From NCBI GenBank assembly GCA_017631885.1, contig JAGBSH010000017.1, positions 1 through 57,043 of the forward strand: a DNA stretch of 57,043 nt, written 5' to 3'. Every line of letters starts with the position of its first letter. Positions within the stretch are counted from its first letter, which is position 1. The notes below the pieces were generated by a model that did not search any database, was not told where the DNA came from, and worked only from the letters and a program-made list of their open reading frames with translations. This document shows positions 1 through 57,043 of this stretch, in pieces. The position numbers and the translations under genes are program-made. The stretch is from Fibrobacteraceae bacterium (GTDB lineage: Bacteria; Fibrobacterota; Fibrobacteria; Fibrobacterales; Fibrobacteraceae).

Positions 1-1461
1 AGCCTTGATGAGGAGTTCGTCGGCAGGCATCTGGCCCGGAGTCTTGAGCATTTCTTCTTCAAGTTCTACAAGTTCACGCATCTGCTGCACGAAGTAGGCC
101 TTTTCGTAGGTGGCGGCAAAGATTTCTTCGTCGGTTGCACCTTTACGAATAGCTTCATACATCAAAAAGTGGCGTTCAGAACTTGCCGTTTTCATCATTT
201 CAAGAAGTTCTTCTTTGCTCTTCTTGTTAAAATCTTTTGCAAAACCTAAACCAGAACGACCATTTTCAAGACCACGAATTGCCTTTTGCAAGGTTTCTTT
301 GTAAGTCTTACCAATAGCCATCACCTCGCCAACAGCCTTCATTTGTGTGCCTAAGCAATCATCTACACCGCGGAATTTTTCAAAAGCCCAACGAGCAAAT
401 TTCAAAACCACATAATCACCACTCGGGGTGTATTTTTCAAGGCTGCCATCACGCCAATATGGAATTTGGTCAAGAGTTAAACCAGCAGCAAGTTTTGCAG
501 AAACAAACGCAATTGGGAACCCAGTAGCCTTTGAAGCCAAAGCTGAAGAACGACTTGTACGTGGGTTAATTTCAATAATCACAATGCGATCTGATTTTGG
601 ATCATGAGCAAACTGAACGTTAGTTCCCCCAATCACACCAATAGATTCTACAATTTTAAAAGCTTGTTCTTTTAAGCGGTTTTCAAGGTCTTTGCTAATA
701 GTAAGGAAGGGTGCTGCACAGAAAGAGTCCCCTGTATGCACACCTACCGGGTCAATATTTTCAATAAAGCAAATTGCAATCATCTGGTTCTTGGCATCGC
801 GAACCACTTCCACTTCAAGTTCTTCCCAACCAAGAATTGATTCTTCAATCAAGCATTGGTGCGTCATAGAAAGTTCAAGACCATTAGAACAAATGGTGCG
901 AAGTTCTTCTACATTGTAGCAGAAACCGCCACCAGCGCCACCCATGGTATAAGCTGGGCGAACTACAACCGGGTAACCGATTTCAGAAACGATTTTTTCA
1001 GCTTCTTCCACCGTATGGCAAATACCAGAACGAGGCGTATCAATTCCCAACTTTTGCATAGTAGCCTTGAAGATTTCGCGGTCTTCACCACGTTCAATCG
1101 CGTCAAGGTTCACACCAATAACTTTCACGCCGTATTTATCAAGTACACCAGCCTTGTTCAACTCACAAGCAAGGTTCAAGCCAGTTTGGCCCCCTAAGTT
1201 TGGCAACAATGCATCTGGGCGTTCTTTTTCAATAATTTCTTCAAGGCGTTTTACATTCAATGGTTCAATGTATGTAGCATCGGCCATAACAGGGTCTGTC
1301 ATGATTGTAGCTGGGTTAGAGTTCACAAGAACAATCTTATAACCTTGTTCTCGCAAAGCTTTACATGCCTGCGTTCCAGAATAGTCAAATTCACAAGCCT
1401 GGCCAATCACAATCGGGCCAGAACCAATAATCAAAACTTTGTCGATGCCTTCGATTTTCAT
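1..1461 (-). CDS. carB: Carbamoyl-phosphate synthase large subunit, N-terminal 487 residues (cut by window edge)
   Basis: Makes carbamoyl phosphate from bicarbonate, ATP and glutamine-derived ammonia for pyrimidine and arginine synthesis. The visible 487 residues of a roughly 1,070-residue family begin MKIEGIDKVLIIGSGPIVIG and continue with the QACEFDYSGTQA, NSNPATIMTDP and PNLGGQTGLN motifs of the first ATP-grasp half. An ATP-grasp core (RPAYTMGGAGGG) and the EINPRTSRSSALASKATG motif follow. The reading frame is open to base 1, so the C-terminal half lies outside. The ATG at 1461 is preceded by GGAGAAG, a good ribosome site. No carA is present in the window. The 5' region looks like a leader-peptide attenuator (see the entries at 1476-1658 and 1503-1538), which suggests control by pyrimidine level. 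The family call is very secure; the regulation is inferred. Confidence 0.97.
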   Translation of the reverse strand, partial: MKIEGIDKVLIIGSGPIVIGQACEFDYSGTQACKALREQGYKIVLVNSNPATIMTDPVMADATYIEPLNVKRLEEIIEKERPDALLPNLGGQTGLNLACELNKAGVLDKYGVKVIGVNLDAIERGEDREIFKATMQKLGIDTPRSGICHTVEEAEKIVSEIGYPVVVRPAYTMGGAGGGFCYNVEELRTICSNGLELSMTHQCLIEESILGWEELEVEVVRDAKNQMIAICFIENIDPVGVHTGDSFCAAPFLTISKDLENRLKEQAFKIVESIGVIGGTNVQFAHDPKSDRIVIIEINPRTSRSSALASKATGFPIAFVSAKLAAGLTLDQIPYWRDGSLEKYTPSGDYVVLKFARWAFEKFRGVDDCLGTQMKAVGEVMAIGKTYKETLQKAIRGLENGRSGLGFAKDFNKKSKEELLEMMKTASSERHFLMYEAIRKGATDEEIFAATYEKAYFVQQMRELVELEEEMLKTPGQMPADELLIKA

Positions 1462-1475
1462 TTTTACTTCTCCAT

Positions 1476-1658
1476 TTAGTTAAAACCTGTCTCGTACTGA
1501 GAACAAAAAAAATGCCGAACCAAAATGATTCGACATTTCAAAAAACCAAAAAACAAAACAGCAATCTTTTTTCGAAAAATAGAAGAAACAACATTTTGAA
1601 CGCCATGGCGAGCTACCTTTTCAACCGTTCCTGCGATAATCGCTAAAGGTTGCAGCAT
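1476..1658 (-). CDS. Putative 60-residue leader peptide of carB
   Basis: A short ORF starting MLQPLAIIAGTVEK, with AGGAG nine bases before its ATG, ending 14 nt before the carB start. It matches no protein family I recognise. Its middle is encoded by a very T-rich tract (about 1539-1566, giving Val-Leu-Phe-Phe-Gly-Phe-Leu), directly before a terminator hairpin lying inside the ORF. This matches the E. coli pyrBI leader layout, where coupled translation of an ORF running through the attenuator prevents termination when UTP is low and polymerase pauses in the T-rich tract. The role as leader rather than functional protein is inferred. The alternative is a chance ORF crossing an ordinary terminator. 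Confidence 0.45.
   Translation of the reverse strand: MLQPLAIIAGTVEKVARHGVQNVVSSIFRKKIAVLFFGFLKCRIILVRHFFCSQYETGFN
1503..1538 (-). terminator. Intrinsic terminator/attenuator upstream of carB
   Basis: On the minus strand a 10-bp stem (arms 1529-1538 and 1510-1519, one G-U pair, 9-nt loop) is followed by a run of six T. It lies about 45 nt before the carB ATG and inside the leader ORF. A terminator placed before a gene and inside a translated leader suggests attenuation. It could also simply end the PfkB-kinase transcript. Confidence 0.7.
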
Positions 1659-1705
1659 TCTACAAATCTCCTATTTCTTTCAAATGCAATCTGTTCAAAC
1701 TTCGG

Positions 1706-1713
1706 CAAATATA
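1706..1713 (-). promoter_or_regulatory. Candidate -7 element (TATATTTG) of the carB leader
   Basis: TATATTTG on the minus strand fits the Bacteroidetes-type promoter motif TAnnTTTG and lies 48 nt upstream of the leader ATG. No clear -33 element is visible. The call rests on recurrence of the same octamer upstream of other genes in this window. Confidence 0.35.
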
Positions 1714-1774
1714 GTTATAAATTCAAGGAATTTTCATTTCTTTTCTACAAAAAATCACAAAACTGCCATTTTAG

Positions 1775-1791
1775 AAAAAACCGCGTTTTTT
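1775..1791 (-). terminator. Short hairpin at the 3' end of the PfkB kinase gene
   Basis: A 7-bp stem (A6C / GT6) with a 3-nt loop overlaps the kinase stop codon. The stem itself supplies a T-run, but no further T-tract follows, so termination is likely weak. It would partly separate the kinase transcript from the carB leader. Confidence 0.3.
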
Positions 1792-2746
1792 AGAGATTTT
1801 TCAACCTATTCCAAACAGAATCTGGAATAGAAGCCCCCTGCACTTGCACCACTTCAGCAGCAACCTCACTAGCTAGTTTACCACACTCAGGAATATCTGA
1901 ACCCGAAAGGAATCCAAATAAAAAGCCCGCGGCCCACAAATCACCAGCGCCAGTCGTATCTAACGCTTGCACTTTCTTCGCTTTGATTTCAAAAACGGTT
2001 CCTTGGTAAGAAACTAAAGCGCCTTCAGCCCCCAATTTAACAACCGCCAAAGAAGTGTATTTTGCAAGTTCTTCAAGAGCTTCTCGAGGTTCTTTCCCTG
2101 TATAAGCTTTTGCTTCTTCTTCGTTAGCAAAAATCATATCAATCAAGCCTTCGGCAAAAAGGCTTTCAAAAAGAGAATGGCAGACATTTACCACGCCAAA
2201 AGAACCAAAGTCTAGAGCCGTTGGCACGCCAGCCGCTTTAGAACGTTCTAATACACCACGAAATGTTTTGGCATCAAATGCTCTGTAACCTTCTATATAA
2301 GTTAACGCAGCTCCATCAAAAACATTTTCCGGAAAATCATCTAATGACAAAGTATCAGAAGCGCCAAGGTAAGAAAACATTGTGCGTTCAGCATCTGGAG
2401 TGACTACCGAAAGAACTCGACCAGTAGGTTCATTTGCAGGTTTAATCAAAGACTGAACGTTTGAATTTTTCAAATGCAACGCAAAAAGTTTTCCTAATTC
2501 GTCTTCACCTGTTTTTGAAACAAATGCAGCTTCGCCACCAAGTTTTGCATAACCTACAAGCGTATTGCAAGCAGAACCACCAGGGACTTTTTCATAAGCA
2601 GGGAGTGTTGAAAGCAAACTCTCTATACGAGAAAAATCCACAAGTTGCATATCACCTTTCACAGCTTTATTTTCTTGAATCCAGGAATCTTGCACATTAA
2701 CAAGTAAATCTACAAGAGCAGCACCAACTCCAACAATCCGTTTCAT
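1790..2746 (-). CDS. PfkB-family carbohydrate/nucleoside kinase
   Basis: A cytoplasmic ribokinase-fold kinase of 318 residues, usual for the family. The N-terminal GVGAALVDLLVNV strand and PGGSACNTLVGYAKLG motif are the first PfkB signature region. DTTGAGDLWAAGFLFG near residue 270 is the second signature and holds the catalytic Asp and anion hole. The overall pattern (VPGGSACNT, long N-terminal lid) is closer to adenosine kinase-like members than to fructokinases, but the substrate cannot be assigned from sequence alone. The gene follows the rhomboid protease gene by 11 nt and probably shares its transcript. Confidence 0.9.
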   Translation of the reverse strand: MKRIVGVGAALVDLLVNVQDSWIQENKAVKGDMQLVDFSRIESLLSTLPAYEKVPGGSACNTLVGYAKLGGEAAFVSKTGEDELGKLFALHLKNSNVQSLIKPANEPTGRVLSVVTPDAERTMFSYLGASDTLSLDDFPENVFDGAALTYIEGYRAFDAKTFRGVLERSKAAGVPTALDFGSFGVVNVCHSLFESLFAEGLIDMIFANEEEAKAYTGKEPREALEELAKYTSLAVVKLGAEGALVSYQGTVFEIKAKKVQALDTTGAGDLWAAGFLFGFLSGSDIPECGKLASEVAAEVVQVQGASIPDSVWNRLKNL

Positions 2747-2757
2747 AAAAACTCCTT

Positions 2758-3561
2758 TTAACCCCGTCTGCGATTTATACGATCACTCATTTTCAAAATA
2801 TATGCTCGTTCAGAATCCGTCAAAGATTGTAAACCTTCTTCTTTAACTTTCTTCAATATTTCATCTAACTGTTTGTCTGGGTCAATGTAAGAAACTTCTC
2901 CTTCTAAAACATCGTCTCCCAAAAAAGTTTTCTTTTTAGAAGAACGCTTAAAAGAAAAACGTTTCCGGCTTTTTTCAAATAAAGCCATAATAATAAACCC
3001 AGCAACAACTCCGCCTAAATGCGTGAAGTGAGCTACAGAATCATTTGTTCTGGAAAGCAAAATATCCATTAAAATCAAAATCCAAATAGCATGTTTAATT
3101 TTCATTGGTATCACAAAAAACATTAAAAGCATACGTTCTGGAAATAACTTATAATAAGCCACAAAAACGCCCATCAATGCGCCAGAAGCCCCTATAATCA
3201 ACGCATAAGGGTTAAGGGCTCCAAATAAATAGAATGGGATACTGAATAACCCTGCAAAAATCGCAGAGCCAAGATACAAAATCAGAAATTTTCGTTCTCC
3301 GATATTTTCAGCGACTTCGTCACCAAACATCCAAAGCATCATCATGTTAAATAGAAAATGCCAAAAACCGCCATGAATAAAAGCGTATGTAACAAAACGC
3401 CAAACTTCAGCAAAGCCTAACGGAATCAAGCCCCCATAAGCAAGAATTTTATTTTCAATAGTTGGGCCCAAAAACATCCCAGCTAAAAACACCACTAGAT
3501 TTATAATGAGCAATACTCGTATAGGCTTACATAAATAACGAAATGGTTTCATTCCAAACAT
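2758..3561 (-). CDS. Rhomboid-family intramembrane serine protease
   Basis: A 267-residue integral membrane protein with six hydrophobic segments. It carries the HGGFWHFLFN motif (His and Asn of the oxyanion site) in the second segment and the catalytic serine in GASGALMG. The catalytic His is in HFTHLGGVVAG, so all active-site residues are present. A basic linker and an acidic cytoplasmic tail of about 70 residues (DPDKQLDEILKKVKEEG) follow, as in the GlpG-like proteins of the FCB group. The ATG at 3561 has AAGGAAAAG upstream and overlaps coaD by 13 nt. An internal ATG at 3552 would give a 4-nt ATGA overlap. The substrate is unknown. Confidence 0.92.
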   Translation of the reverse strand: MFGMKPFRYLCKPIRVLLIINLVVFLAGMFLGPTIENKILAYGGLIPLGFAEVWRFVTYAFIHGGFWHFLFNMMMLWMFGDEVAENIGERKFLILYLGSAIFAGLFSIPFYLFGALNPYALIIGASGALMGVFVAYYKLFPERMLLMFFVIPMKIKHAIWILILMDILLSRTNDSVAHFTHLGGVVAGFIIMALFEKSRKRFSFKRSSKKKTFLGDDVLEGEVSYIDPDKQLDEILKKVKEEGLQSLTDSERAYILKMSDRINRRRG

Positions 3562-4043
3562 AAAATTTCTTTTCCTTTTCTTTCTACACTTTCGCGAATT
3601 GATTCAGGCACAAAACCTTTTAACGAAGCAGAAAACCGTAACAATTCCCGGACTAAGCTGCTTGAAATTGTAGAGTGTTCCATAGCACAAGGTAACAATA
3701 TCGTTTCTGAAAGTCCATACATTTTTTTGTTATTATAAGCTACCGAACGTTCATATTCAAAATCTAAAGCGCTGCGAATACCACGAATAAGATAAGTGGC
3801 ATTTACTTGTTTCATAAAATCAACAGTTAAACCTGAATAGGTTTCTACACGAACATTTGGAATTTCAGCAACTGCGTTTCTAACCCATTCCAAGCGATTT
3901 TCTAAAGAGAATAAATATTTTTTTTGCGTATTTTCTGCTAATAGAATAATGAGTTCTTGAAACAACGGGGCAGCTCTTTTCACTAAATCTAAATGCCCTT
4001 CTGTAAATGGATCAAAAGACCCTGCAAAAACAGCTTTTTTCAT
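3549..4043 (-). CDS. coaD: Phosphopantetheine adenylyltransferase
   Basis: Catalyses transfer of AMP from ATP to 4'-phosphopantetheine, the penultimate step of coenzyme A synthesis. The 164 residues are full length. The nucleotidyltransferase signature GSFDPFTEGHLDLVKRA is at the N-terminus, with RGIRSALDFEYE in the middle and the STISSSLVREL motif near residue 125. It abuts rsmD (rsmD stops at 4044, coaD starts at 4043). The rsmD-coaD pair is common across bacteria and supports both calls. Confidence 0.96.
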   Translation of the reverse strand: MKKAVFAGSFDPFTEGHLDLVKRAAPLFQELIILLAENTQKKYLFSLENRLEWVRNAVAEIPNVRVETYSGLTVDFMKQVNATYLIRGIRSALDFEYERSVAYNNKKMYGLSETILLPCAMEHSTISSSLVRELLRFSASLKGFVPESIRESVERKGKEILCLE

Positions 4044-4571
4044 TCAAGAATCCTTCCAAAAAAATGCTAAAGATGATTCTCCGTAACGACGAACTTTACC
4101 TTCTAAAGCCCACTCAGGAATCGCTCTGCTCGGGCATTCAAAAATAGCAACTCCATCAGGAGAAAGAAAGTCCAGAAATTTTCTCAAATCTGGATATTCC
4201 TTTATAAATGGCGGGTCCGCATAAATCAAATCAAATTGATAACGGGCTAAAACTGAATCCAATGTTAAAGCATCTTTTTCTAAAAGAGTCAAAGACTTTT
4301 CTATTTGCAAATGGCGGTAATTATTTTTTATGGCTAAAGCTTGTGTGCGATTATTTTCTACTGCTACAACAGATGAAGCACCGCGGCTTAACGCTTCAAT
4401 GCCCATAATTCCACTTCCGGCAAACAAATCTAAAACAGAAAAACCCGAGACATCTTGCAAAATATTAAAAACAGCTTCTCTTGTTCTTGCGCCCGTCGGG
4501 CGCACTAAAAGACCTTCGGGCGAGTTTATCACTCGCCCACGAAAAAGTCCTCCGGTAACACGAATCCCCAT
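4044..4571 (-). CDS. rsmD: 16S rRNA (guanine966-N2)-methyltransferase
   Basis: A SAM-dependent methyltransferase that modifies G966 of 16S rRNA. The 175 residues show RVTGGLFRGR at the N-terminus, the RPTGARTREAVFNIL block, motif I in LDLFAGSGIMGIEALSRGA and the catalytic DPPF. It sits 2 nt after pilN and directly before coaD, in one transcript with translationally coupled neighbours. Confidence 0.95.
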   Translation of the reverse strand: MGIRVTGGLFRGRVINSPEGLLVRPTGARTREAVFNILQDVSGFSVLDLFAGSGIMGIEALSRGASSVVAVENNRTQALAIKNNYRHLQIEKSLTLLEKDALTLDSVLARYQFDLIYADPPFIKEYPDLRKFLDFLSPDGVAIFECPSRAIPEWALEGKVRRYGESSLAFFWKDS

Positions 4572-4573
4572 AA

Positions 4574-5593
4574 TTAGGGTTTTACAAATGCATCAAGAAT
4601 AAATGTGACAGCAATATCTTTGCCACGGCGTTCAAGAACTGCACGACGGACACCTAAACGAAGTGGTGATTCTTTCCATGCAAGAATAAATGCATGAACC
4701 TGAGCAAAATCAGAAACCGCCTTCACTGTGTAAGTCAATCGCTTGTAAGTTCCAAAGTTTTCTGTTTCAGGTTTTGCAAGTCCAGAAATTTTCATTTTCC
4801 CTGAAGCGTCCAATGCTTTGAACTTAGCAAGTTCAGCATCTACACTATCAGCAGCAAGGAATTCATTTACAGGCATTGAGACATTTACATGTTCCAATTT
4901 TATTGAACCAAATGCAGTAATGTCTGTTGCTGGAGCATTTTCTGGAATTGGTGGAGTGCGGTAATCAACACTTACTGATTTTAAACGTTCAAGGAACGAA
5001 CGTTGTACAAGTGGAGCATCAGCCACGCCACGAACATAATAGAAATTAGGAGCTTCAAACACTAAATTTGAAAAACCAATATCATCTGGTGTTGCTGTTT
5101 GAATAAAGGAAATGAACTGACCAAGAGAAGCTTTCTGGTATTGAATTTTTTCTAATGGTAAGTAATCCTTATAAGAAGTGCGTTTAGCTTTTTCAAATAT
5201 AGTTGGTTGTACTTCTGCAACAAAAGAAGCCACAGAAGTTTTTGCACTTGCTTGTGTTTTTGCATCACCTGCACCACGTTGTTCAGCCATTGAACCAGCA
5301 CTACCAGTCTTAGTCACTGCTGCCATATCAACAACTAATGTATCAGCAGAATGTTCTATTCCTAAAACATCTAATACGATAGTAGGGATAAAGGTTTCTA
5401 ATGCTTTTGGTACTCCAAAAACTACCATGCTTGAAAGGCCAACAACAATCACTGTTGCAGCAGCAACAACAATAGTCAACAAGTTTTTCTTTTTGCCACC
5501 TTCCTGAGTCTTCTGGGAAGCAACATTTATCGGCTGCACTACAGCAGAGGAATCTAAGCCATCGGCGGCTTCTATCAAATTCAGGCGAATCAT
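4574..5593 (-). CDS. pilN: PilN-like type IV pilus/type II secretion inner-membrane protein
   Basis: A 339-residue bitopic protein. It begins MIRLNLIEAADG, the cytoplasmic motif by which PilN binds the PilM groove. A basic KKK patch, one membrane segment (about residues 38-60) and a large periplasmic part follow, ending in a ferredoxin-like fold typical of PilN/PilO. It is longer than classical PilN (about 200 residues). No separate pilO is seen, so it may be a PilN/PilO-type composite. The start overlaps pilM by 4 nt (ATGA). The assignment rests mainly on the N-terminal motif, topology and pilM adjacency. Confidence 0.7.
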   Translation of the reverse strand: MIRLNLIEAADGLDSSAVVQPINVASQKTQEGGKKKNLLTIVVAAATVIVVGLSSMVVFGVPKALETFIPTIVLDVLGIEHSADTLVVDMAAVTKTGSAGSMAEQRGAGDAKTQASAKTSVASFVAEVQPTIFEKAKRTSYKDYLPLEKIQYQKASLGQFISFIQTATPDDIGFSNLVFEAPNFYYVRGVADAPLVQRSFLERLKSVSVDYRTPPIPENAPATDITAFGSIKLEHVNVSMPVNEFLAADSVDAELAKFKALDASGKMKISGLAKPETENFGTYKRLTYTVKAVSDFAQVHAFILAWKESPLRLGVRRAVLERRGKDIAVTFILDAFVKP

Positions 5594-6504
5594 GCTTTAA
5601 CCTCCGCCGCTTGAACCGCAGCCCCTAGAGCGCCTACACACAAAGGCAACAAAGCTTCTTCAGCTTCGTCTGCAGATACTTTGATTTTTGGGAAAGAAGA
5701 AAGAAGTTCTACTTGTGTTTCTGGAAGCTTTGCTTTAAGAATATCCATAAACAACGCATCTGTAGAAATATCGCCACAGACAAATATCGTTTCTGTATTC
5801 ACGCTATTTTCTGTCTTTGCAAGTTCTATTTGCTTAACAATACCTTCAGAAAGAATCTTGTAGGCGTCTTCTTGTTCACGCCCTACAAGTTCAAGTGTAG
5901 AAACTCCACGTAAAACACGCAAATGATTTTTAGACAACCACATCAAAGAAACGCCAGCAATATCTGCTTTTAAAATACAACGCAACTTTGTTGGCTGATC
6001 ATCACCTACTTCAATAAGGTTCAGTAAAGCTGTCGCGTCTACATTCATAATTTGCGGTGAAAGTTTCTTATTGCGGAAACCTTTACGCACACCATTCACC
6101 CATTCTTCACGAAGAGCAATGAACAAAACAGTCCAACCGCTTTCCTTAGAACCACCAATTATCTGATAATCCATGTAATATTGCTTTGGAGAATCATTGA
6201 TAATTGTTGAAAGGTACCAATTAAGGTATTCAGCAATATCTTCCACTTCAGCAGGGACAAAAATTTGTCGCACTATTGACCTGAAAGAAGAAACCGTAAG
6301 AGAAACAGAAGCCCAATCCTCTATAGAGTTTTCTGTGAGCCAAACCTGCAATGCGGTTTCAAATGTTGGAATATCGTTCAATGGTGGAACAGGAACGTCA
6401 AGCACGCCCACTCGAACAACCGACTTTTCTTTTGCATCATAGAGCACCACTTTCAAAGAAAGTTCACCGGCGTCTAAACCAAGATGTAAATGCGTATCAC
6501 TCAT
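5590..6504 (-). CDS. pilM: PilM-like actin-fold ATPase of type IV pilus machinery
   Basis: A 304-residue cytoplasmic protein with an actin/FtsA-like fold. The N-terminal HLGLDAGELSLKVVLYD is the phosphate-1 loop, IMNVDATALLNLIEV the mid region, and a FVCGDIS stretch resembles the adenosine loop. PilM forms the cytoplasmic ring docking PilN to the PilB/PilC motor. Coupling to the next gene by a 4-nt overlap supports the pair. The motor ATPase PilB is about 4 kb upstream in the same strand run. Confidence 0.72.
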   Translation of the reverse strand: MSDTHLHLGLDAGELSLKVVLYDAKEKSVVRVGVLDVPVPPLNDIPTFETALQVWLTENSIEDWASVSLTVSSFRSIVRQIFVPAEVEDIAEYLNWYLSTIINDSPKQYYMDYQIIGGSKESGWTVLFIALREEWVNGVRKGFRNKKLSPQIMNVDATALLNLIEVGDDQPTKLRCILKADIAGVSLMWLSKNHLRVLRGVSTLELVGREQEDAYKILSEGIVKQIELAKTENSVNTETIFVCGDISTDALFMDILKAKLPETQVELLSSFPKIKVSADEAEEALLPLCVGALGAAVQAAEVKA

Positions 6505-6539
6505 AATATCAACGACTTAAGATGTTATTCCCCTTAAAA

Positions 6540-6986
6540 CTAATCAAATTTTATGCTTTTCAAAATGATTTTTGATTTTTTCTTGCCAATTCCTGATATT
6601 TTTAGCAAATCTGCCTCTTTTTTTAGCGGTCCATGCGTTTTTCTGTAACTAATTATCTTTTCTGCCATTTTCGGACCAACTCCAGGAATTGCACACAAAA
6701 CGTCTAAAGAAGCGGTATTTATAGCTATCGGGAACGAAATTTTAGGTTTTTTCTTTGATTTTTTCTCTTTTTTTACCGCTATCTTTTCATTTTCAATAAT
6801 AATTTCTGTGTTTTCTATAGATTTTTCTTCTTTTTTCTGTAAAAATATTTCTTGTTCTGGAGAATCTCTGAATTCTACAGGAACACTTCCTATTTCTGGT
6901 AAATCCCATGGACTAAAACGCACCAAAGTCCCAACAAAAAACAAAGATAACACTAGCACCAACACTCTTTTTTCAGCTGTATTCAT
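6540..6986 (-). CDS. ComEA-like helix-hairpin-helix DNA-binding protein
   Basis: A 148-residue protein with an N-terminal membrane anchor (about residues 8-25), a highly charged lysine-rich linker and a C-terminal tandem helix-hairpin-helix. The domain is seen in INTASLDVLCAIPGVGPKMA followed by LKISGIGKKKSKIILKSIKF. ComEA proteins bind DNA in the periplasm during natural uptake, and the nearby pilus genes and ComM fit a competence role. The upstream TTG at 7001 is possible, but the ATG at 6986 has GGGA before it and gives the better signal anchor. Confidence 0.8.
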   Translation of the reverse strand: MNTAEKRVLVLVLSLFFVGTLVRFSPWDLPEIGSVPVEFRDSPEQEIFLQKKEEKSIENTEIIIENEKIAVKKEKKSKKKPKISFPIAINTASLDVLCAIPGVGPKMAEKIISYRKTHGPLKKEADLLKISGIGKKKSKIILKSIKFD

Positions 6987-7067
6987 TAAAAATCCCAACA
7001 AGATTTCAGGAATATATCAAAAGAGTTAGTTTTAAGCTAAACCGGCTTAACCAACTTCTAGCCAATG

Positions 7068-7790
7068 CTAGAATTCATCATATTCGCTAGAAGAGCGAAT
7101 TAATGCTTCGACCTTTTCTGCATCTGATAAAACATCAACCGAAAAAGACGGTGTTAATGTTTTTACCATGCGAATAGGTGTTTTCCCAAGAATACGTAAC
7201 TGTTCTAAGGATTCGGCTACTTCTCGAGAACTTTGCGGTAAACTACTAAATTCTTCGCGACATTTCAAAGAGTAAGCATAAATACCTCTGTGTTCTTGCC
7301 ATTTCGGAACTTCTACTGCTGGGATATTTCGCCGAAAATCAAGAGCAAAACCTTCGTTAGAAACCAAGACTTTAACAACTGTTTCTAATGAAGCGTCTTC
7401 TGAATTCAAAGGAGAACAAGCACTGACCCAAGCTTCTGGGTATTGTGCTAATGTTTTAGAAACATTACGGAGTAAATCTAAATCGACAACAGGCTCATCA
7501 CCTTGTAAATTCACCACTAAATCTAAGCCCAATTGTTTTGCAGCAAAAGCAACCCTATCTGACCCCGTTGCGGCTGGCCCTGTTTTAAAAGCTTCATAGC
7601 CAGCTTGTTTCACTAAATCTGCAATAGAATCGTCGTCTGTAGCGCAAACAATAGAAGCAAAACAATTAGCCTTTTTAGCTCTGTCCATTGTTCTAAGAAT
7701 CATTTCACGCCCGCAAAGCTTGAATAAAGGTTTTCCAGGAAAGCGTGAAGACCCTATCCGCGCAGGGATAATACAATGAACAGCTTGCAC
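7068..7790 (-). CDS. kdsB: 3-deoxy-manno-octulosonate cytidylyltransferase
   Basis: Activates Kdo with CTP for lipopolysaccharide core synthesis. The 240 residues are full length. The signature IPARIGSSRFPGKPL opens the protein, with the LQGDEPVVD metal-binding motif near residue 95 and HRGIYAYSLKCREEF further on. Separated by 3 nt from gatC upstream. Its presence shows a Gram-negative envelope. A 7-bp hairpin (7056-7073) overlaps the stop but lacks a T-tract. Confidence 0.96.
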   Translation of the reverse strand: MQAVHCIIPARIGSSRFPGKPLFKLCGREMILRTMDRAKKANCFASIVCATDDDSIADLVKQAGYEAFKTGPAATGSDRVAFAAKQLGLDLVVNLQGDEPVVDLDLLRNVSKTLAQYPEAWVSACSPLNSEDASLETVVKVLVSNEGFALDFRRNIPAVEVPKWQEHRGIYAYSLKCREEFSSLPQSSREVAESLEQLRILGKTPIRMVKTLTPSFSVDVLSDAEKVEALIRSSSEYDEF

Positions 7791-7793
7791 TAC

Positions 7794-8081
7794 TTAACCG
7801 CCAATAACTTTTGGAATTACAAAATGATCTGATTCCATTTCAGGAGCATTGCGGAAAGCATCTTGTGAAGAAAGGCCTTCTAATGGAAGATCATCACGAA
7901 GTTCCATAGCGCCATCTTCTACTCCAGTCATTGGTTCGACTTGAGAAAGGTCTAATGAACGAAGGGATTCCATGTGTGAAAGCATCCCATCTAAATGCTT
8001 GGCTAAGCCAGGAATATCTTCTTCAGCAACGCTTAAGCGAGAAAGCTTAGCTAGTTTTAATACATCTTCGCGTTCTAACAT
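7794..8081 (-). CDS. gatC: Aspartyl/glutamyl-tRNA amidotransferase subunit C
   Basis: The small subunit of the GatCAB complex that converts Glu-tRNA(Gln) or Asp-tRNA(Asn) to the amide forms. The 95 residues start MLEREDVLKLAKLSRLSV and contain the conserved MTGVEDGAMELRDDLP and the C-terminal HFVIPKVIGG. The ATG at 8081 has GAGG seven bases upstream and is preferred over a TTG at 8093. gatA and gatB are not in the window. Confidence 0.95.
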   Translation of the reverse strand: MLEREDVLKLAKLSRLSVAEEDIPGLAKHLDGMLSHMESLRSLDLSQVEPMTGVEDGAMELRDDLPLEGLSSQDAFRNAPEMESDHFVIPKVIGG

Positions 8082-8133
8082 AAAATACCTCAAAAAGAAA
8101 GATAAAAAAATAAACTTACTTATACAAGAAACG

Positions 8134-10542
8134 CTAGCCGATTATTTCAAGACTTGCAAATTTCAAAACAAGTGTTCTAACCGTTCCATCGGCAAAGCGG
8201 ACTTCTGCCCGTGTATTTTCTCCACTTCCATAAACTTTAAGCAAAACTCCCTTACCAAAACGAACATGTCTGACATGAACTCCTGGACGTAAAGGATTTT
8301 CAGAATATTCATCATAAACAATTTTTGGACCAGAACTTGTTTTGGGTTGTGTTGTACCTAATTTAAAACTTGTTTTCTTTAAAATCGGAGAAACAGGGCG
8401 TTTTGCCGGCTTGTCATAAGTAAAAGAACGACGAATTGTTCCGGTTGATGTAAAGGATTTACTATAACTCATGCCACTTTCATCAAAAAGCCGAACACTT
8501 TGTAAACTAGAAAAACGTTCTTGTAATTCAACAACATCCATGTCAATTTCTGACAAAAATTTTGAAGGCGAAAATTGCTGAATACTTCCCATCATAAAAC
8601 GCTGTTTAGTGTGATACAAATAAAGCTTTTTCATAGCACGTGTACAGCCCACATAAAAAAGCCTACGTTCTTCTTCTGTGTGTTCTTTTTGTTCTGATGG
8701 CGACATTAACAAAGAAGAACGATTTAAAGGGAACACGCCTTCATCACAACCTGCAATATGAACGTTTTTAAATTCAAGACCTTTTGCCATGTGAATAGTC
8801 ATAAGCGTTACCCGCGTTTTAGTTTCTTCTTTTTTATCAGCATCTGTTAAAAGAGAAATATCTTGTAAAAAAGAATCCATTGTGGCCGAAGGATTTTCTT
8901 CATCAAATTCTCGAATAGCATTTATCAATTCATCAATGTTTGCTTTACGTTCATCAGCACTACTTTCATCCTCTTTTTCAAGAAAATCCTTGTAATGGAT
9001 ATAACTAATCACATGTTCTACTAAAATAGGTAAAGGAATTTCACCCGATTCTAATTCTTGTCGTAATTTTAAAATCAAATTATAAAACGCTTCAACACTT
9101 GCTAAACTACGGCCTAAAGCCGAACGTTGTGTTTCTATCACATCCCAGGCCGATAAATCATTTATCTTGCCACATTCTTGGATTTTTTCAACAGTTGTTT
9201 TCCCTATTTGTCTTGGCGGTTGGTTTATCACACGAAAAAAAGCAGCATCATCTTTTGGGTTAACTATCAGACGCAAATAAGCCAAAATATCTTTTACTTC
9301 TTTTCTATCCCAAAAGCGCGTCCCTCCAAAAATCACATTTGGAATTCTTTTATCATTTAAAGCTTTTTCTAAAACACGTGACTGGGCATTTGTTCTATAA
9401 AAAACAGCCGTTTCTGCATATTCTTCTAAACCTGCTTTAAAAATTCTTTTCGCAATTTCTTCTGCTTCTGCTCTGTCATCGTCTAAATAGGTAATGCGTA
9501 TCGGATCCCCAGGTTCTTCATTAGAAAAAACTTCTTTTTGCATTTCTTTAGGGCGTTCATTATGGCTTATAACTGCCCCAGCCCCTTTTACAATATTAGA
9601 AGTTGAGCGGTAATTTTGTTCTAATTTGACAATTTGAACTGGTGTAAAATCTTTATGAAAATTTCGGATAATTTCAATATTTGCTCCGCGCCAGCCATAA
9701 ATACTTTGGTCATCATCGCCAACAACCGTAATATTTCTATTTGAGCCCATAAGTAACTTTAAAAGTTCATACTGGACATCGTTTGTATCTTGGTATTCAT
9801 CAACAAAAACATATTCAAACCGATTTGAAAATTGAGCGGCAATCATTGGTAATTTCTGCAACAAATCAACGGTTTTTAAAAGTAAATCATCAAAATCCAT
9901 TGCGTTGGCGTCCATCAACTTATTTTGATAAGCCTCATAATACAATGCATAACGTTCTTCGTCTTTAAAATTAGCCAATGCTTTTACTTGTTCTGGCGTT
10001 TGCAAAACAAGCCTTGTCGTGCCATCTGAAAGTTGCCTTTTATATACTGAATTTTTATACTTGGAAATAATACCTCGAACTTTTTTTATTTCTGACGCTT
10101 CAAAAGATTCTCCTAAATCGTCTTTTAAAATTTCTTTAATCACACGTTTCTGGTCATCGTCATCATAAATAACAAAATGGTTATTCAACTTCCAACCAAG
10201 AGCAGAAACAATCTGTGATTTCGAAAGGCATAAACGCAATATTTTCACACAAACAGAATGAAATGTTCCCATCCATTCTAATTGCACTTTTGCATCAAGA
10301 ATTTTTTGAATGCGTTCTTTCATTTCTCTAGCTGCTTTATTAGTGAATGTCACCGCTAAAATGCGTCGCGGGTCTATTCCACAACCAGAAACCAAATGAG
10401 CTATTTTGTAAGTAATTGTTCTTGTTTTTCCAGAGCCTGCGCCTGCAAGAATCAGCATCGCTCCCTCTGTGTTTTTGGCCGCTTCTGCTTGTTTTGAATT
10501 CAATTCTCTTTCTAAAATTTCATTATCTACAATATTTGCCAT
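8134..10542 (-). CDS. UvrD/PcrA-type superfamily 1 DNA helicase
   Basis: An 802-residue 3'-5' DNA helicase for repair and replication. Q-motif LNSKQAEAA is near the N-terminus, Walker A is AGAGSGKT (about residue 34) and motif II is VDEYQDTN. GDDDQSIYGWRGA is motif III, EQNYRST motif IV and VTLMTIHMAKGLEF motif V; VGCTRAMKKLYLYH is motif VI. The C-terminal GVHVRHVRFGKGVLL block is the Tudor-like domain by which PcrA/UvrD binds RNA polymerase. The family is certain; whether it is functionally UvrD or PcrA is not. Starts at ATG 10542, after two hairpins that end the pilB transcript. Confidence 0.95.
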   Translation of the reverse strand: MANIVDNEILERELNSKQAEAAKNTEGAMLILAGAGSGKTRTITYKIAHLVSGCGIDPRRILAVTFTNKAAREMKERIQKILDAKVQLEWMGTFHSVCVKILRLCLSKSQIVSALGWKLNNHFVIYDDDDQKRVIKEILKDDLGESFEASEIKKVRGIISKYKNSVYKRQLSDGTTRLVLQTPEQVKALANFKDEERYALYYEAYQNKLMDANAMDFDDLLLKTVDLLQKLPMIAAQFSNRFEYVFVDEYQDTNDVQYELLKLLMGSNRNITVVGDDDQSIYGWRGANIEIIRNFHKDFTPVQIVKLEQNYRSTSNIVKGAGAVISHNERPKEMQKEVFSNEEPGDPIRITYLDDDRAEAEEIAKRIFKAGLEEYAETAVFYRTNAQSRVLEKALNDKRIPNVIFGGTRFWDRKEVKDILAYLRLIVNPKDDAAFFRVINQPPRQIGKTTVEKIQECGKINDLSAWDVIETQRSALGRSLASVEAFYNLILKLRQELESGEIPLPILVEHVISYIHYKDFLEKEDESSADERKANIDELINAIREFDEENPSATMDSFLQDISLLTDADKKEETKTRVTLMTIHMAKGLEFKNVHIAGCDEGVFPLNRSSLLMSPSEQKEHTEEERRLFYVGCTRAMKKLYLYHTKQRFMMGSIQQFSPSKFLSEIDMDVVELQERFSSLQSVRLFDESGMSYSKSFTSTGTIRRSFTYDKPAKRPVSPILKKTSFKLGTTQPKTSSGPKIVYDEYSENPLRPGVHVRHVRFGKGVLLKVYGSGENTRAEVRFADGTVRTLVLKFASLEIIG

Positions 10543-10580
10543 AAACTCTCAAAAAACCTTTTTTTTGCATATAATTTAAA

Positions 10581-10611
10581 AACAAAAAATTTTCCGACTA
10601 TGTCGGAAAAT
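10581..10611 (-). terminator. Intrinsic terminator downstream of pilB (second hairpin)
   Basis: A perfect stem TTTTCCGAC / GTCGGAAAA with loop TAT (arms 10589-10598 and 10602-10611 with one further A-T pair) is followed on the minus strand by TTTTTT and GTTTTT. It lies between the pilB stop and the helicase start. Confidence 0.75.
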
Positions 10612-10649
10612 AAGCGTTTCTAGAAAAACAATATTTTCTAGAAACGTTT
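10612..10649 (-). terminator. Long hairpin directly after pilB
   Basis: A 16-bp stem with one G-U pair (arms 10612-10627 and 10634-10649) and 6-nt loop starts about 8 nt after the pilB stop. It lacks its own uninterrupted T-tract and is followed at once by the canonical terminator at 10581-10611. It may protect the mRNA 3' end or act in tandem with that terminator. Confidence 0.45.
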
Positions 10650-10656
10650 TAATAAA

Positions 10657-12564
10657 TTAATCATCTCTTGTAGAAGCACTAAGAGCTTGTTCCAAAGTAG
10701 TCAAGCCCGCAAGAGCTTTTTGAATACCATCCATACGGAGTGTAATCAAACCACATTCCTTGATAGCAGTGCGTTTGATTTCATCACCAGATGCACGTTT
10801 CAAAATCAAGTTACGAACACCTTCGTTTGGCACAAGGAATTCATAAATACCGCAACGACCTTTATAACCAGAGCCATCGCACTTAGAGCAACCCTTACCA
10901 TGATAGAATTGCATATCTGGAGCAAGATTCAAATCAGCGCGTAATTCTTCTGAAATTTCAACAGGTTCTTTACAGTGCTTACAAATGCGACGAACAAGAC
11001 GCTGTGCAAGAACTCCTTTAATAGCAGTAGAAACAAGGAACGGTTCAAGTCCCATTTCAAGCAAACGTGGGAAAGAACCAGCAGCATCATTCGTATGGAG
11101 CGTACTGAAAACCAAGTGACCTGTCAAAGCCGCTTCAATAGCCATTGAAGAGGTTTCAGTATCACGCATTTCACCAATCATGATAACATCAGGGTCCTGA
11201 CGAAGCAAAGCACGAATACCAGCCGCAAAAGTAAAGCCAGCCGCGTTATTGATTTGCCCTTGGTTTACGCCGTCAATATTCAATTCCACAGGGTCTTCCA
11301 TGGTAGAAATATTTGTTGTAGAATCGATAATTTCACGAATAGATGCATAAAGCGTTGTAGACTTACCAGAACCCGTAGGACCAGTTACAAGAATAATCCC
11401 GTTTGGCAAGTTAATAGCTTCTAAGAATTGCTTTAATACACGAGGGTCAAAACCCATTTCACGTAGCGGGAACTGACCTGAATTCGGGTCCAAAATACGC
11501 ATAACGATTTTTTCACAAACGCCACGTTTACGCAAAGAAACTGGGAATGAGCTCACACGAAGGTCCACTTCGGAGCCTTTATAGCGCACCGTAAAACGAC
11601 CATCGAGAGGTTTACGTTTTTCTGCAATATCCATTTTGGAAAGCAATTTGATACGAGAAAGAATCTGTGGCATCAAACGAGCTGGGATAGGTGGTTGCAG
11701 TTGCAAATCACCATCAATACGATAGCGCAATTTAAGATGCGTTTCTTGAGGTTCCAAGTGAATATCAGATGCACCTCGAGCAATAGCTTCATGGATAAGC
11801 GTGGTTACGATTTTTACAACCTGCTGGCCTTCTTCGTCAGTAAGTTCTGGTTCGTTCACAGAAGCATCAGCACCGCGTTCTACCGTTTCTAGTTCATCGT
11901 CACCATCGCGGATAAGATCTGCCAATGATTCTTGTTCACCAGACGTTGCATACATTTTGTCAACTGCTGCCTGGATTTCTTTTTTAGAAGCCATGACAAT
12001 GTCAACATCCATCCGAGACTTGAATTTCACAATATCCACCACGCGGATATTTGTTGGATCAGCCATCGCAATGGTTAAAGTTTTATTGGCAACGAACAAT
12101 GGAACCACATCGTAACGCCTACAAATTTCATCTGACAAATGCGTGCTTGCGTCTTCATCAAAAGTAAAGGATTCTAGCTTAATAAAAGGAACATCTAATT
12201 GAGCTGAAAGAATTTCAATCAACCTTTCTTCAGGCAAAAAACCTAGCATCACAAGAGTCCGACCAAGACGCTGGCCAGTCTTTTTTTGTTCTTCTAAAGC
12301 TTTTTCTAATTGAGCTTCTGTGATATAACCTTGTTGCAAAAGCATTTCACCCAAACGCATTTTCATAGTGGACTGCATCTGGGTACCAAGAATCTGGGTC
12401 AAAGCATCTTCACTAACCATTCCTAGACGTACAAGAATTTTACTTAACATAATTCCTGTACGCTGGTGTTCGTTCATGGCATGTTCAAGCTGGTCTTCAT
12501 CAATCAAGCCAAGACGTAATAGTAAGGCCCCCAGATTAGTCTTTGTATTCTTGTTTAACATCAT
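10657..12564 (-). CDS. pilB: Type IV pilus assembly/type II secretion ATPase (PilB/GspE)
   Basis: A 635-residue cytoplasmic hexameric ATPase that powers pilus or pseudopilus extension. Two tandem MshEN-type N-terminal modules (LGALLLRLGLIDEDQLEHAM and LGEMLLQQGYITEAQLEKAL) are seen; these bind cyclic di-GMP in some relatives. Then come the GASDIHLEP Asp box region, Walker A GPTGSGKST near residue 395, the STMEDPVE motif, MIGEMRDTET and STLHTNDAAG. A zinc-binding Cys pair set, CKHC and CSKC, is at about 530-560. Starts with an ATGA overlap with thiL. PilM/PilN downstream in the same strand run are probable partners. Confidence 0.93.
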   Translation of the reverse strand: MMLNKNTKTNLGALLLRLGLIDEDQLEHAMNEHQRTGIMLSKILVRLGMVSEDALTQILGTQMQSTMKMRLGEMLLQQGYITEAQLEKALEEQKKTGQRLGRTLVMLGFLPEERLIEILSAQLDVPFIKLESFTFDEDASTHLSDEICRRYDVVPLFVANKTLTIAMADPTNIRVVDIVKFKSRMDVDIVMASKKEIQAAVDKMYATSGEQESLADLIRDGDDELETVERGADASVNEPELTDEEGQQVVKIVTTLIHEAIARGASDIHLEPQETHLKLRYRIDGDLQLQPPIPARLMPQILSRIKLLSKMDIAEKRKPLDGRFTVRYKGSEVDLRVSSFPVSLRKRGVCEKIVMRILDPNSGQFPLREMGFDPRVLKQFLEAINLPNGIILVTGPTGSGKSTTLYASIREIIDSTTNISTMEDPVELNIDGVNQGQINNAAGFTFAAGIRALLRQDPDVIMIGEMRDTETSSMAIEAALTGHLVFSTLHTNDAAGSFPRLLEMGLEPFLVSTAIKGVLAQRLVRRICKHCKEPVEISEELRADLNLAPDMQFYHGKGCSKCDGSGYKGRCGIYEFLVPNEGVRNLILKRASGDEIKRTAIKECGLITLRMDGIQKALAGLTTLEQALSASTRDD

Positions 12565-13547
12565 AGGTGTGTATAAGCTCCTGCCTCTAAAATCCGATTT
12601 CCTTTTTCGTTCTGAATCAGGACTGCATTCCCTTCAATGACAGAACCAATACAAGTTACCGAAAAAGATCCGTTCTTATTAAATATAACTTCATCAAGTG
12701 AAGAAGTAAAAAGCAATTGGTATTCTTCTCCGCCATTTAAGGCAAAATTTAACGGATTTAAACCAAAAAAGGCTGACATTTCTAAAACTTCTGAGTCAAT
12801 TGGTAGTTTGTTTTCAAAAATTTGCATTCCAACCTGAGAAGATTTGGCTAAATGAGTGAGTTCAGAACTTAATCCATCACTAATATCTATACAAGCCCCT
12901 CGAACGCCAACTTTTACCAATTCAGTTCCAGCATTTTCAATAATTTTCGGAGAAAGGTGATAATCTACAAGCCGTTGAAATCGCGTTTTTTCTTCTGGAC
13001 AATTTTCTAAAATCCAAAGCCCCGCAGCCGATTTTCCAAGCGAACCAACTACAAAAATATTTTCGCCAACAGATGCTCCATTACGACATAAAACGTGTTC
13101 TTGAGGAGCTCCAAGTAATGTTAAAGAAAATACTCCTATTGAGCCAGTAACTGTATCACCACCAATTAAAGCAATTCCTCGTTTTGCTAATCCTTTTTTA
13201 AACGCTTCAGCTACACGATTTTTTTCGTTTTCGGTCCAGTTTTTATTTAGACAAAGGCCTAGCAGAGCAATTTGGGGCTTGCCCCCCATTGCAGAAATAT
13301 CAGACACATTGGAAACAATATTTTTTTCAACGGCTTCTTCTGGCGAAGACCAATCTAAGCGGAAATGCGTTCCTTCTACGGAAAGGTCTTTGGTCACAAG
13401 CCAACCATCAAATTGTGCTGCATCATCGCCTGCATGCAACCAAGAACGTTTTAATGGAATGTCACAAGGTAATTCTATGGAATTGTCTAACAATCCAGAG
13501 ACAAAACGGAATTCACCTAGATCAGGAAAAGAAGCAAAAGATTTCAC
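12561..13547 (-). CDS. thiL: Thiamine-monophosphate kinase
   Basis: Phosphorylates thiamine monophosphate to the active diphosphate. The 328 residues fit the family. GDDAAQFDGWLVTKDLSVEGTHF gives the N-terminal Mg/ATP motif, NVSDISAMGGKP the glycine-rich AIR-synthase-type motif, IGGDTVTG the next, and ACIDISDGLSSELTHLAK the substrate motif. Overlaps pilB by 4 nt at its stop. Upstream is a 470-bp gap that holds a repeat element and the terminator of the next gene. Confidence 0.94.
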   Translation of the reverse strand: MKSFASFPDLGEFRFVSGLLDNSIELPCDIPLKRSWLHAGDDAAQFDGWLVTKDLSVEGTHFRLDWSSPEEAVEKNIVSNVSDISAMGGKPQIALLGLCLNKNWTENEKNRVAEAFKKGLAKRGIALIGGDTVTGSIGVFSLTLLGAPQEHVLCRNGASVGENIFVVGSLGKSAAGLWILENCPEEKTRFQRLVDYHLSPKIIENAGTELVKVGVRGACIDISDGLSSELTHLAKSSQVGMQIFENKLPIDSEVLEMSAFFGLNPLNFALNGGEEYQLLFTSSLDEVIFNKNGSFSVTCIGSVIEGNAVLIQNEKGNRILEAGAYTHL

Positions 13548-13599
13548 ATAAGAAATTTATAAAATTTTAAAAAGAAAATTTACCACAGAACTTGACGGA

Positions 13600-13940
13600 A
13601 GTTTGTCATTGCTATGGAACTTGCGCACGATTCTTGCCCGAGAACCTTGTCACTCGCCATGACAACCCTACACTTGCCGCAAGCCCCTTGTCATTGCGAA
13701 CTCTGAAAAGATTTTTCCGCGAAGCCTAAATGTGAGCCTGCCACGAGCCACTCTTGTGGCGTGGTGGAAGCAATCTGCTTGCTAACAGATCGCCACACTG
13801 CATTCGCGATGACAACTTGCTACCAGATGGCCACGAGACGCAAGGCCTCTCGCCATGACAAGTTGTTTGTACACTTGTCGCTTACGAATTCCAAAGGAGC
13901 GAAACAATATGTGCACGAGTTGCTCTTGCAATGACATTTC
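13600..13940. repeat. Palindromic dispersed element, copy A, in the 467-bp gap 13548-14014
   Basis: The gap holds no gene. Its core (13688-13815, 128 bp) is bounded by 13-bp inverted ends, TTGTCATTGCGAA and TTCGCGATGACAA (12 of 13 pair). An internal imperfect hairpin (CCACGAGCCAC / GTGGCGTGG, about 13741-13764) lies inside. The first part is nearly identical to copy B at 31858-31992: 65 identical bases (13687-13751), two changes, then 23 identical bases. Flanks carry extra partial units such as TTGTCA-N7-TGACAA at 13647-13665. There is no transposase ORF, so it looks like a MITE or REPIN-type non-autonomous element. The base composition is visibly more GC-rich than the surroundings. Confidence 0.85.
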
Positions 13941-13967
13941 AAACTTATAACATTCAATTTTTAAGTA

Positions 13968-13997
13968 AAAAAAAGACTCCTTAAAGGAGCCTTTTTC
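13968..13997 (-). terminator. Intrinsic terminator of the TPR membrane protein gene
   Basis: On the minus strand AAAAAGGCTCC, a short loop, then GGAGTC and a run of eight T. It begins about 18 nt after the stop codon at 14015. A-tracts on both sides mean it could also work in the other direction. Confidence 0.8.
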
Positions 13998-14014
13998 AAA
14001 TTGAAATTTTGATT

Positions 14015-14686
14015 TTAAATTGAAGCTAAATACTTTTGAACTTTTGCTGCAACTTCTGGTTTGTCGCCATAAACCTTCAAAAGTTTTTCTGCTACAACTT
14101 TTGCTTTGTCTTTGTTGCCGACTTCATTGTAGCAAAGAGTAAGTTTCCACATAGCATCGCTAACCGTTGAAACCAAATCAATGCCTTCTTCTTGGCTATA
14201 ACGAGCTTTTAAATCGCCATCACGCTTGCCAAATTTGGCGATAAAAGTTTCTAATTGAGAAATAGCTTTTGTATAATCTTTCTTTTCAATAGAAACAGCA
14301 GCTTGACCATGCATAGCAGCAGCCATAATCAAAGTAGCCGAACCAGCATCTGCAACTGCTTTATCAAATAAAACACTTGCACCATCAAAATCACCATTTT
14401 GGAATTTAATGTTTGCCGCAAGAAGAGAAGCCTTAGCTAAAGAAAGCCCAGACAATGAATTAGACTGTATTAAAGTTTCTAATTCTACAAGAGCTTTTGA
14501 ATTTTCACCGGCATAAACAAGAGTCATGGCCTTGCCTAATGCGGCGGCTTCTGCTGCGACTTTTGCTTTAGTCATTTCATTGTATTTAGTTACACCAACA
14601 ACGATTAAAACAATAACCGCAAGGGCAGCTATAAGCTTTGAACCATTTTCTTTTAAAAAATCCTGCAAATCATTTTGTCCAGCCAT
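14015..14686 (-). CDS. YfgM-like membrane-anchored tetratricopeptide protein
   Basis: A 223-residue bitopic inner-membrane protein. A short cytoplasmic N-terminus (MAGQNDLQDFLKENGSK) leads into one membrane segment (ALAVIVLIVVGVTKY, about residues 18-36). A periplasmic array of TPR-like helices rich in alanine and lysine follows. This is the architecture of YfgM/TPR_21 proteins, which work with SecYEG and periplasmic chaperones in E. coli; that role here is inference. The gene has its own terminators on both sides and a candidate TATATTTG promoter element at 14715-14722, so it is probably transcribed alone. Confidence 0.65.
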   Translation of the reverse strand: MAGQNDLQDFLKENGSKLIAALAVIVLIVVGVTKYNEMTKAKVAAEAAALGKAMTLVYAGENSKALVELETLIQSNSLSGLSLAKASLLAANIKFQNGDFDGASVLFDKAVADAGSATLIMAAAMHGQAAVSIEKKDYTKAISQLETFIAKFGKRDGDLKARYSQEEGIDLVSTVSDAMWKLTLCYNEVGNKDKAKVVAEKLLKVYGDKPEVAAKVQKYLASI

Positions 14687-14714
14687 AAAAATACCTGCTT
14701 TGAAATATTGTTCC

Positions 14715-14722
14715 CAAATATA
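14715..14722 (-). promoter_or_regulatory. Candidate -7 element (TATATTTG) of the TPR gene
   Basis: TATATTTG on the minus strand, 29 nt upstream of the ATG at 14686 and just after the tex terminator. It fits TAnnTTTG; no -33 match is clear. Confidence 0.35.
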
Positions 14723-14735
14723 GTAAAAGAATCAA

Positions 14736-14768
14736 ATAAAAAGACCACGAATCAAAGACTCGTGGTCA
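14736..14768 (-). terminator. Intrinsic terminator of tex
   Basis: On the minus strand the stem GACCACGA / TCGTGGTC with a 9-nt loop is followed by TTTTTATTT. It lies about 20 nt after the tex stop at 14789. Confidence 0.88.
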
Positions 14769-14788
14769 AATTTCGCTTAATTTTTCTG

Positions 14789-17137
14789 CTAACGACCTTT
14801 TTTCAAGATTTGTTTTAGCATAGAATTAACTTTTCCGATTTGAACTTGTGGCTTTTTCTGCTGAGTTTGTGATTTGCCAGAAAGTTTTGCTTTCAAATCA
14901 GCAATGGTTGCATGCCCTTGGAGAGCCTTTTCATTACTGCGTTGTGCGTTTCTAGAGTTATGTTTAGCATTTACCCCTGCACCAGCAACCCCCTCGGCAG
15001 ATTCTTGTTTCATAGAAAGGCTGATTCGCTTTTGACCAGCATCTACTGCAAGAACACGAACTTTAACCACATCACCAACAGTTAAAACCGTTTTTGCATC
15101 TTGAACAAATTTTTCGCTAAGTTCTGAAACGTGAACCAAACCATCTTGATGCACGCCAATATCAACAAACGCACCAAAATTAGCCACATTGGTTACAACA
15201 CCTTCCATCCAACTGCCGGTAATCAAATCGTTTATGCTTTGAACTTTATCATCAAATTTTGCATAGCGGAATTCTTTTCTCGGGTCACGAGATGGCTTAG
15301 CCAGTTCGTTCATAATGTCTTCTAAAGTATTCTTTCCAACTTCATCAGAAAGGAATTCTGAAACATCTATACCTCGAACAACATTAACATTGCCTACAAG
15401 TTCAGCCAAAGGAAGACCAGCTTTTTCAGCAATTTTTTCAACTAATGCGTAATTTTCTGGGTGAACAGCACTATTATCAAGTGGATTTTCAGCTCCGGAA
15501 ACACGCATAAAACCTGCGGCTTGTTCAAATGCTTTGGGACCAAGTCCTTTAACATTTTTTAAATCATCACGGCTTTTGAAAGCTCCATTTTCATCACGGT
15601 GTTTAACAATGCTTTCTGAAATATTTTTAGAAAGTCCTGCTACATAACCGAGCAAAGGAGCACTTGCACTATTGACATCAACTCCAACCATATTCACGCA
15701 ACTTTCAACAACTTCATCAAGGCGTTTTTGGAGTTCACGCTGGTTCACATCATGCTGGTATTGCCCGACACCAATAGATTTCGGGTCAATTTTTACAAGT
15801 TCTGCAAGTGGATCTTGTAATCGACGGCCAATAGAAATAGCACCTCTTGTCGTAACATCTTCATTTGGGAATTCTTGAATAGCAAGCATACTTGCTGAAT
15901 AAATAGAAGCCCCAGATTCATTGACAATCACGCGAGGCGGAACTTTGCCTTTAAATTTCAAAGCCATTTTTGTACAGAATGCGTCTGTTTCACGGCTTGC
16001 CGTTCCGTTTCCGATAGCAATTAATTCAATCTTATATTTGTCAATAAGTTCCATAAGATAAACAGCTGCTTCGGCATCTTTTTTCTGCGGTTCATGTGGA
16101 TAAATAACACCATGATCCATGAACTTTCCATTTTCATCAAGAACGGCTACTTTACAACCTGTACGGAAACCCGGGTCAAGCGCAAGAACTGCTTTATGAG
16201 CAGGAGGCGCAAGCAATACGTCTTGAAGGTTTTTGCTAAAGACTTTGAATGCTTCTAGTTCAGCAGCGTCTTTTAAAAGCAAACGAACTTCACTTTCCAT
16301 ACTTGGTTTTAATAAACGTTCCCAAGCGTCTTTACACATTTCAAGCAAATAAGGTTTCCAAACTGAATCACAGACAATGACATTCTTTTGAAGGTAACCA
16401 ATCATTTCTTCGTCAGGAACTTCTAAAGAAAGGCGTAAAACTTTTTCTTTTTCCCCACGACGGAGAGCGAGCATTCTGTGACTTGGAATTTTGGAAACAG
16501 GTTCTGAGAAATCGTAGTAATTTTTGAATTTGGTTTCTTGCTTTTCAAATTCTTTGCGGACTTTAGATACCATAACGCCAGAACGTTCTACAGCCAAGCG
16601 TAAATACTGACGGTATTCGGCATTATCAGCCACCATTTCTGCTAAAATATCACAAGCGCCTTTTAATGCTGCCTTTGGATCTAGTAAACCTTTTTCTTCT
16701 GAACAGAACGCAAGTGCTAAAGTTTCTGCTGGGTTTCCATCATCTTCTTGTTTTGCCATTAATAGAGCTAATGGTTCAAGACCTTGTTCTTTTGCTATTG
16801 TAGCACGAGTGCGTTTTTTAGGTTTGTATGGAGCGTAAAGGTCTTCTAACTTTGTCTTGTCTAAGCATTCATCAATAGACTTTTTAAGTTCTGGAGTTAA
16901 CTTCCCTTGTTCTTCGATACTTTTTATAACCGTTTCTTTACGGTCTGAAAGTTCTTGTAAATATTCACGACGGTGTTGTATGTCTCGTAGTTCAATTTCA
17001 TTTAATGTGCCAGTCTGGTCTTTACGGTAACGGGCAATAAATGGGACTGTGCCTCCTTGCGCCATTAATTCTAGTGCTTTGGCTACACGCCAGACTTCCA
17101 ATTTTAGTTCTTCGGCGATAATTGCTGAAAAATCCAT
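14789..17137 (-). CDS. tex: Tex-family S1 RNA-binding transcription accessory protein
   Basis: A 782-residue nucleic-acid-binding protein, the usual length for Tex. IARYRKDQTGTLNEIELRDI is the conserved N-terminal HTH-like region. YAPYKPKKRTRATIAKEQGLEPLA follows, then a YqgF/RNase H-like domain (VLALDPGFRTGCKVAVLDENG). Next are helix-hairpin-helix motifs (KNVKGLGPKAFEQAAGFMR) and a C-terminal S1 domain (GVVTNVANFGAFVDIGVHQDG) with a basic tail. Tex is broadly conserved and affects transcription and stress survival. Transcribed alone, divergent from nadA. Confidence 0.96.
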   Translation of the reverse strand: MDFSAIIAEELKLEVWRVAKALELMAQGGTVPFIARYRKDQTGTLNEIELRDIQHRREYLQELSDRKETVIKSIEEQGKLTPELKKSIDECLDKTKLEDLYAPYKPKKRTRATIAKEQGLEPLALLMAKQEDDGNPAETLALAFCSEEKGLLDPKAALKGACDILAEMVADNAEYRQYLRLAVERSGVMVSKVRKEFEKQETKFKNYYDFSEPVSKIPSHRMLALRRGEKEKVLRLSLEVPDEEMIGYLQKNVIVCDSVWKPYLLEMCKDAWERLLKPSMESEVRLLLKDAAELEAFKVFSKNLQDVLLAPPAHKAVLALDPGFRTGCKVAVLDENGKFMDHGVIYPHEPQKKDAEAAVYLMELIDKYKIELIAIGNGTASRETDAFCTKMALKFKGKVPPRVIVNESGASIYSASMLAIQEFPNEDVTTRGAISIGRRLQDPLAELVKIDPKSIGVGQYQHDVNQRELQKRLDEVVESCVNMVGVDVNSASAPLLGYVAGLSKNISESIVKHRDENGAFKSRDDLKNVKGLGPKAFEQAAGFMRVSGAENPLDNSAVHPENYALVEKIAEKAGLPLAELVGNVNVVRGIDVSEFLSDEVGKNTLEDIMNELAKPSRDPRKEFRYAKFDDKVQSINDLITGSWMEGVVTNVANFGAFVDIGVHQDGLVHVSELSEKFVQDAKTVLTVGDVVKVRVLAVDAGQKRISLSMKQESAEGVAGAGVNAKHNSRNAQRSNEKALQGHATIADLKAKLSGKSQTQQKKPQVQIGKVNSMLKQILKKGR

Positions 17138-17297
17138 AATAAATTATCCATTTACATTTTTAAGAACCGCCCGGTGCGATTCCGATTTAAGGTTTAAATG
17201 TCCCAAAACTTTTGGGAGTTTCGGGAATATAACAAATAATAAAGACCAAAAAGGAACTTTTTTTGTCATCTTTAGTGAATTTTTGAGTTTCTCGAGA

Positions 17298-17324
17298 GGA
17301 TTTTGGCAAACTTTGCCAAAATCC
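17298..17324. promoter_or_regulatory. Perfect 27-bp palindrome between tex and nadA
   Basis: Two 13-bp arms (17298-17310 and 17312-17324) around a single C form a perfect inverted repeat, with core TTTGGCAAA and its complement. It is 75 nt before the nadA ATG and 161 nt before the tex ATG. A second, weaker repeat (TCTCTTT / AAAGAGA) follows at 17344-17362. There is no T-tract after it, so an operator for one or both divergent genes is more likely than a terminator. The binding protein is unknown. Confidence 0.5.
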
Positions 17325-17398
17325 CCTTTCCTATGTAAAGGAATCTCTTTCATGAAAAGAGAGGTTTTGCTTTGGAAAAATCTTTCTAAATTTGAAGT

Positions 17399-18427
17399 AT
17401 GAAAAAAATAGAATCTCCTGCTGAACTTTTTGAAAAATTGCAATCCGTGAAACCGGGTAGTGTTCTTTGTAATTACTCTATGGAACAATGCGAAAAAATG
17501 TTTCCTATTGTAGAAGAAATTAATGCGCTTAAAAAAGAACGGAATGCGGTTATTCTTGCTCATAGCTATGTGGCTCCTGAAATTATTTTGACCGTGGCCG
17601 ACTATGATGGAGATAGTTTTAAGCTCAGCCAAGATGCAACAAAAGTGAAAGAAGATACTATCGTTTTTGCTGCTGTTCGATTTATGGGAGAAACCGCAAA
17701 GATTCTAAATCCGACTAAGAATGTTTTGATTCCTGGTCCACTTACTGGTTGCAGTCTTGCTGATTCTATTACAAGTGAAGAGGTTAAAGCTCTTCGAAAA
17801 AAATTCCCAGAACATTCATTTGTTTGCTATATAAATACAACTGCCGATGTGAAAGCAGAATGTGATGTGTGCGTGACTAGTTCAAATGTAATGAAGATTG
17901 TTGCAAACCTTGAAAATGATAAGATTTTGTTTTTGCCTGACCGTTTGATGGGCGCTAATTTAAAGAATGAATTGAAAGAAAAGAATGTTGATAAAGAAAT
18001 TGTTTTGACTTCTGGTTGTTGTTATGTTCATGAACAATACGACCCTGATTTGATTCAATTTTTTAGAAAACAAAACCCTGGACTTTTAGTGGTGAGTCAC
18101 CCAGAATGTCACCCTGGTATTGCTCTACAAAGTGATTTTGTCGGTAGCACTGGACAAATGGTTGAATTTTTACAAAAAACCAATAAAGAGGCTCCGGTTC
18201 TTTTGCTTACTGAATGTGGTTTAAATGCCAGAATGCAATACGAAATGCCTGACAGACAGTTTATTGGCAGTTGCAGTATGTGTAAATATATGAAGTCCAA
18301 TTCTCTTGAAAATATTTTGGAAACTTTACGACATCCAGAAAAAGCACATTCTATTGAACTTGACGATTGTGTCGCTCAAAAAGCAAAAAAGTGTATTGAT
18401 GCTATGTTTGAATACGCAGCTCGTTAG
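17399..18427 (+). CDS. nadA: Quinolinate synthase A
   Basis: Condenses iminoaspartate and dihydroxyacetone phosphate to quinolinate in de novo NAD synthesis, using a [4Fe-4S] cluster. The 342 residues show VILAHSYVAPEI, FMGETAKILNP, the first conserved Cys in GPLTGCSLADSI, the SHPECHP motif with the second Cys, FVGSTGQM and the third region GSCSMCKYMKSNSLENIL. nadB and nadC are not in the window. The start has no clear ribosome site. A TAAATTTG sequence sits only 5 nt before the ATG, so a nearly leaderless transcript is possible. Followed by an outer-membrane-type gene after 8 nt. Confidence 0.95.
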   Translation: MKKIESPAELFEKLQSVKPGSVLCNYSMEQCEKMFPIVEEINALKKERNAVILAHSYVAPEIILTVADYDGDSFKLSQDATKVKEDTIVFAAVRFMGETAKILNPTKNVLIPGPLTGCSLADSITSEEVKALRKKFPEHSFVCYINTTADVKAECDVCVTSSNVMKIVANLENDKILFLPDRLMGANLKNELKEKNVDKEIVLTSGCCYVHEQYDPDLIQFFRKQNPGLLVVSHPECHPGIALQSDFVGSTGQMVEFLQKTNKEAPVLLLTECGLNARMQYEMPDRQFIGSCSMCKYMKSNSLENILETLRHPEKAHSIELDDCVAQKAKKCIDAMFEYAAR

Positions 18428-18435
18428 GAGAATCT

Positions 18436-19119
18436 ATGAAATTGGCTAAACTTTTTCTGATTGCGTTTTGTGTTTGTGCGATTTCTAGTTTCGCTAATGA
18501 AAACTGGACAAGAACGCATTTTATTTCTGCTGGATTTGGGGCGGCTATTACACAAGGTGATTTAGAAGGCGAAAAATCTTTGCTTGCTAAAGACGCTGGT
18601 ACAGAAGAAACTATTTTCCTGCCAAATTTAGGTTCCTTTTTAATGCCTGAATTTGAAATTGGAGCCAATTTAAACCAACATACTGTTTCTCTTGACTTTT
18701 CTTTTAGTTCGCCTAAAACTAATTTTGCAAAAGGCACTAATCTTGTCGAAGAAACTGAAACCGATATTTTAAGGCTTGGGCTTGGCTATCGTTATAATTT
18801 TTTATGGCCAGAACCTTTTCAGATTTTTGTTGGTTTGAATTATTCTTTTATGCATTTAAAAACTACAAATAATGCTTTTTTTATTGATGAAAACGATAAC
18901 ACTAAACGCTCTGATGCTACTTTAATGGGAAACGGTTTTTCAATCAATTCTGGTTTACTTTATTTTATCCATAAAAATATTTCTATGGAACTGCACGCTC
19001 GTTTTAAAACCATGTTTTTTTCAAATGTATCATCTGAAGAAAATGGAACTTGTGAAATGGATGAAGCACAAATTCAATTTATGGAAGAAGTGTTTTTACG
19101 TTTTTCTTTTCATTTCTAA
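18436..19119 (+). CDS. Outer-membrane beta-barrel-like exported protein
   Basis: A 227-residue protein with a clear signal peptide (MKLAKLFLIAFCVCAISSFA). Alternating-hydrophobicity strands (LRLGLGYRYNFLWPEPFQIFVGLNYSF) follow and the protein ends in aromatic FLRFSFHF, a terminal Phe typical of barrels inserted by BamA. No specific family is recognised; OmpA-like or OmpW-like small barrels are the nearest architecture. GGAG precedes the ATG. It follows nadA by 8 nt and may be co-transcribed, but no functional link to NAD synthesis is apparent. Confidence 0.65.
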   Translation: MKLAKLFLIAFCVCAISSFANENWTRTHFISAGFGAAITQGDLEGEKSLLAKDAGTEETIFLPNLGSFLMPEFEIGANLNQHTVSLDFSFSSPKTNFAKGTNLVEETETDILRLGLGYRYNFLWPEPFQIFVGLNYSFMHLKTTNNAFFIDENDNTKRSDATLMGNGFSINSGLLYFIHKNISMELHARFKTMFFSNVSSEENGTCEMDEAQIQFMEEVFLRFSFHF

Positions 19120-19141
19120 AACAACCTAAAATAAAATCATT

Positions 19142-20191
19142 ATGAAAAAAATTCTTTTCTTTGCTTTGAGTTTGTCAATTTCTGCATTTTCTGCAGAATG
19201 GGCTTCTATTTATCATTCTTTAATCGCTTTCGATGAAAGAGCTGGGCTCCCTGATGGTAATCGCCCCGGCTACGTTAAACCTCTTGCAACTAATTTAGGA
19301 ACGGTTTTAAACAGCAACTGGATTAGTAGTGCAAGAATTCCTCAAGTTTTTACTATTGAAGCTGGCATGCCTTTGATGATTGTAGGCATTGGCGATGAGG
19401 ATAGAACTTATGCAAATGGCGCTCCCACTATCTTTGGCGATAAAGATTATGAATGGGGCGCTGTAAGCGATAAAATTTCTTGTTCTACTGCGCCAAATTG
19501 CCGTGTAGTGAATGGTAATGAAACATTGAATAAACTGGGTGTATTTACTTACCCTTATTTACAACTTGCAGGTAGTTTCTACCATGCTCGCGTTGCATTA
19601 CGCGGTATGTGGTTACCAGCCATTAGTGAACTTCAATCTTTTAATTTGTTTGGTTTTGGCTTACAATATAGTTTTGGCCATTTATTTTTACACGAACTTC
19701 CAAAAGCATTGCACCCATTTGATATCAGTTTAGCTTTTGGTATGAATTTTTCTGGCATAGGCTACACTCCTGACAATTACAACGGGACTCTTGATTTAGA
19801 TATTACAACCACTCATTTTATGTTGGTTCTTGGCTATCAGCCTTTTAAATTTTTTGAAGTAATGCTTTCTCTTGGCTATGAAACTTCTACTATGGAATCT
19901 TCAGGGCATTTAATTTCAGAAGACCCTGATTCTTACGGGGCTGAAATTTTTCCGTCTCTTTCTGTAGATGGCAATAATGGATTCCGTATGGGACTTGCCG
20001 TTTCATTCTCGTTAGGTGCTTCTTACCACCCTGTTGTAGGTGTTGACTTTGGCACAAAAACAAGTTACACAACAAATGTATTGTACTTTAAACAAAGTTT
20101 TGGTAAAGAACCTGAAATTAAAGAAAAAAAAGCAAAAGTTTCTGATTCTGAAAAAGAAGAAAATGAAGCTACTGATGAAGTTACCGAATAA
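19142..20191 (+). CDS. Exported barrel-like protein of unknown function
   Basis: A 349-residue protein with signal peptide MKKILFFALSLSISAFSA, then a long region of amphipathic strands (FGFGLQYSFGHLFLHEL, FMLVLGYQPFKFFEVMLSLGYE, GMAVSF-type segments). It has a Cys pair (SCSTAPNC) and ends in a charged, glutamate/lysine-rich tail of about 30 residues. This looks like an outer-membrane barrel with a soluble C-terminal extension. I do not recognise the family. Its 3' end overlaps the convergent hemD gene by 11 nt. Confidence 0.65.
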   Translation: MKKILFFALSLSISAFSAEWASIYHSLIAFDERAGLPDGNRPGYVKPLATNLGTVLNSNWISSARIPQVFTIEAGMPLMIVGIGDEDRTYANGAPTIFGDKDYEWGAVSDKISCSTAPNCRVVNGNETLNKLGVFTYPYLQLAGSFYHARVALRGMWLPAISELQSFNLFGFGLQYSFGHLFLHELPKALHPFDISLAFGMNFSGIGYTPDNYNGTLDLDITTTHFMLVLGYQPFKFFEVMLSLGYETSTMESSGHLISEDPDSYGAEIFPSLSVDGNNGFRMGLAVSFSLGASYHPVVGVDFGTKTSYTTNVLYFKQSFGKEPEIKEKKAKVSDSEKEENEATDEVTE

Positions 20192-20819
20192 CGTTTTCGT
20201 TTATTCCTAATTCATTTAAAGCATTTAAAGTTGTCTCTCCAAAAGCCATTATCTGATCTTCTTTTGATAAAAGAGGGGCTATGGCTTTGGCGGCTTTTCC
20301 ACTGCGAAGTAAAAAGCATTTTTCACCTGAATATTTCTTTAAGTTTTCAGCAAATTCTTTTGCATAAAAAGTTCTATAAACTGGTATATGCGTAATATCT
20401 ATTTCAAATTTTTGGGCTAACTCTTTTAAGTTTAAAGCGGTTTCTTCTGCTGAAAGCCAACACCATTTTAAATAAGGGATTTTCCCGTTATTTTTATGAG
20501 CCAATGTTTCTAAAAAATATTCTCCGCCTTCATAATTTTCAGCAAATGTTTCTGAATAAATTCCAAATTCCGCCAACGCTTTTTGCGTTCCTTTCCCGAC
20601 TGTAAAAATTTTCCCATTATAATTTTTTAAATAACTATACGAATATTGGGCGGCACGCGGACTGGCTACAAAAATAGCCTCGTAAAGAAATGTATCTATT
20701 TCAAATGGAATTTCTTCAACTGCAAGAATAGGTAAATGAACAAGAGTTGCCCTTAAAGATTCTGCTTTTTGAAACAGATTTTCAGAAGGCTTTTTTAATC
20801 CTGTTTCTATCCACCACAT
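20181..20819 (-). CDS. hemD: Uroporphyrinogen-III synthase
   Basis: Cyclises hydroxymethylbilane to uroporphyrinogen III, the branch point of haem, sirohaem and corrinoid synthesis. The 212 residues are a little short, as HemD often is, and the sequence is diverged. The two-domain layout is visible (EAIFVASPRAAQYSY..., FLLRSGKAAKAIAPLL). The position directly after hemC (6 nt gap) is the strongest support. Confidence 0.82.
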   Translation of the reverse strand: MWWIETGLKKPSENLFQKAESLRATLVHLPILAVEEIPFEIDTFLYEAIFVASPRAAQYSYSYLKNYNGKIFTVGKGTQKALAEFGIYSETFAENYEGGEYFLETLAHKNNGKIPYLKWCWLSAEETALNLKELAQKFEIDITHIPVYRTFYAKEFAENLKKYSGEKCFLLRSGKAAKAIAPLLSKEDQIMAFGETTLNALNELGINENVIR

Positions 20820-20825
20820 AACTTT

Positions 20826-21794
20826 CTACAACTTTCCCCAAAAATTTAACAAAGCATGTTCTCCAACATCTTTTGGCAACGGAATTCCTTTAACATTACA
20901 ATCTGCTACAAATTTTTCAGCAAATTGTTCAAATTCTTTTTTCAAAAAATCATCTCGCTTTAGCAAAATGTGACTACTAAACGAATTGCCTTTTTCTGGG
21001 TCTGCTAAATACGCATAAAATTTTATTTCTGTCTCTGAAACATCAGCGAAAGCCGCCATAGGTACACGGCATCCGCCGCCTAAAAAATTCATCCAACTGC
21101 GTTCTATAGAGGCTGCAAGAGATGCGTTTGAATCAGAAATTTTTGAAAGAACATTTAAAACCAATTCGTCGTCTTTACGGCATTGCAATCCAACAATTCC
21201 TTGTCCTACTGCAGGCACTAAAATATCTGGTGAAAATTTTTCTGTAATAACGTGGGAAAGATTTAACCGTTCAAGCCCGGCAGCACCTAAAATAATTCCA
21301 TCCAATTCCCCAGATTCAACTTTTTGAAGACGAGATTCTAAATTGCCACGAACATCAACAAAACACAAATCTGAACGAATGGCTTTTAGCTGCAAAACTC
21401 TTCGCGGCGAACCCGTTCCTATTTTTGCACCTTGTGGTAACTGAGTGAGCAATTTATTAGAAGAAACTAAAACATCTAACGGACAGGCTCTTGGCAAAAA
21501 GCCACCAAGAACAAGCTCTGAAGCCATTGCTTCAGGGACATCTTTTAATGAATGAACAGCAAAATCTATTTTCTTTTCTAAAAGGGCTTCTTCTAATTCT
21601 TTGACAAAAACACCTGTTCCACCAAATTGAACCAATGAACGAACCCTGTCTTTATCACCAGAAGTGCGAACCGGACAAATATTCACTTCGTATTCAGAAA
21701 AAAAAGAACGAATCGCATTGGCCGCTAAATTCGCTTGAGCCATAGCAAGTGGGCTAGAACGCGTGCCTAAATTCAGAACTTTTTTTTCAAGCAT
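20826..21794 (-). CDS. hemC: Porphobilinogen deaminase (hydroxymethylbilane synthase)
   Basis: Polymerises four porphobilinogens into hydroxymethylbilane. About 322 residues. LGTRSSPLAMAQANLAA is the N-terminal motif, FAVHSLKDVPE and IGTGSPRR the active-site blocks, RGNLESRLQKVESGELDGII the conserved helix, and GGGCRVPMAAFA carries the dipyrromethane-binding Cys. The ATG at 21794 has AGGGGAAA upstream and overlaps hemA by 8 nt; an upstream ATG at 21824 is possible but lies deeper inside hemA. Confidence 0.96.
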   Translation of the reverse strand: MLEKKVLNLGTRSSPLAMAQANLAANAIRSFFSEYEVNICPVRTSGDKDRVRSLVQFGGTGVFVKELEEALLEKKIDFAVHSLKDVPEAMASELVLGGFLPRACPLDVLVSSNKLLTQLPQGAKIGTGSPRRVLQLKAIRSDLCFVDVRGNLESRLQKVESGELDGIILGAAGLERLNLSHVITEKFSPDILVPAVGQGIVGLQCRKDDELVLNVLSKISDSNASLAASIERSWMNFLGGGCRVPMAAFADVSETEIKFYAYLADPEKGNSFSSHILLKRDDFLKKEFEQFAEKFVADCNVKGIPLPKDVGEHALLNFWGKL

Positions 21795-23085
21795 CTGTTT
21801 CCCCTGTTGAAAAATGTTTTTCAATATCTTGTGCCGGGTATAATTTTTCTAAAATCAACTGGCTTTCAAGTCCCATTCCAGCAGTACTCAAGTGTTTCAA
21901 TTCAGAAAAAGGAACATGCAAAATTTTTTTACGAAGTTCTTCTTCAAAACGTTTCATGTTATTGAATTCTTCTAATGAAACACGTGTTTCCCATTTTTTT
22001 AAAACCATTTCTCCGACAAGTTTGTGATATTCTTGCATTTGAAGTAAAAGTGGATTTAAATCTCTTGAAACAAACCATTCTCTAAAATCAAGTGTAGCAT
22101 GTTCAATAAAAGTTCGAGCTTTCTCTGCCGCCAAACGCCGCATTTCTCTGTTTTTTTCAACAACTTTATTTAAATCATCAATGCTGAACAAGCTAATTCC
22201 AGGGAAAGAAGCTATTAACGGATCAACATTTCTAGGAGACGCAATATCTACAATTAAAAGCTCCGTGCGCATTGCATTAGGAACTTCTGAAGCTTTAATT
22301 AAAAAAGTTTCTGCTTTAGCACAAGTTATCAAAATATCTAGTCGTGGCAATTCTTGCACTAATCGATTCAAAGGGAATGCTTCGCCGCCAAAGCAATTTG
22401 AAAACTCTTTTGCCTTTTGTTCACTTCTATTAAAGAAAGCAAAATGTTCCACTTTTTCTGCTGCAAAAGTGGTTGCCGCTAAATGTCCCATTTCTCCAAG
22501 GCCTAAAATGCCAACTCGACATTTTGAAATATCTCCGACTTCTTGCTTACAAAGTTCCATAGCGGCATGGGCAATAGAAACCGTACCCATACCAATCCCT
22601 GTTTCTTCGCGCACTTGTTTACCTAAAGAAAGCGCACTCTGAAAGAGATGATTCAATAAGACTCCAACTGTTTTTGTTTCTTGTGCTACGCGAAAAGCTT
22701 CTCGAACTTGACCTAAAATTTGATTTTCTCCAAGAACAAGACTATCAATTGAAGAAACAACTGTATAAAGGTGAGAAACAGCTTCTCCATGAATCAAATA
22801 GAAGCAATAAGGAACGATAGAATCTAAGTCTAATTTAGCGTATTCAGCCCACCAATTCACCAAAGTATCCGACAAAGCCTCTGGGTAAGGCGTTGCAATA
22901 TAAATTTCTGCCCGATTACAAGTAGAAAGTACTGCAACTTCTGAAACTCCCGGCAAAGCAAGAATACTTTTCATTGTCATGGGGTTCTGTAAAGTTCTTG
23001 TCAAAGAATCACGAATCGCAACTGGACACGTTTTACAACTAACGCCTAAGACGGCACAATGATATTTTTCACACTTTTTCATCAT
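21787..23085 (-). CDS. hemA: Glutamyl-tRNA reductase
   Basis: Reduces glutamyl-tRNA to glutamate-1-semialdehyde, the first step of the C5 haem pathway. About 432 residues. The catalytic Cys lies in STCNRAEIY; VVSSIDSLVLGENQILGQV is the tRNA/substrate motif and GILGLGEMGHLAA the NADPH-binding loop. The C-terminal helical dimerisation domain is complete. An additional N-terminal cysteine cluster (YHCAVLGVSCKTCP) is unusual; it could bind haem or metal and regulate stability. A GTG at 23091 and two ATGs (23085, 23082) are all possible starts. Confidence 0.95.
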   Translation of the reverse strand: MMKKCEKYHCAVLGVSCKTCPVAIRDSLTRTLQNPMTMKSILALPGVSEVAVLSTCNRAEIYIATPYPEALSDTLVNWWAEYAKLDLDSIVPYCFYLIHGEAVSHLYTVVSSIDSLVLGENQILGQVREAFRVAQETKTVGVLLNHLFQSALSLGKQVREETGIGMGTVSIAHAAMELCKQEVGDISKCRVGILGLGEMGHLAATTFAAEKVEHFAFFNRSEQKAKEFSNCFGGEAFPLNRLVQELPRLDILITCAKAETFLIKASEVPNAMRTELLIVDIASPRNVDPLIASFPGISLFSIDDLNKVVEKNREMRRLAAEKARTFIEHATLDFREWFVSRDLNPLLLQMQEYHKLVGEMVLKKWETRVSLEEFNNMKRFEEELRKKILHVPFSELKHLSTAGMGLESQLILEKLYPAQDIEKHFSTGETDA

Positions 23086-23136
23086 TTTCACGACTGAAAA
23101 TTAGAATTTTTCTGAATCATCCGGCAAAACCTTATT

Positions 23137-23144
23137 TATATTTG
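23137..23144 (+). promoter_or_regulatory. Candidate -7 element (TATATTTG) for the acidic exported protein gene
   Basis: TATATTTG, 36 nt upstream of the ATG at 23180, in the 95-bp gap divergent from hemA. It fits TAnnTTTG. Confidence 0.35.
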
Positions 23145-23179
23145 ATTTTGATATGGATTTTGTCCATTTGGAGAAACTT

Positions 23180-24292
23180 ATGAAAAAATTTTTGTTTTCA
23201 GTTCTTTGTCCGCTAGCTATGGTTGCTTTTGCTGGCCCTTATGATGTTGAAGAATTTACAGCTCAGGATGTAGGCACTCCTGATAATTACATTGCAGCCG
23301 AATTTGGCGGAGAACTTACTACAGCCGATCCGACTGCCGTTGCCGATATTCAAGAAGGTCGCTTATTTGTCCGTCAAAAATTTGAAGACCCATTTGGCGA
23401 AGAAGCTACTACATACCAACTTTATCAAGGTCAGGCAGGCGAACAATTTAGCTCACTTACAGCTCTTTCTGCTGAAGGCGTTGATTACACCAAATTGGTA
23501 AAAGCAAAATTCTATGAACGCCGTGGTATGAAACCAGAAGAAGATGTCGGTAAAGTTTATTTTGATGGCAAATCTGTTTTTGCAGAAGGTTTAACCACAT
23601 TGATTGCTTTTGTTGATGGCGCACCGATAACTCTTAAAGGTGATGCTCCTGCAGCAGAACCAACAGAACCAGCAGAAGCAGATCCATTTGCTACTCCTGC
23701 TGCTGATTCCAGCGTAGCTAGTGCAAGTTCTGAAGAAGATGAATATTGTGATGATACGGATCCAGACTGCGAAGAAGAAGATGAAAACCTTTATTCTTAC
23801 GATGTTTCTGGAAATGTAGACGAAACTAATGCCGAAGCAGACAACTATGAATATTCAACATCAAATGCTACTGACGCAGCAACAGCTCGTTTTGGTATTG
23901 GTGATGAAGTTCGTTTTTGGACTGCAGTTGGTCTTTCTGCTCTTGCAGCAACGACTGCTGTGTTAGGCGTTGTCCAGCACATGAAGTCTAACGAAGCAAA
24001 AGATGCTTATGACGAACAAAAATCTTTGATTAACAAAATCAAAGACGCAGTATCTGACGCTTGTTCCGATAAGGGTTCAGCCGATTGTGAAGCAGCTGTA
24101 GATTGGTATCTTAAACAAAATTCTGTAGACCTTTCTCAAGGTGCAGAAAGCGAAATTCTCACATTAGAAACTCTTGAAAATCGCCGTGATACAAACAAAG
24201 ACACAATGGATTCTTATGGCATGGCTCGTAACATCTGGTTTGGTGTAACTGCTGCTTCCATTACAGCTGCTGTTGTTCTCTTTGTATGGTAG
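23180..24292 (+). CDS. Acidic exported protein with two C-terminal membrane segments
   Basis: A 370-residue protein of unrecognised family. The signal peptide is MKKFLFSVLCPLAMVAFAGP. A 120-residue N-terminal region follows, then a long proline/alanine/glutamate-rich acidic stretch with a close Cys pair (CDDTDPDC). Two hydrophobic segments come last (RFWTAVGLSALAATTAVLGVV and the C-terminal NIWFGVTAASITAAVVLFVW), separated by a charged helical region with two more Cys. The ATG at 23180 has GGAG seven bases upstream and is chosen over one at 23153. It ends inside the start of folB (7-nt overlap), so the two are translationally coupled. Its role is unknown; envelope anchoring is inferred from topology. 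Confidence 0.6.
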   Translation: MKKFLFSVLCPLAMVAFAGPYDVEEFTAQDVGTPDNYIAAEFGGELTTADPTAVADIQEGRLFVRQKFEDPFGEEATTYQLYQGQAGEQFSSLTALSAEGVDYTKLVKAKFYERRGMKPEEDVGKVYFDGKSVFAEGLTTLIAFVDGAPITLKGDAPAAEPTEPAEADPFATPAADSSVASASSEEDEYCDDTDPDCEEEDENLYSYDVSGNVDETNAEADNYEYSTSNATDAATARFGIGDEVRFWTAVGLSALAATTAVLGVVQHMKSNEAKDAYDEQKSLINKIKDAVSDACSDKGSADCEAAVDWYLKQNSVDLSQGAESEILTLETLENRRDTNKDTMDSYGMARNIWFGVTAASITAAVVLFVW

Positions 24293-24651
24293 TCCAATTA
24301 GGTAAAATTGAAATTAAAGATTTGGGTTTCGAGTGTATTCTCGGGACCCTTCCTTTTGAACGAATAAAGCCTCAACCTATTGTTTTAAACATTTCTATTG
24401 AATTTGATTTTTATCCAGCCGCTATTTCTGAAAACATTGAATGTACAGTAGATTATGCAACACTTGCCTCAGAAATTAGGGAATATGTTTGTGAATCAAA
24501 ATTTCAATTGCTAGAAACTCTTACGTTTAATACAGGCAAATTTATTTTAGAAAAATACCCTCGTATAAAAAATGTCACTGTTCGTGTCGAAAAGCCTTTA
24601 GCCATTCCAGGAGCAAAAGCTGCTTCTGCAGAAATTCATTTAAAACGGTAA
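24286..24651 (+). CDS. folB: Dihydroneopterin aldolase
   Basis: Cleaves dihydroneopterin to hydroxymethyl-dihydropterin in folate synthesis. The 121 residues match the small FolB fold. IEIKDLGFECILGTLPFERIKPQ contains the catalytic region, VDYATLASEIREYV the conserved Tyr motif, and LLETLTFNTGKFIL plus VTVRVEKPLAIPGAKAASAEI complete it. The start lies inside the previous gene. It converges on comM with a 1-nt gap and no obvious terminator. Confidence 0.93.
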   Translation: MVVQLGKIEIKDLGFECILGTLPFERIKPQPIVLNISIEFDFYPAAISENIECTVDYATLASEIREYVCESKFQLLETLTFNTGKFILEKYPRIKNVTVRVEKPLAIPGAKAASAEIHLKR

Positions 24652-24652
24652 T

Positions 24653-26182
24653 TCATTCATTTCTACGTAACATTCTATACTGTAATGCTTCTGCTAAATC
24701 AGGTATTTCAACAACTTCACTTCCTCGTAAATCAGCAATAGTTCTAGCCACTTTTAAAAGCCTATAATACCCTCTTGCACTTAATGTCATGCGGTCTGCG
24801 GCATTAATGGCAAAACGTTCTGTAACGAAATCCATTTTGGAAAATTCAACAACGGCTTTAGAAGTTAAATCGGCATTACAACGAAATTCCTTTGTTCGAT
24901 TTGTTTGAATATTTCTTGCAGCTACTACTCTTTTTCGAATGACAGCAGATGTTTCTGCCAACTTTTTTTGTAAAAATTTTTCCGGTTCTACTGGCGGAAC
25001 ACTTACTTGCAAATCAATTCTATCTAAAAGTGGTCCAGAGACTCTTTCCCTATAACGTTTTTTCGCTTCTGGAAGGCAACGACAACCTTTTTTAGCATCC
25101 ATTGCATAACCACAAGGGCAAGGATTCATTGCCGCACCCATCATAAAACGCGCTGGCCATTCTACCCTACCCGAAGCTCTACTTATAGTTATTACTCCTG
25201 CTTCCATAGGTTCTCGTAAAGATTCTAAAGCCATGCGATTAAATTCTGGTAATTCATCTAAAAAAAGAACTCCATTGTGAGCAAGGCTTGCTTCTCCCGG
25301 AAGTAATCTTGCGCCGCCACCAATTAAAGCAACCATTGACGCCGAATGGTGCGGGGCTCGAAATGGGCGCGTTGCTATATAACGAAATTCTTCTGCTTTC
25401 AAAAACCTTGCACAAGAATGAATCCGAGTGCTTTCTAAAATTTCTTCATCAGACATCTCGGGTAAAATTCCTGGCAAGCAACGAGCACATAATGTTTTTC
25501 CAGCTCCTGGAGAACCTATCAATAAAAAATTATGTCCTCCAGCAGCTGCAATTTCTAAAGCTCGTTTTACCCCCTCCATTCCAACAACGTCTGCAAAATC
25601 TGGAGAATCATAGTTTAATTCTAACGACTTTCTATGCAATCCGGGAGCGCTCAAAGCGCCACCGGAAAAAGAATCATCAATCAAAGCATTCACACATTCA
25701 GCAAGCGAAGAAACTCCTAGTACTTTCAAGTTTTCAACCAACGAAGCTTCTTTTAGATTTTCTTTAGGGATAACCAACACAGTTTCTCTCTCATTTTTAA
25801 GAGTCATCGCAACAGATAAGACTCCATGAATTGGTTTCAACAATCCATCCAAAGAAAGCTCACCTAAGAAAACAAATCTTGATGGTTCTCGCACAGAAAT
25901 TTCGCCACTTGCTAATAGGAGACCTATCGCAAGTGGCAAATCCAAAGAAGCACCTTCCTTACGTAAATCTGCAGGCGATAAATTAACAGTTGTTCTAAAG
26001 CCTGTTACTACTTTACCAATAGAACGAACAGCAGAAACAACTCTTTCTCTAGATTCTCGAACAGCACTATCAGGCAAACCAACTAAAGTAAAGCCTGGCA
26101 ATCCTGGAGAAGAATCTACTTCCACACTAACCGGTATCGCTTGTATTCCAGAAAGACAATAAGTTCGGATTCTTTGGAACAT
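24653..26182 (-). CDS. comM: ComM/YifB-type Mg-chelatase-like AAA+ ATPase
   Basis: A 509-residue protein of the YifB/ComM family. ComM is a hexameric branch-migration helicase aiding integration of DNA during natural transformation. The N-terminal Lon-protease-like fold is seen in PGLPGFTLVGLPDSAVRESRERV. Walker A is GSPGAGKTLCAR, FRAPHHSAS is the family hallmark, Walker B is VLFLDELPEF, and MNPCPCGY with later Cys forms a zinc-type cluster. The ATG at 26182 follows the spoVG stop by 2 nt and gives the usual length; an earlier start inside spoVG is unlikely. With the ComEA-like protein and pilus genes this suggests a competence apparatus. Confidence 0.93.
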   Translation of the reverse strand: MFQRIRTYCLSGIQAIPVSVEVDSSPGLPGFTLVGLPDSAVRESRERVVSAVRSIGKVVTGFRTTVNLSPADLRKEGASLDLPLAIGLLLASGEISVREPSRFVFLGELSLDGLLKPIHGVLSVAMTLKNERETVLVIPKENLKEASLVENLKVLGVSSLAECVNALIDDSFSGGALSAPGLHRKSLELNYDSPDFADVVGMEGVKRALEIAAAGGHNFLLIGSPGAGKTLCARCLPGILPEMSDEEILESTRIHSCARFLKAEEFRYIATRPFRAPHHSASMVALIGGGARLLPGEASLAHNGVLFLDELPEFNRMALESLREPMEAGVITISRASGRVEWPARFMMGAAMNPCPCGYAMDAKKGCRCLPEAKKRYRERVSGPLLDRIDLQVSVPPVEPEKFLQKKLAETSAVIRKRVVAARNIQTNRTKEFRCNADLTSKAVVEFSKMDFVTERFAINAADRMTLSARGYYRLLKVARTIADLRGSEVVEIPDLAEALQYRMLRRNE

Positions 26183-26184
26183 AA

Positions 26185-26511
26185 CTATTCTGCTATAACT
26201 TCTTGGTATTTTTCTAAAACACAATTTTCAACATGTTCTCGAAATTGCCTAGCTATTGGCTGATAAATAGTTTGAAAATCTTCACCTTTATAAAAAGGAT
26301 CTAATGGATAACTCACAAACAATCCATGAGCTCCGTCAACAATGCGAAGACCTCGCAACAACAACTGATCATTTAAAACCACTGTTGCAACGCCCTTCAT
26401 TTTTCCAGTTAATGCAGGGTCTCTAAAAGGAAAAACCCTAACTTCAGTAACTGCTAAACAATCAAATTGCAAATTTTCATTTGCTTCAACAACTTCTTTT
26501 TTCTTGGCCAT
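26185..26511 (-). CDS. spoVG: SpoVG-family regulator
   Basis: A 108-residue protein with an N-terminal extension of about 18 residues, then the SpoVG core. VTEVRVFPFRDPALTGKMKGVATVVLNDQLLL is followed by the hallmark GLRIVDGAHGLFVSYP and IYQPIARQFREHVENCVLEKYQ. SpoVG proteins bind DNA or RNA in Gram-positives and spirochaetes; in a non-sporulating bacterium the role is unknown. It is translationally close to comM (2-nt gap). Three phased TTAATCA repeats lie upstream. Confidence 0.9.
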   Translation of the reverse strand: MAKKKEVVEANENLQFDCLAVTEVRVFPFRDPALTGKMKGVATVVLNDQLLLRGLRIVDGAHGLFVSYPLDPFYKGEDFQTIYQPIARQFREHVENCVLEKYQEVIAE

Positions 26512-26557
26512 ATAAACTCCTTATTTTAATGGTCAAGCAGAAGTAAGCAATAACTAT

Positions 26558-26581
26558 GCCAAAAAACATTTTGGCTTTTTT
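26558..26581 (+). terminator. Plus-strand terminator-like hairpin in the spoVG upstream region
   Basis: GCCAAAA / TTTTGGC with a 4-nt loop is followed by TTTTTT on the plus strand. No plus-strand gene runs into it, so it may act on an antisense transcript or form part of the spoVG 5' region. Confidence 0.45.
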
Positions 26582-26628
26582 AGTCAAATTTCAAAAGATT
26601 TTTATATAAAATTTAAAATCCCTACTAT

Positions 26629-26657
26629 TTAATCAATCATTAATCAGTGATTAATCA
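26629..26657. repeat. Three TTAATCA direct repeats at exact 11-bp spacing
   Basis: TTAATCA starts at 26629, 26640 and 26651; the third lies within a perfect 10-bp palindrome, TGATTAATCA (26648-26657). The block is about 120 nt upstream of spoVG and just after the dxr stop. Helically phased repeats suggest an operator for a cooperatively binding regulator. Confidence 0.5.
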
Positions 26658-26660
26658 ATT

Positions 26661-27812
26661 TTATTTTGACTGAATCCATTCAGTAGCTAAAATACGTGCT
26701 TCTTTATCTGCTTCTAACGCATCATCTAAAGAAAGCCTTGTGTTAATAATAGGTGCTTTAGCTACAATGTCTTCTAAACATAGTGGAATATCTACGAAAC
26801 GAATTTTTTCTTCTAAGAATGCTGCTACTAAAATTTCATTGGCGGCATTCAACATTGCAGGCACAACACCGCCTTTCTTACCAGCTTCAAAGGCTAATGC
26901 AAGACAACGGAATTTTTCAAAATCAGGAGCAAAAAATGTAAGCTTTGCTAAAGTCGGTAAGTCAAGCCTTTCTGTTTGTAAATTTAAGCGTTCCGGCCAT
27001 GTCATAGCTACCTGAATAGGAATACGCATATCAGGCGCTCCTAATTGAGCCATTAAACTCCCATCTCTAAATTGAACAAGAGAATGTACCATACTCTGCG
27101 GATGCACAACAACTTTAATTTGTTCGTAAGGAATGCCAAACAAAAAATGTGCTTCTATTACTTCAAGACCTTTATTCATCATAGAAGCAGAGTCTATGGT
27201 AATTTTTTTACCCATACTCCAGACTGGGTGATTCAAAGCATCTTTTACCGTTATCGTTTCAAATTTTTCTTTTGGCCATTCTCTAAACGGGCCTCCAGAA
27301 GCTGTTATTTGCAAACATTCTACTTCTTCTGAAGAACGACCTGCAAGGCATTGGAATATTGCATTGTGTTCTGAATCAATTGGCGTAATATAAGCTTTAG
27401 GATTTTCTTTTAAAGCATCCTGAATAACAGGACCTGCCATAACCATTGTTTCTTTATTCGCTAAAGCAACGTGTTTTCCTGCGGCAATAGCTGCAAGAGT
27501 TGGTAAACAACCCACTGAGCCCATAACAGCATTTACAATTAAATCAGTATTAGGGTCAAGTGCTAATTCTTTCAATCCTTCTATCCCCGATAACACAGGA
27601 CGATTCAAAGCACGAGACAATTCTTTTGCCGCGTTTGCATCAAACATGCATAATTGTTTCACTTTAAATTTCTGAGCGATTTCTGCTACCTTTTTCCAAT
27701 TAGAATGAGCGGCAACCGCATAAAGTGAAAACCTATCCGGGTGTTGACGAATCACATCAACAGTAGAATCCCCGATAGAACCTGTAGCACCTAATAAGCA
27801 AACCTGACGCAT
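26661..27812 (-). CDS. dxr: 1-deoxy-D-xylulose 5-phosphate reductoisomerase
   Basis: Second enzyme of the non-mevalonate isoprenoid pathway, NADPH- and metal-dependent. The 383 residues are full length. LLGATGSIGDSTVDVIRQHPDRF is the NADPH-binding N-terminus, NKETMVMAGPVI and PIDSEHNAIFQCL hold metal and substrate ligands, and TASGGPFREWP is the flexible loop. MGKKITIDSASMMNKGLEVIEAHFLFGI is the most conserved block. Appears to be transcribed alone. Confidence 0.97.
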   Translation of the reverse strand: MRQVCLLGATGSIGDSTVDVIRQHPDRFSLYAVAAHSNWKKVAEIAQKFKVKQLCMFDANAAKELSRALNRPVLSGIEGLKELALDPNTDLIVNAVMGSVGCLPTLAAIAAGKHVALANKETMVMAGPVIQDALKENPKAYITPIDSEHNAIFQCLAGRSSEEVECLQITASGGPFREWPKEKFETITVKDALNHPVWSMGKKITIDSASMMNKGLEVIEAHFLFGIPYEQIKVVVHPQSMVHSLVQFRDGSLMAQLGAPDMRIPIQVAMTWPERLNLQTERLDLPTLAKLTFFAPDFEKFRCLALAFEAGKKGGVVPAMLNAANEILVAAFLEEKIRFVDIPLCLEDIVAKAPIINTRLSLDDALEADKEARILATEWIQSK

Positions 27813-27867
27813 ATAAAACTTCCGATAAATTAATTCAATCTTATCTTAAAGTAAAAAAACTTTGTCT

Positions 27868-27896
27868 GGCATTTTTTGAAAATTTCAAAAAATGCC
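27868..27896 (-). terminator. Long palindrome between the phosphate symporter gene and dxr
   Basis: GGCATTTTTTGAA and its complement (13-14 bp arms, 27868-27881 and 27883-27896) form a perfect hairpin just after the symporter stop. On the minus strand a seven-T run follows 8 nt later rather than at once, so terminator function is probable but not classical. Confidence 0.5.
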
Positions 27897-27908
27897 AAAT
27901 CCTTTTGA

Positions 27909-29591
27909 TTATTGTGATATTGTTTCTGCAACTTGCACAAGATGTTCCTTAATTTTACGATACGAAGAAAGCATATCTGTATAAGTCGTAGAAATTAAAG
28001 GCTCATATTGTTCTTCTGCTAACTGACTCCAGTGCATACTTCTTAGGCTACGAACCAACTGAGTTATTTCTAAACCAATTTCACGAATTTTTTCCAATTG
28101 CTCAAAATTATTCGGAGTATTGATTTGCTGTAAAACAAGTTCAGTCAATTGTTTGTTCTTTTCATGCAAATTACGCAACCCATTTAAATGTTCTTCGTTG
28201 TATTTTAAGTTATTGTCTTGCAAACGCAAATGCAGCTTTAATATCTGGACTATATAATCAGAAGCCGTTTCTAGGTCATCACTCATTCGAAGTTGACGTT
28301 CTGCATCATTTGCAATACTCTGAGACGCTCTACCAGCAAGAAGTCTTGTCAAGAAATTAGTGACTTCTTCTTGAGCAGAATCTAAATGAGCTTCTCCTGA
28401 GAAAACGGCATCACGGCGCTTTTTCGCTTCAGGACCATCACTTAAGCATTCAAGCAAGTCGTCCATCATGTTATTCAAGGATTCACCCATTCCATAAATT
28501 TCTCTGCCAGAATGTGTAATAGCTAAAAATGGTGAGGACAATAAATGGTATTCAAGCTTTGTAGCAACCAATTTCTTTTCTGGAACTTTACTATTAAAGA
28601 ATTTTTCAAGAATTTTTGCAATGTAACTTGTGAATGGTAAAAACACAAAGAGATTCACTACATTAAATGCGGTGTGGAATGTAGCGATAGCTGTTGTCAT
28701 ATTTTCTTTTGAATATTCTATACGAGGCTCCATAGCCATTGCTGGCACATGCAATATATTTTCTAAAACAAACTGAATCCCGTGCAAATATGGTCTAAAG
28801 AGTAAAACGACCCATGCCACACCTATAACATTGAATATAATATGGAACAAAGCTACACGCCGAGCCGCTTTTGACGTTCCGATTGATGCTATAAAAGCCG
28901 TAATTGTTGAGCCAATATTTTGACCAAGAATTAAAGCTGCTGAAGTTTCAAAACAAATCAACCCTTGATAAGCAAGAGCTATAGTCACACCTAAAGTCGC
29001 AGAAGAAGATTGGACAAGAGCTGTTAGTAAGCAACCGATGACAACGCATTTTAAAATTCCTGAGAATGAATCGGCAGAAAACATTGCAAATACGCTACGG
29101 AATTTTTCTGACATAGCCAATGGTTCTAAAGCATTTTTCATTTCTTCTAAACCAATAAAAACTAAGCCAACACCTAGAATAGCATACATTGTATAGCGGA
29201 GTCGTTCATTTTTAGCGAAACAGAAAAAGAGGGCACAGATTCCAGCTAATGGTAAACCATATTTTCCAATATTTAAAACTAAAACCCAACCAGTAATAGT
29301 TGTCCCGACGTTTGCTCCCATAATAACGCCAAGCGATTGCTTTAATAGCATCATTTCGGCATTAACAAAGCCTATTGTCATAACGGTTGTAATTGCACTT
29401 GATTGCACAAGACATGTGACAACAACTCCAACCAAGACTCCTAGAAACCTATTATTGGTAACAGCTCCAATCAATCTTTTTAAGGAAGGCCCGGCCACAG
29501 TTTGCAGCCCATCGGACATAAAACGCATTCCCAGAAGGAACACACCAAGCCCCCCAAGAAGGAAGGCAAATGATTCTATAATCAATGACAC
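27909..29591 (-). CDS. Na+/phosphate cotransporter family protein with PhoU-like tail
   Basis: A 560-residue inner-membrane protein of the NptA/PNaS family. Two inverted repeats carry the family QSS motifs (CLVQSSAITTVMTIGF and ALVQSSSATLGVTIAL), with GANVGTTITGWV and GQNIGSTITAFIASIGTSKAARRVA beside them. After about nine membrane segments, the C-terminal 220 residues are helical and charged, resembling PhoU (regulatory domain). Probably imports phosphate with sodium. It is divergent from the GH9 gene across a 222-bp gap. Confidence 0.92.
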   Translation of the reverse strand: MSLIIESFAFLLGGLGVFLLGMRFMSDGLQTVAGPSLKRLIGAVTNNRFLGVLVGVVVTCLVQSSAITTVMTIGFVNAEMMLLKQSLGVIMGANVGTTITGWVLVLNIGKYGLPLAGICALFFCFAKNERLRYTMYAILGVGLVFIGLEEMKNALEPLAMSEKFRSVFAMFSADSFSGILKCVVIGCLLTALVQSSSATLGVTIALAYQGLICFETSAALILGQNIGSTITAFIASIGTSKAARRVALFHIIFNVIGVAWVVLLFRPYLHGIQFVLENILHVPAMAMEPRIEYSKENMTTAIATFHTAFNVVNLFVFLPFTSYIAKILEKFFNSKVPEKKLVATKLEYHLLSSPFLAITHSGREIYGMGESLNNMMDDLLECLSDGPEAKKRRDAVFSGEAHLDSAQEEVTNFLTRLLAGRASQSIANDAERQLRMSDDLETASDYIVQILKLHLRLQDNNLKYNEEHLNGLRNLHEKNKQLTELVLQQINTPNNFEQLEKIREIGLEITQLVRSLRSMHWSQLAEEQYEPLISTTYTDMLSSYRKIKEHLVQVAETISQ

Positions 29592-29813
29592 AAAAAATCC
29601 TTTGCTTGATAAACAATAAACAAGCTGATTTTTCCAGATGGTGTAAATTTAGAAATAGAAGTTTAATTTGTTAAGAAAGTTTCTTTTTTATAGCAATCTT
29701 TCGCATTTTCTCTTAAATCGTGGTTTCAAAAAGAAACACTTTTAACCATAAAGGTTATAAAATTCTGTTTTTTTAAAGCTAGTTTAGAGACAACTTCTTT
29801 CAAAAGGGTTTTT

Positions 29814-31685
29814 ATGAAAATCGCCAGACTATTTTTTGTTGCCTCGGCCATTTCCTCTGCCTCTTTGGCGGCAACCGCTTATCATAACCAAGTTGGGTAC
29901 CCAACAAAAGCACCAAAATACATTGCCGTAGTTGGTGCAGAAGGTAAAGACATTGTTTTTAAAGATTCTGAAAAACAAACTGTCTTAACAGTAAAAGCAC
30001 CAGAAGCTGCTTATTGGAAACCAGCTAATGAAAACGCTTCTTTGGTTGATTTTTCAGAATTACAAACTCCAGGAACGTACCTTGCTTATCTTGGGGATTC
30101 TGCAATAAGCCACCCTATTATTATTTCTGATAATGCTCTTGAAGATGCAACTATTGCTTCTCTTCGTTGGTTTTATTACCAAAGAGCATCTTTAGAATTA
30201 ACTGAAGAATTTGCTGGCAAATACGCTCGTCCAATGGGACATCCGGACACCGCTGCTAAATACCATACATTATTAGGTAAAGAATTAAATGCTACTTTTG
30301 CTAGTCCAAAAGGTTGGTATGATGCTGGTGATTATGGCAAATACATTGTAAACTCTGGTATTTCTACATATACTCTGTTACAGCTCTACCAACATAACAA
30401 AGAATATTTTAAAAAGCTTTCTTTGAATATTCCTGAAAGCAATAATGATGTCCCAGACATTCTTGACGAAATCCGTTGGAACCTTGAATGGATGCTCACT
30501 ATGCAAGATGAAGATGGTGGCGTTTTCCATAAATTGACTACGAAACAATTCTGTGGAACTGTTATGCCAGACAGAGACACCAAACCTCGTTTTGCTATTG
30601 GAAAAAGCATTACCGCTACCTGGGATTTTGTCGGCGTTTTAGCACTTGCTGCAGATATTTACAAAACATACGATGCTGAATTTTCTGAAAAAATGGCAAA
30701 AGCCGCAGGAAAAGCCTATTGGTGGGCTAAAGAACACCCTTATGATTTCTTTGAACAACCATCAGATATCGGAACAGGTTCTTATGAAGATGGTAATGCT
30801 GTAGACGAACAAATTTGGGCAACTGCAGAAATGTACAGAATTACCCAAAATGACAGTATTTTAAAAGATATGCGCCAATTTGCATTGAATAAATCACGTT
30901 GGAAACTACATGGTTGGCAAACCGTTTACGCAATGGCAGCATTTACTATTGCAACCAATCCTGATATTTTTGAAAAAGCCGATGTTGATTCGGCAAAAAA
31001 CTTGATTTTCGCTCTCGCCGATGATTATGTAGGATCTTTAGAAGAAAATGGTTATGGTGTTGCTATGACTGAAGGTGATTTCTATTGGGGTTCTAATAGT
31101 GTCGCCGCTAATAAAGGTATTGTTCTTTTACATGCTTACATGTTAACTAAAGAAGATAAATACCTCAATGCGGCCATAGGCATTTTAGATTATCTGTTAG
31201 GAAGAAATCCTCTTGACGTTTCTTATTTAACAGGGTTTGGAACAAACCAAGTTTATCACCCGCACCATCGTCCAAGCCAAGCTGATACTGTTGAAGCACC
31301 AGTGCCGGGAATGCTTGTCGGCGGGCCAAATAAATCCGCTAATGATTGCGCTAAATCTCACATTGATAAAGATGCCGTAGCAAGATCTTTCTATGATAAT
31401 TCTTGTAGCTACGCTACAAACGAAGTGGCAATTAACTGGAATGCACCTTTTGCTTACCTCGCCGGTTCATTGCATGCTATTCTTTCAGAAGGAACTGTCT
31501 ATGACATTCATTCAAAAGCAGAAAAATTTGATATCAATAGTATTCCTTCTGGAAAACCTAATTTAAACAAAATGCCTGCTGAAGGTGCTCGCATGATTTT
31601 CCGCGATGGAATGGTTCAATTAGAAAAAACAACTCGTTCTGGTGAAAAGCTGTATTTCAATTTAAACGGTAATAGAATTAAATAA
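29814..31685 (+). CDS. Exported GH9 endoglucanase with N-terminal Ig-like domain
   Basis: A 623-residue secreted cellulase that cleaves beta-1,4-glucan. Signal peptide (MKIARLFFVASAISSASLAA), then a CelD-type Ig-like domain (HNQVGYPTKAPKYIAVVG, residues about 22-105). The GH9 barrel contains the catalytic-base Asp pair in GWYDAGDYGKYIVNSG, the His motif YHPHHRPS near residue 487 and the acid in NEVAINWNAPFAYLAG near residue 545. A C-terminal tail of about 70 residues ends in basic residues (KLYFNLNGNRIK), like the basic terminal tails reported for F. succinogenes secreted enzymes. No CBM or dockerin is present. AAAGGG precedes the ATG. Transcribed alone, divergent from the phosphate symporter. 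Confidence 0.95.
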   Translation: MKIARLFFVASAISSASLAATAYHNQVGYPTKAPKYIAVVGAEGKDIVFKDSEKQTVLTVKAPEAAYWKPANENASLVDFSELQTPGTYLAYLGDSAISHPIIISDNALEDATIASLRWFYYQRASLELTEEFAGKYARPMGHPDTAAKYHTLLGKELNATFASPKGWYDAGDYGKYIVNSGISTYTLLQLYQHNKEYFKKLSLNIPESNNDVPDILDEIRWNLEWMLTMQDEDGGVFHKLTTKQFCGTVMPDRDTKPRFAIGKSITATWDFVGVLALAADIYKTYDAEFSEKMAKAAGKAYWWAKEHPYDFFEQPSDIGTGSYEDGNAVDEQIWATAEMYRITQNDSILKDMRQFALNKSRWKLHGWQTVYAMAAFTIATNPDIFEKADVDSAKNLIFALADDYVGSLEENGYGVAMTEGDFYWGSNSVAANKGIVLLHAYMLTKEDKYLNAAIGILDYLLGRNPLDVSYLTGFGTNQVYHPHHRPSQADTVEAPVPGMLVGGPNKSANDCAKSHIDKDAVARSFYDNSCSYATNEVAINWNAPFAYLAGSLHAILSEGTVYDIHSKAEKFDINSIPSGKPNLNKMPAEGARMIFRDGMVQLEKTTRSGEKLYFNLNGNRIK

Positions 31686-31726
31686 TTTTTATTCCCTATT
31701 CATCGAAAACATCTCCAAGTAAAAAG

Positions 31727-31753
31727 CTCGCTGGCGCCTATGGCGCCAGCGAG
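31727..31753. terminator. Perfect 12-bp GC-rich hairpin after the GH9 gene
   Basis: CTCGCTGGCGCC / GGCGCCAGCGAG with loop TAT, 41 nt after the GH9 stop. The T-tract (TTTTT) lies on the minus-strand side, so as an intrinsic terminator it reads best leftwards; for GH9 it could still act as a 3' stabilising hairpin. Confidence 0.55.
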
Positions 31754-31809
31754 TATTTCGTCTACTATTCCATTGTTTTTTAGAAAAACTCTCTGCACTA
31801 GATTATGTC

Positions 31810-32130
31810 AGATTGCAAATGAATCTTGTCACTCGCGATGGAACTTGCCCGCGGTTCTTGTCATTGCGAACTCTGAAAAGATTTTTCCGCGAAGCCTAAA
31901 TGTGAGCCTGCCACGAGCCACATTTGTGGCGTGGTGGAAGCAATCTCCTTACAAGTTGCCAACAGATCGCCACACTACGTTCGCGATGACAATTCATACT
32001 GCGTTCGTAATGACAAAAACCAAGATGGCCGCGAGGCACAAGGTCTCTCGCCATGACAACTTGTTTTTCCGCTGCTCTCGCTTGTGGGGTGTTATAGAAA
32101 CCCTCTGCGCTCGGTCATAGAACTTAAGCA
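31810..32130. repeat. Palindromic dispersed element, copy B, in the 567-bp gap 31686-32252
   Basis: The gap holds no convincing gene. The core (31858-31992, 135 bp) has the same 13-bp inverted ends as copy A (TTGTCATTGCGAA / TTCGCGATGACAA). Its internal hairpin has the same arms and a different loop. It carries 7 extra bases before the shared AACAGATCGCCACAC stretch. Partial units continue on the right (GCCATGACAA near 32050). See copy A at 13600-13940. Confidence 0.85.
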
Positions 32131-32175
32131 AGCTTACAGCAAAAAGTCACAAGCAAGTTCAAGAGCTATGCTTTC

Positions 32176-32216
32176 TAAAAAACATAAGAGTTCCTGTTTA
32201 AAACAAGAACTCTTAT
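32176..32216 (-). terminator. Intrinsic terminator of the GH43 gene
   Basis: A 16-bp stem with one mismatch (arms 32201-32216 and 32184-32199) is followed on the minus strand by G and TTTTTT. It begins 36 nt after the GH43 stop. Confidence 0.85.
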
Positions 32217-32252
32217 AGGAATCAAATTCAAAGAATCTTTAATATTTAAGGA

Positions 32253-34442
32253 TTAGTGCATCCAAAACTTTTTAACCAATGCATTTTTCCCAGACTGTTT
32301 CAACAAATAAATTCCTGAAACAAATCCTTGTGAATTCTGGCGAGCCATATTCAAAGCTTCTGTGAAATCACGAGCCGTAAAGCGACGCAATTCTTTACCT
32401 TGCATATCATACAACGTATAAGAAGTTTCTTTTTGCACATTACCTAGAACTAAAGATTTCCCAATACTTGTTTCTCCATTTTCATCAAGGAATTTCAACC
32501 AGTCTACATTCACATAACTTCCTGTAATCGCAAGTTTCAAAACATGTTCACCTTCTGTAAGTGTTGCCTTACCCAGACTTACTTCTTCATAAACATCCCA
32601 AGAATCTTCAGCAGTCTGTGGACAAGTAAATTCAGCGGTAATAGCTTCTTCATCTATAAAAAGTTGAATCCCAGATGTTGTACTCCCTGACGCAACACGA
32701 GCTAAAATATCATATTCTCCAGACTTTGTTACATTCACTGTATATTCCAACCATTCACCTGATTCTGTATAACCAATGGCCATACCGCCATTATCGTTAA
32801 GAACAATATCAACGCCTTCATCTGTACGGAAACTTGCATTCCCTTGATTTTCAGATTCAGCATCGTTATAAACTTTACGAGCGCCACCCCTATCAAAATG
32901 TTCTGCTTCTATAAGATTAGGCAAAACAATCGCTTGTTCTCCATAAGGTTTCTGTGGCTCGCTTGGTTTTCCAGAGAATTCCCATTCCAAGACCCCCATT
33001 GTAGAGTCTGCAGCACCTTTAAAGACAATAAACAATTCATCTACAACACCAGAAAGCCCTGTTACTTCACATTCTGTCTGTTCGTAAGAAAGCCAACCAG
33101 AAGTCTTTGGCAATTCACATGTTCCGGCAAGAGTACCGCTAGAACTGCCTTTGCGGATTTCAATTTTATTACCATCAGCAACACTTGCTGCTGTTACTAA
33201 GAAATTCATCGCACCACCGCCAAAATCTACTCCAGAAACACGGATCCAGGAATCTTTACTTGCATAAGGAGTGAGCACATGAGAAACTGGCTTTCCACGT
33301 GTCCAGTCGGTACGGCTACGCACATTACGTTGCTTAGAACTTGTCAAAGCGGGATAAGTTCTGTAAGGATCAAAATTGGCTATTTGCTTTGGACCTTCAT
33401 TGGTATAAACCAATTTATTCAAAGCAGTTCCGTTATAAGTAAATTCATCAATACTTACACTACGATGATAAGCTGGTTCTGGATTGGCTACGCCCAAAGA
33501 AGCCGGGTGTTCAGAAGCTTGTACCAAACGTCTGTCGTGGTAAACTGCATACCATTTACCTTTAAATTCTGCAATACCATGGTGGTTATTATTATGAGCA
33601 TTTATGTTTTGCCCGTTAATATTTGGGTTATCCATAAAAATGCCCTGGTAAGTATAAGGACCTGTTACGCGGTCTGATGTGCCATAAGCAATTCTCAAAT
33701 CAGCAGTACTATAACTCAAATAGTAGGTGCTACCTTTTTTGTGAATATAAGAGGCTTCCATCGCTTTAGGGCCACCAATTTTAAGTTGGATTTTTGTATT
33801 AACATCAAATCCATCAAGCGAAGAATTGAGTCTGTAAATGTTAAAGATGTTGTTGTTGTTCTCTGCTGCCGGACGGCTATCAGAATTACCACCACCAAAT
33901 GTAAAATAACCTGTTCCATCATCATCAAAATAAATAGCAGGGTCAAAGCACCAACCGATACCATCACAATCAGATATACCACCACCCCAGTTGTGAATTA
34001 ACTTTTTATTACCTGGAATAGGGTTTTCGTATGGGCCATTGATGTTTTCTGATGCCACCATACCGACACCACCGCCACCACCATCTGGGTAAACGATATA
34101 AAACTTACCATCTGGACCAATATCTATACCAGATGCCCAAATATCATTGATGTTGTCATACTCACGTTTTGCCTCAAAAATTATACCATAGTCTGTCCAG
34201 TTTTTCATGTCGCGACTAGAAAACGCATAAAGCGATTTAATGGTATACCCGTCAGCACCAGCAGGATCATCGGAATCTGTTAAAATAAAGAATTCATCTT
34301 CACTTGCTGTTGCGGCAGGGTCTGCCAAATAGTGATAATTTGATATCGGGTTATCAGCGAAACTAATAGAGGCTATCCCAAACACAAGCCCTAACGCCAT
34401 TTTTTTATTTAGAAATGCGGCTAGACTAGCTGCTTTTTCCAT
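32253..34442 (-). CDS. Exported GH43 glycosidase with CBM6-type modules and C-terminal sorting-like domain
   Basis: A 729-residue secreted hemicellulase (arabinofuranosidase/xylosidase type). A signal segment (KKMALGLVFGIASISFA) is followed by a five-bladed propeller with YLADPAA, CFDPAIYFDDDG and KAMEASYIHKKG. These carry the expected general base Asp, pKa-modulating Asp and acid Glu. A first, diverged CBM6-like beta-sandwich (VDFGGGAMNFLVTAASVADG) is at about 400-500 and a clearer CBM6 (IEAEHFDRGGARKVYND to YVNVDWLKFLD) at about 520-640. The last 60 residues (SYTLYDMQGKELRRF to GIYLLKQSGKNALVKKFWMH) resemble type IX secretion sorting tails. The ATG at 34442 has AAAGGAG upstream. It is downstream of the TIGR02147-lipoprotein pair on the same strand. 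Confidence 0.9.
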   Translation of the reverse strand: MEKAASLAAFLNKKMALGLVFGIASISFADNPISNYHYLADPAATASEDEFFILTDSDDPAGADGYTIKSLYAFSSRDMKNWTDYGIIFEAKREYDNINDIWASGIDIGPDGKFYIVYPDGGGGGVGMVASENINGPYENPIPGNKKLIHNWGGGISDCDGIGWCFDPAIYFDDDGTGYFTFGGGNSDSRPAAENNNNIFNIYRLNSSLDGFDVNTKIQLKIGGPKAMEASYIHKKGSTYYLSYSTADLRIAYGTSDRVTGPYTYQGIFMDNPNINGQNINAHNNNHHGIAEFKGKWYAVYHDRRLVQASEHPASLGVANPEPAYHRSVSIDEFTYNGTALNKLVYTNEGPKQIANFDPYRTYPALTSSKQRNVRSRTDWTRGKPVSHVLTPYASKDSWIRVSGVDFGGGAMNFLVTAASVADGNKIEIRKGSSSGTLAGTCELPKTSGWLSYEQTECEVTGLSGVVDELFIVFKGAADSTMGVLEWEFSGKPSEPQKPYGEQAIVLPNLIEAEHFDRGGARKVYNDAESENQGNASFRTDEGVDIVLNDNGGMAIGYTESGEWLEYTVNVTKSGEYDILARVASGSTTSGIQLFIDEEAITAEFTCPQTAEDSWDVYEEVSLGKATLTEGEHVLKLAITGSYVNVDWLKFLDENGETSIGKSLVLGNVQKETSYTLYDMQGKELRRFTARDFTEALNMARQNSQGFVSGIYLLKQSGKNALVKKFWMH

Positions 34443-34513
34443 AATCACTCCTTTACGTGAGAATACAAAATCCATTGAAAAAAATAGGTCTTGTAAGTAA
34501 GCTTTTTTTTGAA

Positions 34514-34543
34514 ATACTAAAGTTTATATGGATATATTGTCAA
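34514..34543 (-). promoter_or_regulatory. Candidate GH43 promoter
   Basis: On the minus strand TTGACA (34538-34543) is followed after 18 nt by TAGTAT (34514-34519, four of six matches to TATAAT), about 72 nt before the GH43 ATG. The -35 hexamer lies within the outer arm of the terminator palindrome at 34536-34588. Confidence 0.35.
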
Positions 34544-34588
34544 CACTAAAAAACGGTCGCAAAGCGACCGTTTTTTAGTGTTGACAAT
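34536..34588. terminator. Bidirectional terminator: perfect 25-bp inverted repeat
   Basis: Arms 34536-34560 and 34564-34588 are perfectly complementary around loop AAA. The core GGTCGC / GCGACC is flanked by A6/T6 tracts, so it works in both directions, and starts 4 nt after the lipoprotein stop. The outer arms contain TTGACA in both orientations. Confidence 0.88.
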
Positions 34589-34591
34589 TAT

Positions 34592-35923
34592 TTATTCAAA
34601 TTCTTTTATTCCATAAATACTGATATCATCAATCCACATTTCATACGGACCACCTTTACCGCCGCCAAAGAAATTTAGGTTGGTCACATTCGCTTTTATA
34701 GCATCAAATCCAATATTTCCTCCGGTATAGTTAGAATCAACTTCTACCAATGAATCTGGATACACTACATAACGATTCCATACAGTATCTAATGGGAAAT
34801 GAATCCAAGCTTTACCATTCTGAAGACCAGATGTTGAATCACGCCATACATCAAATGAGAAGCTAACCCATTGAGAATCAGGTGAAGTCCCTTTCCTTGC
34901 ATAGAACACAACAGAATCCACTTCACTAAAGTCCACTGGCTCGAAGGCTTTTCCCATAAGAACCCAGTTATTATACTCATCATTAGTGTAAGTAAAGTAA
35001 GCCGCTAAACCTTCACGACCTAAACCAGCTGAAGATGCTGTCAATTTAGCTTCTGCCTCTTCAGAAACAGAAGAATACCACCCATAAGTACTATCTTCAA
35101 ATGTTTCAAAGACAAACCAAGGGTATTGTTCAACAGTATCTTCTACAACTGTATCCTGAGGGATAGTATCTACTGGTGGTGGTAAAGGTAATGGACCACC
35201 AATCACTACATCTTCTAAATGTTCTCCTGCCAACACGCCAACAGAACTTGCTCCAACAGAAAGGAAACGTCCCATACTTGTTGGCAAACCATTCGCTCCT
35301 AACATCTCGTAAATAGAATAAACAAACCCCACTACGTCAAGCATACCTGTAGGTAAAGAAGAAAATTCAAAATTACCTTCAGCATCAGTCTGTACAAAGT
35401 AATCTAGCCCGCGAATACCAACAGTTAAAGAAGACACTCCCTCTGGCAAATAAACTTTTCCAGAAAGTTTTCCTGACTTTTCTAGTTTAAGAGAAATAGA
35501 ATCTTCTACTGTTTCAATAATCATCGTTTTAAGCATGCCACGTTCAGAAGCGTTTCTAGCTTCAAGAACATAAGAACCTGACGGCAACTTTGGCAAAATT
35601 AAACGGCCAAGAGAATCTGTTTGCATATTGAGAATACCAGACGCTTCATCTGATTCAACAACTGGCGAATCAGATGAATCCCCATAAACAGTTTCTGCAA
35701 ACGCCCTAAAACTTGCATTTGCTAAGAAATCTTCTGGTCGTACAAGAACGCTAGCCTTAGCAACAGGTTGATCTTGTTCGGAAACAACAGTAACAACAAC
35801 AGCATTAGCAATGGAATTTTCCGTTTCCAAAGAAGAACCAGAAAGGTCTTCGTTTTCTGTAGAACACGAAGACAATAGAATGCTGAACATTAGCAACATC
35901 AATATTTTATGCTTTTTTGTCAT
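34592..35923 (-). CDS. Surface lipoprotein with carboxypeptidase-regulatory-like repeats and a C-terminal jelly-roll-like domain
   Basis: A 443-residue lipoprotein: lipobox LLSSC after MTKKHKILMLLMFSI. Two carboxypeptidase-regulatory-like (CarboxypepD_reg) beta-sandwich repeats (AVVVTVVSEQDQPVAKASVLV to LPKLPSGSYVLEA, and GKLSGKVYLPEG to FEFSSLPTG) follow. A proline-rich linker (PLPPPVDTIPQDT) leads to a C-terminal beta-rich domain (FETFEDSTYGWYSS to YEMWIDDISIYG) resembling carbohydrate-binding or galactose-binding jelly rolls. The ATG at 35923 overlaps the TIGR02147 gene by 17 nt; this start is chosen because it gives a proper signal peptide and has AGGAAG upstream. The exact binding target is unknown; glycan sensing is inferred from the domain type and neighbouring GH43 gene. 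Confidence 0.75.
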   Translation of the reverse strand: MTKKHKILMLLMFSILLSSCSTENEDLSGSSLETENSIANAVVVTVVSEQDQPVAKASVLVRPEDFLANASFRAFAETVYGDSSDSPVVESDEASGILNMQTDSLGRLILPKLPSGSYVLEARNASERGMLKTMIIETVEDSISLKLEKSGKLSGKVYLPEGVSSLTVGIRGLDYFVQTDAEGNFEFSSLPTGMLDVVGFVYSIYEMLGANGLPTSMGRFLSVGASSVGVLAGEHLEDVVIGGPLPLPPPVDTIPQDTVVEDTVEQYPWFVFETFEDSTYGWYSSVSEEAEAKLTASSAGLGREGLAAYFTYTNDEYNNWVLMGKAFEPVDFSEVDSVVFYARKGTSPDSQWVSFSFDVWRDSTSGLQNGKAWIHFPLDTVWNRYVVYPDSLVEVDSNYTGGNIGFDAIKANVTNLNFFGGGKGGPYEMWIDDISIYGIKEFE

Positions 35924-36776
35924 TTTCGCATTCTTCCTGTTTCTGTAACACTCCATTTTTAGCACCAACCCTAGCGACAGGATAAAAAGCCATCGATAAA
36001 TGCATCACTTTATTTGGATTTTTAGAGGCATCTACCCTTTTCTGTACTAGCCGTCTAAATTCTTTAAGCATTTCTCCTAAATCATCAAAACAAGCTTGAT
36101 CTACAGATAAAGTAAGAGTAGAAATATTTCTTTCATCTACAGGCACGTTATCCAAAGAATCACTTGCTAAAGCGAGTACTTGCTTCTGGAATTTACGAAC
36201 AGCCATCTTTTTTTCTGGTCCACCAACCGTTAAATGCGTTTCAGTCAACGCCAATTTTCCAGAAGCGACTTTTTTAACAAAACCAACTTCTAATAAAATG
36301 TCAATAGCTTCTTGAGCCTGGGCTTCTGTAATTGGCGGGCATAAATCTTTTGCAATTTGCTTAACATTTACCATTCCCCCGTTTAATTCTAAATAAGCTC
36401 TAACAGCAGGAATCCACCAATTTTCAAGTAATTTAAGTTCAGCTTCTTGTAGAGTATGACGCCTTACATCGCGCAATGCCAAAGCTTTTGCAACTAATTC
36501 TTCACGCTTGTTTTTGTCTTTTGTCATTGTGGCAGAGAAAAGCAAATCAAAGAATTCTGCTTCTCTTCCACTTAAAGCCATCATTTCTTTAGCAACAGGC
36601 AAAGCATGAACAGGCAAATGCTGTTTTTTCTGTAAGATTCTATATAAGTAGCTAGAGTCTAAGCCTAAACGATCTCCCATCATTCGATAGGAATAAAAAG
36701 GCATTTCAGCCTTTCTCTTTTCATAAAAGGCTTTCAAAAAATCTCTGTAATCAACAATATCTGAAAAAGCTAACAT
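35907..36776 (-). CDS. TIGR02147/DUF4423-family transcriptional regulator
   Basis: A 289-residue protein of a family with many paralogues in Fibrobacter. FSDIVDYRDFLKAFYEKRK is the N-terminal family signature. The region around residues 25-50 (FYSYRMMGDRLGLDSSYLYRILQKKQ) is a helix-turn-helix. A winged-helix-like middle section (VNVKQIAKDLCPPITEAQAQEAIDILLEVGFV) and the DUF4423 part (LSVDQACFDDLGEMLKEFRRLVQKRV) follow. Paralogues often stand next to exported proteins; here it overlaps a lipoprotein gene, suggesting a paired regulator and sensor or target. A CRP-type palindrome lies 98-113 nt upstream of the ATG. The DNA-binding role is predicted, not shown. Confidence 0.88.
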   Translation of the reverse strand: MLAFSDIVDYRDFLKAFYEKRKAEMPFYSYRMMGDRLGLDSSYLYRILQKKQHLPVHALPVAKEMMALSGREAEFFDLLFSATMTKDKNKREELVAKALALRDVRRHTLQEAELKLLENWWIPAVRAYLELNGGMVNVKQIAKDLCPPITEAQAQEAIDILLEVGFVKKVASGKLALTETHLTVGGPEKKMAVRKFQKQVLALASDSLDNVPVDERNISTLTLSVDQACFDDLGEMLKEFRRLVQKRVDASKNPNKVMHLSMAFYPVARVGAKNGVLQKQEECENDKKA

Positions 36777-36850
36777 AAAATCTTTCCATATTTAACAAAT
36801 ATTAAGATAGACATTTACTCCTTTAAGTAATTATGCATCGAAAAAACAGC

Positions 36851-36867
36851 ATGGACAGATTGTCCAT
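36851..36867. promoter_or_regulatory. Inverted repeat ATGGACA-GAT-TGTCCAT
   Basis: Perfect 7-bp arms with a 3-nt centre, in the 275-bp gap between the divergent TIGR02147 and recC genes, next to the CRP-type site. A possible operator for the TIGR02147 protein or another regulator. Confidence 0.4.
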
Positions 36868-36870
36868 ACC

Positions 36871-36892
36871 AAGTGTGATGGTCGTCACATTT
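36871..36892. promoter_or_regulatory. CRP/FNR-family binding site, near-perfect consensus
   Basis: TGTGA-N6-TCACA (36874-36889) with AAG and TTT flanks matches 16 of 22 positions of the E. coli CRP consensus, including all the conserved contact positions. It is 98-113 nt upstream of the TIGR02147 gene and about 160 nt before recC. Whether a CRP-type protein binds it here is inferred. Confidence 0.55.
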
Positions 36893-37051
36893 CTAAGATT
36901 CCACTCTCATTTTTCTTTCCAAAAACTTACAAAAACCTTTCATCTGCCAAAGCTAGTCCGTTTTAAAATTTGCTTTTAATTTTCTAAAGAAAAAACAAGC
37001 CTTTTTAGCATTTGTCAAAATTTGTCATTTCTAATAATGTATATTGCAAAT

Positions 37052-40000
37052 ATGGCCCTTACACTTCGTTTTGCATTAAATCTTGAAAATCTTGCCGATG
37101 AAATGATTGAAAAAATTTCATCTGTATGGAAATCTCCTTTTGACGCCCCTATTGTTATTTTTCCTGATGCGAAACTTGAACAATGGTTTCGTTTACGTTG
37201 GTTAGAAAAAAAAGGTACTTTGGCTAATTTTAACAAAACAAGCGTAGATCGCTTTTTGTTTGATATACTTGTTGGTGAAAATGACAAACTTAAAAAATTA
37301 TCTTCTGATATGTTGAGAAATGTCATTATATCTTACCTATCTTCCAAAAATACCGAAGGCAAATACAACTATGAATCCTTAACTCCTAATGGGGATTTAA
37401 AAAAATTTCTTGAATTTGATGGTAAAATCAATGCTAAACGTTTATTTGATTTAGCAAACACACTCTCGGCACTTTTTCTTGAATACGAAATCAGCAGACC
37501 GAGTGGTTTTATTACCAATGAAAAAGGCATTTTAGATTGTTGGAAAGAAAACAATCTCTCAGATTTTTTTGTAAAAAAAAACAAATCGGGCGAATTTGAA
37601 TCCATAAAAAATGAAGATTGGGAACGCGAACTTTATTCTAAGATTTTCCACAACATTAATGGAAAATCTCTTTTAACATCTGTTTTTGAAAAAGCCGCTA
37701 AAAATAACGAAATTCCAGCGAATACACGATTTTTAACTCTTCCGTTTCTTTATAAAGAATGCCTTAATTCTGAAAACAAACCTGTATTTAAATACAACAA
37801 ACAAACGCCCGTTTTTATTTTTGGACTTTCCGGCTTAGGTCAATTTTATCGAATTGTTTTACGAGAATTTGCAAGTCAATACGATATTTATGCCTACATA
37901 CAAAATCCTTGCATGCAATTTTGGGAAGATCATGAATTTTCAAAATCAGTTAAAATACCAATAACTATTGATGGCGAAGATTTTCAAGAAGAAAATTATC
38001 AATTTCAGAATCCTTTGTTACAAGCTTGGGGAAAAGCTGGTTGTGACAACATAAAACTTTGGTGCCTTTCTGATGACTATAGCTCTTGCGAATTTCCAGA
38101 AAAAGAAACTGAAACTAATGAAAAACCTGTTTCTAACAAATTACTGCACTTAATACAACATTCTATCGCCAACCGTTTTTCTGCACAAGACTTACAAAAT
38201 TCTATCCAACAACATAAAATTTCTATTCATGAAAATGATGAGTCACTAACTATTGATGGGGCTCCTAGTAAAATCCGTGAAATTGAAAATCTCCATTCAC
38301 GTCTTTGCCAATTGCTTTTAAACGGAGCTAATTTGAATGAAATTTTAATAGTGTCTCCTAATTTAGAAGAATACCGCAGTGCCATTTATCAAATTTTCAA
38401 TCAAGCTAAAATCAAAGCGGAAAAAGAACTTTCTTCTTCACAAAAAACAACTTTATACATTCCCTATAACATTATTGATTCAGCGCAAAAAGATTCTCAT
38501 ATAAACAACGCTCTAACCATTCTTTTCAACATAAAAAAATCAAAAAATATTTCTCGCCCAGACTTTTTCAATTTACTTAAAAACCCTGTTATTCAAGCCG
38601 TTTGGAAAATAGATGATTACGCCATTTCTTGCTTTGAAAATTGGGTAAAAAACATAAATATTTATCGCAACAAACCTGAAAAAGAATCCGATTGGGCTTT
38701 AGGTATCAAACGTTTATTACTTGCCAAACTAACAAATGATTCTTTTGCATTAAACGAAAACGTTTTTTTCCCGTATTCTAATCTTGATACAAGCAACAAT
38801 TCTTTGCTTTTAAAATTCATTAATGCTATAGAATCTTTAGAAAATTGGATAAAAGATTTTGATGAAGAATTAAAAGAAAGCGATTTAAATTCACTACAAG
38901 ATTTTTTAAACTCTTGGTTAGCTCTTCCTTATTTTAATGAAGATTTAGCAGAAGAAATTTTTATTTATCAAGAAGTTTTAAAAACTTTTAACAATTTGAA
39001 ATACTTCTTTTTTGCAGGCAATGAAAAACTTTCTTTAGACATTATTTTTCAATGTCTCACCAATTCAGCAATTTCTTCCGAATATAGTTTTGGGAGCTTA
39101 TTTGTCAACGGTGTTACGTTCATGAAATTTGCACCAAACCGCACCATTCCTGTAAAACATTTATTCTTTATTGGAGCTGATTCCAACTCTTTCCCTGGCA
39201 TTTCTAATTCAAACACTCTTGATTTAAGAAAATCTCTTTACCCTTGGCCTGGTGATGACTCTAAACAAGAACGCAATCGTTATGCTTTTTTGTGCCAACT
39301 CACTAGCACTTCAGAAAGTTTCCATATCAGTTATCAAAATGCCAACTTAACAAAAGATAGTGAAATTTTTCCTACACCTTTGATAAATGATTTAATCCAT
39401 TTTGTAAAAGATTTTTCTTCAAAAGAAATCTTAAACATAAACTCTATACCTCTTGATGAAACAAGAAATATAGATTCCATTTTTACAAGACGCGGCTTAC
39501 GTTATAAGCAATCTATAAATAAAATCAATTCGCCACAATCTTTTGAAAACGAACTTACTTCTAAAGAAAAAGCTAAAACTAAAAAAAGTTTGCCTTCTAA
39601 AATTAAATTAAAAGATTTGTCAAAATTTTTAAAAGACCCATTTATATTCTTTGCTGAAAATAAAATGAATTTTAAAGAGAGTAATATTTCTTCTACAGAA
39701 ATATCTTTTGAGCCTATTGAATTAAACAATCTAGACCAATCTATTTTCTTGAACCAATCTATTGCTATTTCTCTTGGATTAAATTGTAATTATACAGATT
39801 TAGATACTTTCCTCAAGAATTCTCAACAAATGGGAAACATCCCTCACGATGAATTTGGTGAAAGGGTAATAAAAGAATTAAAAGAAAATGTAAAATTTTT
39901 CTGTAAGAAAATCAAAGACCTATTCCCGCAAGATAAATATGAATATTCTTCTTTCTCTTTAAATTTCCCATTAGAAGTAAACTTAAAAAAAGAAAAACAC

Positions 40001-40546
40001 TCTGTACATTTATATGCTGATATTCCTCTATTGATTAAAAACTCAACCGATAAAACAGAAAATTTTATCGTTATTTTCAAAGACAAAGCTTATAGTAAAA
40101 ATGATATTGTAAAAATCATGCAAGATATTCTTGAACCTTACATTTATGCTTTAGCTTTATTAGCTTCTAATGAAGTAGAAAAAATTGATATTTGTCTTAT
40201 AAATCAAAGCGAACCTATTCGTTGTTCCATTTCTCAAGATTCTAATTTAGCTAGAAACATTTTGCAAAAGATTTTTGAAAAAGCCTTTATCAAAGAATAC
40301 AAGAAAATATTACCCTTTTCTCTATTCTATGAAAATATTGAATCTTTTGAAGTTCTAAAAGATAAACTTGTCGGAGAACACGGGCCATGGTCTTATTTCT
40401 CTGGAAAAACATTTTTTGATATAACAGATGAAAATATTTCTGGTTTTTCTGACGACGATAATGTTTTCAAAGAATCTTGGAATAGAGAAATCCAAGAACA
40501 AAGAGAGCTGGTTAAAGATCTTGAAGGAGTAACAAAATGGAATTAG
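37052..40546 (+). CDS. recC: Exodeoxyribonuclease V subunit gamma
   Basis: The Chi-scanning scaffold subunit of RecBCD, with a degenerate helicase core. 1,164 residues, close to the E. coli length. The N-terminus (LRFALNLENLADEMIEKI, IVIFPDAKLEQWFRLRWLEKKG) and FIFGLSGLGQFYRIVLREFA match RecC blocks. Later come ILIVSPNLEEYRSAIYQIF and VKHLFFIGADSNSFPG. No intact Walker A is seen, as expected. The start at 37052 is preferred because the protein then begins like other RecC chains; an ATG at 37037 is possible. It overlaps recB by 10 nt. The Chi sequence of this organism cannot be read from the window. Confidence 0.92.
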   Translation: MALTLRFALNLENLADEMIEKISSVWKSPFDAPIVIFPDAKLEQWFRLRWLEKKGTLANFNKTSVDRFLFDILVGENDKLKKLSSDMLRNVIISYLSSKNTEGKYNYESLTPNGDLKKFLEFDGKINAKRLFDLANTLSALFLEYEISRPSGFITNEKGILDCWKENNLSDFFVKKNKSGEFESIKNEDWERELYSKIFHNINGKSLLTSVFEKAAKNNEIPANTRFLTLPFLYKECLNSENKPVFKYNKQTPVFIFGLSGLGQFYRIVLREFASQYDIYAYIQNPCMQFWEDHEFSKSVKIPITIDGEDFQEENYQFQNPLLQAWGKAGCDNIKLWCLSDDYSSCEFPEKETETNEKPVSNKLLHLIQHSIANRFSAQDLQNSIQQHKISIHENDESLTIDGAPSKIREIENLHSRLCQLLLNGANLNEILIVSPNLEEYRSAIYQIFNQAKIKAEKELSSSQKTTLYIPYNIIDSAQKDSHINNALTILFNIKKSKNISRPDFFNLLKNPVIQAVWKIDDYAISCFENWVKNINIYRNKPEKESDWALGIKRLLLAKLTNDSFALNENVFFPYSNLDTSNNSLLLKFINAIESLENWIKDFDEELKESDLNSLQDFLNSWLALPYFNEDLAEEIFIYQEVLKTFNNLKYFFFAGNEKLSLDIIFQCLTNSAISSEYSFGSLFVNGVTFMKFAPNRTIPVKHLFFIGADSNSFPGISNSNTLDLRKSLYPWPGDDSKQERNRYAFLCQLTSTSESFHISYQNANLTKDSEIFPTPLINDLIHFVKDFSSKEILNINSIPLDETRNIDSIFTRRGLRYKQSINKINSPQSFENELTSKEKAKTKKSLPSKIKLKDLSKFLKDPFIFFAENKMNFKESNISSTEISFEPIELNNLDQSIFLNQSIAISLGLNCNYTDLDTFLKNSQQMGNIPHDEFGERVIKELKENVKFFCKKIKDLFPQDKYEYSSFSLNFPLEVNLKKEKHSVHLYADIPLLIKNSTDKTENFIVIFKDKAYSKNDIVKIMQDILEPYIYALALLASNEVEKIDICLINQSEPIRCSISQDSNLARNILQKIFEKAFIKEYKKILPFSLFYENIESFEVLKDKLVGEHGPWSYFSGKTFFDITDENISGFSDDDNVFKESWNREIQEQRELVKDLEGVTKWN

Positions 40547-43500
40547 AAGAATTTAAAATAGAAAACTTCAAGACCGATAAAAATTTATTTATTGAAGCTT
40601 CGGCTGGCACAGGAAAAACTTACACCATTCGAAAAATTTCTGCTAAACTTGTGCGAGCAGGTATTCCGCTTTCTAAAATATTGTTTTTAACTTATACTGA
40701 AAAAGCCGCAGGCGAAATGAAAGACCGTGTTCGTGCGGAAATGCAAGAATGTTATGACAATGCAACAGATATTTATGAAAAAAAACTTTTTGCCAATGCT
40801 CTTCAAATGATAGATAATACAGTCATTGGAACCATTCACTCTTTTTGTCAAAAAACGCTTCATGATTTTGCTTACGAAGCCAATGTTGCCTTCAATTTAG
40901 AAAATGCAAATGATAATCTTAAAAATGATTTAATTGATAAAATGATCCGCGATAATTGGCGAGATTCTATTTCTGATTTAGACGTAAAAAACGTCAAATC
41001 TCTTTTAAATAGTTCTTTAGAATCTTGGAATCCAGAAATCAAATTTCACACACTTGATGAAAATTCAAAAGAAAAAAAAGATGAAGAGAATTTTTTAGTT
41101 TCAAAATTTTGTTCACAAGAACTTCCTACGTTATATAAAGAATGGGAAAAGAAAAAAACAGAATCAAATACCCAGACTTTTAATGATATGATTTTCGCGG
41201 TACGAGAAGCCGTTTGTCCACATGGTAAATCTCTAGAAGAACCAACTCTTCTCTGCAAAAAACTCCGCGAAAATTATAAAATCGCTATTATTGATGAATT
41301 CCAAGACACAAACCAATACCAATGGGATATTTTCAAAACCGTTTTTTTAGAAAGTAAAGAAAATAATATTATTGTTGTTGGAGACCCAAAGCAATCTATT
41401 TATAGTTTTCAAGGAGCCGATTTAAACATTTACAGAAAAGCCATTGAACAAATTGGTAAAGAAAATGGAAAAAAACTTTCTATAAATCATCGTTCAAGTG
41501 TTGCTACTATTAATACTTGCAATGTGCTTTTCAAGGCAAAAGATTTTTTACCTAAAGACGATTTTTTTGATTCTTTGCCACCTGACGAAAAAAAAGAGCA
41601 AAGAAAGAATGCGCTTTTTAATAATAAAGAAACAAAACCTATATGGATTGCCCCAATTTTACCCGAAAAAGGTTTTGCTCGTTTCGCTATTCAAAAAATC
41701 ATTGAATGTTGTAAAATTAAAAATGGCAAAACCGCTTTACAAGTCTTTGACAAAGGCGTTTCTGAACCAAGAAATGTTAAATTTTCTGATTTTGTTATTT
41801 TAGGCAGAACTCGCACAGAATTACCAGAAATAAAAAAAAGCCTTACTAAAACAGGGATTCCTTTTCTTTTATACAAAGACAATTCGCTGTTTAATTCAAG
41901 AGAATGCGAAGAATGGCTTTCTATTCTTAAACTGCTTGACATTAATGATTTTTCTGGTTACAATCAAAAAATTTTAAATTCTGCTCTTGCCACTGATTTT
42001 TTCCGATTTGATTTAGATGATTTAGAAAATATAAGCATTGAAGAACATTCTAATGAAAAACATCAAATAATTGAAAACTGGCATTGGTTAGCATCAAAAC
42101 AATATTGGGCTGAACTCCACGAGCAAATTTACGAAGATTCTCAAATTGAATTGTTTTTAAGTGAGCCTTCTAAATTACAAGAACTTTCCAAATTACGCCA
42201 AATCGGAAACTACATTTTCAATTATTTATATGAAAAAAAGGCTTCACTAAAAGAAGTTATAAAACACTTAAATGATTTAGCAACTAAAAACAAAAACGCC
42301 GAAGACATGGATGGCGATATTGTTGCTAAAGCTACTGATTTAGATGCCGTTAATTTAATGACTATTCATGCTTCTAAAGGTTTAGAATTCCCTGTTGTTA
42401 TTTCTTGTGCTGGTTTAAAAGGTAAAAATAACAACGCCAAAGGTCCATTTTTATATGAAGAAAATTCCATAAAAAAATTGGGCTTTGATTCCGACGCTAA
42501 AAAATTACGACAAAAAGAAGAATTGGAAGAATGGCACCGTCTACTTTATGTGGCTTACACAAGAGCTTCTTCATTATTGATTTTACCTCAATATGAAAAC
42601 TGGTTTAATGCTGAAAAAGAGAAAAGAAAAACTAAAACAGTAATAAAAAATGGTTTAAAATGCCGTGTAATTAAAAGAACAGAAAATGGAGAACCAGAAA
42701 TTAAATCAAACGGAGAATTTTCTTTTTTAGCACACGCTAACAATGAATTAATCGATACAAACTCTGCTGAACTATTTAATAATTGGTCAAACAAAGAATG
42801 GAATATTAAACATTTCAAAAAAGAAGTTATTAAAATATTGAACTATTCCTATACAGAAAATAATTTAAGCCAAACTTCTGCAGATGATGAATCTATTTAC
42901 TTTGAAAATGTTCAAAAATTACAATCTCTAATTCCAAGCAAAACACTGACTTCACATTCAGCGTCTTCACTTTCTCATGCTGGTTCTAGCAAAGAAATTT
43001 TCACTATTGAAGGAAAGCCACAAAATCTTTCTGAAGAGTCTGACGACGAGAATGAAGAACATTCTATTTTTGCCATGAACTATCCAAAAGGCAATAAATT
43101 AGGCGAGGCGATTCACCAAATATTTGAACACCTTGATTTTAATGAAATCGGAAATTGTGATTTTGAAACTATAAAAGCCAATCAAGATTTTTCACATTTA
43201 ATAGAAACTGCTTTTACGGGACAATTTTTACCTATTCATAAAAACGTTTCTTGGACTGAAAAAACAAAAGAAATGGTTTGGCATACTTTAAACGCAAAAC
43301 TCCTAGAAATCCAAGGTTCAAAAGAAACTCTGCGTTCTTTTCAACTCAAAGATTTGCCAAAAGAAAATCGCAAACCCGAAATGGAATTTCATTTCAATGC
43401 AAAAACCGATGAAAATATTTTGAAAAAATTTTGCAAAGGGTTTATGGATTTGGTTTTTATCCGTGAAATTAATGGCAAACCAGTCTATTCTATTTTAGAT

Positions 43501-43794
43501 TGGAAATCAAATTTACTACCAGATTACCACAAAACAACCATTGAAAAAACGGTTACTGAAGTTTATTCCATACAACTTGTTTTATATGCTTATTGCCTTA
43601 TTCAATGGTTGCGTCAATTTTACTCAGAATTGTCCGAAGAAGAAATTTTTGAAAATCATTTCGGTGGTTTCTATTATGTTTTTGTCCGTGGCTGTAAAGA
43701 AAATACAAGTAATGGTATTTATGCTCACACTTGGAACAATTATAGCGAACTCAAAAAAGATTATGAAAGCATAAAAAAGTCTTTTGCTGTGTAA
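40537..43794 (+). CDS. recB: Exodeoxyribonuclease V subunit beta
   Basis: 3'-5' helicase and the sole nuclease of RecBCD. 1,085 residues. Walker A is EASAGTGKTYTIRK near residue 22, VLFLTYTEKAAGEMKDRV motif Ia, IIDEFQDTNQYQWDIF motif II, VVGDPKQSIYSFQGADL motif III, LMTIHASKGLEFPVVI motif V and LLYVAYTRASS motif VI. The C-terminal nuclease has KGFMDLVF, then LDWKSNLLPDY and the Gln/Tyr helix EVYSIQLVLYAYCL; the catalytic residues are intact. It overlaps recC and precedes recD by 18 nt. Confidence 0.96.
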   Translation: MELEEFKIENFKTDKNLFIEASAGTGKTYTIRKISAKLVRAGIPLSKILFLTYTEKAAGEMKDRVRAEMQECYDNATDIYEKKLFANALQMIDNTVIGTIHSFCQKTLHDFAYEANVAFNLENANDNLKNDLIDKMIRDNWRDSISDLDVKNVKSLLNSSLESWNPEIKFHTLDENSKEKKDEENFLVSKFCSQELPTLYKEWEKKKTESNTQTFNDMIFAVREAVCPHGKSLEEPTLLCKKLRENYKIAIIDEFQDTNQYQWDIFKTVFLESKENNIIVVGDPKQSIYSFQGADLNIYRKAIEQIGKENGKKLSINHRSSVATINTCNVLFKAKDFLPKDDFFDSLPPDEKKEQRKNALFNNKETKPIWIAPILPEKGFARFAIQKIIECCKIKNGKTALQVFDKGVSEPRNVKFSDFVILGRTRTELPEIKKSLTKTGIPFLLYKDNSLFNSRECEEWLSILKLLDINDFSGYNQKILNSALATDFFRFDLDDLENISIEEHSNEKHQIIENWHWLASKQYWAELHEQIYEDSQIELFLSEPSKLQELSKLRQIGNYIFNYLYEKKASLKEVIKHLNDLATKNKNAEDMDGDIVAKATDLDAVNLMTIHASKGLEFPVVISCAGLKGKNNNAKGPFLYEENSIKKLGFDSDAKKLRQKEELEEWHRLLYVAYTRASSLLILPQYENWFNAEKEKRKTKTVIKNGLKCRVIKRTENGEPEIKSNGEFSFLAHANNELIDTNSAELFNNWSNKEWNIKHFKKEVIKILNYSYTENNLSQTSADDESIYFENVQKLQSLIPSKTLTSHSASSLSHAGSSKEIFTIEGKPQNLSEESDDENEEHSIFAMNYPKGNKLGEAIHQIFEHLDFNEIGNCDFETIKANQDFSHLIETAFTGQFLPIHKNVSWTEKTKEMVWHTLNAKLLEIQGSKETLRSFQLKDLPKENRKPEMEFHFNAKTDENILKKFCKGFMDLVFIREINGKPVYSILDWKSNLLPDYHKTTIEKTVTEVYSIQLVLYAYCLIQWLRQFYSELSEEEIFENHFGGFYYVFVRGCKENTSNGIYAHTWNNYSELKKDYESIKKSFAV

Positions 43795-43812
43795 TTATGA
43801 GGAATTAAAATT

Positions 43813-45792
43813 ATGAAAGAAGAAATGTTAAAATACCTTTTAGGATCAGCCGAAAATTTTTATTCTGTTTTACAAGAAATGAAAGCAAGCACCGCTTTAA
43901 ACAAAAAATTGCTTGACTTTGTAGAAATTTTGCACCCTGATATAGAATATTCTCATTCTATCAAAAAACTTTTACTCATTTTCTTTTCTCTTTCAAATGA
44001 TGGAAACACCTGTATTTCTTTGAACCCTAACAACCTTTTGAAAAAATGGGAAACAAAATGGAATGGACTTATTTTGCAACAATTAAGTTATTCTGAACTT
44101 AAAGAAAGTGATTTTCCCTCTATTGAAGATTTCAGGGAAATCATAAATTGCGGCTGTCGAGAACTTTTAAGTTTGGATGCTAAAAATTTAGAACCATTAG
44201 TTATTGAAAAAATCAACAACGAGCCTTTTTTATTTGCAAAGAAATATTTTGACGCTAAAAAAAATATTGAAAACTGTTTTAGCAATCCAAACATTTTCAG
44301 TGATGGTTGTGACACTACCCCAAAAGAATTAGAAAATACCGCCAATAAAATAGAATCTCTTATAACCCAACAGGCAAAATCTTTCTTTAAATTGAAACCG
44401 GCACAAATTGAAGCCATAACTCGCGGAGAAAAACAAAATCTAATTATTACTGGTGGGCCAGGCACTGGTAAAACAACGGTTGTATTCTTTTTACTTTGGA
44501 ACTTGCTTCAAAGCAAACCTGAATTACAACAATGGGATATTTACTTTACGGCTCCTAGCGGGAAAGCCGCCGATCGTTTGCGTGAAAGTTTAGAAGAATG
44601 CAAAAATCTGCTTTCTGAAGAATCTCTCAAAGAGCCAACGACACAAAAACTAAGTCAAATTGAAAAAAGCACTCTACATGGTCTTTTAAAATTCCAACCT
44701 AGAGAAAATACTTTCACTTATAGAAAAAATAACCCGTTCCCAGAGAAATCTATTTTTGTTATTGATGAAGCAAGTATGATAGATATTGCTTTATTTTCAT
44801 CATTTTTAGAAGCTCTCCCTAAAAAAGATTTTCGCTTATTTATTTTAGGCGATAAAGACCAACTCCCATCTGTTGACGCGGGTGCTGTACTTGGAGAACT
44901 TCTAGACCTTGGGAAAAAATGTGTTGTGCGCTTGACAGAATCTAATCGCTTTAATGATAATTCTGAAATAGGGCGACTTGCTAAATCGATTCAAGATTTA
45001 AACGCTCCTTTACCTCATTTTTCTACATGGGAAAACTCTACAAATTTATGGCCTAAAGAAAATGACGTTATTAATTTTATCCGTTTAGCCGAAAAAGAAT
45101 CAGATTTAAAAAAGAAAGATGAAGAAGAAAAATTACAAGAAATACTTGAATTATGGGTAAATAAATTCTACAAAAATTTAACTCCTGTTGCAGAAAAAAT
45201 ACATTCTTCTATTAATGAAAAAAATTTTAGCGAAAATGGTTTTTCTGAAAATGATTGGGAACAAGAAGTAAAAAATCGTCATTCATTATGGGAAATAGCT
45301 GAATCTGCAAGAATTCTTTCCGCAGAAAAACGTGGTTTACGAGGGATAGAAAACATTAACAAAATGATTCTCAATATTTTAAAGCAAAAGAATCCTTTTA
45401 GTTTTAATGGTTCTCTTTTAATGTTAAACAAAAATTTGAACTTTTTGAATTTACAAAATGGCGATTCAGGCATTATTGTTAATGCAAAAACACAACCTTC
45501 ACTCATGTTAAAACGGAAAAATGATTTTTTATTTTTCCCTCTCTTTCAATTACCAACTGATTACTTGCAAAGTGCTTTTGCTATTACCATTCATAAATCC
45601 CAAGGTTCTGGTTATAAAAACATTATGATGTTTTTACCTAAATATTCAGGGCACCCACTGCTTAACAGGCAAATTCTCTATACAGGCATAACTCGGACAA
45701 AAAAAGAAAGCCTCACGATAATTGCATTTCATGAGACTTTTAAATCAGCAAAAGAAACTTTAATTCAAAGAGATTCAGGGATTACTATCTAG
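43813..45792 (+). CDS. recD: Exodeoxyribonuclease V subunit alpha
   Basis: The 5'-3' superfamily 1B helicase of RecBCD. 659 residues. The N-terminal helical domain is diverged. Walker A is ITGGPGTGKTTVV near residue 215. FTAPSGKAADRLRES, FVIDEASMIDIALFSSFLEAL (motif II) and LGDKDQLPSVDAGAVLGEL (motif III) follow. FAITIHKSQGSGYKNIMMFLP and LYTGITRTKKESLTII complete the core. A ribosome site GAGGAA precedes the ATG. It completes an intact recCBD operon and overlaps the convergent skp stop by 8 nt. Confidence 0.95.
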   Translation: MKEEMLKYLLGSAENFYSVLQEMKASTALNKKLLDFVEILHPDIEYSHSIKKLLLIFFSLSNDGNTCISLNPNNLLKKWETKWNGLILQQLSYSELKESDFPSIEDFREIINCGCRELLSLDAKNLEPLVIEKINNEPFLFAKKYFDAKKNIENCFSNPNIFSDGCDTTPKELENTANKIESLITQQAKSFFKLKPAQIEAITRGEKQNLIITGGPGTGKTTVVFFLLWNLLQSKPELQQWDIYFTAPSGKAADRLRESLEECKNLLSEESLKEPTTQKLSQIEKSTLHGLLKFQPRENTFTYRKNNPFPEKSIFVIDEASMIDIALFSSFLEALPKKDFRLFILGDKDQLPSVDAGAVLGELLDLGKKCVVRLTESNRFNDNSEIGRLAKSIQDLNAPLPHFSTWENSTNLWPKENDVINFIRLAEKESDLKKKDEEEKLQEILELWVNKFYKNLTPVAEKIHSSINEKNFSENGFSENDWEQEVKNRHSLWEIAESARILSAEKRGLRGIENINKMILNILKQKNPFSFNGSLLMLNKNLNFLNLQNGDSGIIVNAKTQPSLMLKRKNDFLFFPLFQLPTDYLQSAFAITIHKSQGSGYKNIMMFLPKYSGHPLLNRQILYTGITRTKKESLTIIAFHETFKSAKETLIQRDSGITI

Positions 45793-46297
45793 AATTTAAA
45801 TAATCCAAAACTTTTTGCGTTAAATCGTTTTCATTTTTCCAGAAAAGTACAGAACCGGTAGCTCTGTCTACAACCATATCGTAACCTTCCTGTAGAGCGA
45901 TTTCATTTACTGCTTTGCGAATCAATTGGATTATAGGAGCACTTACTTTTTCATTTTCAGAAAGCAATTCTCCAGAACGCCCATAAACGCGAGAAATAAA
46001 ATCTTTCAATTCTGTTTCTTTTTTAGCGTATTCTGCTTCTAACTCTCTCTTTTTTTCATCAGAAAGCATAAGCATTTGTTTGTCTAAACGTTCTTTAATT
46101 GCCGCCAACTCTTTTTGCAATAAGTTTGCTTGTTGTTCCCACTTAGCAACTTGACGATCAAATTCACTTTGAGCATTTTTTGTGCCCTTATAACCTTCAA
46201 AGATAATTTTAGAATCCACATGCGCTATCCGCAGTCCATCTTCTGCAAAAACAGTTGCGATTCCAAAAAGCAATAAGCAAAAGAACAACTTACGCAT
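45785..46297 (-). CDS. OmpH/Skp-family periplasmic chaperone
   Basis: A 170-residue periplasmic chaperone for unfolded outer-membrane proteins. Signal peptide MRKLFFCLLLFGIATVFA, then the small beta-rich trimer core (LRIAHVDSKIIFEGYKGTKNAQSEFDRQV) and a long coiled coil (LLQKELAAIKERLDKQMLMLSDEKKRELEAEYAKKETEL). The end returns to the core with IQLIRKAVNEIALQEGYDMVVDR. It follows bamA by 9 nt, the classic bamA-skp order. Confidence 0.93.
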   Translation of the reverse strand: MRKLFFCLLLFGIATVFAEDGLRIAHVDSKIIFEGYKGTKNAQSEFDRQVAKWEQQANLLQKELAAIKERLDKQMLMLSDEKKRELEAEYAKKETELKDFISRVYGRSGELLSENEKVSAPIIQLIRKAVNEIALQEGYDMVVDRATGSVLFWKNENDLTQKVLDYLNSR

Positions 46298-46306
46298 AGA
46301 AACCTC

Positions 46307-49045
46307 CTAGAATCCTTGACCTATAACAAAGTTGAAGTTCATTGAACCAACATCTTCTTCTTCGTAACCAGAATAAGTTTCACCTGGATCAAGTGGCCAA
46401 GCAAAATCAAAGCCAATAATACCAAGCATTGGTACAACCACACGGAAACCAAAACCAATATCTCGTTTCAAAGAAGAAGGGTCCCATTCACGAAGTGGAT
46501 TTTTCTGGTCCATTGAGACCTTGGTATATGGGTCATAAATTTCACCAAACACATTACCGGCATCAAAGAAGAATGGCAGTAAATAGAATACTTGTGGCAC
46601 AATACCCCATTGGATTTCAGCACCAAAATACTGGTAACTGCGGCCTAAACGACGATACCCTATAGAGCCAGAATTATAACCACGCATCATACCTTCATAG
46701 CCAAGAACGCCACCCATAGAATACAAAGTACGATATTGTAGCGGGCTTCCAAAAATCACACCGTATTCGTTTGTCAAAGCAAGAGTCAAGCGATCACGGA
46801 ATAATGGGAACCACCACTTAATAGTCGCTTCTGTTTTTACAAAACTGAAATCACTAAATAAGATATCATCAGCTACTTGAATGTCTAATTCATAGCGAGA
46901 ACCATCTGTTGGGAATTGAGGCAAGTTCTTATCATCTCGAACTAAACGGAAATTCAAGGCCGATTCAACACCTGTAAAGCGGACAAAGCTATTATCCACA
47001 TTATCACCTTGCTTATTCATAAGCCAGCTATAGCCAACTTGTCCGTAGAAATAATCATCAGGCCATTTCAAACGTTTTCCAACATAAACGCTACCACCAT
47101 AACGAGTTATTGATGGATCGTCATCTTGATCCCACCAGCCATAGCTCAAGCTAGCGCCAACACTCACAGGCATATCTAAGAAATAAGGTTCAGAGAAACT
47201 AATAGAAGCATATTTTTTATCAGCGCCATATTCAAAGCTTACGGCGGCACTTTGGCCATCACCCATACAGCAGTTCGGGATAGAAACACTAGCCGTTCCA
47301 GTCAAACCATCACTTTCACTATAAGCTACGCCCAAACTAAATTGCCCTGTGCCAGCTTCTTTTTCAGTTACCGTGAAATCCAAATCTACTTCTTGTTCAT
47401 TAACTACTTTAATATCAGGTAAAACCATATCAAAGTAATTCAACTGCATAATTTCTCTAAAGCTACGTTCAAGTGCAGACTGGCGATAAGTATCTCCTGG
47501 GAAAAGACGAACTTCTCGGCGGATAACTTTATCTTTTGTTTTAGTGTTGCCATGAATATAAACCTTATGAATTTGAGCTGGCAAACCTTCATACATACGG
47601 AAACTGAGATTGATTACAGAATCATTTACAAATTCTCTAGATTCTTCGTATTGAGCAAAGAGATAACCATCTTCTCGATAAATATCCATAATCGCTTTTT
47701 TAGAAGCCTCATATTGATAGAAATCAAACGGCTTTCCTTTTTCTAAGCGAACAGTGCGTTTAAGAAGCGGTTCTGGTAAAACTTCATTACCCGAAAAATG
47801 AACATCGCCGGCATAATAACGTCTGCCTTCATTTAACGAAATCAAGATTTCCATTGCATTCGAAACTTTTGAAGAATCGTAATTGGCAAGGACTGGGAAA
47901 AATTCTTCGAGAGTATAACGAACAAGGCGCTTTTCATCAAAGTCACGGCGTTTTTTTCCAAGAGCTAACAAAGAATCTATCTTCTTATTTTCCCAACGTT
48001 TAACGGGCAATTTTTTTATCCATTCTTTGCGCAATTTAGAATAACGAACAAGTCCATTTAAAATTTCACTTGCCGTCACTTCGTCGCCAACATAAGGCAA
48101 TGGACGAGAAAGACCAGACTTACTACCACGATAACGTCTAAAGTAATGTTCTGGAAGTTCTCTTGTTTTACCAGCCATCTCGTGCATTAAATGAGTTGAA
48201 TCTTCTATCGCATTATTCATTTGCGAATAGAGTCTTTCTAGCTTTTCACCAGGTTTAACAAGACGCCCCATATAAAAACCACAAGTAGAATCTGGCATAT
48301 ATTCTGCCCGATAGTCTTTAAGTTCAGCATCAAGATAACCAAAATGTTTGGCTACATTCAAGATAGTATCACGGTCGCTTTCAAAAATAAGTTCTTTAAA
48401 TTCCCCATCGCCCCACCAGTTAGCCACTTTGGTAACCATGTGGTCTGTAAATTCTTCATCTGGAATATGTTCATTGCCATCGATAGTAATACGGCGGACT
48501 TTTACTTTTTCGCCTTCACGGATTACAAAGAGAATTTTGTTTTCATATTCAGACACTCTTTCTTCACGATACCCGACCTCGGCTAGTAGATAACCTTCGG
48601 AACGATAATGAGCAAGCAATGCTTGTCTATCACGTTCAAGTTGGCTTTTACTATAAACCTGGCCATTAACCATAGAAGTTTTAAGCATCAAATCTTCTAC
48701 AGCTATTTCATCATAACCTTCAAATTCAATAGTATCCAATGCTGGGAGTTCTTTTACTCTAAAAATCAAATCCAATTCATTTGGTGTTCCAGTGTAATCC
48801 ACCCAAGCAGAAACATCATCAAAATACCCTGATTCATACAAAGAAGAAACGCTAGACTTAATTTTATCAGAAAGAACCATCGGAGAAAAGCTCTGGCCAT
48901 CACGCACACTAACGCGACTAAGCACAGAACGTTCGTCCATATTCACGATACCTTCTACACGAACCAGGCGAACGCGGTTTTCAAGCATAAATTCTTCGGA
49001 AGGATTCGCTAACTGCGAAAAAGCCGAAGCAAATAAAGCCAACAC
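46307..49045 (-). CDS. bamA: Outer-membrane protein assembly factor BamA
   Basis: Inserts beta-barrel proteins into the outer membrane. At least 912 residues. POTRA domains are visible from VRLVRVEGIVNMDERSVLSRVSVRDGQ onward, with later repeats VRRITIDGNEHIPDEEF and AQIHKVYIHGNTKTKDKVIRREV. The C-terminal barrel has GVLGYEGMMRGYNSG, PFFFDAGNVFGE and IGFGFRVVVPMLGIIGFDFAW, ending in NFVIGQGF. A roughly 120-residue insert between POTRA units (GKTRELPEHYFRRYRG to FFPVLANYDSSK) is unusual. The coordinates use the first conventional start, GTG at 49045, but this truncates the signal peptide; the frame stays open to a TAG at 49076-49078, and a CTG at 49069 after GGTAGG would give a full signal peptide. 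Confidence 0.93.
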   Translation of the reverse strand: MLALFASAFSQLANPSEEFMLENRVRLVRVEGIVNMDERSVLSRVSVRDGQSFSPMVLSDKIKSSVSSLYESGYFDDVSAWVDYTGTPNELDLIFRVKELPALDTIEFEGYDEIAVEDLMLKTSMVNGQVYSKSQLERDRQALLAHYRSEGYLLAEVGYREERVSEYENKILFVIREGEKVKVRRITIDGNEHIPDEEFTDHMVTKVANWWGDGEFKELIFESDRDTILNVAKHFGYLDAELKDYRAEYMPDSTCGFYMGRLVKPGEKLERLYSQMNNAIEDSTHLMHEMAGKTRELPEHYFRRYRGSKSGLSRPLPYVGDEVTASEILNGLVRYSKLRKEWIKKLPVKRWENKKIDSLLALGKKRRDFDEKRLVRYTLEEFFPVLANYDSSKVSNAMEILISLNEGRRYYAGDVHFSGNEVLPEPLLKRTVRLEKGKPFDFYQYEASKKAIMDIYREDGYLFAQYEESREFVNDSVINLSFRMYEGLPAQIHKVYIHGNTKTKDKVIRREVRLFPGDTYRQSALERSFREIMQLNYFDMVLPDIKVVNEQEVDLDFTVTEKEAGTGQFSLGVAYSESDGLTGTASVSIPNCCMGDGQSAAVSFEYGADKKYASISFSEPYFLDMPVSVGASLSYGWWDQDDDPSITRYGGSVYVGKRLKWPDDYFYGQVGYSWLMNKQGDNVDNSFVRFTGVESALNFRLVRDDKNLPQFPTDGSRYELDIQVADDILFSDFSFVKTEATIKWWFPLFRDRLTLALTNEYGVIFGSPLQYRTLYSMGGVLGYEGMMRGYNSGSIGYRRLGRSYQYFGAEIQWGIVPQVFYLLPFFFDAGNVFGEIYDPYTKVSMDQKNPLREWDPSSLKRDIGFGFRVVVPMLGIIGFDFAWPLDPGETYSGYEEEDVGSMNFNFVIGQGF

Positions 49046-49100
49046 TATTACAACAAAACGATAGAACAGAATAACCTACCATGGAAAAATTTTTCGGTTT

Positions 49101-49108
49101 CAAAAATA
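49101..49108 (-). promoter_or_regulatory. Candidate -7 element (TATTTTTG) for bamA
   Basis: TATTTTTG on the minus strand, 32 nt upstream of the CTG at 49069, fits TAnnTTTG. It makes translation from the CTG/ATT region possible on a leader of ordinary length. Confidence 0.35.
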
Positions 49109-49232
49109 CAAAAATCTATCACTTTAAAAAACAAAAGAAACCTCAAAAAACCACCATATTCCTTCAAAAAAGCCTTTTTTCAAGAAACTACTTTGAGTAT
49201 GTTCAATAGAAAACCTTAAAAAAGGAAAATCT

Positions 49233-49403
49233 ATGAAATACAGAAAATACATCTGCAAAATATGTGGCTATATCTATGACGAAGAAAAAGGCATTCCAAA
49301 AGCAGGAATTCCTCCTTATACCCTTTTTGATGATTTACCAGAAGATTTTGTTTGCCCAAAATGCAAAGCGAACAAATCAGCTTTTGTTCTTTTAGACGAT
49401 TAA
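49233..49403 (+). CDS. Rubredoxin
   Basis: A 56-residue one-iron electron carrier. MKYRKYICKICGYIYDEEKG has the first CxxC pair, PPYTLFDDLPEDFVCPKCKA the second, and KSAFVLLDD the end; this is a complete rubredoxin with all four iron-ligand Cys. AAAGGAAAA gives a good ribosome site. It is an anaerobe-typical protein for oxygen or superoxide reduction, fitting a rumen or gut-type organism. It stands alone on the plus strand, divergent from bamA and overlapping the convergent methyltransferase stop by 4 nt. Confidence 0.96.
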   Translation: MKYRKYICKICGYIYDEEKGIPKAGIPPYTLFDDLPEDFVCPKCKANKSAFVLLDD

Positions 49404-50161
49404 GCTTTTTTCTTTAATTTCGCACAAAAAATCGGGCCACGGCCGTCACATAAATCAGGCAACATGTGTAAACCAAACTCTGTTTGTTCTGTCCCTTCAA
49501 ATAAGGGTTCTATAGAAAGCACTTCTATAAGCCCTTTCCTTTTTTTCAAAATTTTTCGGACGACGCCATCATTTTCTTCTGGCGAAAGCGCACAAGTGCT
49601 ATAAAGGATTTCGCCTCCGGGGCGTAAAGCATCTACTGCAGAAGCAAGCAAGCTCCCTTGTTCAACAGCTAAGCGTTTAATGCGTCCAACGCTCCACATA
49701 GATAAATGTTCTTTAGAATTCATTACATGGCGTTCCGAAGAACAAGGAGCATCTACAAGAATTTTATCAAAAGACTCTGGCCGAAAACGCCCAAAACGTT
49801 CGCCTGGATAACCAGAAACCGTAACAATCTTTGCAAAATTTTCTGGCAAAGAATTCATTACCACACGGCGTAATCGTTCTCGCCTATCCGGAGAACGATC
49901 ATTACTTTGCAAACTCCCTTCACCTTTAAGGGCATTTGCAAGCACCAATGTTTTACCACCTGGAGCAGCACACATATCAAGGACATCCATACCAGGCAAA
50001 ACACCAAGAGCATTAGCCGCAAAAAAAGAAGCTTCATCTAAAAAGTAAGGCGTTGCATTTTCTATCTGCAATTCTTTAGGCTTGTTCTCGCCAAGCAAAG
50101 CTTTCTGAAGAGCTTCCCAACGAGGCCCAAATAAGTTTGCATAATATTCAAAAAAATCCAT
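49400..50161 (-). CDS. RsmB/NOP-family RNA m5C methyltransferase
   Basis: A 253-residue SAM-dependent cytosine-5 methyltransferase for RNA. Motif I is VLDMCAAPGGKTLVLANAL; ILVDAPCSSERHV carries the catalytic-site PC motif, and ILYSTCALSPEENDGVV the second Cys. It is short for bacterial RsmB/RsmF, with no NusB-like or PUA domain, so it resembles the compact NSUN4-type enzymes. The target nucleotide cannot be assigned. It follows the NERD-helicase gene by 25 nt on the same strand. Confidence 0.88.
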   Translation of the reverse strand: MDFFEYYANLFGPRWEALQKALLGENKPKELQIENATPYFLDEASFFAANALGVLPGMDVLDMCAAPGGKTLVLANALKGEGSLQSNDRSPDRRERLRRVVMNSLPENFAKIVTVSGYPGERFGRFRPESFDKILVDAPCSSERHVMNSKEHLSMWSVGRIKRLAVEQGSLLASAVDALRPGGEILYSTCALSPEENDGVVRKILKKRKGLIEVLSIEPLFEGTEQTEFGLHMLPDLCDGRGPIFCAKLKKKA

Positions 50162-50186
50162 GTTTTAAATTTAAAAAAGTTACAAA

Positions 50187-51953
50187 TCACTTTTTATAAA
50201 ACACCGTTAAAATTTGTTTTGCTCGGGTTGCCCCTACAAGCAAACGCCTTTTCCAATCGCCGCGGTCACTAATTTCAATAGGTTCTTCTACGTCTATTAA
50301 AAACACAGCACGAGCATCTAAACCTTTAATCCGATGACTACTTACAATATTTACTTTATCTTTAATCAAGCTTTTTGTGCCAACATCATTCCAAACAAAA
50401 CGGTCGTCTTTTAAATTTTTCAACAAAGAATTCCCTTTTGCACGCATAGAAACCACTAGCACTTCAGAAGCCAAAAGATTAAATTTTCTAATTAAATTTT
50501 CATATTCTTTTACGACCAAAGATTCCAAATCTTCTGCATTTGAATAAAAATTTTCTTTAACAGCCGGGCCTTGTGGCAAGTTATTATAATGCGCTAATGA
50601 AAAACCAGTTTTCTTATAAACCCATTCAAGAATTCTTTTTGTATTACGGAAACCTCTTGAAAGAACCATTACCGGCATAGAAAGTACTTGAGCATTTTCT
50701 TCGCCATTTCTGCTTCCATAAAGTCGTTGCGCAGGGTCATAAAAGAAACGAACAAATCCCTTTTCCGGAACACGCAATAAATTCACCAAAGAATCCACCC
50801 AATCACTTGCAAAATCTTGGCCTTCATCAATAATCACAGCATCATAGAAAAATTTTTCCCGGGCTTTTTTATCTTTTTTCAAAACCTTTTCAGCGCGACA
50901 AAAACCTTGCGGTAAAATTTTATCATAATATTCTCCCCGAGAGATTCCCTTATCTAATTTAAGTTTAGCTGTTTTCACATATTTTTCACACCACTTTGAA
51001 TAAGGTAAAACATCAATACGCCCAAAACTTATTCCACCATCTTTCCCATATTTTGCTTTAACATTTAGCATTTCTTTTTCTAATTCTCGTTTCACAGAAA
51101 ATGACAATTCAGAAGCAAGCAAATCATTATAACACGCAATAGCAACACTTTTACCAATTCTTGATAGTCTGAGTGCTTCCCAAAGGACCATGTGCGATTT
51201 TCCAGAACCAGCCACCCCTTTAATTCTCACACGCAAGTTTTCAGAAATTGAATCCATAAGCATACATTGTACATCACTTGCCTGTTCAACAAAGCTATCA
51301 TTTTCTTTTAAAATTTCTCCAGTACTAGGTCTATCGCCATTTCCATCTAAAAAATCCTGCAAAGCAAAAAAAGCTTCTTCATCTAAAGTTTCATTTGGGT
51401 AAGGTAAATTATTAAATGATCTTTCTGGAATTTCTAAAATATCAATTAAACATTTTTCAAACTTTTTTACATCCAACAAATCAGGTCTCAAAAGCACTCT
51501 TTTGCGTGAACATTCTGCCCTTGGAATCCCTTCCATTGTATCCATATCACTAAAGCAAAGAGCCCATTGAACGCGTACTCTATAAAATTCTTTTGGAAAA
51601 GGCGCCTTCAACAAATATTTCATATAATCATGAAACGGAGAAATCAAAGACCGCACTTGTTCTACAGGAGATTTATCTAACAAATGTTCTGCCTGAAACC
51701 ATTCTGTACGTTTCAATTCTTCATTATAACGCGTACTCACTTTCCCTGATTTACACTCGATAAGTAACATCCCATAATGTTTATGATAAATAACGCAATC
51801 TACTTCTCTACACGTAAAACCCAAAAAAGTTTCAAAATCCAAATTACGATTCATCCAAACAAACCAATCATCAGAAAGCAAACTTGCCATGCGAAACAAA
51901 TCCCTTTCTGCACGAGACTTACATTCTGTATTCAACCCAACTCGAATAGTCAT
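50187..51953 (-). CDS. NERD-domain nuclease fused to UvrD-like helicase
   Basis: A 588-residue protein. The N-terminal NERD (nuclease-related) domain shows FTCREVDCVIYHKHYGMLLIECKSG, the D-(N)-ExK core of PD-(D/E)xK nucleases. The ATPase part has Walker A in GVAGSGKSHMVLWEAL (about residue 255), motif II in VIIDEGQDFASDW and the C-terminal GATRAKQILTVFY motif VI. Such NERD-helicases occur scattered in bacteria, sometimes in defence islands, but the biological role is not established. The ATG at 51953 has CAGGAG upstream and gives a NERD domain of usual start. It is next to a restriction-enzyme relic. Confidence 0.85.
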   Translation of the reverse strand: MTIRVGLNTECKSRAERDLFRMASLLSDDWFVWMNRNLDFETFLGFTCREVDCVIYHKHYGMLLIECKSGKVSTRYNEELKRTEWFQAEHLLDKSPVEQVRSLISPFHDYMKYLLKAPFPKEFYRVRVQWALCFSDMDTMEGIPRAECSRKRVLLRPDLLDVKKFEKCLIDILEIPERSFNNLPYPNETLDEEAFFALQDFLDGNGDRPSTGEILKENDSFVEQASDVQCMLMDSISENLRVRIKGVAGSGKSHMVLWEALRLSRIGKSVAIACYNDLLASELSFSVKRELEKEMLNVKAKYGKDGGISFGRIDVLPYSKWCEKYVKTAKLKLDKGISRGEYYDKILPQGFCRAEKVLKKDKKAREKFFYDAVIIDEGQDFASDWVDSLVNLLRVPEKGFVRFFYDPAQRLYGSRNGEENAQVLSMPVMVLSRGFRNTKRILEWVYKKTGFSLAHYNNLPQGPAVKENFYSNAEDLESLVVKEYENLIRKFNLLASEVLVVSMRAKGNSLLKNLKDDRFVWNDVGTKSLIKDKVNIVSSHRIKGLDARAVFLIDVEEPIEISDRGDWKRRLLVGATRAKQILTVFYKK

Positions 51954-52107
51954 AAAAACTCCTGAACAAAATTCAAATTTTGTTTTTTTCTTAATATATA
52001 ATCCCAATTACGAATTGAAAATAAAAAATTATCTATATTCCCAATATGGCTTTTTAGCTGCATCGGCGGTTGTGTGCCGGTCGGGTAAACGAGCTACCAG
52101 TTTTTAG

Positions 52108-52281
52108 AGTTGTGTAGAAACTAAAGGCGACCACCTTGAAGCTCAAAAGAAAATTGAACTAGGAAATTTATGGGCTGCTAAAGCTGGGAATAATTATCGA
52201 TATTGTCTTGTATATAAAGATCGTCATGTTGATGGAGTATATACCAAAGATGAGTTTCTAAACACAATAAGCAAGTGGTAA
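52108..52281 (+). pseudogene. Relic of a type III restriction enzyme (Res-like) C-terminus
   Basis: About 57 open codons without a start, preceded by an in-frame TAG at 52105. The translation begins SCVETKGDHLEAQKKIEL and continues with GNLWAAKAGNNYRYCLVYK and GVYTKDEFLNTISKW before a TAA. The ETKGDH segment is the ExK half of a PD-(D/E)xK nuclease, and the pattern resembles the very end of Res subunits of type III systems. The rest of the gene is missing, so it is a deletion remnant. The source family is from memory and unverified. The sequence upstream (52040-52100) is unusually GC-rich and unassigned; nothing else is seen in 51954-52107. Confidence 0.6.
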
Positions 52282-52372
52282 AATTTCATATTCTCTTGTT
52301 TCAAATCTGTTGTCAAATTTAATGCATAATTGTTGGACTATTATGGACCACTTCAAACAGAAACTGAGAACT

Positions 52373-52549
52373 TTAACCCTCGGAATTTTCAACAGCCCAA
52401 TTTTCTAAGGCAAACTCATGAATTTCTGTAGCAACAGAGTCTAAATGCATTTTATCATCAGTAGATGAGGTTGGATAAACACAAGAAAGTGACAACTTTC
52501 GCGTTTGGCAAGAATTCTCTTGATAATCCACAAATTCTCCATTAATTTT
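52373..52549 (-). pseudogene. In-frame 58-codon extension beyond the lipoprotein stop codon
   Basis: Directly after the TAA of the lipoprotein gene (52550-52552), the same frame stays open for 58 codons (KINGEFVDYQENSCQTRKL, then SCVYPTSSTDDKMHLDS and EIHEFALENWAVENSEG) before a TAA at 52373-52375. Composition and spacing look like real coding sequence rather than chance. Either a point mutation made the stop and the original protein was about 397 residues, or the stop is read through. The remaining 91 bp to the restriction relic contain nothing recognisable. Confidence 0.5.
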
Positions 52550-53569
52550 TTACGGAAATTCGGTGGTGTTAGAGTCTGAACGAGAAAAATAACCTCCATC
52601 AGAATTATATTGTATATGCAGAAAAATAGAATCTGTTTTATAAGAACTTTGATTCGTTAACATATTGTTGATTTGCCACGTAAACATACTACCAGCAGGT
52701 CTTAATTCAATCACATTATTATATTTTTCTAAAATTTCATTCCATCTTCTTTTAGGATTATATAAATCTTTTATTGCTACAGAGTATTCAGATAAATTTT
52801 CAAAAATACAATAATGACAATAATCAAATGACCCCAAATAAGTTGATACAACATCATGCACTTCTATTAAAGGACATGTATACTGATACTTACTAAGATA
52901 GGATATCGGGGGGAAACCTTCGAAATCGTTTCCAATAGATGGATTTTCACTATCACAAGCATGCAATCTATTTGTATCTAAAGCGATATTTACCTTTAGC
53001 TCTTTTACATAACATACTGATCCATAAGCATAACACTGTGAAGAAGGTGCACTATTATAATCATAACTATAAAGTTCTATAGAACGAAAATTTTGATGAA
53101 AAGAAAATGTAAATACAGAGTCTTCTTTTGAAAACTGAGTAAATAAAGGATTCAAATCTATATCAAAACTTTTTTCTTCATTTAGGGAATCTAGGAGTAT
53201 AAATCTTATATGTTTATCATCATCAACTAAAAGTTCTACCATATAACTATTCCTATAAGTCTCAGGATCGCAATATCTCAAATTTCCATTATTAACAACC
53301 ATTTCTCTGTTCTTTTGAAAAAGATCTAACATCGCAGAAGGAAAATATTCATTAACATCAAATAGATTTGTATCCAAATAAATTCTTTCCGTACAAATTC
53401 CAGCACGAATAGAGTCCGCATTGTCTTCATTCAAATAAATATGAAGATTAAAAGTTGTTGGCATGTGGAGACGTATTCTTTCTCTATCATCAATGGGCTC
53501 TCCACCTATCGTATCAATTCCTTTACATCCAAATAAAATAAAGCACATAAACAAAAATAAACAACACAT
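52550..53569 (-). CDS. Putative lipoprotein of unknown function (possibly truncated by an in-frame stop)
   Basis: A 339-residue protein with a lipoprotein signal (MCCLFLFMCFILFGC, lipobox LFGC). The mature part is rich in Asp, Asn, Tyr and Cys with beta-strand character (PTTFNLHIYLNEDNADS, FTFSFHQNFRSIELYSYDY). Several Cys (CYAYGSVC, CHYC) could form disulphides. No family is recognised. It follows the large heparinase-like gene by 3 nt, so the two are one operon and probably act together at the cell surface. The frame continues 58 codons past its TAA. The start chosen is the first ATG after the upstream stop. Confidence 0.6.
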   Translation of the reverse strand: MCCLFLFMCFILFGCKGIDTIGGEPIDDRERIRLHMPTTFNLHIYLNEDNADSIRAGICTERIYLDTNLFDVNEYFPSAMLDLFQKNREMVVNNGNLRYCDPETYRNSYMVELLVDDDKHIRFILLDSLNEEKSFDIDLNPLFTQFSKEDSVFTFSFHQNFRSIELYSYDYNSAPSSQCYAYGSVCYVKELKVNIALDTNRLHACDSENPSIGNDFEGFPPISYLSKYQYTCPLIEVHDVVSTYLGSFDYCHYCIFENLSEYSVAIKDLYNPKRRWNEILEKYNNVIELRPAGSMFTWQINNMLTNQSSYKTDSIFLHIQYNSDGGYFSRSDSNTTEFP

Positions 53570-53572
53570 TCT

Positions 53573-56500
53573 TTACCTCAACAAAAGTGTTCGTAATGCT
53601 GGTAAATCAATCGTATTTACCTTTTTAAATTCACCATAAGTTTTTCCGTCCAAAACATCATACTCCCAAATTTTCTTTTCATTTAACCAAGCTAGCATAA
53701 TACCATCTGTTTCAGGGTAACCAGAAAAACGATTTAATACATCTTTTACCCTGTAACGTACTCCCTGAGGAGAAATAACTAATCGCTTGTTTTTCGCTGT
53801 ATTTTCAAAACATTGAAATTCTTGGGGACAGTTTTCAGATACCTTTTTAAAATTCTCGTCATTTACAGGATAAGTCATTACATAAGTCTTTGCTTTATCA
53901 TCTTGAATTGCAAACCAATTGTTTGCCAACATCTTGTCCGGTTCTGGATAATCGGACCGCGAGGAATTCTGAGGTATATTTCGTGGAACACTTTGTGCGT
54001 CAAGGCCTAAATCGTTTTGTGACGATCCATAAAGATGGATTCCGACTTCGGACCAATTTTCTTTTGGAGTATTTGCTAACCAAACCATTCCCTGTTCATT
54101 TGGTCTATCAATAACCCAAAAATTATCTCCAAAGTATAAAATAGAACGATGATTAGCAATGGTTGTCATATTTTCATTTACTCTATACTTCGTCAATAAG
54201 TGAATAGCAGTGAACCCTACTGAATTTATATTTTTATTATTCAAAGAATCTAACAAATTTGCTTCTGAACCACCTTCTACCTTGAAATCCTCTCCAAGTA
54301 AATCTAAATGTACTCCCAAAAAAGCTAATAAAGACCAGAAAATTCCTGAAATATTTCCTGAAAATGCCTCCGCTCTTCTACGAATTTCGTTAACATCAAT
54401 AATGTGGTTATCTCTTTGAGCCCTGAAATCAATACAAGATTCATTAGGACTGCTTTTATTGCAATTTGAACCTAAAGTTAAAATGTTATGGCTTGCATGG
54501 CGGTGAAAAATATCATTACTCGTTCTATTTCCATAACCAGAATATCCCCTATCCTGAATAATGAATCCTTGTTTTGAACTAGATAAGGTTATAGATAGGT
54601 TGTCTTGTTGGTCATGATTTTGCCCATTTTTCCATTGCTGACTATCTTCCGCAATCATGGATAAGGAAATTGTATCATTGGAAACTATAGCTGTAATTAT
54701 TCCGATTCCGTCTTTAAAAGATCCCCAAACGCCTGTTTTTTGGGGTAGGTTTGATGGTATGGCTTCATATATTGATTTATGAGGAAATCCGAATGCAGTG
54801 AGTGTGATGATTTTATTATCTCCAAACTTTAATGGATATAGTTCTGACCATTTAAGAAAATATGAATCTCCTGTCAGCTTTGCCCAAACTCGATAGTCTG
54901 GATTATAAGTACAACCATCGTCAATTTCTATGGGGATATAGCCTAAATTTTTTACTGGTCGAGAGAACTCTATCATGTAATATGGAGAACGTAAAAATTT
55001 TTCTTCTATCGCAGGCATTATTTTGTTAGCGGCCTTATAGGCTTCTTGCAATGCGGAAAGAATATAAGGAACGTCATCCCAAATGTATTGAGAATAACCT
55101 GAACCTTCTGAATAACCGCCATTTTCTCCATAATGCATTTTTAGTGCATTATTAAGATAATCTAAATTTTCATGGGTCCCATAATATAAAAATTCGTAGA
55201 GAGCTAAACTTCCATAAGCCTTCGCTACCAAATTATTTTCAAGCAACATTGGGCCTGCTAATTCTAACCACACTCTAACCCCATCGTAAACAGATTTGTA
55301 TGCACTTGCACTCTTTTCTCTAAAATTTTTGTCAATCCAAGCCAATAAAGATATGCGAGTCATTGCATTTGAAATTTCTTGCAATTTTTCAATATGAGAA
55401 TCAAAAAAAGCTTTTGCTGATTTCCAATTAGTCACAAATTCAACACATTCTATTACATCTTCTACATAACCTTCGTCAAGTCCGTACATATTCGTTATAT
55501 TCTTACAAAAATCTTGATAATTCAACTGATAAATACTATTTCCAAAATTTCTCCATTGTGTCAATAAGGCTCCTGATATATTTGCTGCATTATAACACAC
55601 CTCAAGCCCTTGAACCATCCAAGAAGCATCCGAAAGCATACCACTATTTGTTAGAAAATAATCCGTAAATTTCAATTTTCCCAAATTAGGATTCTTTGAA
55701 TCTTCAAAAAATAATTCGCCGGGAGCGTTTGAGAATGTAAAACGACGTTTAATAGTATTGCCTTTGTCGTCTGTTCTACCAGAAGTTGCCAAAATAGCAT
55801 CGGCTAATAATATGTCAAGATTTTTCGATGTAATTTTTCTAGCATTTTCTTGCTGAATTTTATTTTCATTTTTTGCTAATGAATCTGTAATATTAATTAA
55901 ATTCTTATTTTGTTTGCTATTAAGAATACTAATAAATTCTTTTTCCCATTTTGAGGTTCCCAATAGAGTTCCTTGTTCTAGTTCATTCCATTCAACCATT
56001 TTAGAATAACCAAACAATTGTGTAAATTGGTCTTTTATTCCATCAAAATCAAAACACCTTAATTCATTAAATATATCATACAACCAAAGAGTACTTTCAA
56101 CAACTCCATCTACTATTCCTGTTTGTAAATCAGCCCATCCCGAGGCAACAGTTTCTATTCCTTCACGAACATCTTCTGAAAAAATCGCAGTTACTCCAAT
56201 TGCTGGTGACACGGCAATAACCGCTACTTTATTTGCCACTTTACAAGCTTTTCGAAAAATACTTCTCCAACTCAAAGATTTTGCTCTAAAATAAGCATAT
56301 CCATGTACAATACTATCAACAGGTTCTTCAATCCAACGATTTTCTGATTCTATGAAATGCCCAATAGTTACTGTATCACGCCCTTGGACATAATTAAAAT
56401 CTAAAGGTAAGGCTAGCGTAATTTCTTGATTCGAATTAAGTTTTGCTTGAATATCAAAAACATCTCCCATGCTAATCAACTCTTTTAAATTCTCCGGACC

Positions 56501-57043
56501 ACGTGGATTAAAAGCAAGTTTTTTTATAGTAGGAACTTGACTATCAGAAAAAACATTTTTATCAAACTTTAAATTAAGTATCGCAGAAGTATAAGGTGTT
56601 TTTTCAAATTCATAACTCACTAAAATAGAATCATTTTCTAGCAAAGTTTCTGTTGTTTTTATTTGAGTCTCAACTGGTTGTTCATTTGTAGCCCACCATT
56701 TTATTTTTATTTTGCGATATTCAGGAAAAGCTAATTCTAAATAAGGGGCATGATTTGTTTTTTGAGAAATTATAACTGCTGATGTCCAACCTCCAAGACG
56801 AACTTTCTTTTTTCCCACATACACAAAACCATTCAATTCTCGACCATCTTGTGGTTCAATTTGAACATAAAGGCGATTGTATTTCCATGTTGGCAAATTT
56901 GTAATTTTAAAAACTTGTGAACTTCCTTCAAAAATAATTTCAGAATTAACTGCCCCTAAATCTTGATAACGAGATATTTTTGACTCATACAGAGAATCAG
57001 TAAAATCATAAACCATTTGCCAAATAGAATCAAGTCTACTCTT
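53573..57043 (-). CDS. Very large heparinase II/III-like exported protein (5' end outside the window)
   Basis: At least 1,156 residues; the frame is open through the window edge, so the ATG at 57016 is internal or uncertain. The first about 260 residues look like beta-sandwich modules. A helical stretch follows, then an alpha-toroid segment with GENGGYSEGSGYSQYIWDD near residue 640. The segment DNLSITLSSSKQGFIIQDRGYSGYG to HASHNILTLGS near residues 795-850 matches the heparinase II/III-like beta domain pattern. NHRSILYFGDNFWVIDRP, near residue 970, is the matching late strand pair. This suggests a polysaccharide lyase or a degenerate relative acting on uronic-acid glycans. The N-terminal half and exact substrate are not recognised. 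Coupled to the lipoprotein gene downstream. Confidence 0.65.
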   Translation of the reverse strand, partial: KSRLDSIWQMVYDFTDSLYESKISRYQDLGAVNSEIIFEGSSQVFKITNLPTWKYNRLYVQIEPQDGRELNGFVYVGKKKVRLGGWTSAVIISQKTNHAPYLELAFPEYRKIKIKWWATNEQPVETQIKTTETLLENDSILVSYEFEKTPYTSAILNLKFDKNVFSDSQVPTIKKLAFNPRGPENLKELISMGDVFDIQAKLNSNQEITLALPLDFNYVQGRDTVTIGHFIESENRWIEEPVDSIVHGYAYFRAKSLSWRSIFRKACKVANKVAVIAVSPAIGVTAIFSEDVREGIETVASGWADLQTGIVDGVVESTLWLYDIFNELRCFDFDGIKDQFTQLFGYSKMVEWNELEQGTLLGTSKWEKEFISILNSKQNKNLINITDSLAKNENKIQQENARKITSKNLDILLADAILATSGRTDDKGNTIKRRFTFSNAPGELFFEDSKNPNLGKLKFTDYFLTNSGMLSDASWMVQGLEVCYNAANISGALLTQWRNFGNSIYQLNYQDFCKNITNMYGLDEGYVEDVIECVEFVTNWKSAKAFFDSHIEKLQEISNAMTRISLLAWIDKNFREKSASAYKSVYDGVRVWLELAGPMLLENNLVAKAYGSLALYEFLYYGTHENLDYLNNALKMHYGENGGYSEGSGYSQYIWDDVPYILSALQEAYKAANKIMPAIEEKFLRSPYYMIEFSRPVKNLGYIPIEIDDGCTYNPDYRVWAKLTGDSYFLKWSELYPLKFGDNKIITLTAFGFPHKSIYEAIPSNLPQKTGVWGSFKDGIGIITAIVSNDTISLSMIAEDSQQWKNGQNHDQQDNLSITLSSSKQGFIIQDRGYSGYGNRTSNDIFHRHASHNILTLGSNCNKSSPNESCIDFRAQRDNHIIDVNEIRRRAEAFSGNISGIFWSLLAFLGVHLDLLGEDFKVEGGSEANLLDSLNNKNINSVGFTAIHLLTKYRVNENMTTIANHRSILYFGDNFWVIDRPNEQGMVWLANTPKENWSEVGIHLYGSSQNDLGLDAQSVPRNIPQNSSRSDYPEPDKMLANNWFAIQDDKAKTYVMTYPVNDENFKKVSENCPQEFQCFENTAKNKRLVISPQGVRYRVKDVLNRFSGYPETDGIMLAWLNEKKIWEYDVLDGKTYGEFKKVNTIDLPALRTLLLR

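Follow-up and report, generated by a model that had tools for sequence, protein, structure and literature searches.

On the minus strand of the window, the whole 57-kb stretch of DNA analysed here, lie a CRP-type site, a gene for a TIGR02147/DUF4423 regulator, an overlapping lipoprotein gene and a GH43-CBM6 gene (Table 1). The first-pass annotation had named the same four parts, and all are found where it put them. By profile score, the regulator is a clear member of TIGR02147 (Fsuc_second)/DUF4423, reaching 189 bits against TIGR02147 (cut-off 50; residues 8-268) and 104 bits against DUF4423. Its AlphaFold2 model has a pLDDT of 70, which is moderate, and fold searches returned weak helix-turn-helix (HTH) and winged-helix matches and nothing stronger. 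Orthologues, mostly 74-81% identical, occur in about 50 Fibrobacter genomes.

The proposed 17-nt overlap between regulator and lipoprotein genes is exact. The lipoprotein carries an LSSC lipobox ending at residue 20, and Foldseek aligned its C-terminal domain with the CBM11 structures 6r3m and 1v0a (probability 1.0; TM 0.74-0.75 by target length), bearing out the carbohydrate-binding-like domain proposed earlier. As Pfam CBM11 gave no sequence match to this domain, we describe it as having a CBM11-like fold rather than as a CBM11 member. Downstream, the GH43-CBM6 gene likely starts at ATG 34442, which is preceded by AAAGGAG, and its product ends in a weak T9SS-type tail, scoring 20.4 bits against TIGR04183 (T9SS cargo), under the cut-off of 23. 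A very strong hairpin sets this gene apart from the lipoprotein gene. The GH43 gene has a promoter region of its own, with an operator (O2) and a -10-like element; a promoter-like site for this gene had been noted at first pass.

Table 1. Features of the locus, in order of position in the window.
Feature	Position	Strand	Details
GH43-CBM6 gene	32253..34475	-	Pfam GH43 111 bits, CBM6 125 bits, above cut-off
-10-like element TATTTT, GH43 promoter	34481..34486	-	50 nt from O2 centre
Operator O2, GTTGACAATATATCCATA, upstream of GH43	34527..34544	-	20.1 bits, matrix built without the window
Terminator-like hairpin, lipoprotein/GH43 intergenic	34536..34588	-	-39.5 kcal/mol, z -13.4; overlaps O2
Partner lipoprotein	34592..35923	-	443 aa; ATG at 35923; lipobox, tag, Ig/transthyretin-like spacer domains, CBM11-fold domain
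Carbohydrate-binding-like C-terminal domain	34604..35131	-	CBM11/4/22/30 jelly roll (Foldseek)
Tag, LSGSSLETENSIA	35807..35845	-	Residues 27-39; 7-19 residues past the lipidated Cys
Regulator/lipoprotein gene overlap	35907..35923	-	17 nt (sequence)
TIGR02147/DUF4423 regulator	35907..36776	-	289 aa; N-terminal lambda-type HTH, winged helix, C-terminal helices (AlphaFold2)
-10-like element TATCTT, regulator promoter	36804..36809	-	TAnnTT starts 49.5-51.5 nt from operator centre in orthologous promoters
Operator O1, ATGGACAATCTGTCCATG, upstream of regulator	36850..36867	-	20.4 bits, matrix built without the window
CRP-type palindrome TGTGA-N6-TCACA, TGTGACGACCATCACA, upstream of regulator	36874..36889	-	Exact consensus

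Upstream of the regulator in orthologous loci we identified a conserved 18-bp palindrome, TTGGACAAAACGTCCATA. Of 51 such upstream regions, 48 contain a site of this pattern, the figure for random windows being 1.5 of 51. Using a matrix built from the orthologous sites with the window left out, we found only two strong sites in the 57 kb, one before the regulator and one before GH43, with the next best scoring 9.1; shuffling produced 28 sites scoring 16 bits or more across 200 × 57 kb. A GH43 gene follows the regulator-lipoprotein pair in nearly all of the about 50 orthologous Fibrobacter loci, and wherever its start could be placed (43/43) an operator site stands ahead of it, while the 628 kb of these loci hold just 14 others that reach 15 bits. 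The pair and the GH43 gene co-vary, as the first-pass annotation had anticipated.

The operators keep a fixed distance from a -10-like element. Measured from the operator centre, TAnnTT lies at 49.5-51.5 nt in the regulator promoters of the orthologues (51 occurrences over 51 promoters) and at 50-52 nt in 32 of 34 regulon promoters. An operator about 50 bp upstream of TAnnTT is in an activator-like position, and the spacing would correspond to class I-type geometry (-61 to -64), a placement that depends on the predicted transcription start.

The exact CRP-type consensus before the regulator occurs once in 57 kb (0.02 expected), and the full 2.37-Mb genome has two distinct occurrences. Among 51 orthologous upstream regions, 24 also have the motif, at -104 to -126 and with differing N6 and flanks, compared with 0.6% of random 200-bp windows; it is therefore more than a chance match. 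Its centre lies 23, 32, 34 or 43 bp from that of the operator, or about 2, 3 or 4 helical turns. A CRP whose recognition helix reads RETVSR is encoded in the genome and, together with the conserved consensus site, marks the regulator promoter as putatively CRP-regulated. None of the enzyme-gene operators has a CRP-type site within 60 bp, and the site is confined to the regulator. Given this and the genome's two perfect sites, we rejected it as a general feature of TIGR02147 promoters.

Across the genome, the operator is found at unlinked loci encoding xylanases, GH43s, esterases and other hemicellulases. Against a reversed-pattern control, four genomes gave 16/0, 12/2, 22/1 and 16/0 strand-hits. 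In the present genome it precedes genes for GH10, GH11, two further GH43s, CE6/SASA, esterase-like proteins and a pectate lyase, and in relatives also GH27, GH2, GH95 and GH141. One relative (G055) combines the orthologous regulator with a 43-kb cluster of GH43, GH10, GH27, GH2 and CE6 genes bearing 11 operator sites. The promoter of C7, a paralogous regulator with 55% identity, also has the operator in this genome, and both proteins may bind it. Sites are more numerous in genomes with a regulator orthologue than in those without (p = 9e-5), a negative control that is partly confounded in that genomes lacking the orthologue may also lack xylanases. G065, a 99% complete genome of the same genus as most orthologue-bearing genomes, is without the orthologue, and has 3 sites where the control has 4. 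On the opposing side, two large and distantly related genomes, G004 and G010, gave 5 and 9 hits, respectively, versus 0. The operator and its unlinked regulon, which went beyond the view of the first-pass annotation, constitute the strongest evidence.

Pairing with an exported protein is a family trait. Directly downstream of TIGR02147 genes, we found a lipoprotein or signal-bearing protein in 117 of 125 cases, against a background of 6/101 for lipoproteins and 40/101 for any signal or transmembrane segment. This is the enrichment beside exported proteins that had been predicted, as were many paralogous pairs per genome: the count of TIGR02147 genes is 7 here and ranges from 23 to 39 among relatives. 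Paired genes typically overlap, or are separated, by a few nt, and 39 of 120 pairs share exactly ATGA (-4). The domains of the partner proteins differ widely, and lipoproteins that differ in this way have a tag class in common. In the present lipoprotein the tag region is predicted to be disordered, and its ETEN is invariant among 37 orthologues. The codons of the invariant residues vary freely, which rules out a DNA or RNA signal and indicates that selection acts on the tag as protein.

Taking these data together, we favour, with a probability of about 0.8, a CRP-gated activator that controls a hemicellulase regulon and has a surface lipoprotein of CBM11 fold as its cognate partner. The genes, their coupling, the operators, promoter spacing, regulon membership, tag and CBM fold are all established at the level of sequence. 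The TIGR02147 protein would be a DNA-binding transcription factor, and very probably itself binds the palindrome, whose centre is about 62 bp ahead of the predicted transcription start. Under its control, probably by activation, would be its own operon (regulator and lipoprotein), the neighbouring GH43 gene and hemicellulose-degrading genes throughout the genome. A CRP-type protein bound beside the operator at the regulator promoter only would make the entire regulon depend on carbon or growth state. We regard this gating as fairly likely, although only 24 of the 51 loci have a CRP-type site of this pattern. The co-translated lipoprotein would be a tagged envelope protein that modulates the regulator, either as its cognate sensor or as a substrate-binding partner. 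The idea of a glycan-sensing module is accordingly upheld in part: the pairing with exported proteins and the co-variation with GH43 stand, and a signal from lipoprotein to regulator is something we infer tentatively, at somewhat under even odds. Literature searches turned up no study of this regulator by binding or expression experiments.

The operator could instead belong to a different transcription factor controlling both the hemicellulases and the TIGR02147-lipoprotein operon, which would make the TIGR02147 protein a target. A palindrome may stand ahead of a regulator gene without binding that gene's product, and a CRP-type site is also present at this promoter. However, across about 50 genomes the regulator is the operator's constant neighbour, operator excess tracks the presence of its orthologue, the protein has HTH and winged-helix-like parts, and different palindromes or footprints precede the genes of other paralogous regulators; we consider a separate factor improbable. 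If the TIGR02147 protein is the binding factor, it might be a repressor relieved by a signal, and autoregulatory operators are common for repressors. The operator centre, at constant spacing about 50 nt upstream of the -10 element, lies behind the core promoter, with the CRP sites further upstream in helical phase as in araBAD-type activation, and repression is on this evidence unlikely.

The tag sits right after the lipidated Cys, where Bacteroidota lipoprotein export signals lie, and could on that ground be a general surface-export signal of Fibrobacterota lipoproteins. Yet nearly all matches to a tag-covering profile at E<1e-4 in three genomes adjoin TIGR02147 genes, while many other lipoproteins match through the lipobox part only, leaving a general signal with little likelihood. 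A much stronger contender, if still short of an even chance, is that the lipoprotein is, like Bacteroides SGBPs, a co-regulated protein for surface binding or adhesion that carries no signal, with CRP and a cytoplasmic ligand controlling the regulator. Its CBM11-fold domain and similarity to the SGBP-B structure fit this, the gene overlap could merely set stoichiometry, and in F. succinogenes the CBM6 hemicellulases go up when growth is slow, with no xylan present (PMC6204037). Simple co-expression nevertheless fails to explain either the near-universal pairing despite such different partner domains or the confinement of the disordered tag largely to TIGR02147 partners, and a cytoplasmic xylan signal is unlikely in F. 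succinogenes, which reportedly lacks xylose and xylodextrin import (PMC3079729). Because of the same response to slow growth, and because these hemicellulases stay low in cells adhering to cellulose (PMC6204037), the input to the favoured CRP-gated activator may be carbon or growth state (through CRP) or cellulose attachment rather than xylan.

The arrangement resembles Bacteroidota PULs (SusC/D with HTCS or ECF/anti-sigma, and SGBP lipoproteins) in that a regulator, a glycan-binding-like surface lipoprotein, whose fold is like that of SGBP-B, and CAZyme genes are clustered and co-regulated. Unlike in PULs, the regulator here is a one-component cytoplasmic protein translationally coupled to the lipoprotein, the pair lacks a transmembrane sensor and the regulon is scattered over unlinked loci. 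The promoter recalls AraC/CRP-type promoters such as araBAD, where the pathway-specific factor sits near -62 and CRP further upstream in helical phase; in contrast to araBAD, the present regulator belongs to an unrelated protein family and the CRP site is at the regulator only, the enzyme genes having none. The cluster in G055 contains the same kinds of enzymes as the F. succinogenes xylan cluster Fisuc_1762-1804 (PMC3079729), an equivalence judged from gene content. Two metal-dependent response regulators were suggested as controllers of that cluster (PMC3079729), whereas the present evidence points to TIGR02147. RNA-seq has shown CBM6, GH10, GH43 and CE6 hemicellulases to be tightly co-regulated on slow growth, with no regulator named (PMC6204037).

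Fibrobacter are major fibre degraders of the herbivore gut, and how they control plant-wall enzymes has been posed as an unanswered question (PMC3079729). A candidate regulator, operator, promoter geometry, CRP input and target list make the hemicellulose part of that question directly testable. The operator shared with an unlinked hemicellulase regulon and the tag shared by otherwise different partner lipoproteins are new, and the latter, now exposed, calls for explanation. The TIGR02147/DUF4423 models bear no functional name, and the present case adds a predicted operator, promoter position and regulon, and hence a proposed function for a family with up to dozens of members per genome. More speculatively, TIGR02147 proteins and tagged lipoproteins might together make up a hitherto undescribed family of envelope-to-gene signalling systems that spans the phylum, each genome having dozens of such pairs in parallel. 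The conserved anchor-proximal tag would be the transducing element, with the regulator binding it before the lipoprotein is exported, for example, or a common partner doing so in the envelope, and variable outer domains (CBM, Laminin-G-like, FISUMP) would set what is sensed. The papers searched, to which this negative is confined, held no description of a coupled tagged-lipoprotein partner of TIGR02147; a Bdellovibrio DUF4423 protein is mentioned in PMC12546842. Viral contigs yielded no relatives.

In other clades, a palindrome 50 bp from TAnnTT proved only a partial pattern and was set aside as a family-wide rule: among 43 leaderless-type promoters, 6 have a near-perfect palindrome at 48-51.5, other bands yielding 0-2, and the averaged profile has no sharp peak. 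In a second clade (L114 type), the conserved footprint upstream is of another kind.

The module in the window, part of a 2.37-Mb, 98.8%-complete genome (G000:C24:1-57043), is a real regulatory module, and its regulator is a predicted activator of a hemicellulase regulon that probably takes input from CRP and has a tagged lipoprotein as its cognate partner. Every module part named in the first-pass annotation was found in the window sequence. The protein assigned there to TIGR02147 reached 189 bits with the model of that family, whose cut-off is 50, and 104 bits with DUF4423, and the claimed 17-nt overlap between the regulator and lipoprotein genes proved exact. A hairpin of -39.5 kcal/mol lies between the lipoprotein and GH43-CBM6 genes. 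It overlaps operator O2, and at several other loci operators also come right after terminator-like hairpins.

Coordinates of the module, its neighbours and related loci
Feature	Position	Strand	Remark
TIGR02147 regulator	35907-36776	-	
Partner lipoprotein	34592-35923	-	ATG at 35923
GH43-CBM6 gene	34442 (ATG)	-	probable start; AAAGGAG in front
CRP-type site	36874-36889		
Operator O1, before regulator	36850-36867		20.4 bits
Operator O2, before GH43	34527-34544		20.1 bits
Terminator-like hairpin	34536-34588		3' of lipoprotein gene; overlaps O2
GH9 enzyme, CelD_N domain	29814-31685		window neighbour
Na/Pi cotransporter, PhoU domain	27909-29591		window neighbour
RecC-like exonuclease V subunit	37022-40546		window neighbour; divergent from regulator
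Paralogous regulator L119	G000:C7:18252-19043		
Operator-rich cluster, G055	C2:367.7-410.7 kb		
Tail-to-tail/nearby pair, L311	2336-3958 and 4007-4855		
Degenerate regulator locus, L272	G033:C1:1353387-1355150		

Scanning genome contigs, we identified 52 orthologous loci, mainly from Fibrobacter MAGs, with regulator identities of 74-81% for nearly all. The order regulator, lipoprotein, GH43 on one strand is kept in nearly all, GH43 lying immediately downstream of the pair or one gene further. No GH43 was found in L220, L224 or L226 (the last two short on one side), L222 has a weak match on the regulator's opposite side, and matches in L206, L207, L209, L213 and L215 are weaker and partial only.

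Aligned regions upstream of the orthologous regulators (n=51) revealed two footprints. The first, TGTGA-N6-TCAC, is present in 24 of 51, while the second, TTGGACAAAACGTCCATA, occurs by pattern in 48 of 51 compared with a mean of 1.5/51 in random windows. Across the 57 kb, a matrix of the second footprint built without the window matched only O1 and O2 (next score, 9.1 bits); O1, in the stretch shared by the regulator and the RecC-like gene, was its only hit before the three neighbouring genes. In every one of the 43 loci where the start of a downstream GH43 could be placed, an operator lies 20-260 bp 5' of such a start; across 628 kb of orthologous loci, a further 14 sites reached 15 bits or more.

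In 32/34 regulon promoters (four genomes), the start of a -10-like TAnnTT element is 50-52 nt away from the centre of the operator, and regulator promoters (n=51) contain 51 occurrences at 49.5-51.5 nt. Should TAnnTT serve as the -10 element, the centre of the operator would fall near -62, where activators typically bind at sigma-70 promoters. The CRP-type site is found at the regulator only. Its distance to the centre of the operator is 23, 32, 34 or 43 bp, close to integral numbers of helical turns, and the window genome encodes a CRP-family protein with a RETVSR recognition helix.

Genome-wide strand-hits of the pattern TKGAYAANNNRTCMAY versus its reversed control were 16/0, 12/2, 22/1 and 16/0 in four genomes. 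Nearly all sites examined in the window genome are intergenic and shortly 5' of a gene, with one weak site inside a gene. Besides the window regulator and its GH43-CBM6 gene, the genes preceded encode CE6/SASA-CBM6, GH10-CBM6, GH43-CBM6, GH43_C2-CBM6 and GH11 enzymes, a PETase-like esterase, a pectate lyase and two proteins resembling feruloyl-esterase-type enzymes (judged by eye; no Pfam esterase match). The same kinds of genes follow operators in two relatives, G001 and G033. In G055, 11 pattern sites fall within one cluster carrying GH10, GH95, GH2, GH27, GH43, CE6 and the orthologous regulator, matching in gene content the xylan cluster already known from F. succinogenes (PMC3079729). The promoter of L119, whose product is 55% identical to the window regulator, also contains the operator, making cross-regulation possible.

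Site excess tracks the regulator. The 17 genomes with an orthologue (51% identity or more; one fragmentary) had a median of 9 sites above control, compared with 0 in ten genomes lacking it (p = 9e-5, enzyme content uncontrolled). G065, from the genus of most orthologue-bearing genomes, has neither orthologue nor excess. At L272, a degenerate regulator fragment (38 bits) adjoins a tagged lipoprotein gene and two operator sites remain.

The CBM6 hemicellulases of F. succinogenes S85 show tight co-regulation and rise on slow growth without needing xylan, with no rise in cellulose-adherent cells (PMC6204037); the species reportedly lacks xylose and xylodextrin uptake (PMC3079729). TIGR02147 was not named in the literature our search found. 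A CRP-gated regulator would fit a slow-growth signal. In the regulator model (pLDDT 70), a helical, HTH-like part at the N-terminus and a part resembling a winged helix are followed by two helices at the C-terminus. The lipoprotein model (pLDDT 82) has beta-sandwich spacers and, at the C-terminus, a domain that matches CBM11 with probability 1.0 and a TM of 0.74-0.75 by target length; CBM4, CBM22, CBM30 and SGBP-B were matched too. We infer that a surface protein with a beta-glucan-type CBM fold of this kind could report on attachment to cellulose or on hemicellulose.

Lipoprotein pairing extends across the family, which is present in 141/151 sampled genomes of the phylum and 0/14 control genomes, with 7 genes in the window genome and up to 23 and 39 in relatives. 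For 117 of 125 distinct TIGR02147 genes, the next gene downstream is on the same strand and encodes a lipoprotein or another protein with a signal sequence; visual inspection dismissed three automatic calls as spurious short ORFs, and for five genes no partner was called. Applied to 101 genes in control regions of the window genome, this crude procedure yielded 6 lipoproteins plus 34 further proteins with a signal or TM segment. Junctions are mostly overlaps or gaps of a few nt, with exactly 4-nt overlaps in 39. In an exception clade (L311, L310) the tagged lipoprotein gene is tail-to-tail or nearby, and in L095 it lies 5' of the regulator gene. Partner domains vary (CarboxypepD_reg in 30/63, FISUMP in 7, Laminin_G_3 in 4, CBM4_9 in 4).

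Directly past the lipidated Cys, partners share the consensus C-S-x(2-10)-[VI]-[AS]-G-x(2-3)-[TS]-[ED]-x-x-[NS]-x-[IV]-A. Judging match lists of a 41-position profile by eye, strong tag-covering matches were almost confined to lipoproteins beside TIGR02147 genes or within their clusters, while many others matched in the lipobox part only. ETEN is invariant across 37 orthologues of the window lipoprotein, whose mean column identity is 43% (85% for regulators from the same loci). With variable codons and predicted disorder of this region in the window lipoprotein, the tag looks like a linear protein motif.

Among 75 non-redundant TIGR02147 genes outside the window clade, TAnnTT starts 12 or 13 nt 5' of the ATG in about 32 and lies within -17 to -11 in 43, a placement suggestive of leaderless transcription for many of them. 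A second clade (L277-L306, L114) has its own conserved upstream footprint, TTCTCnAAnTGTTCTTTT ... GTGTTCCCAAAAA, unlike that of the window clade.
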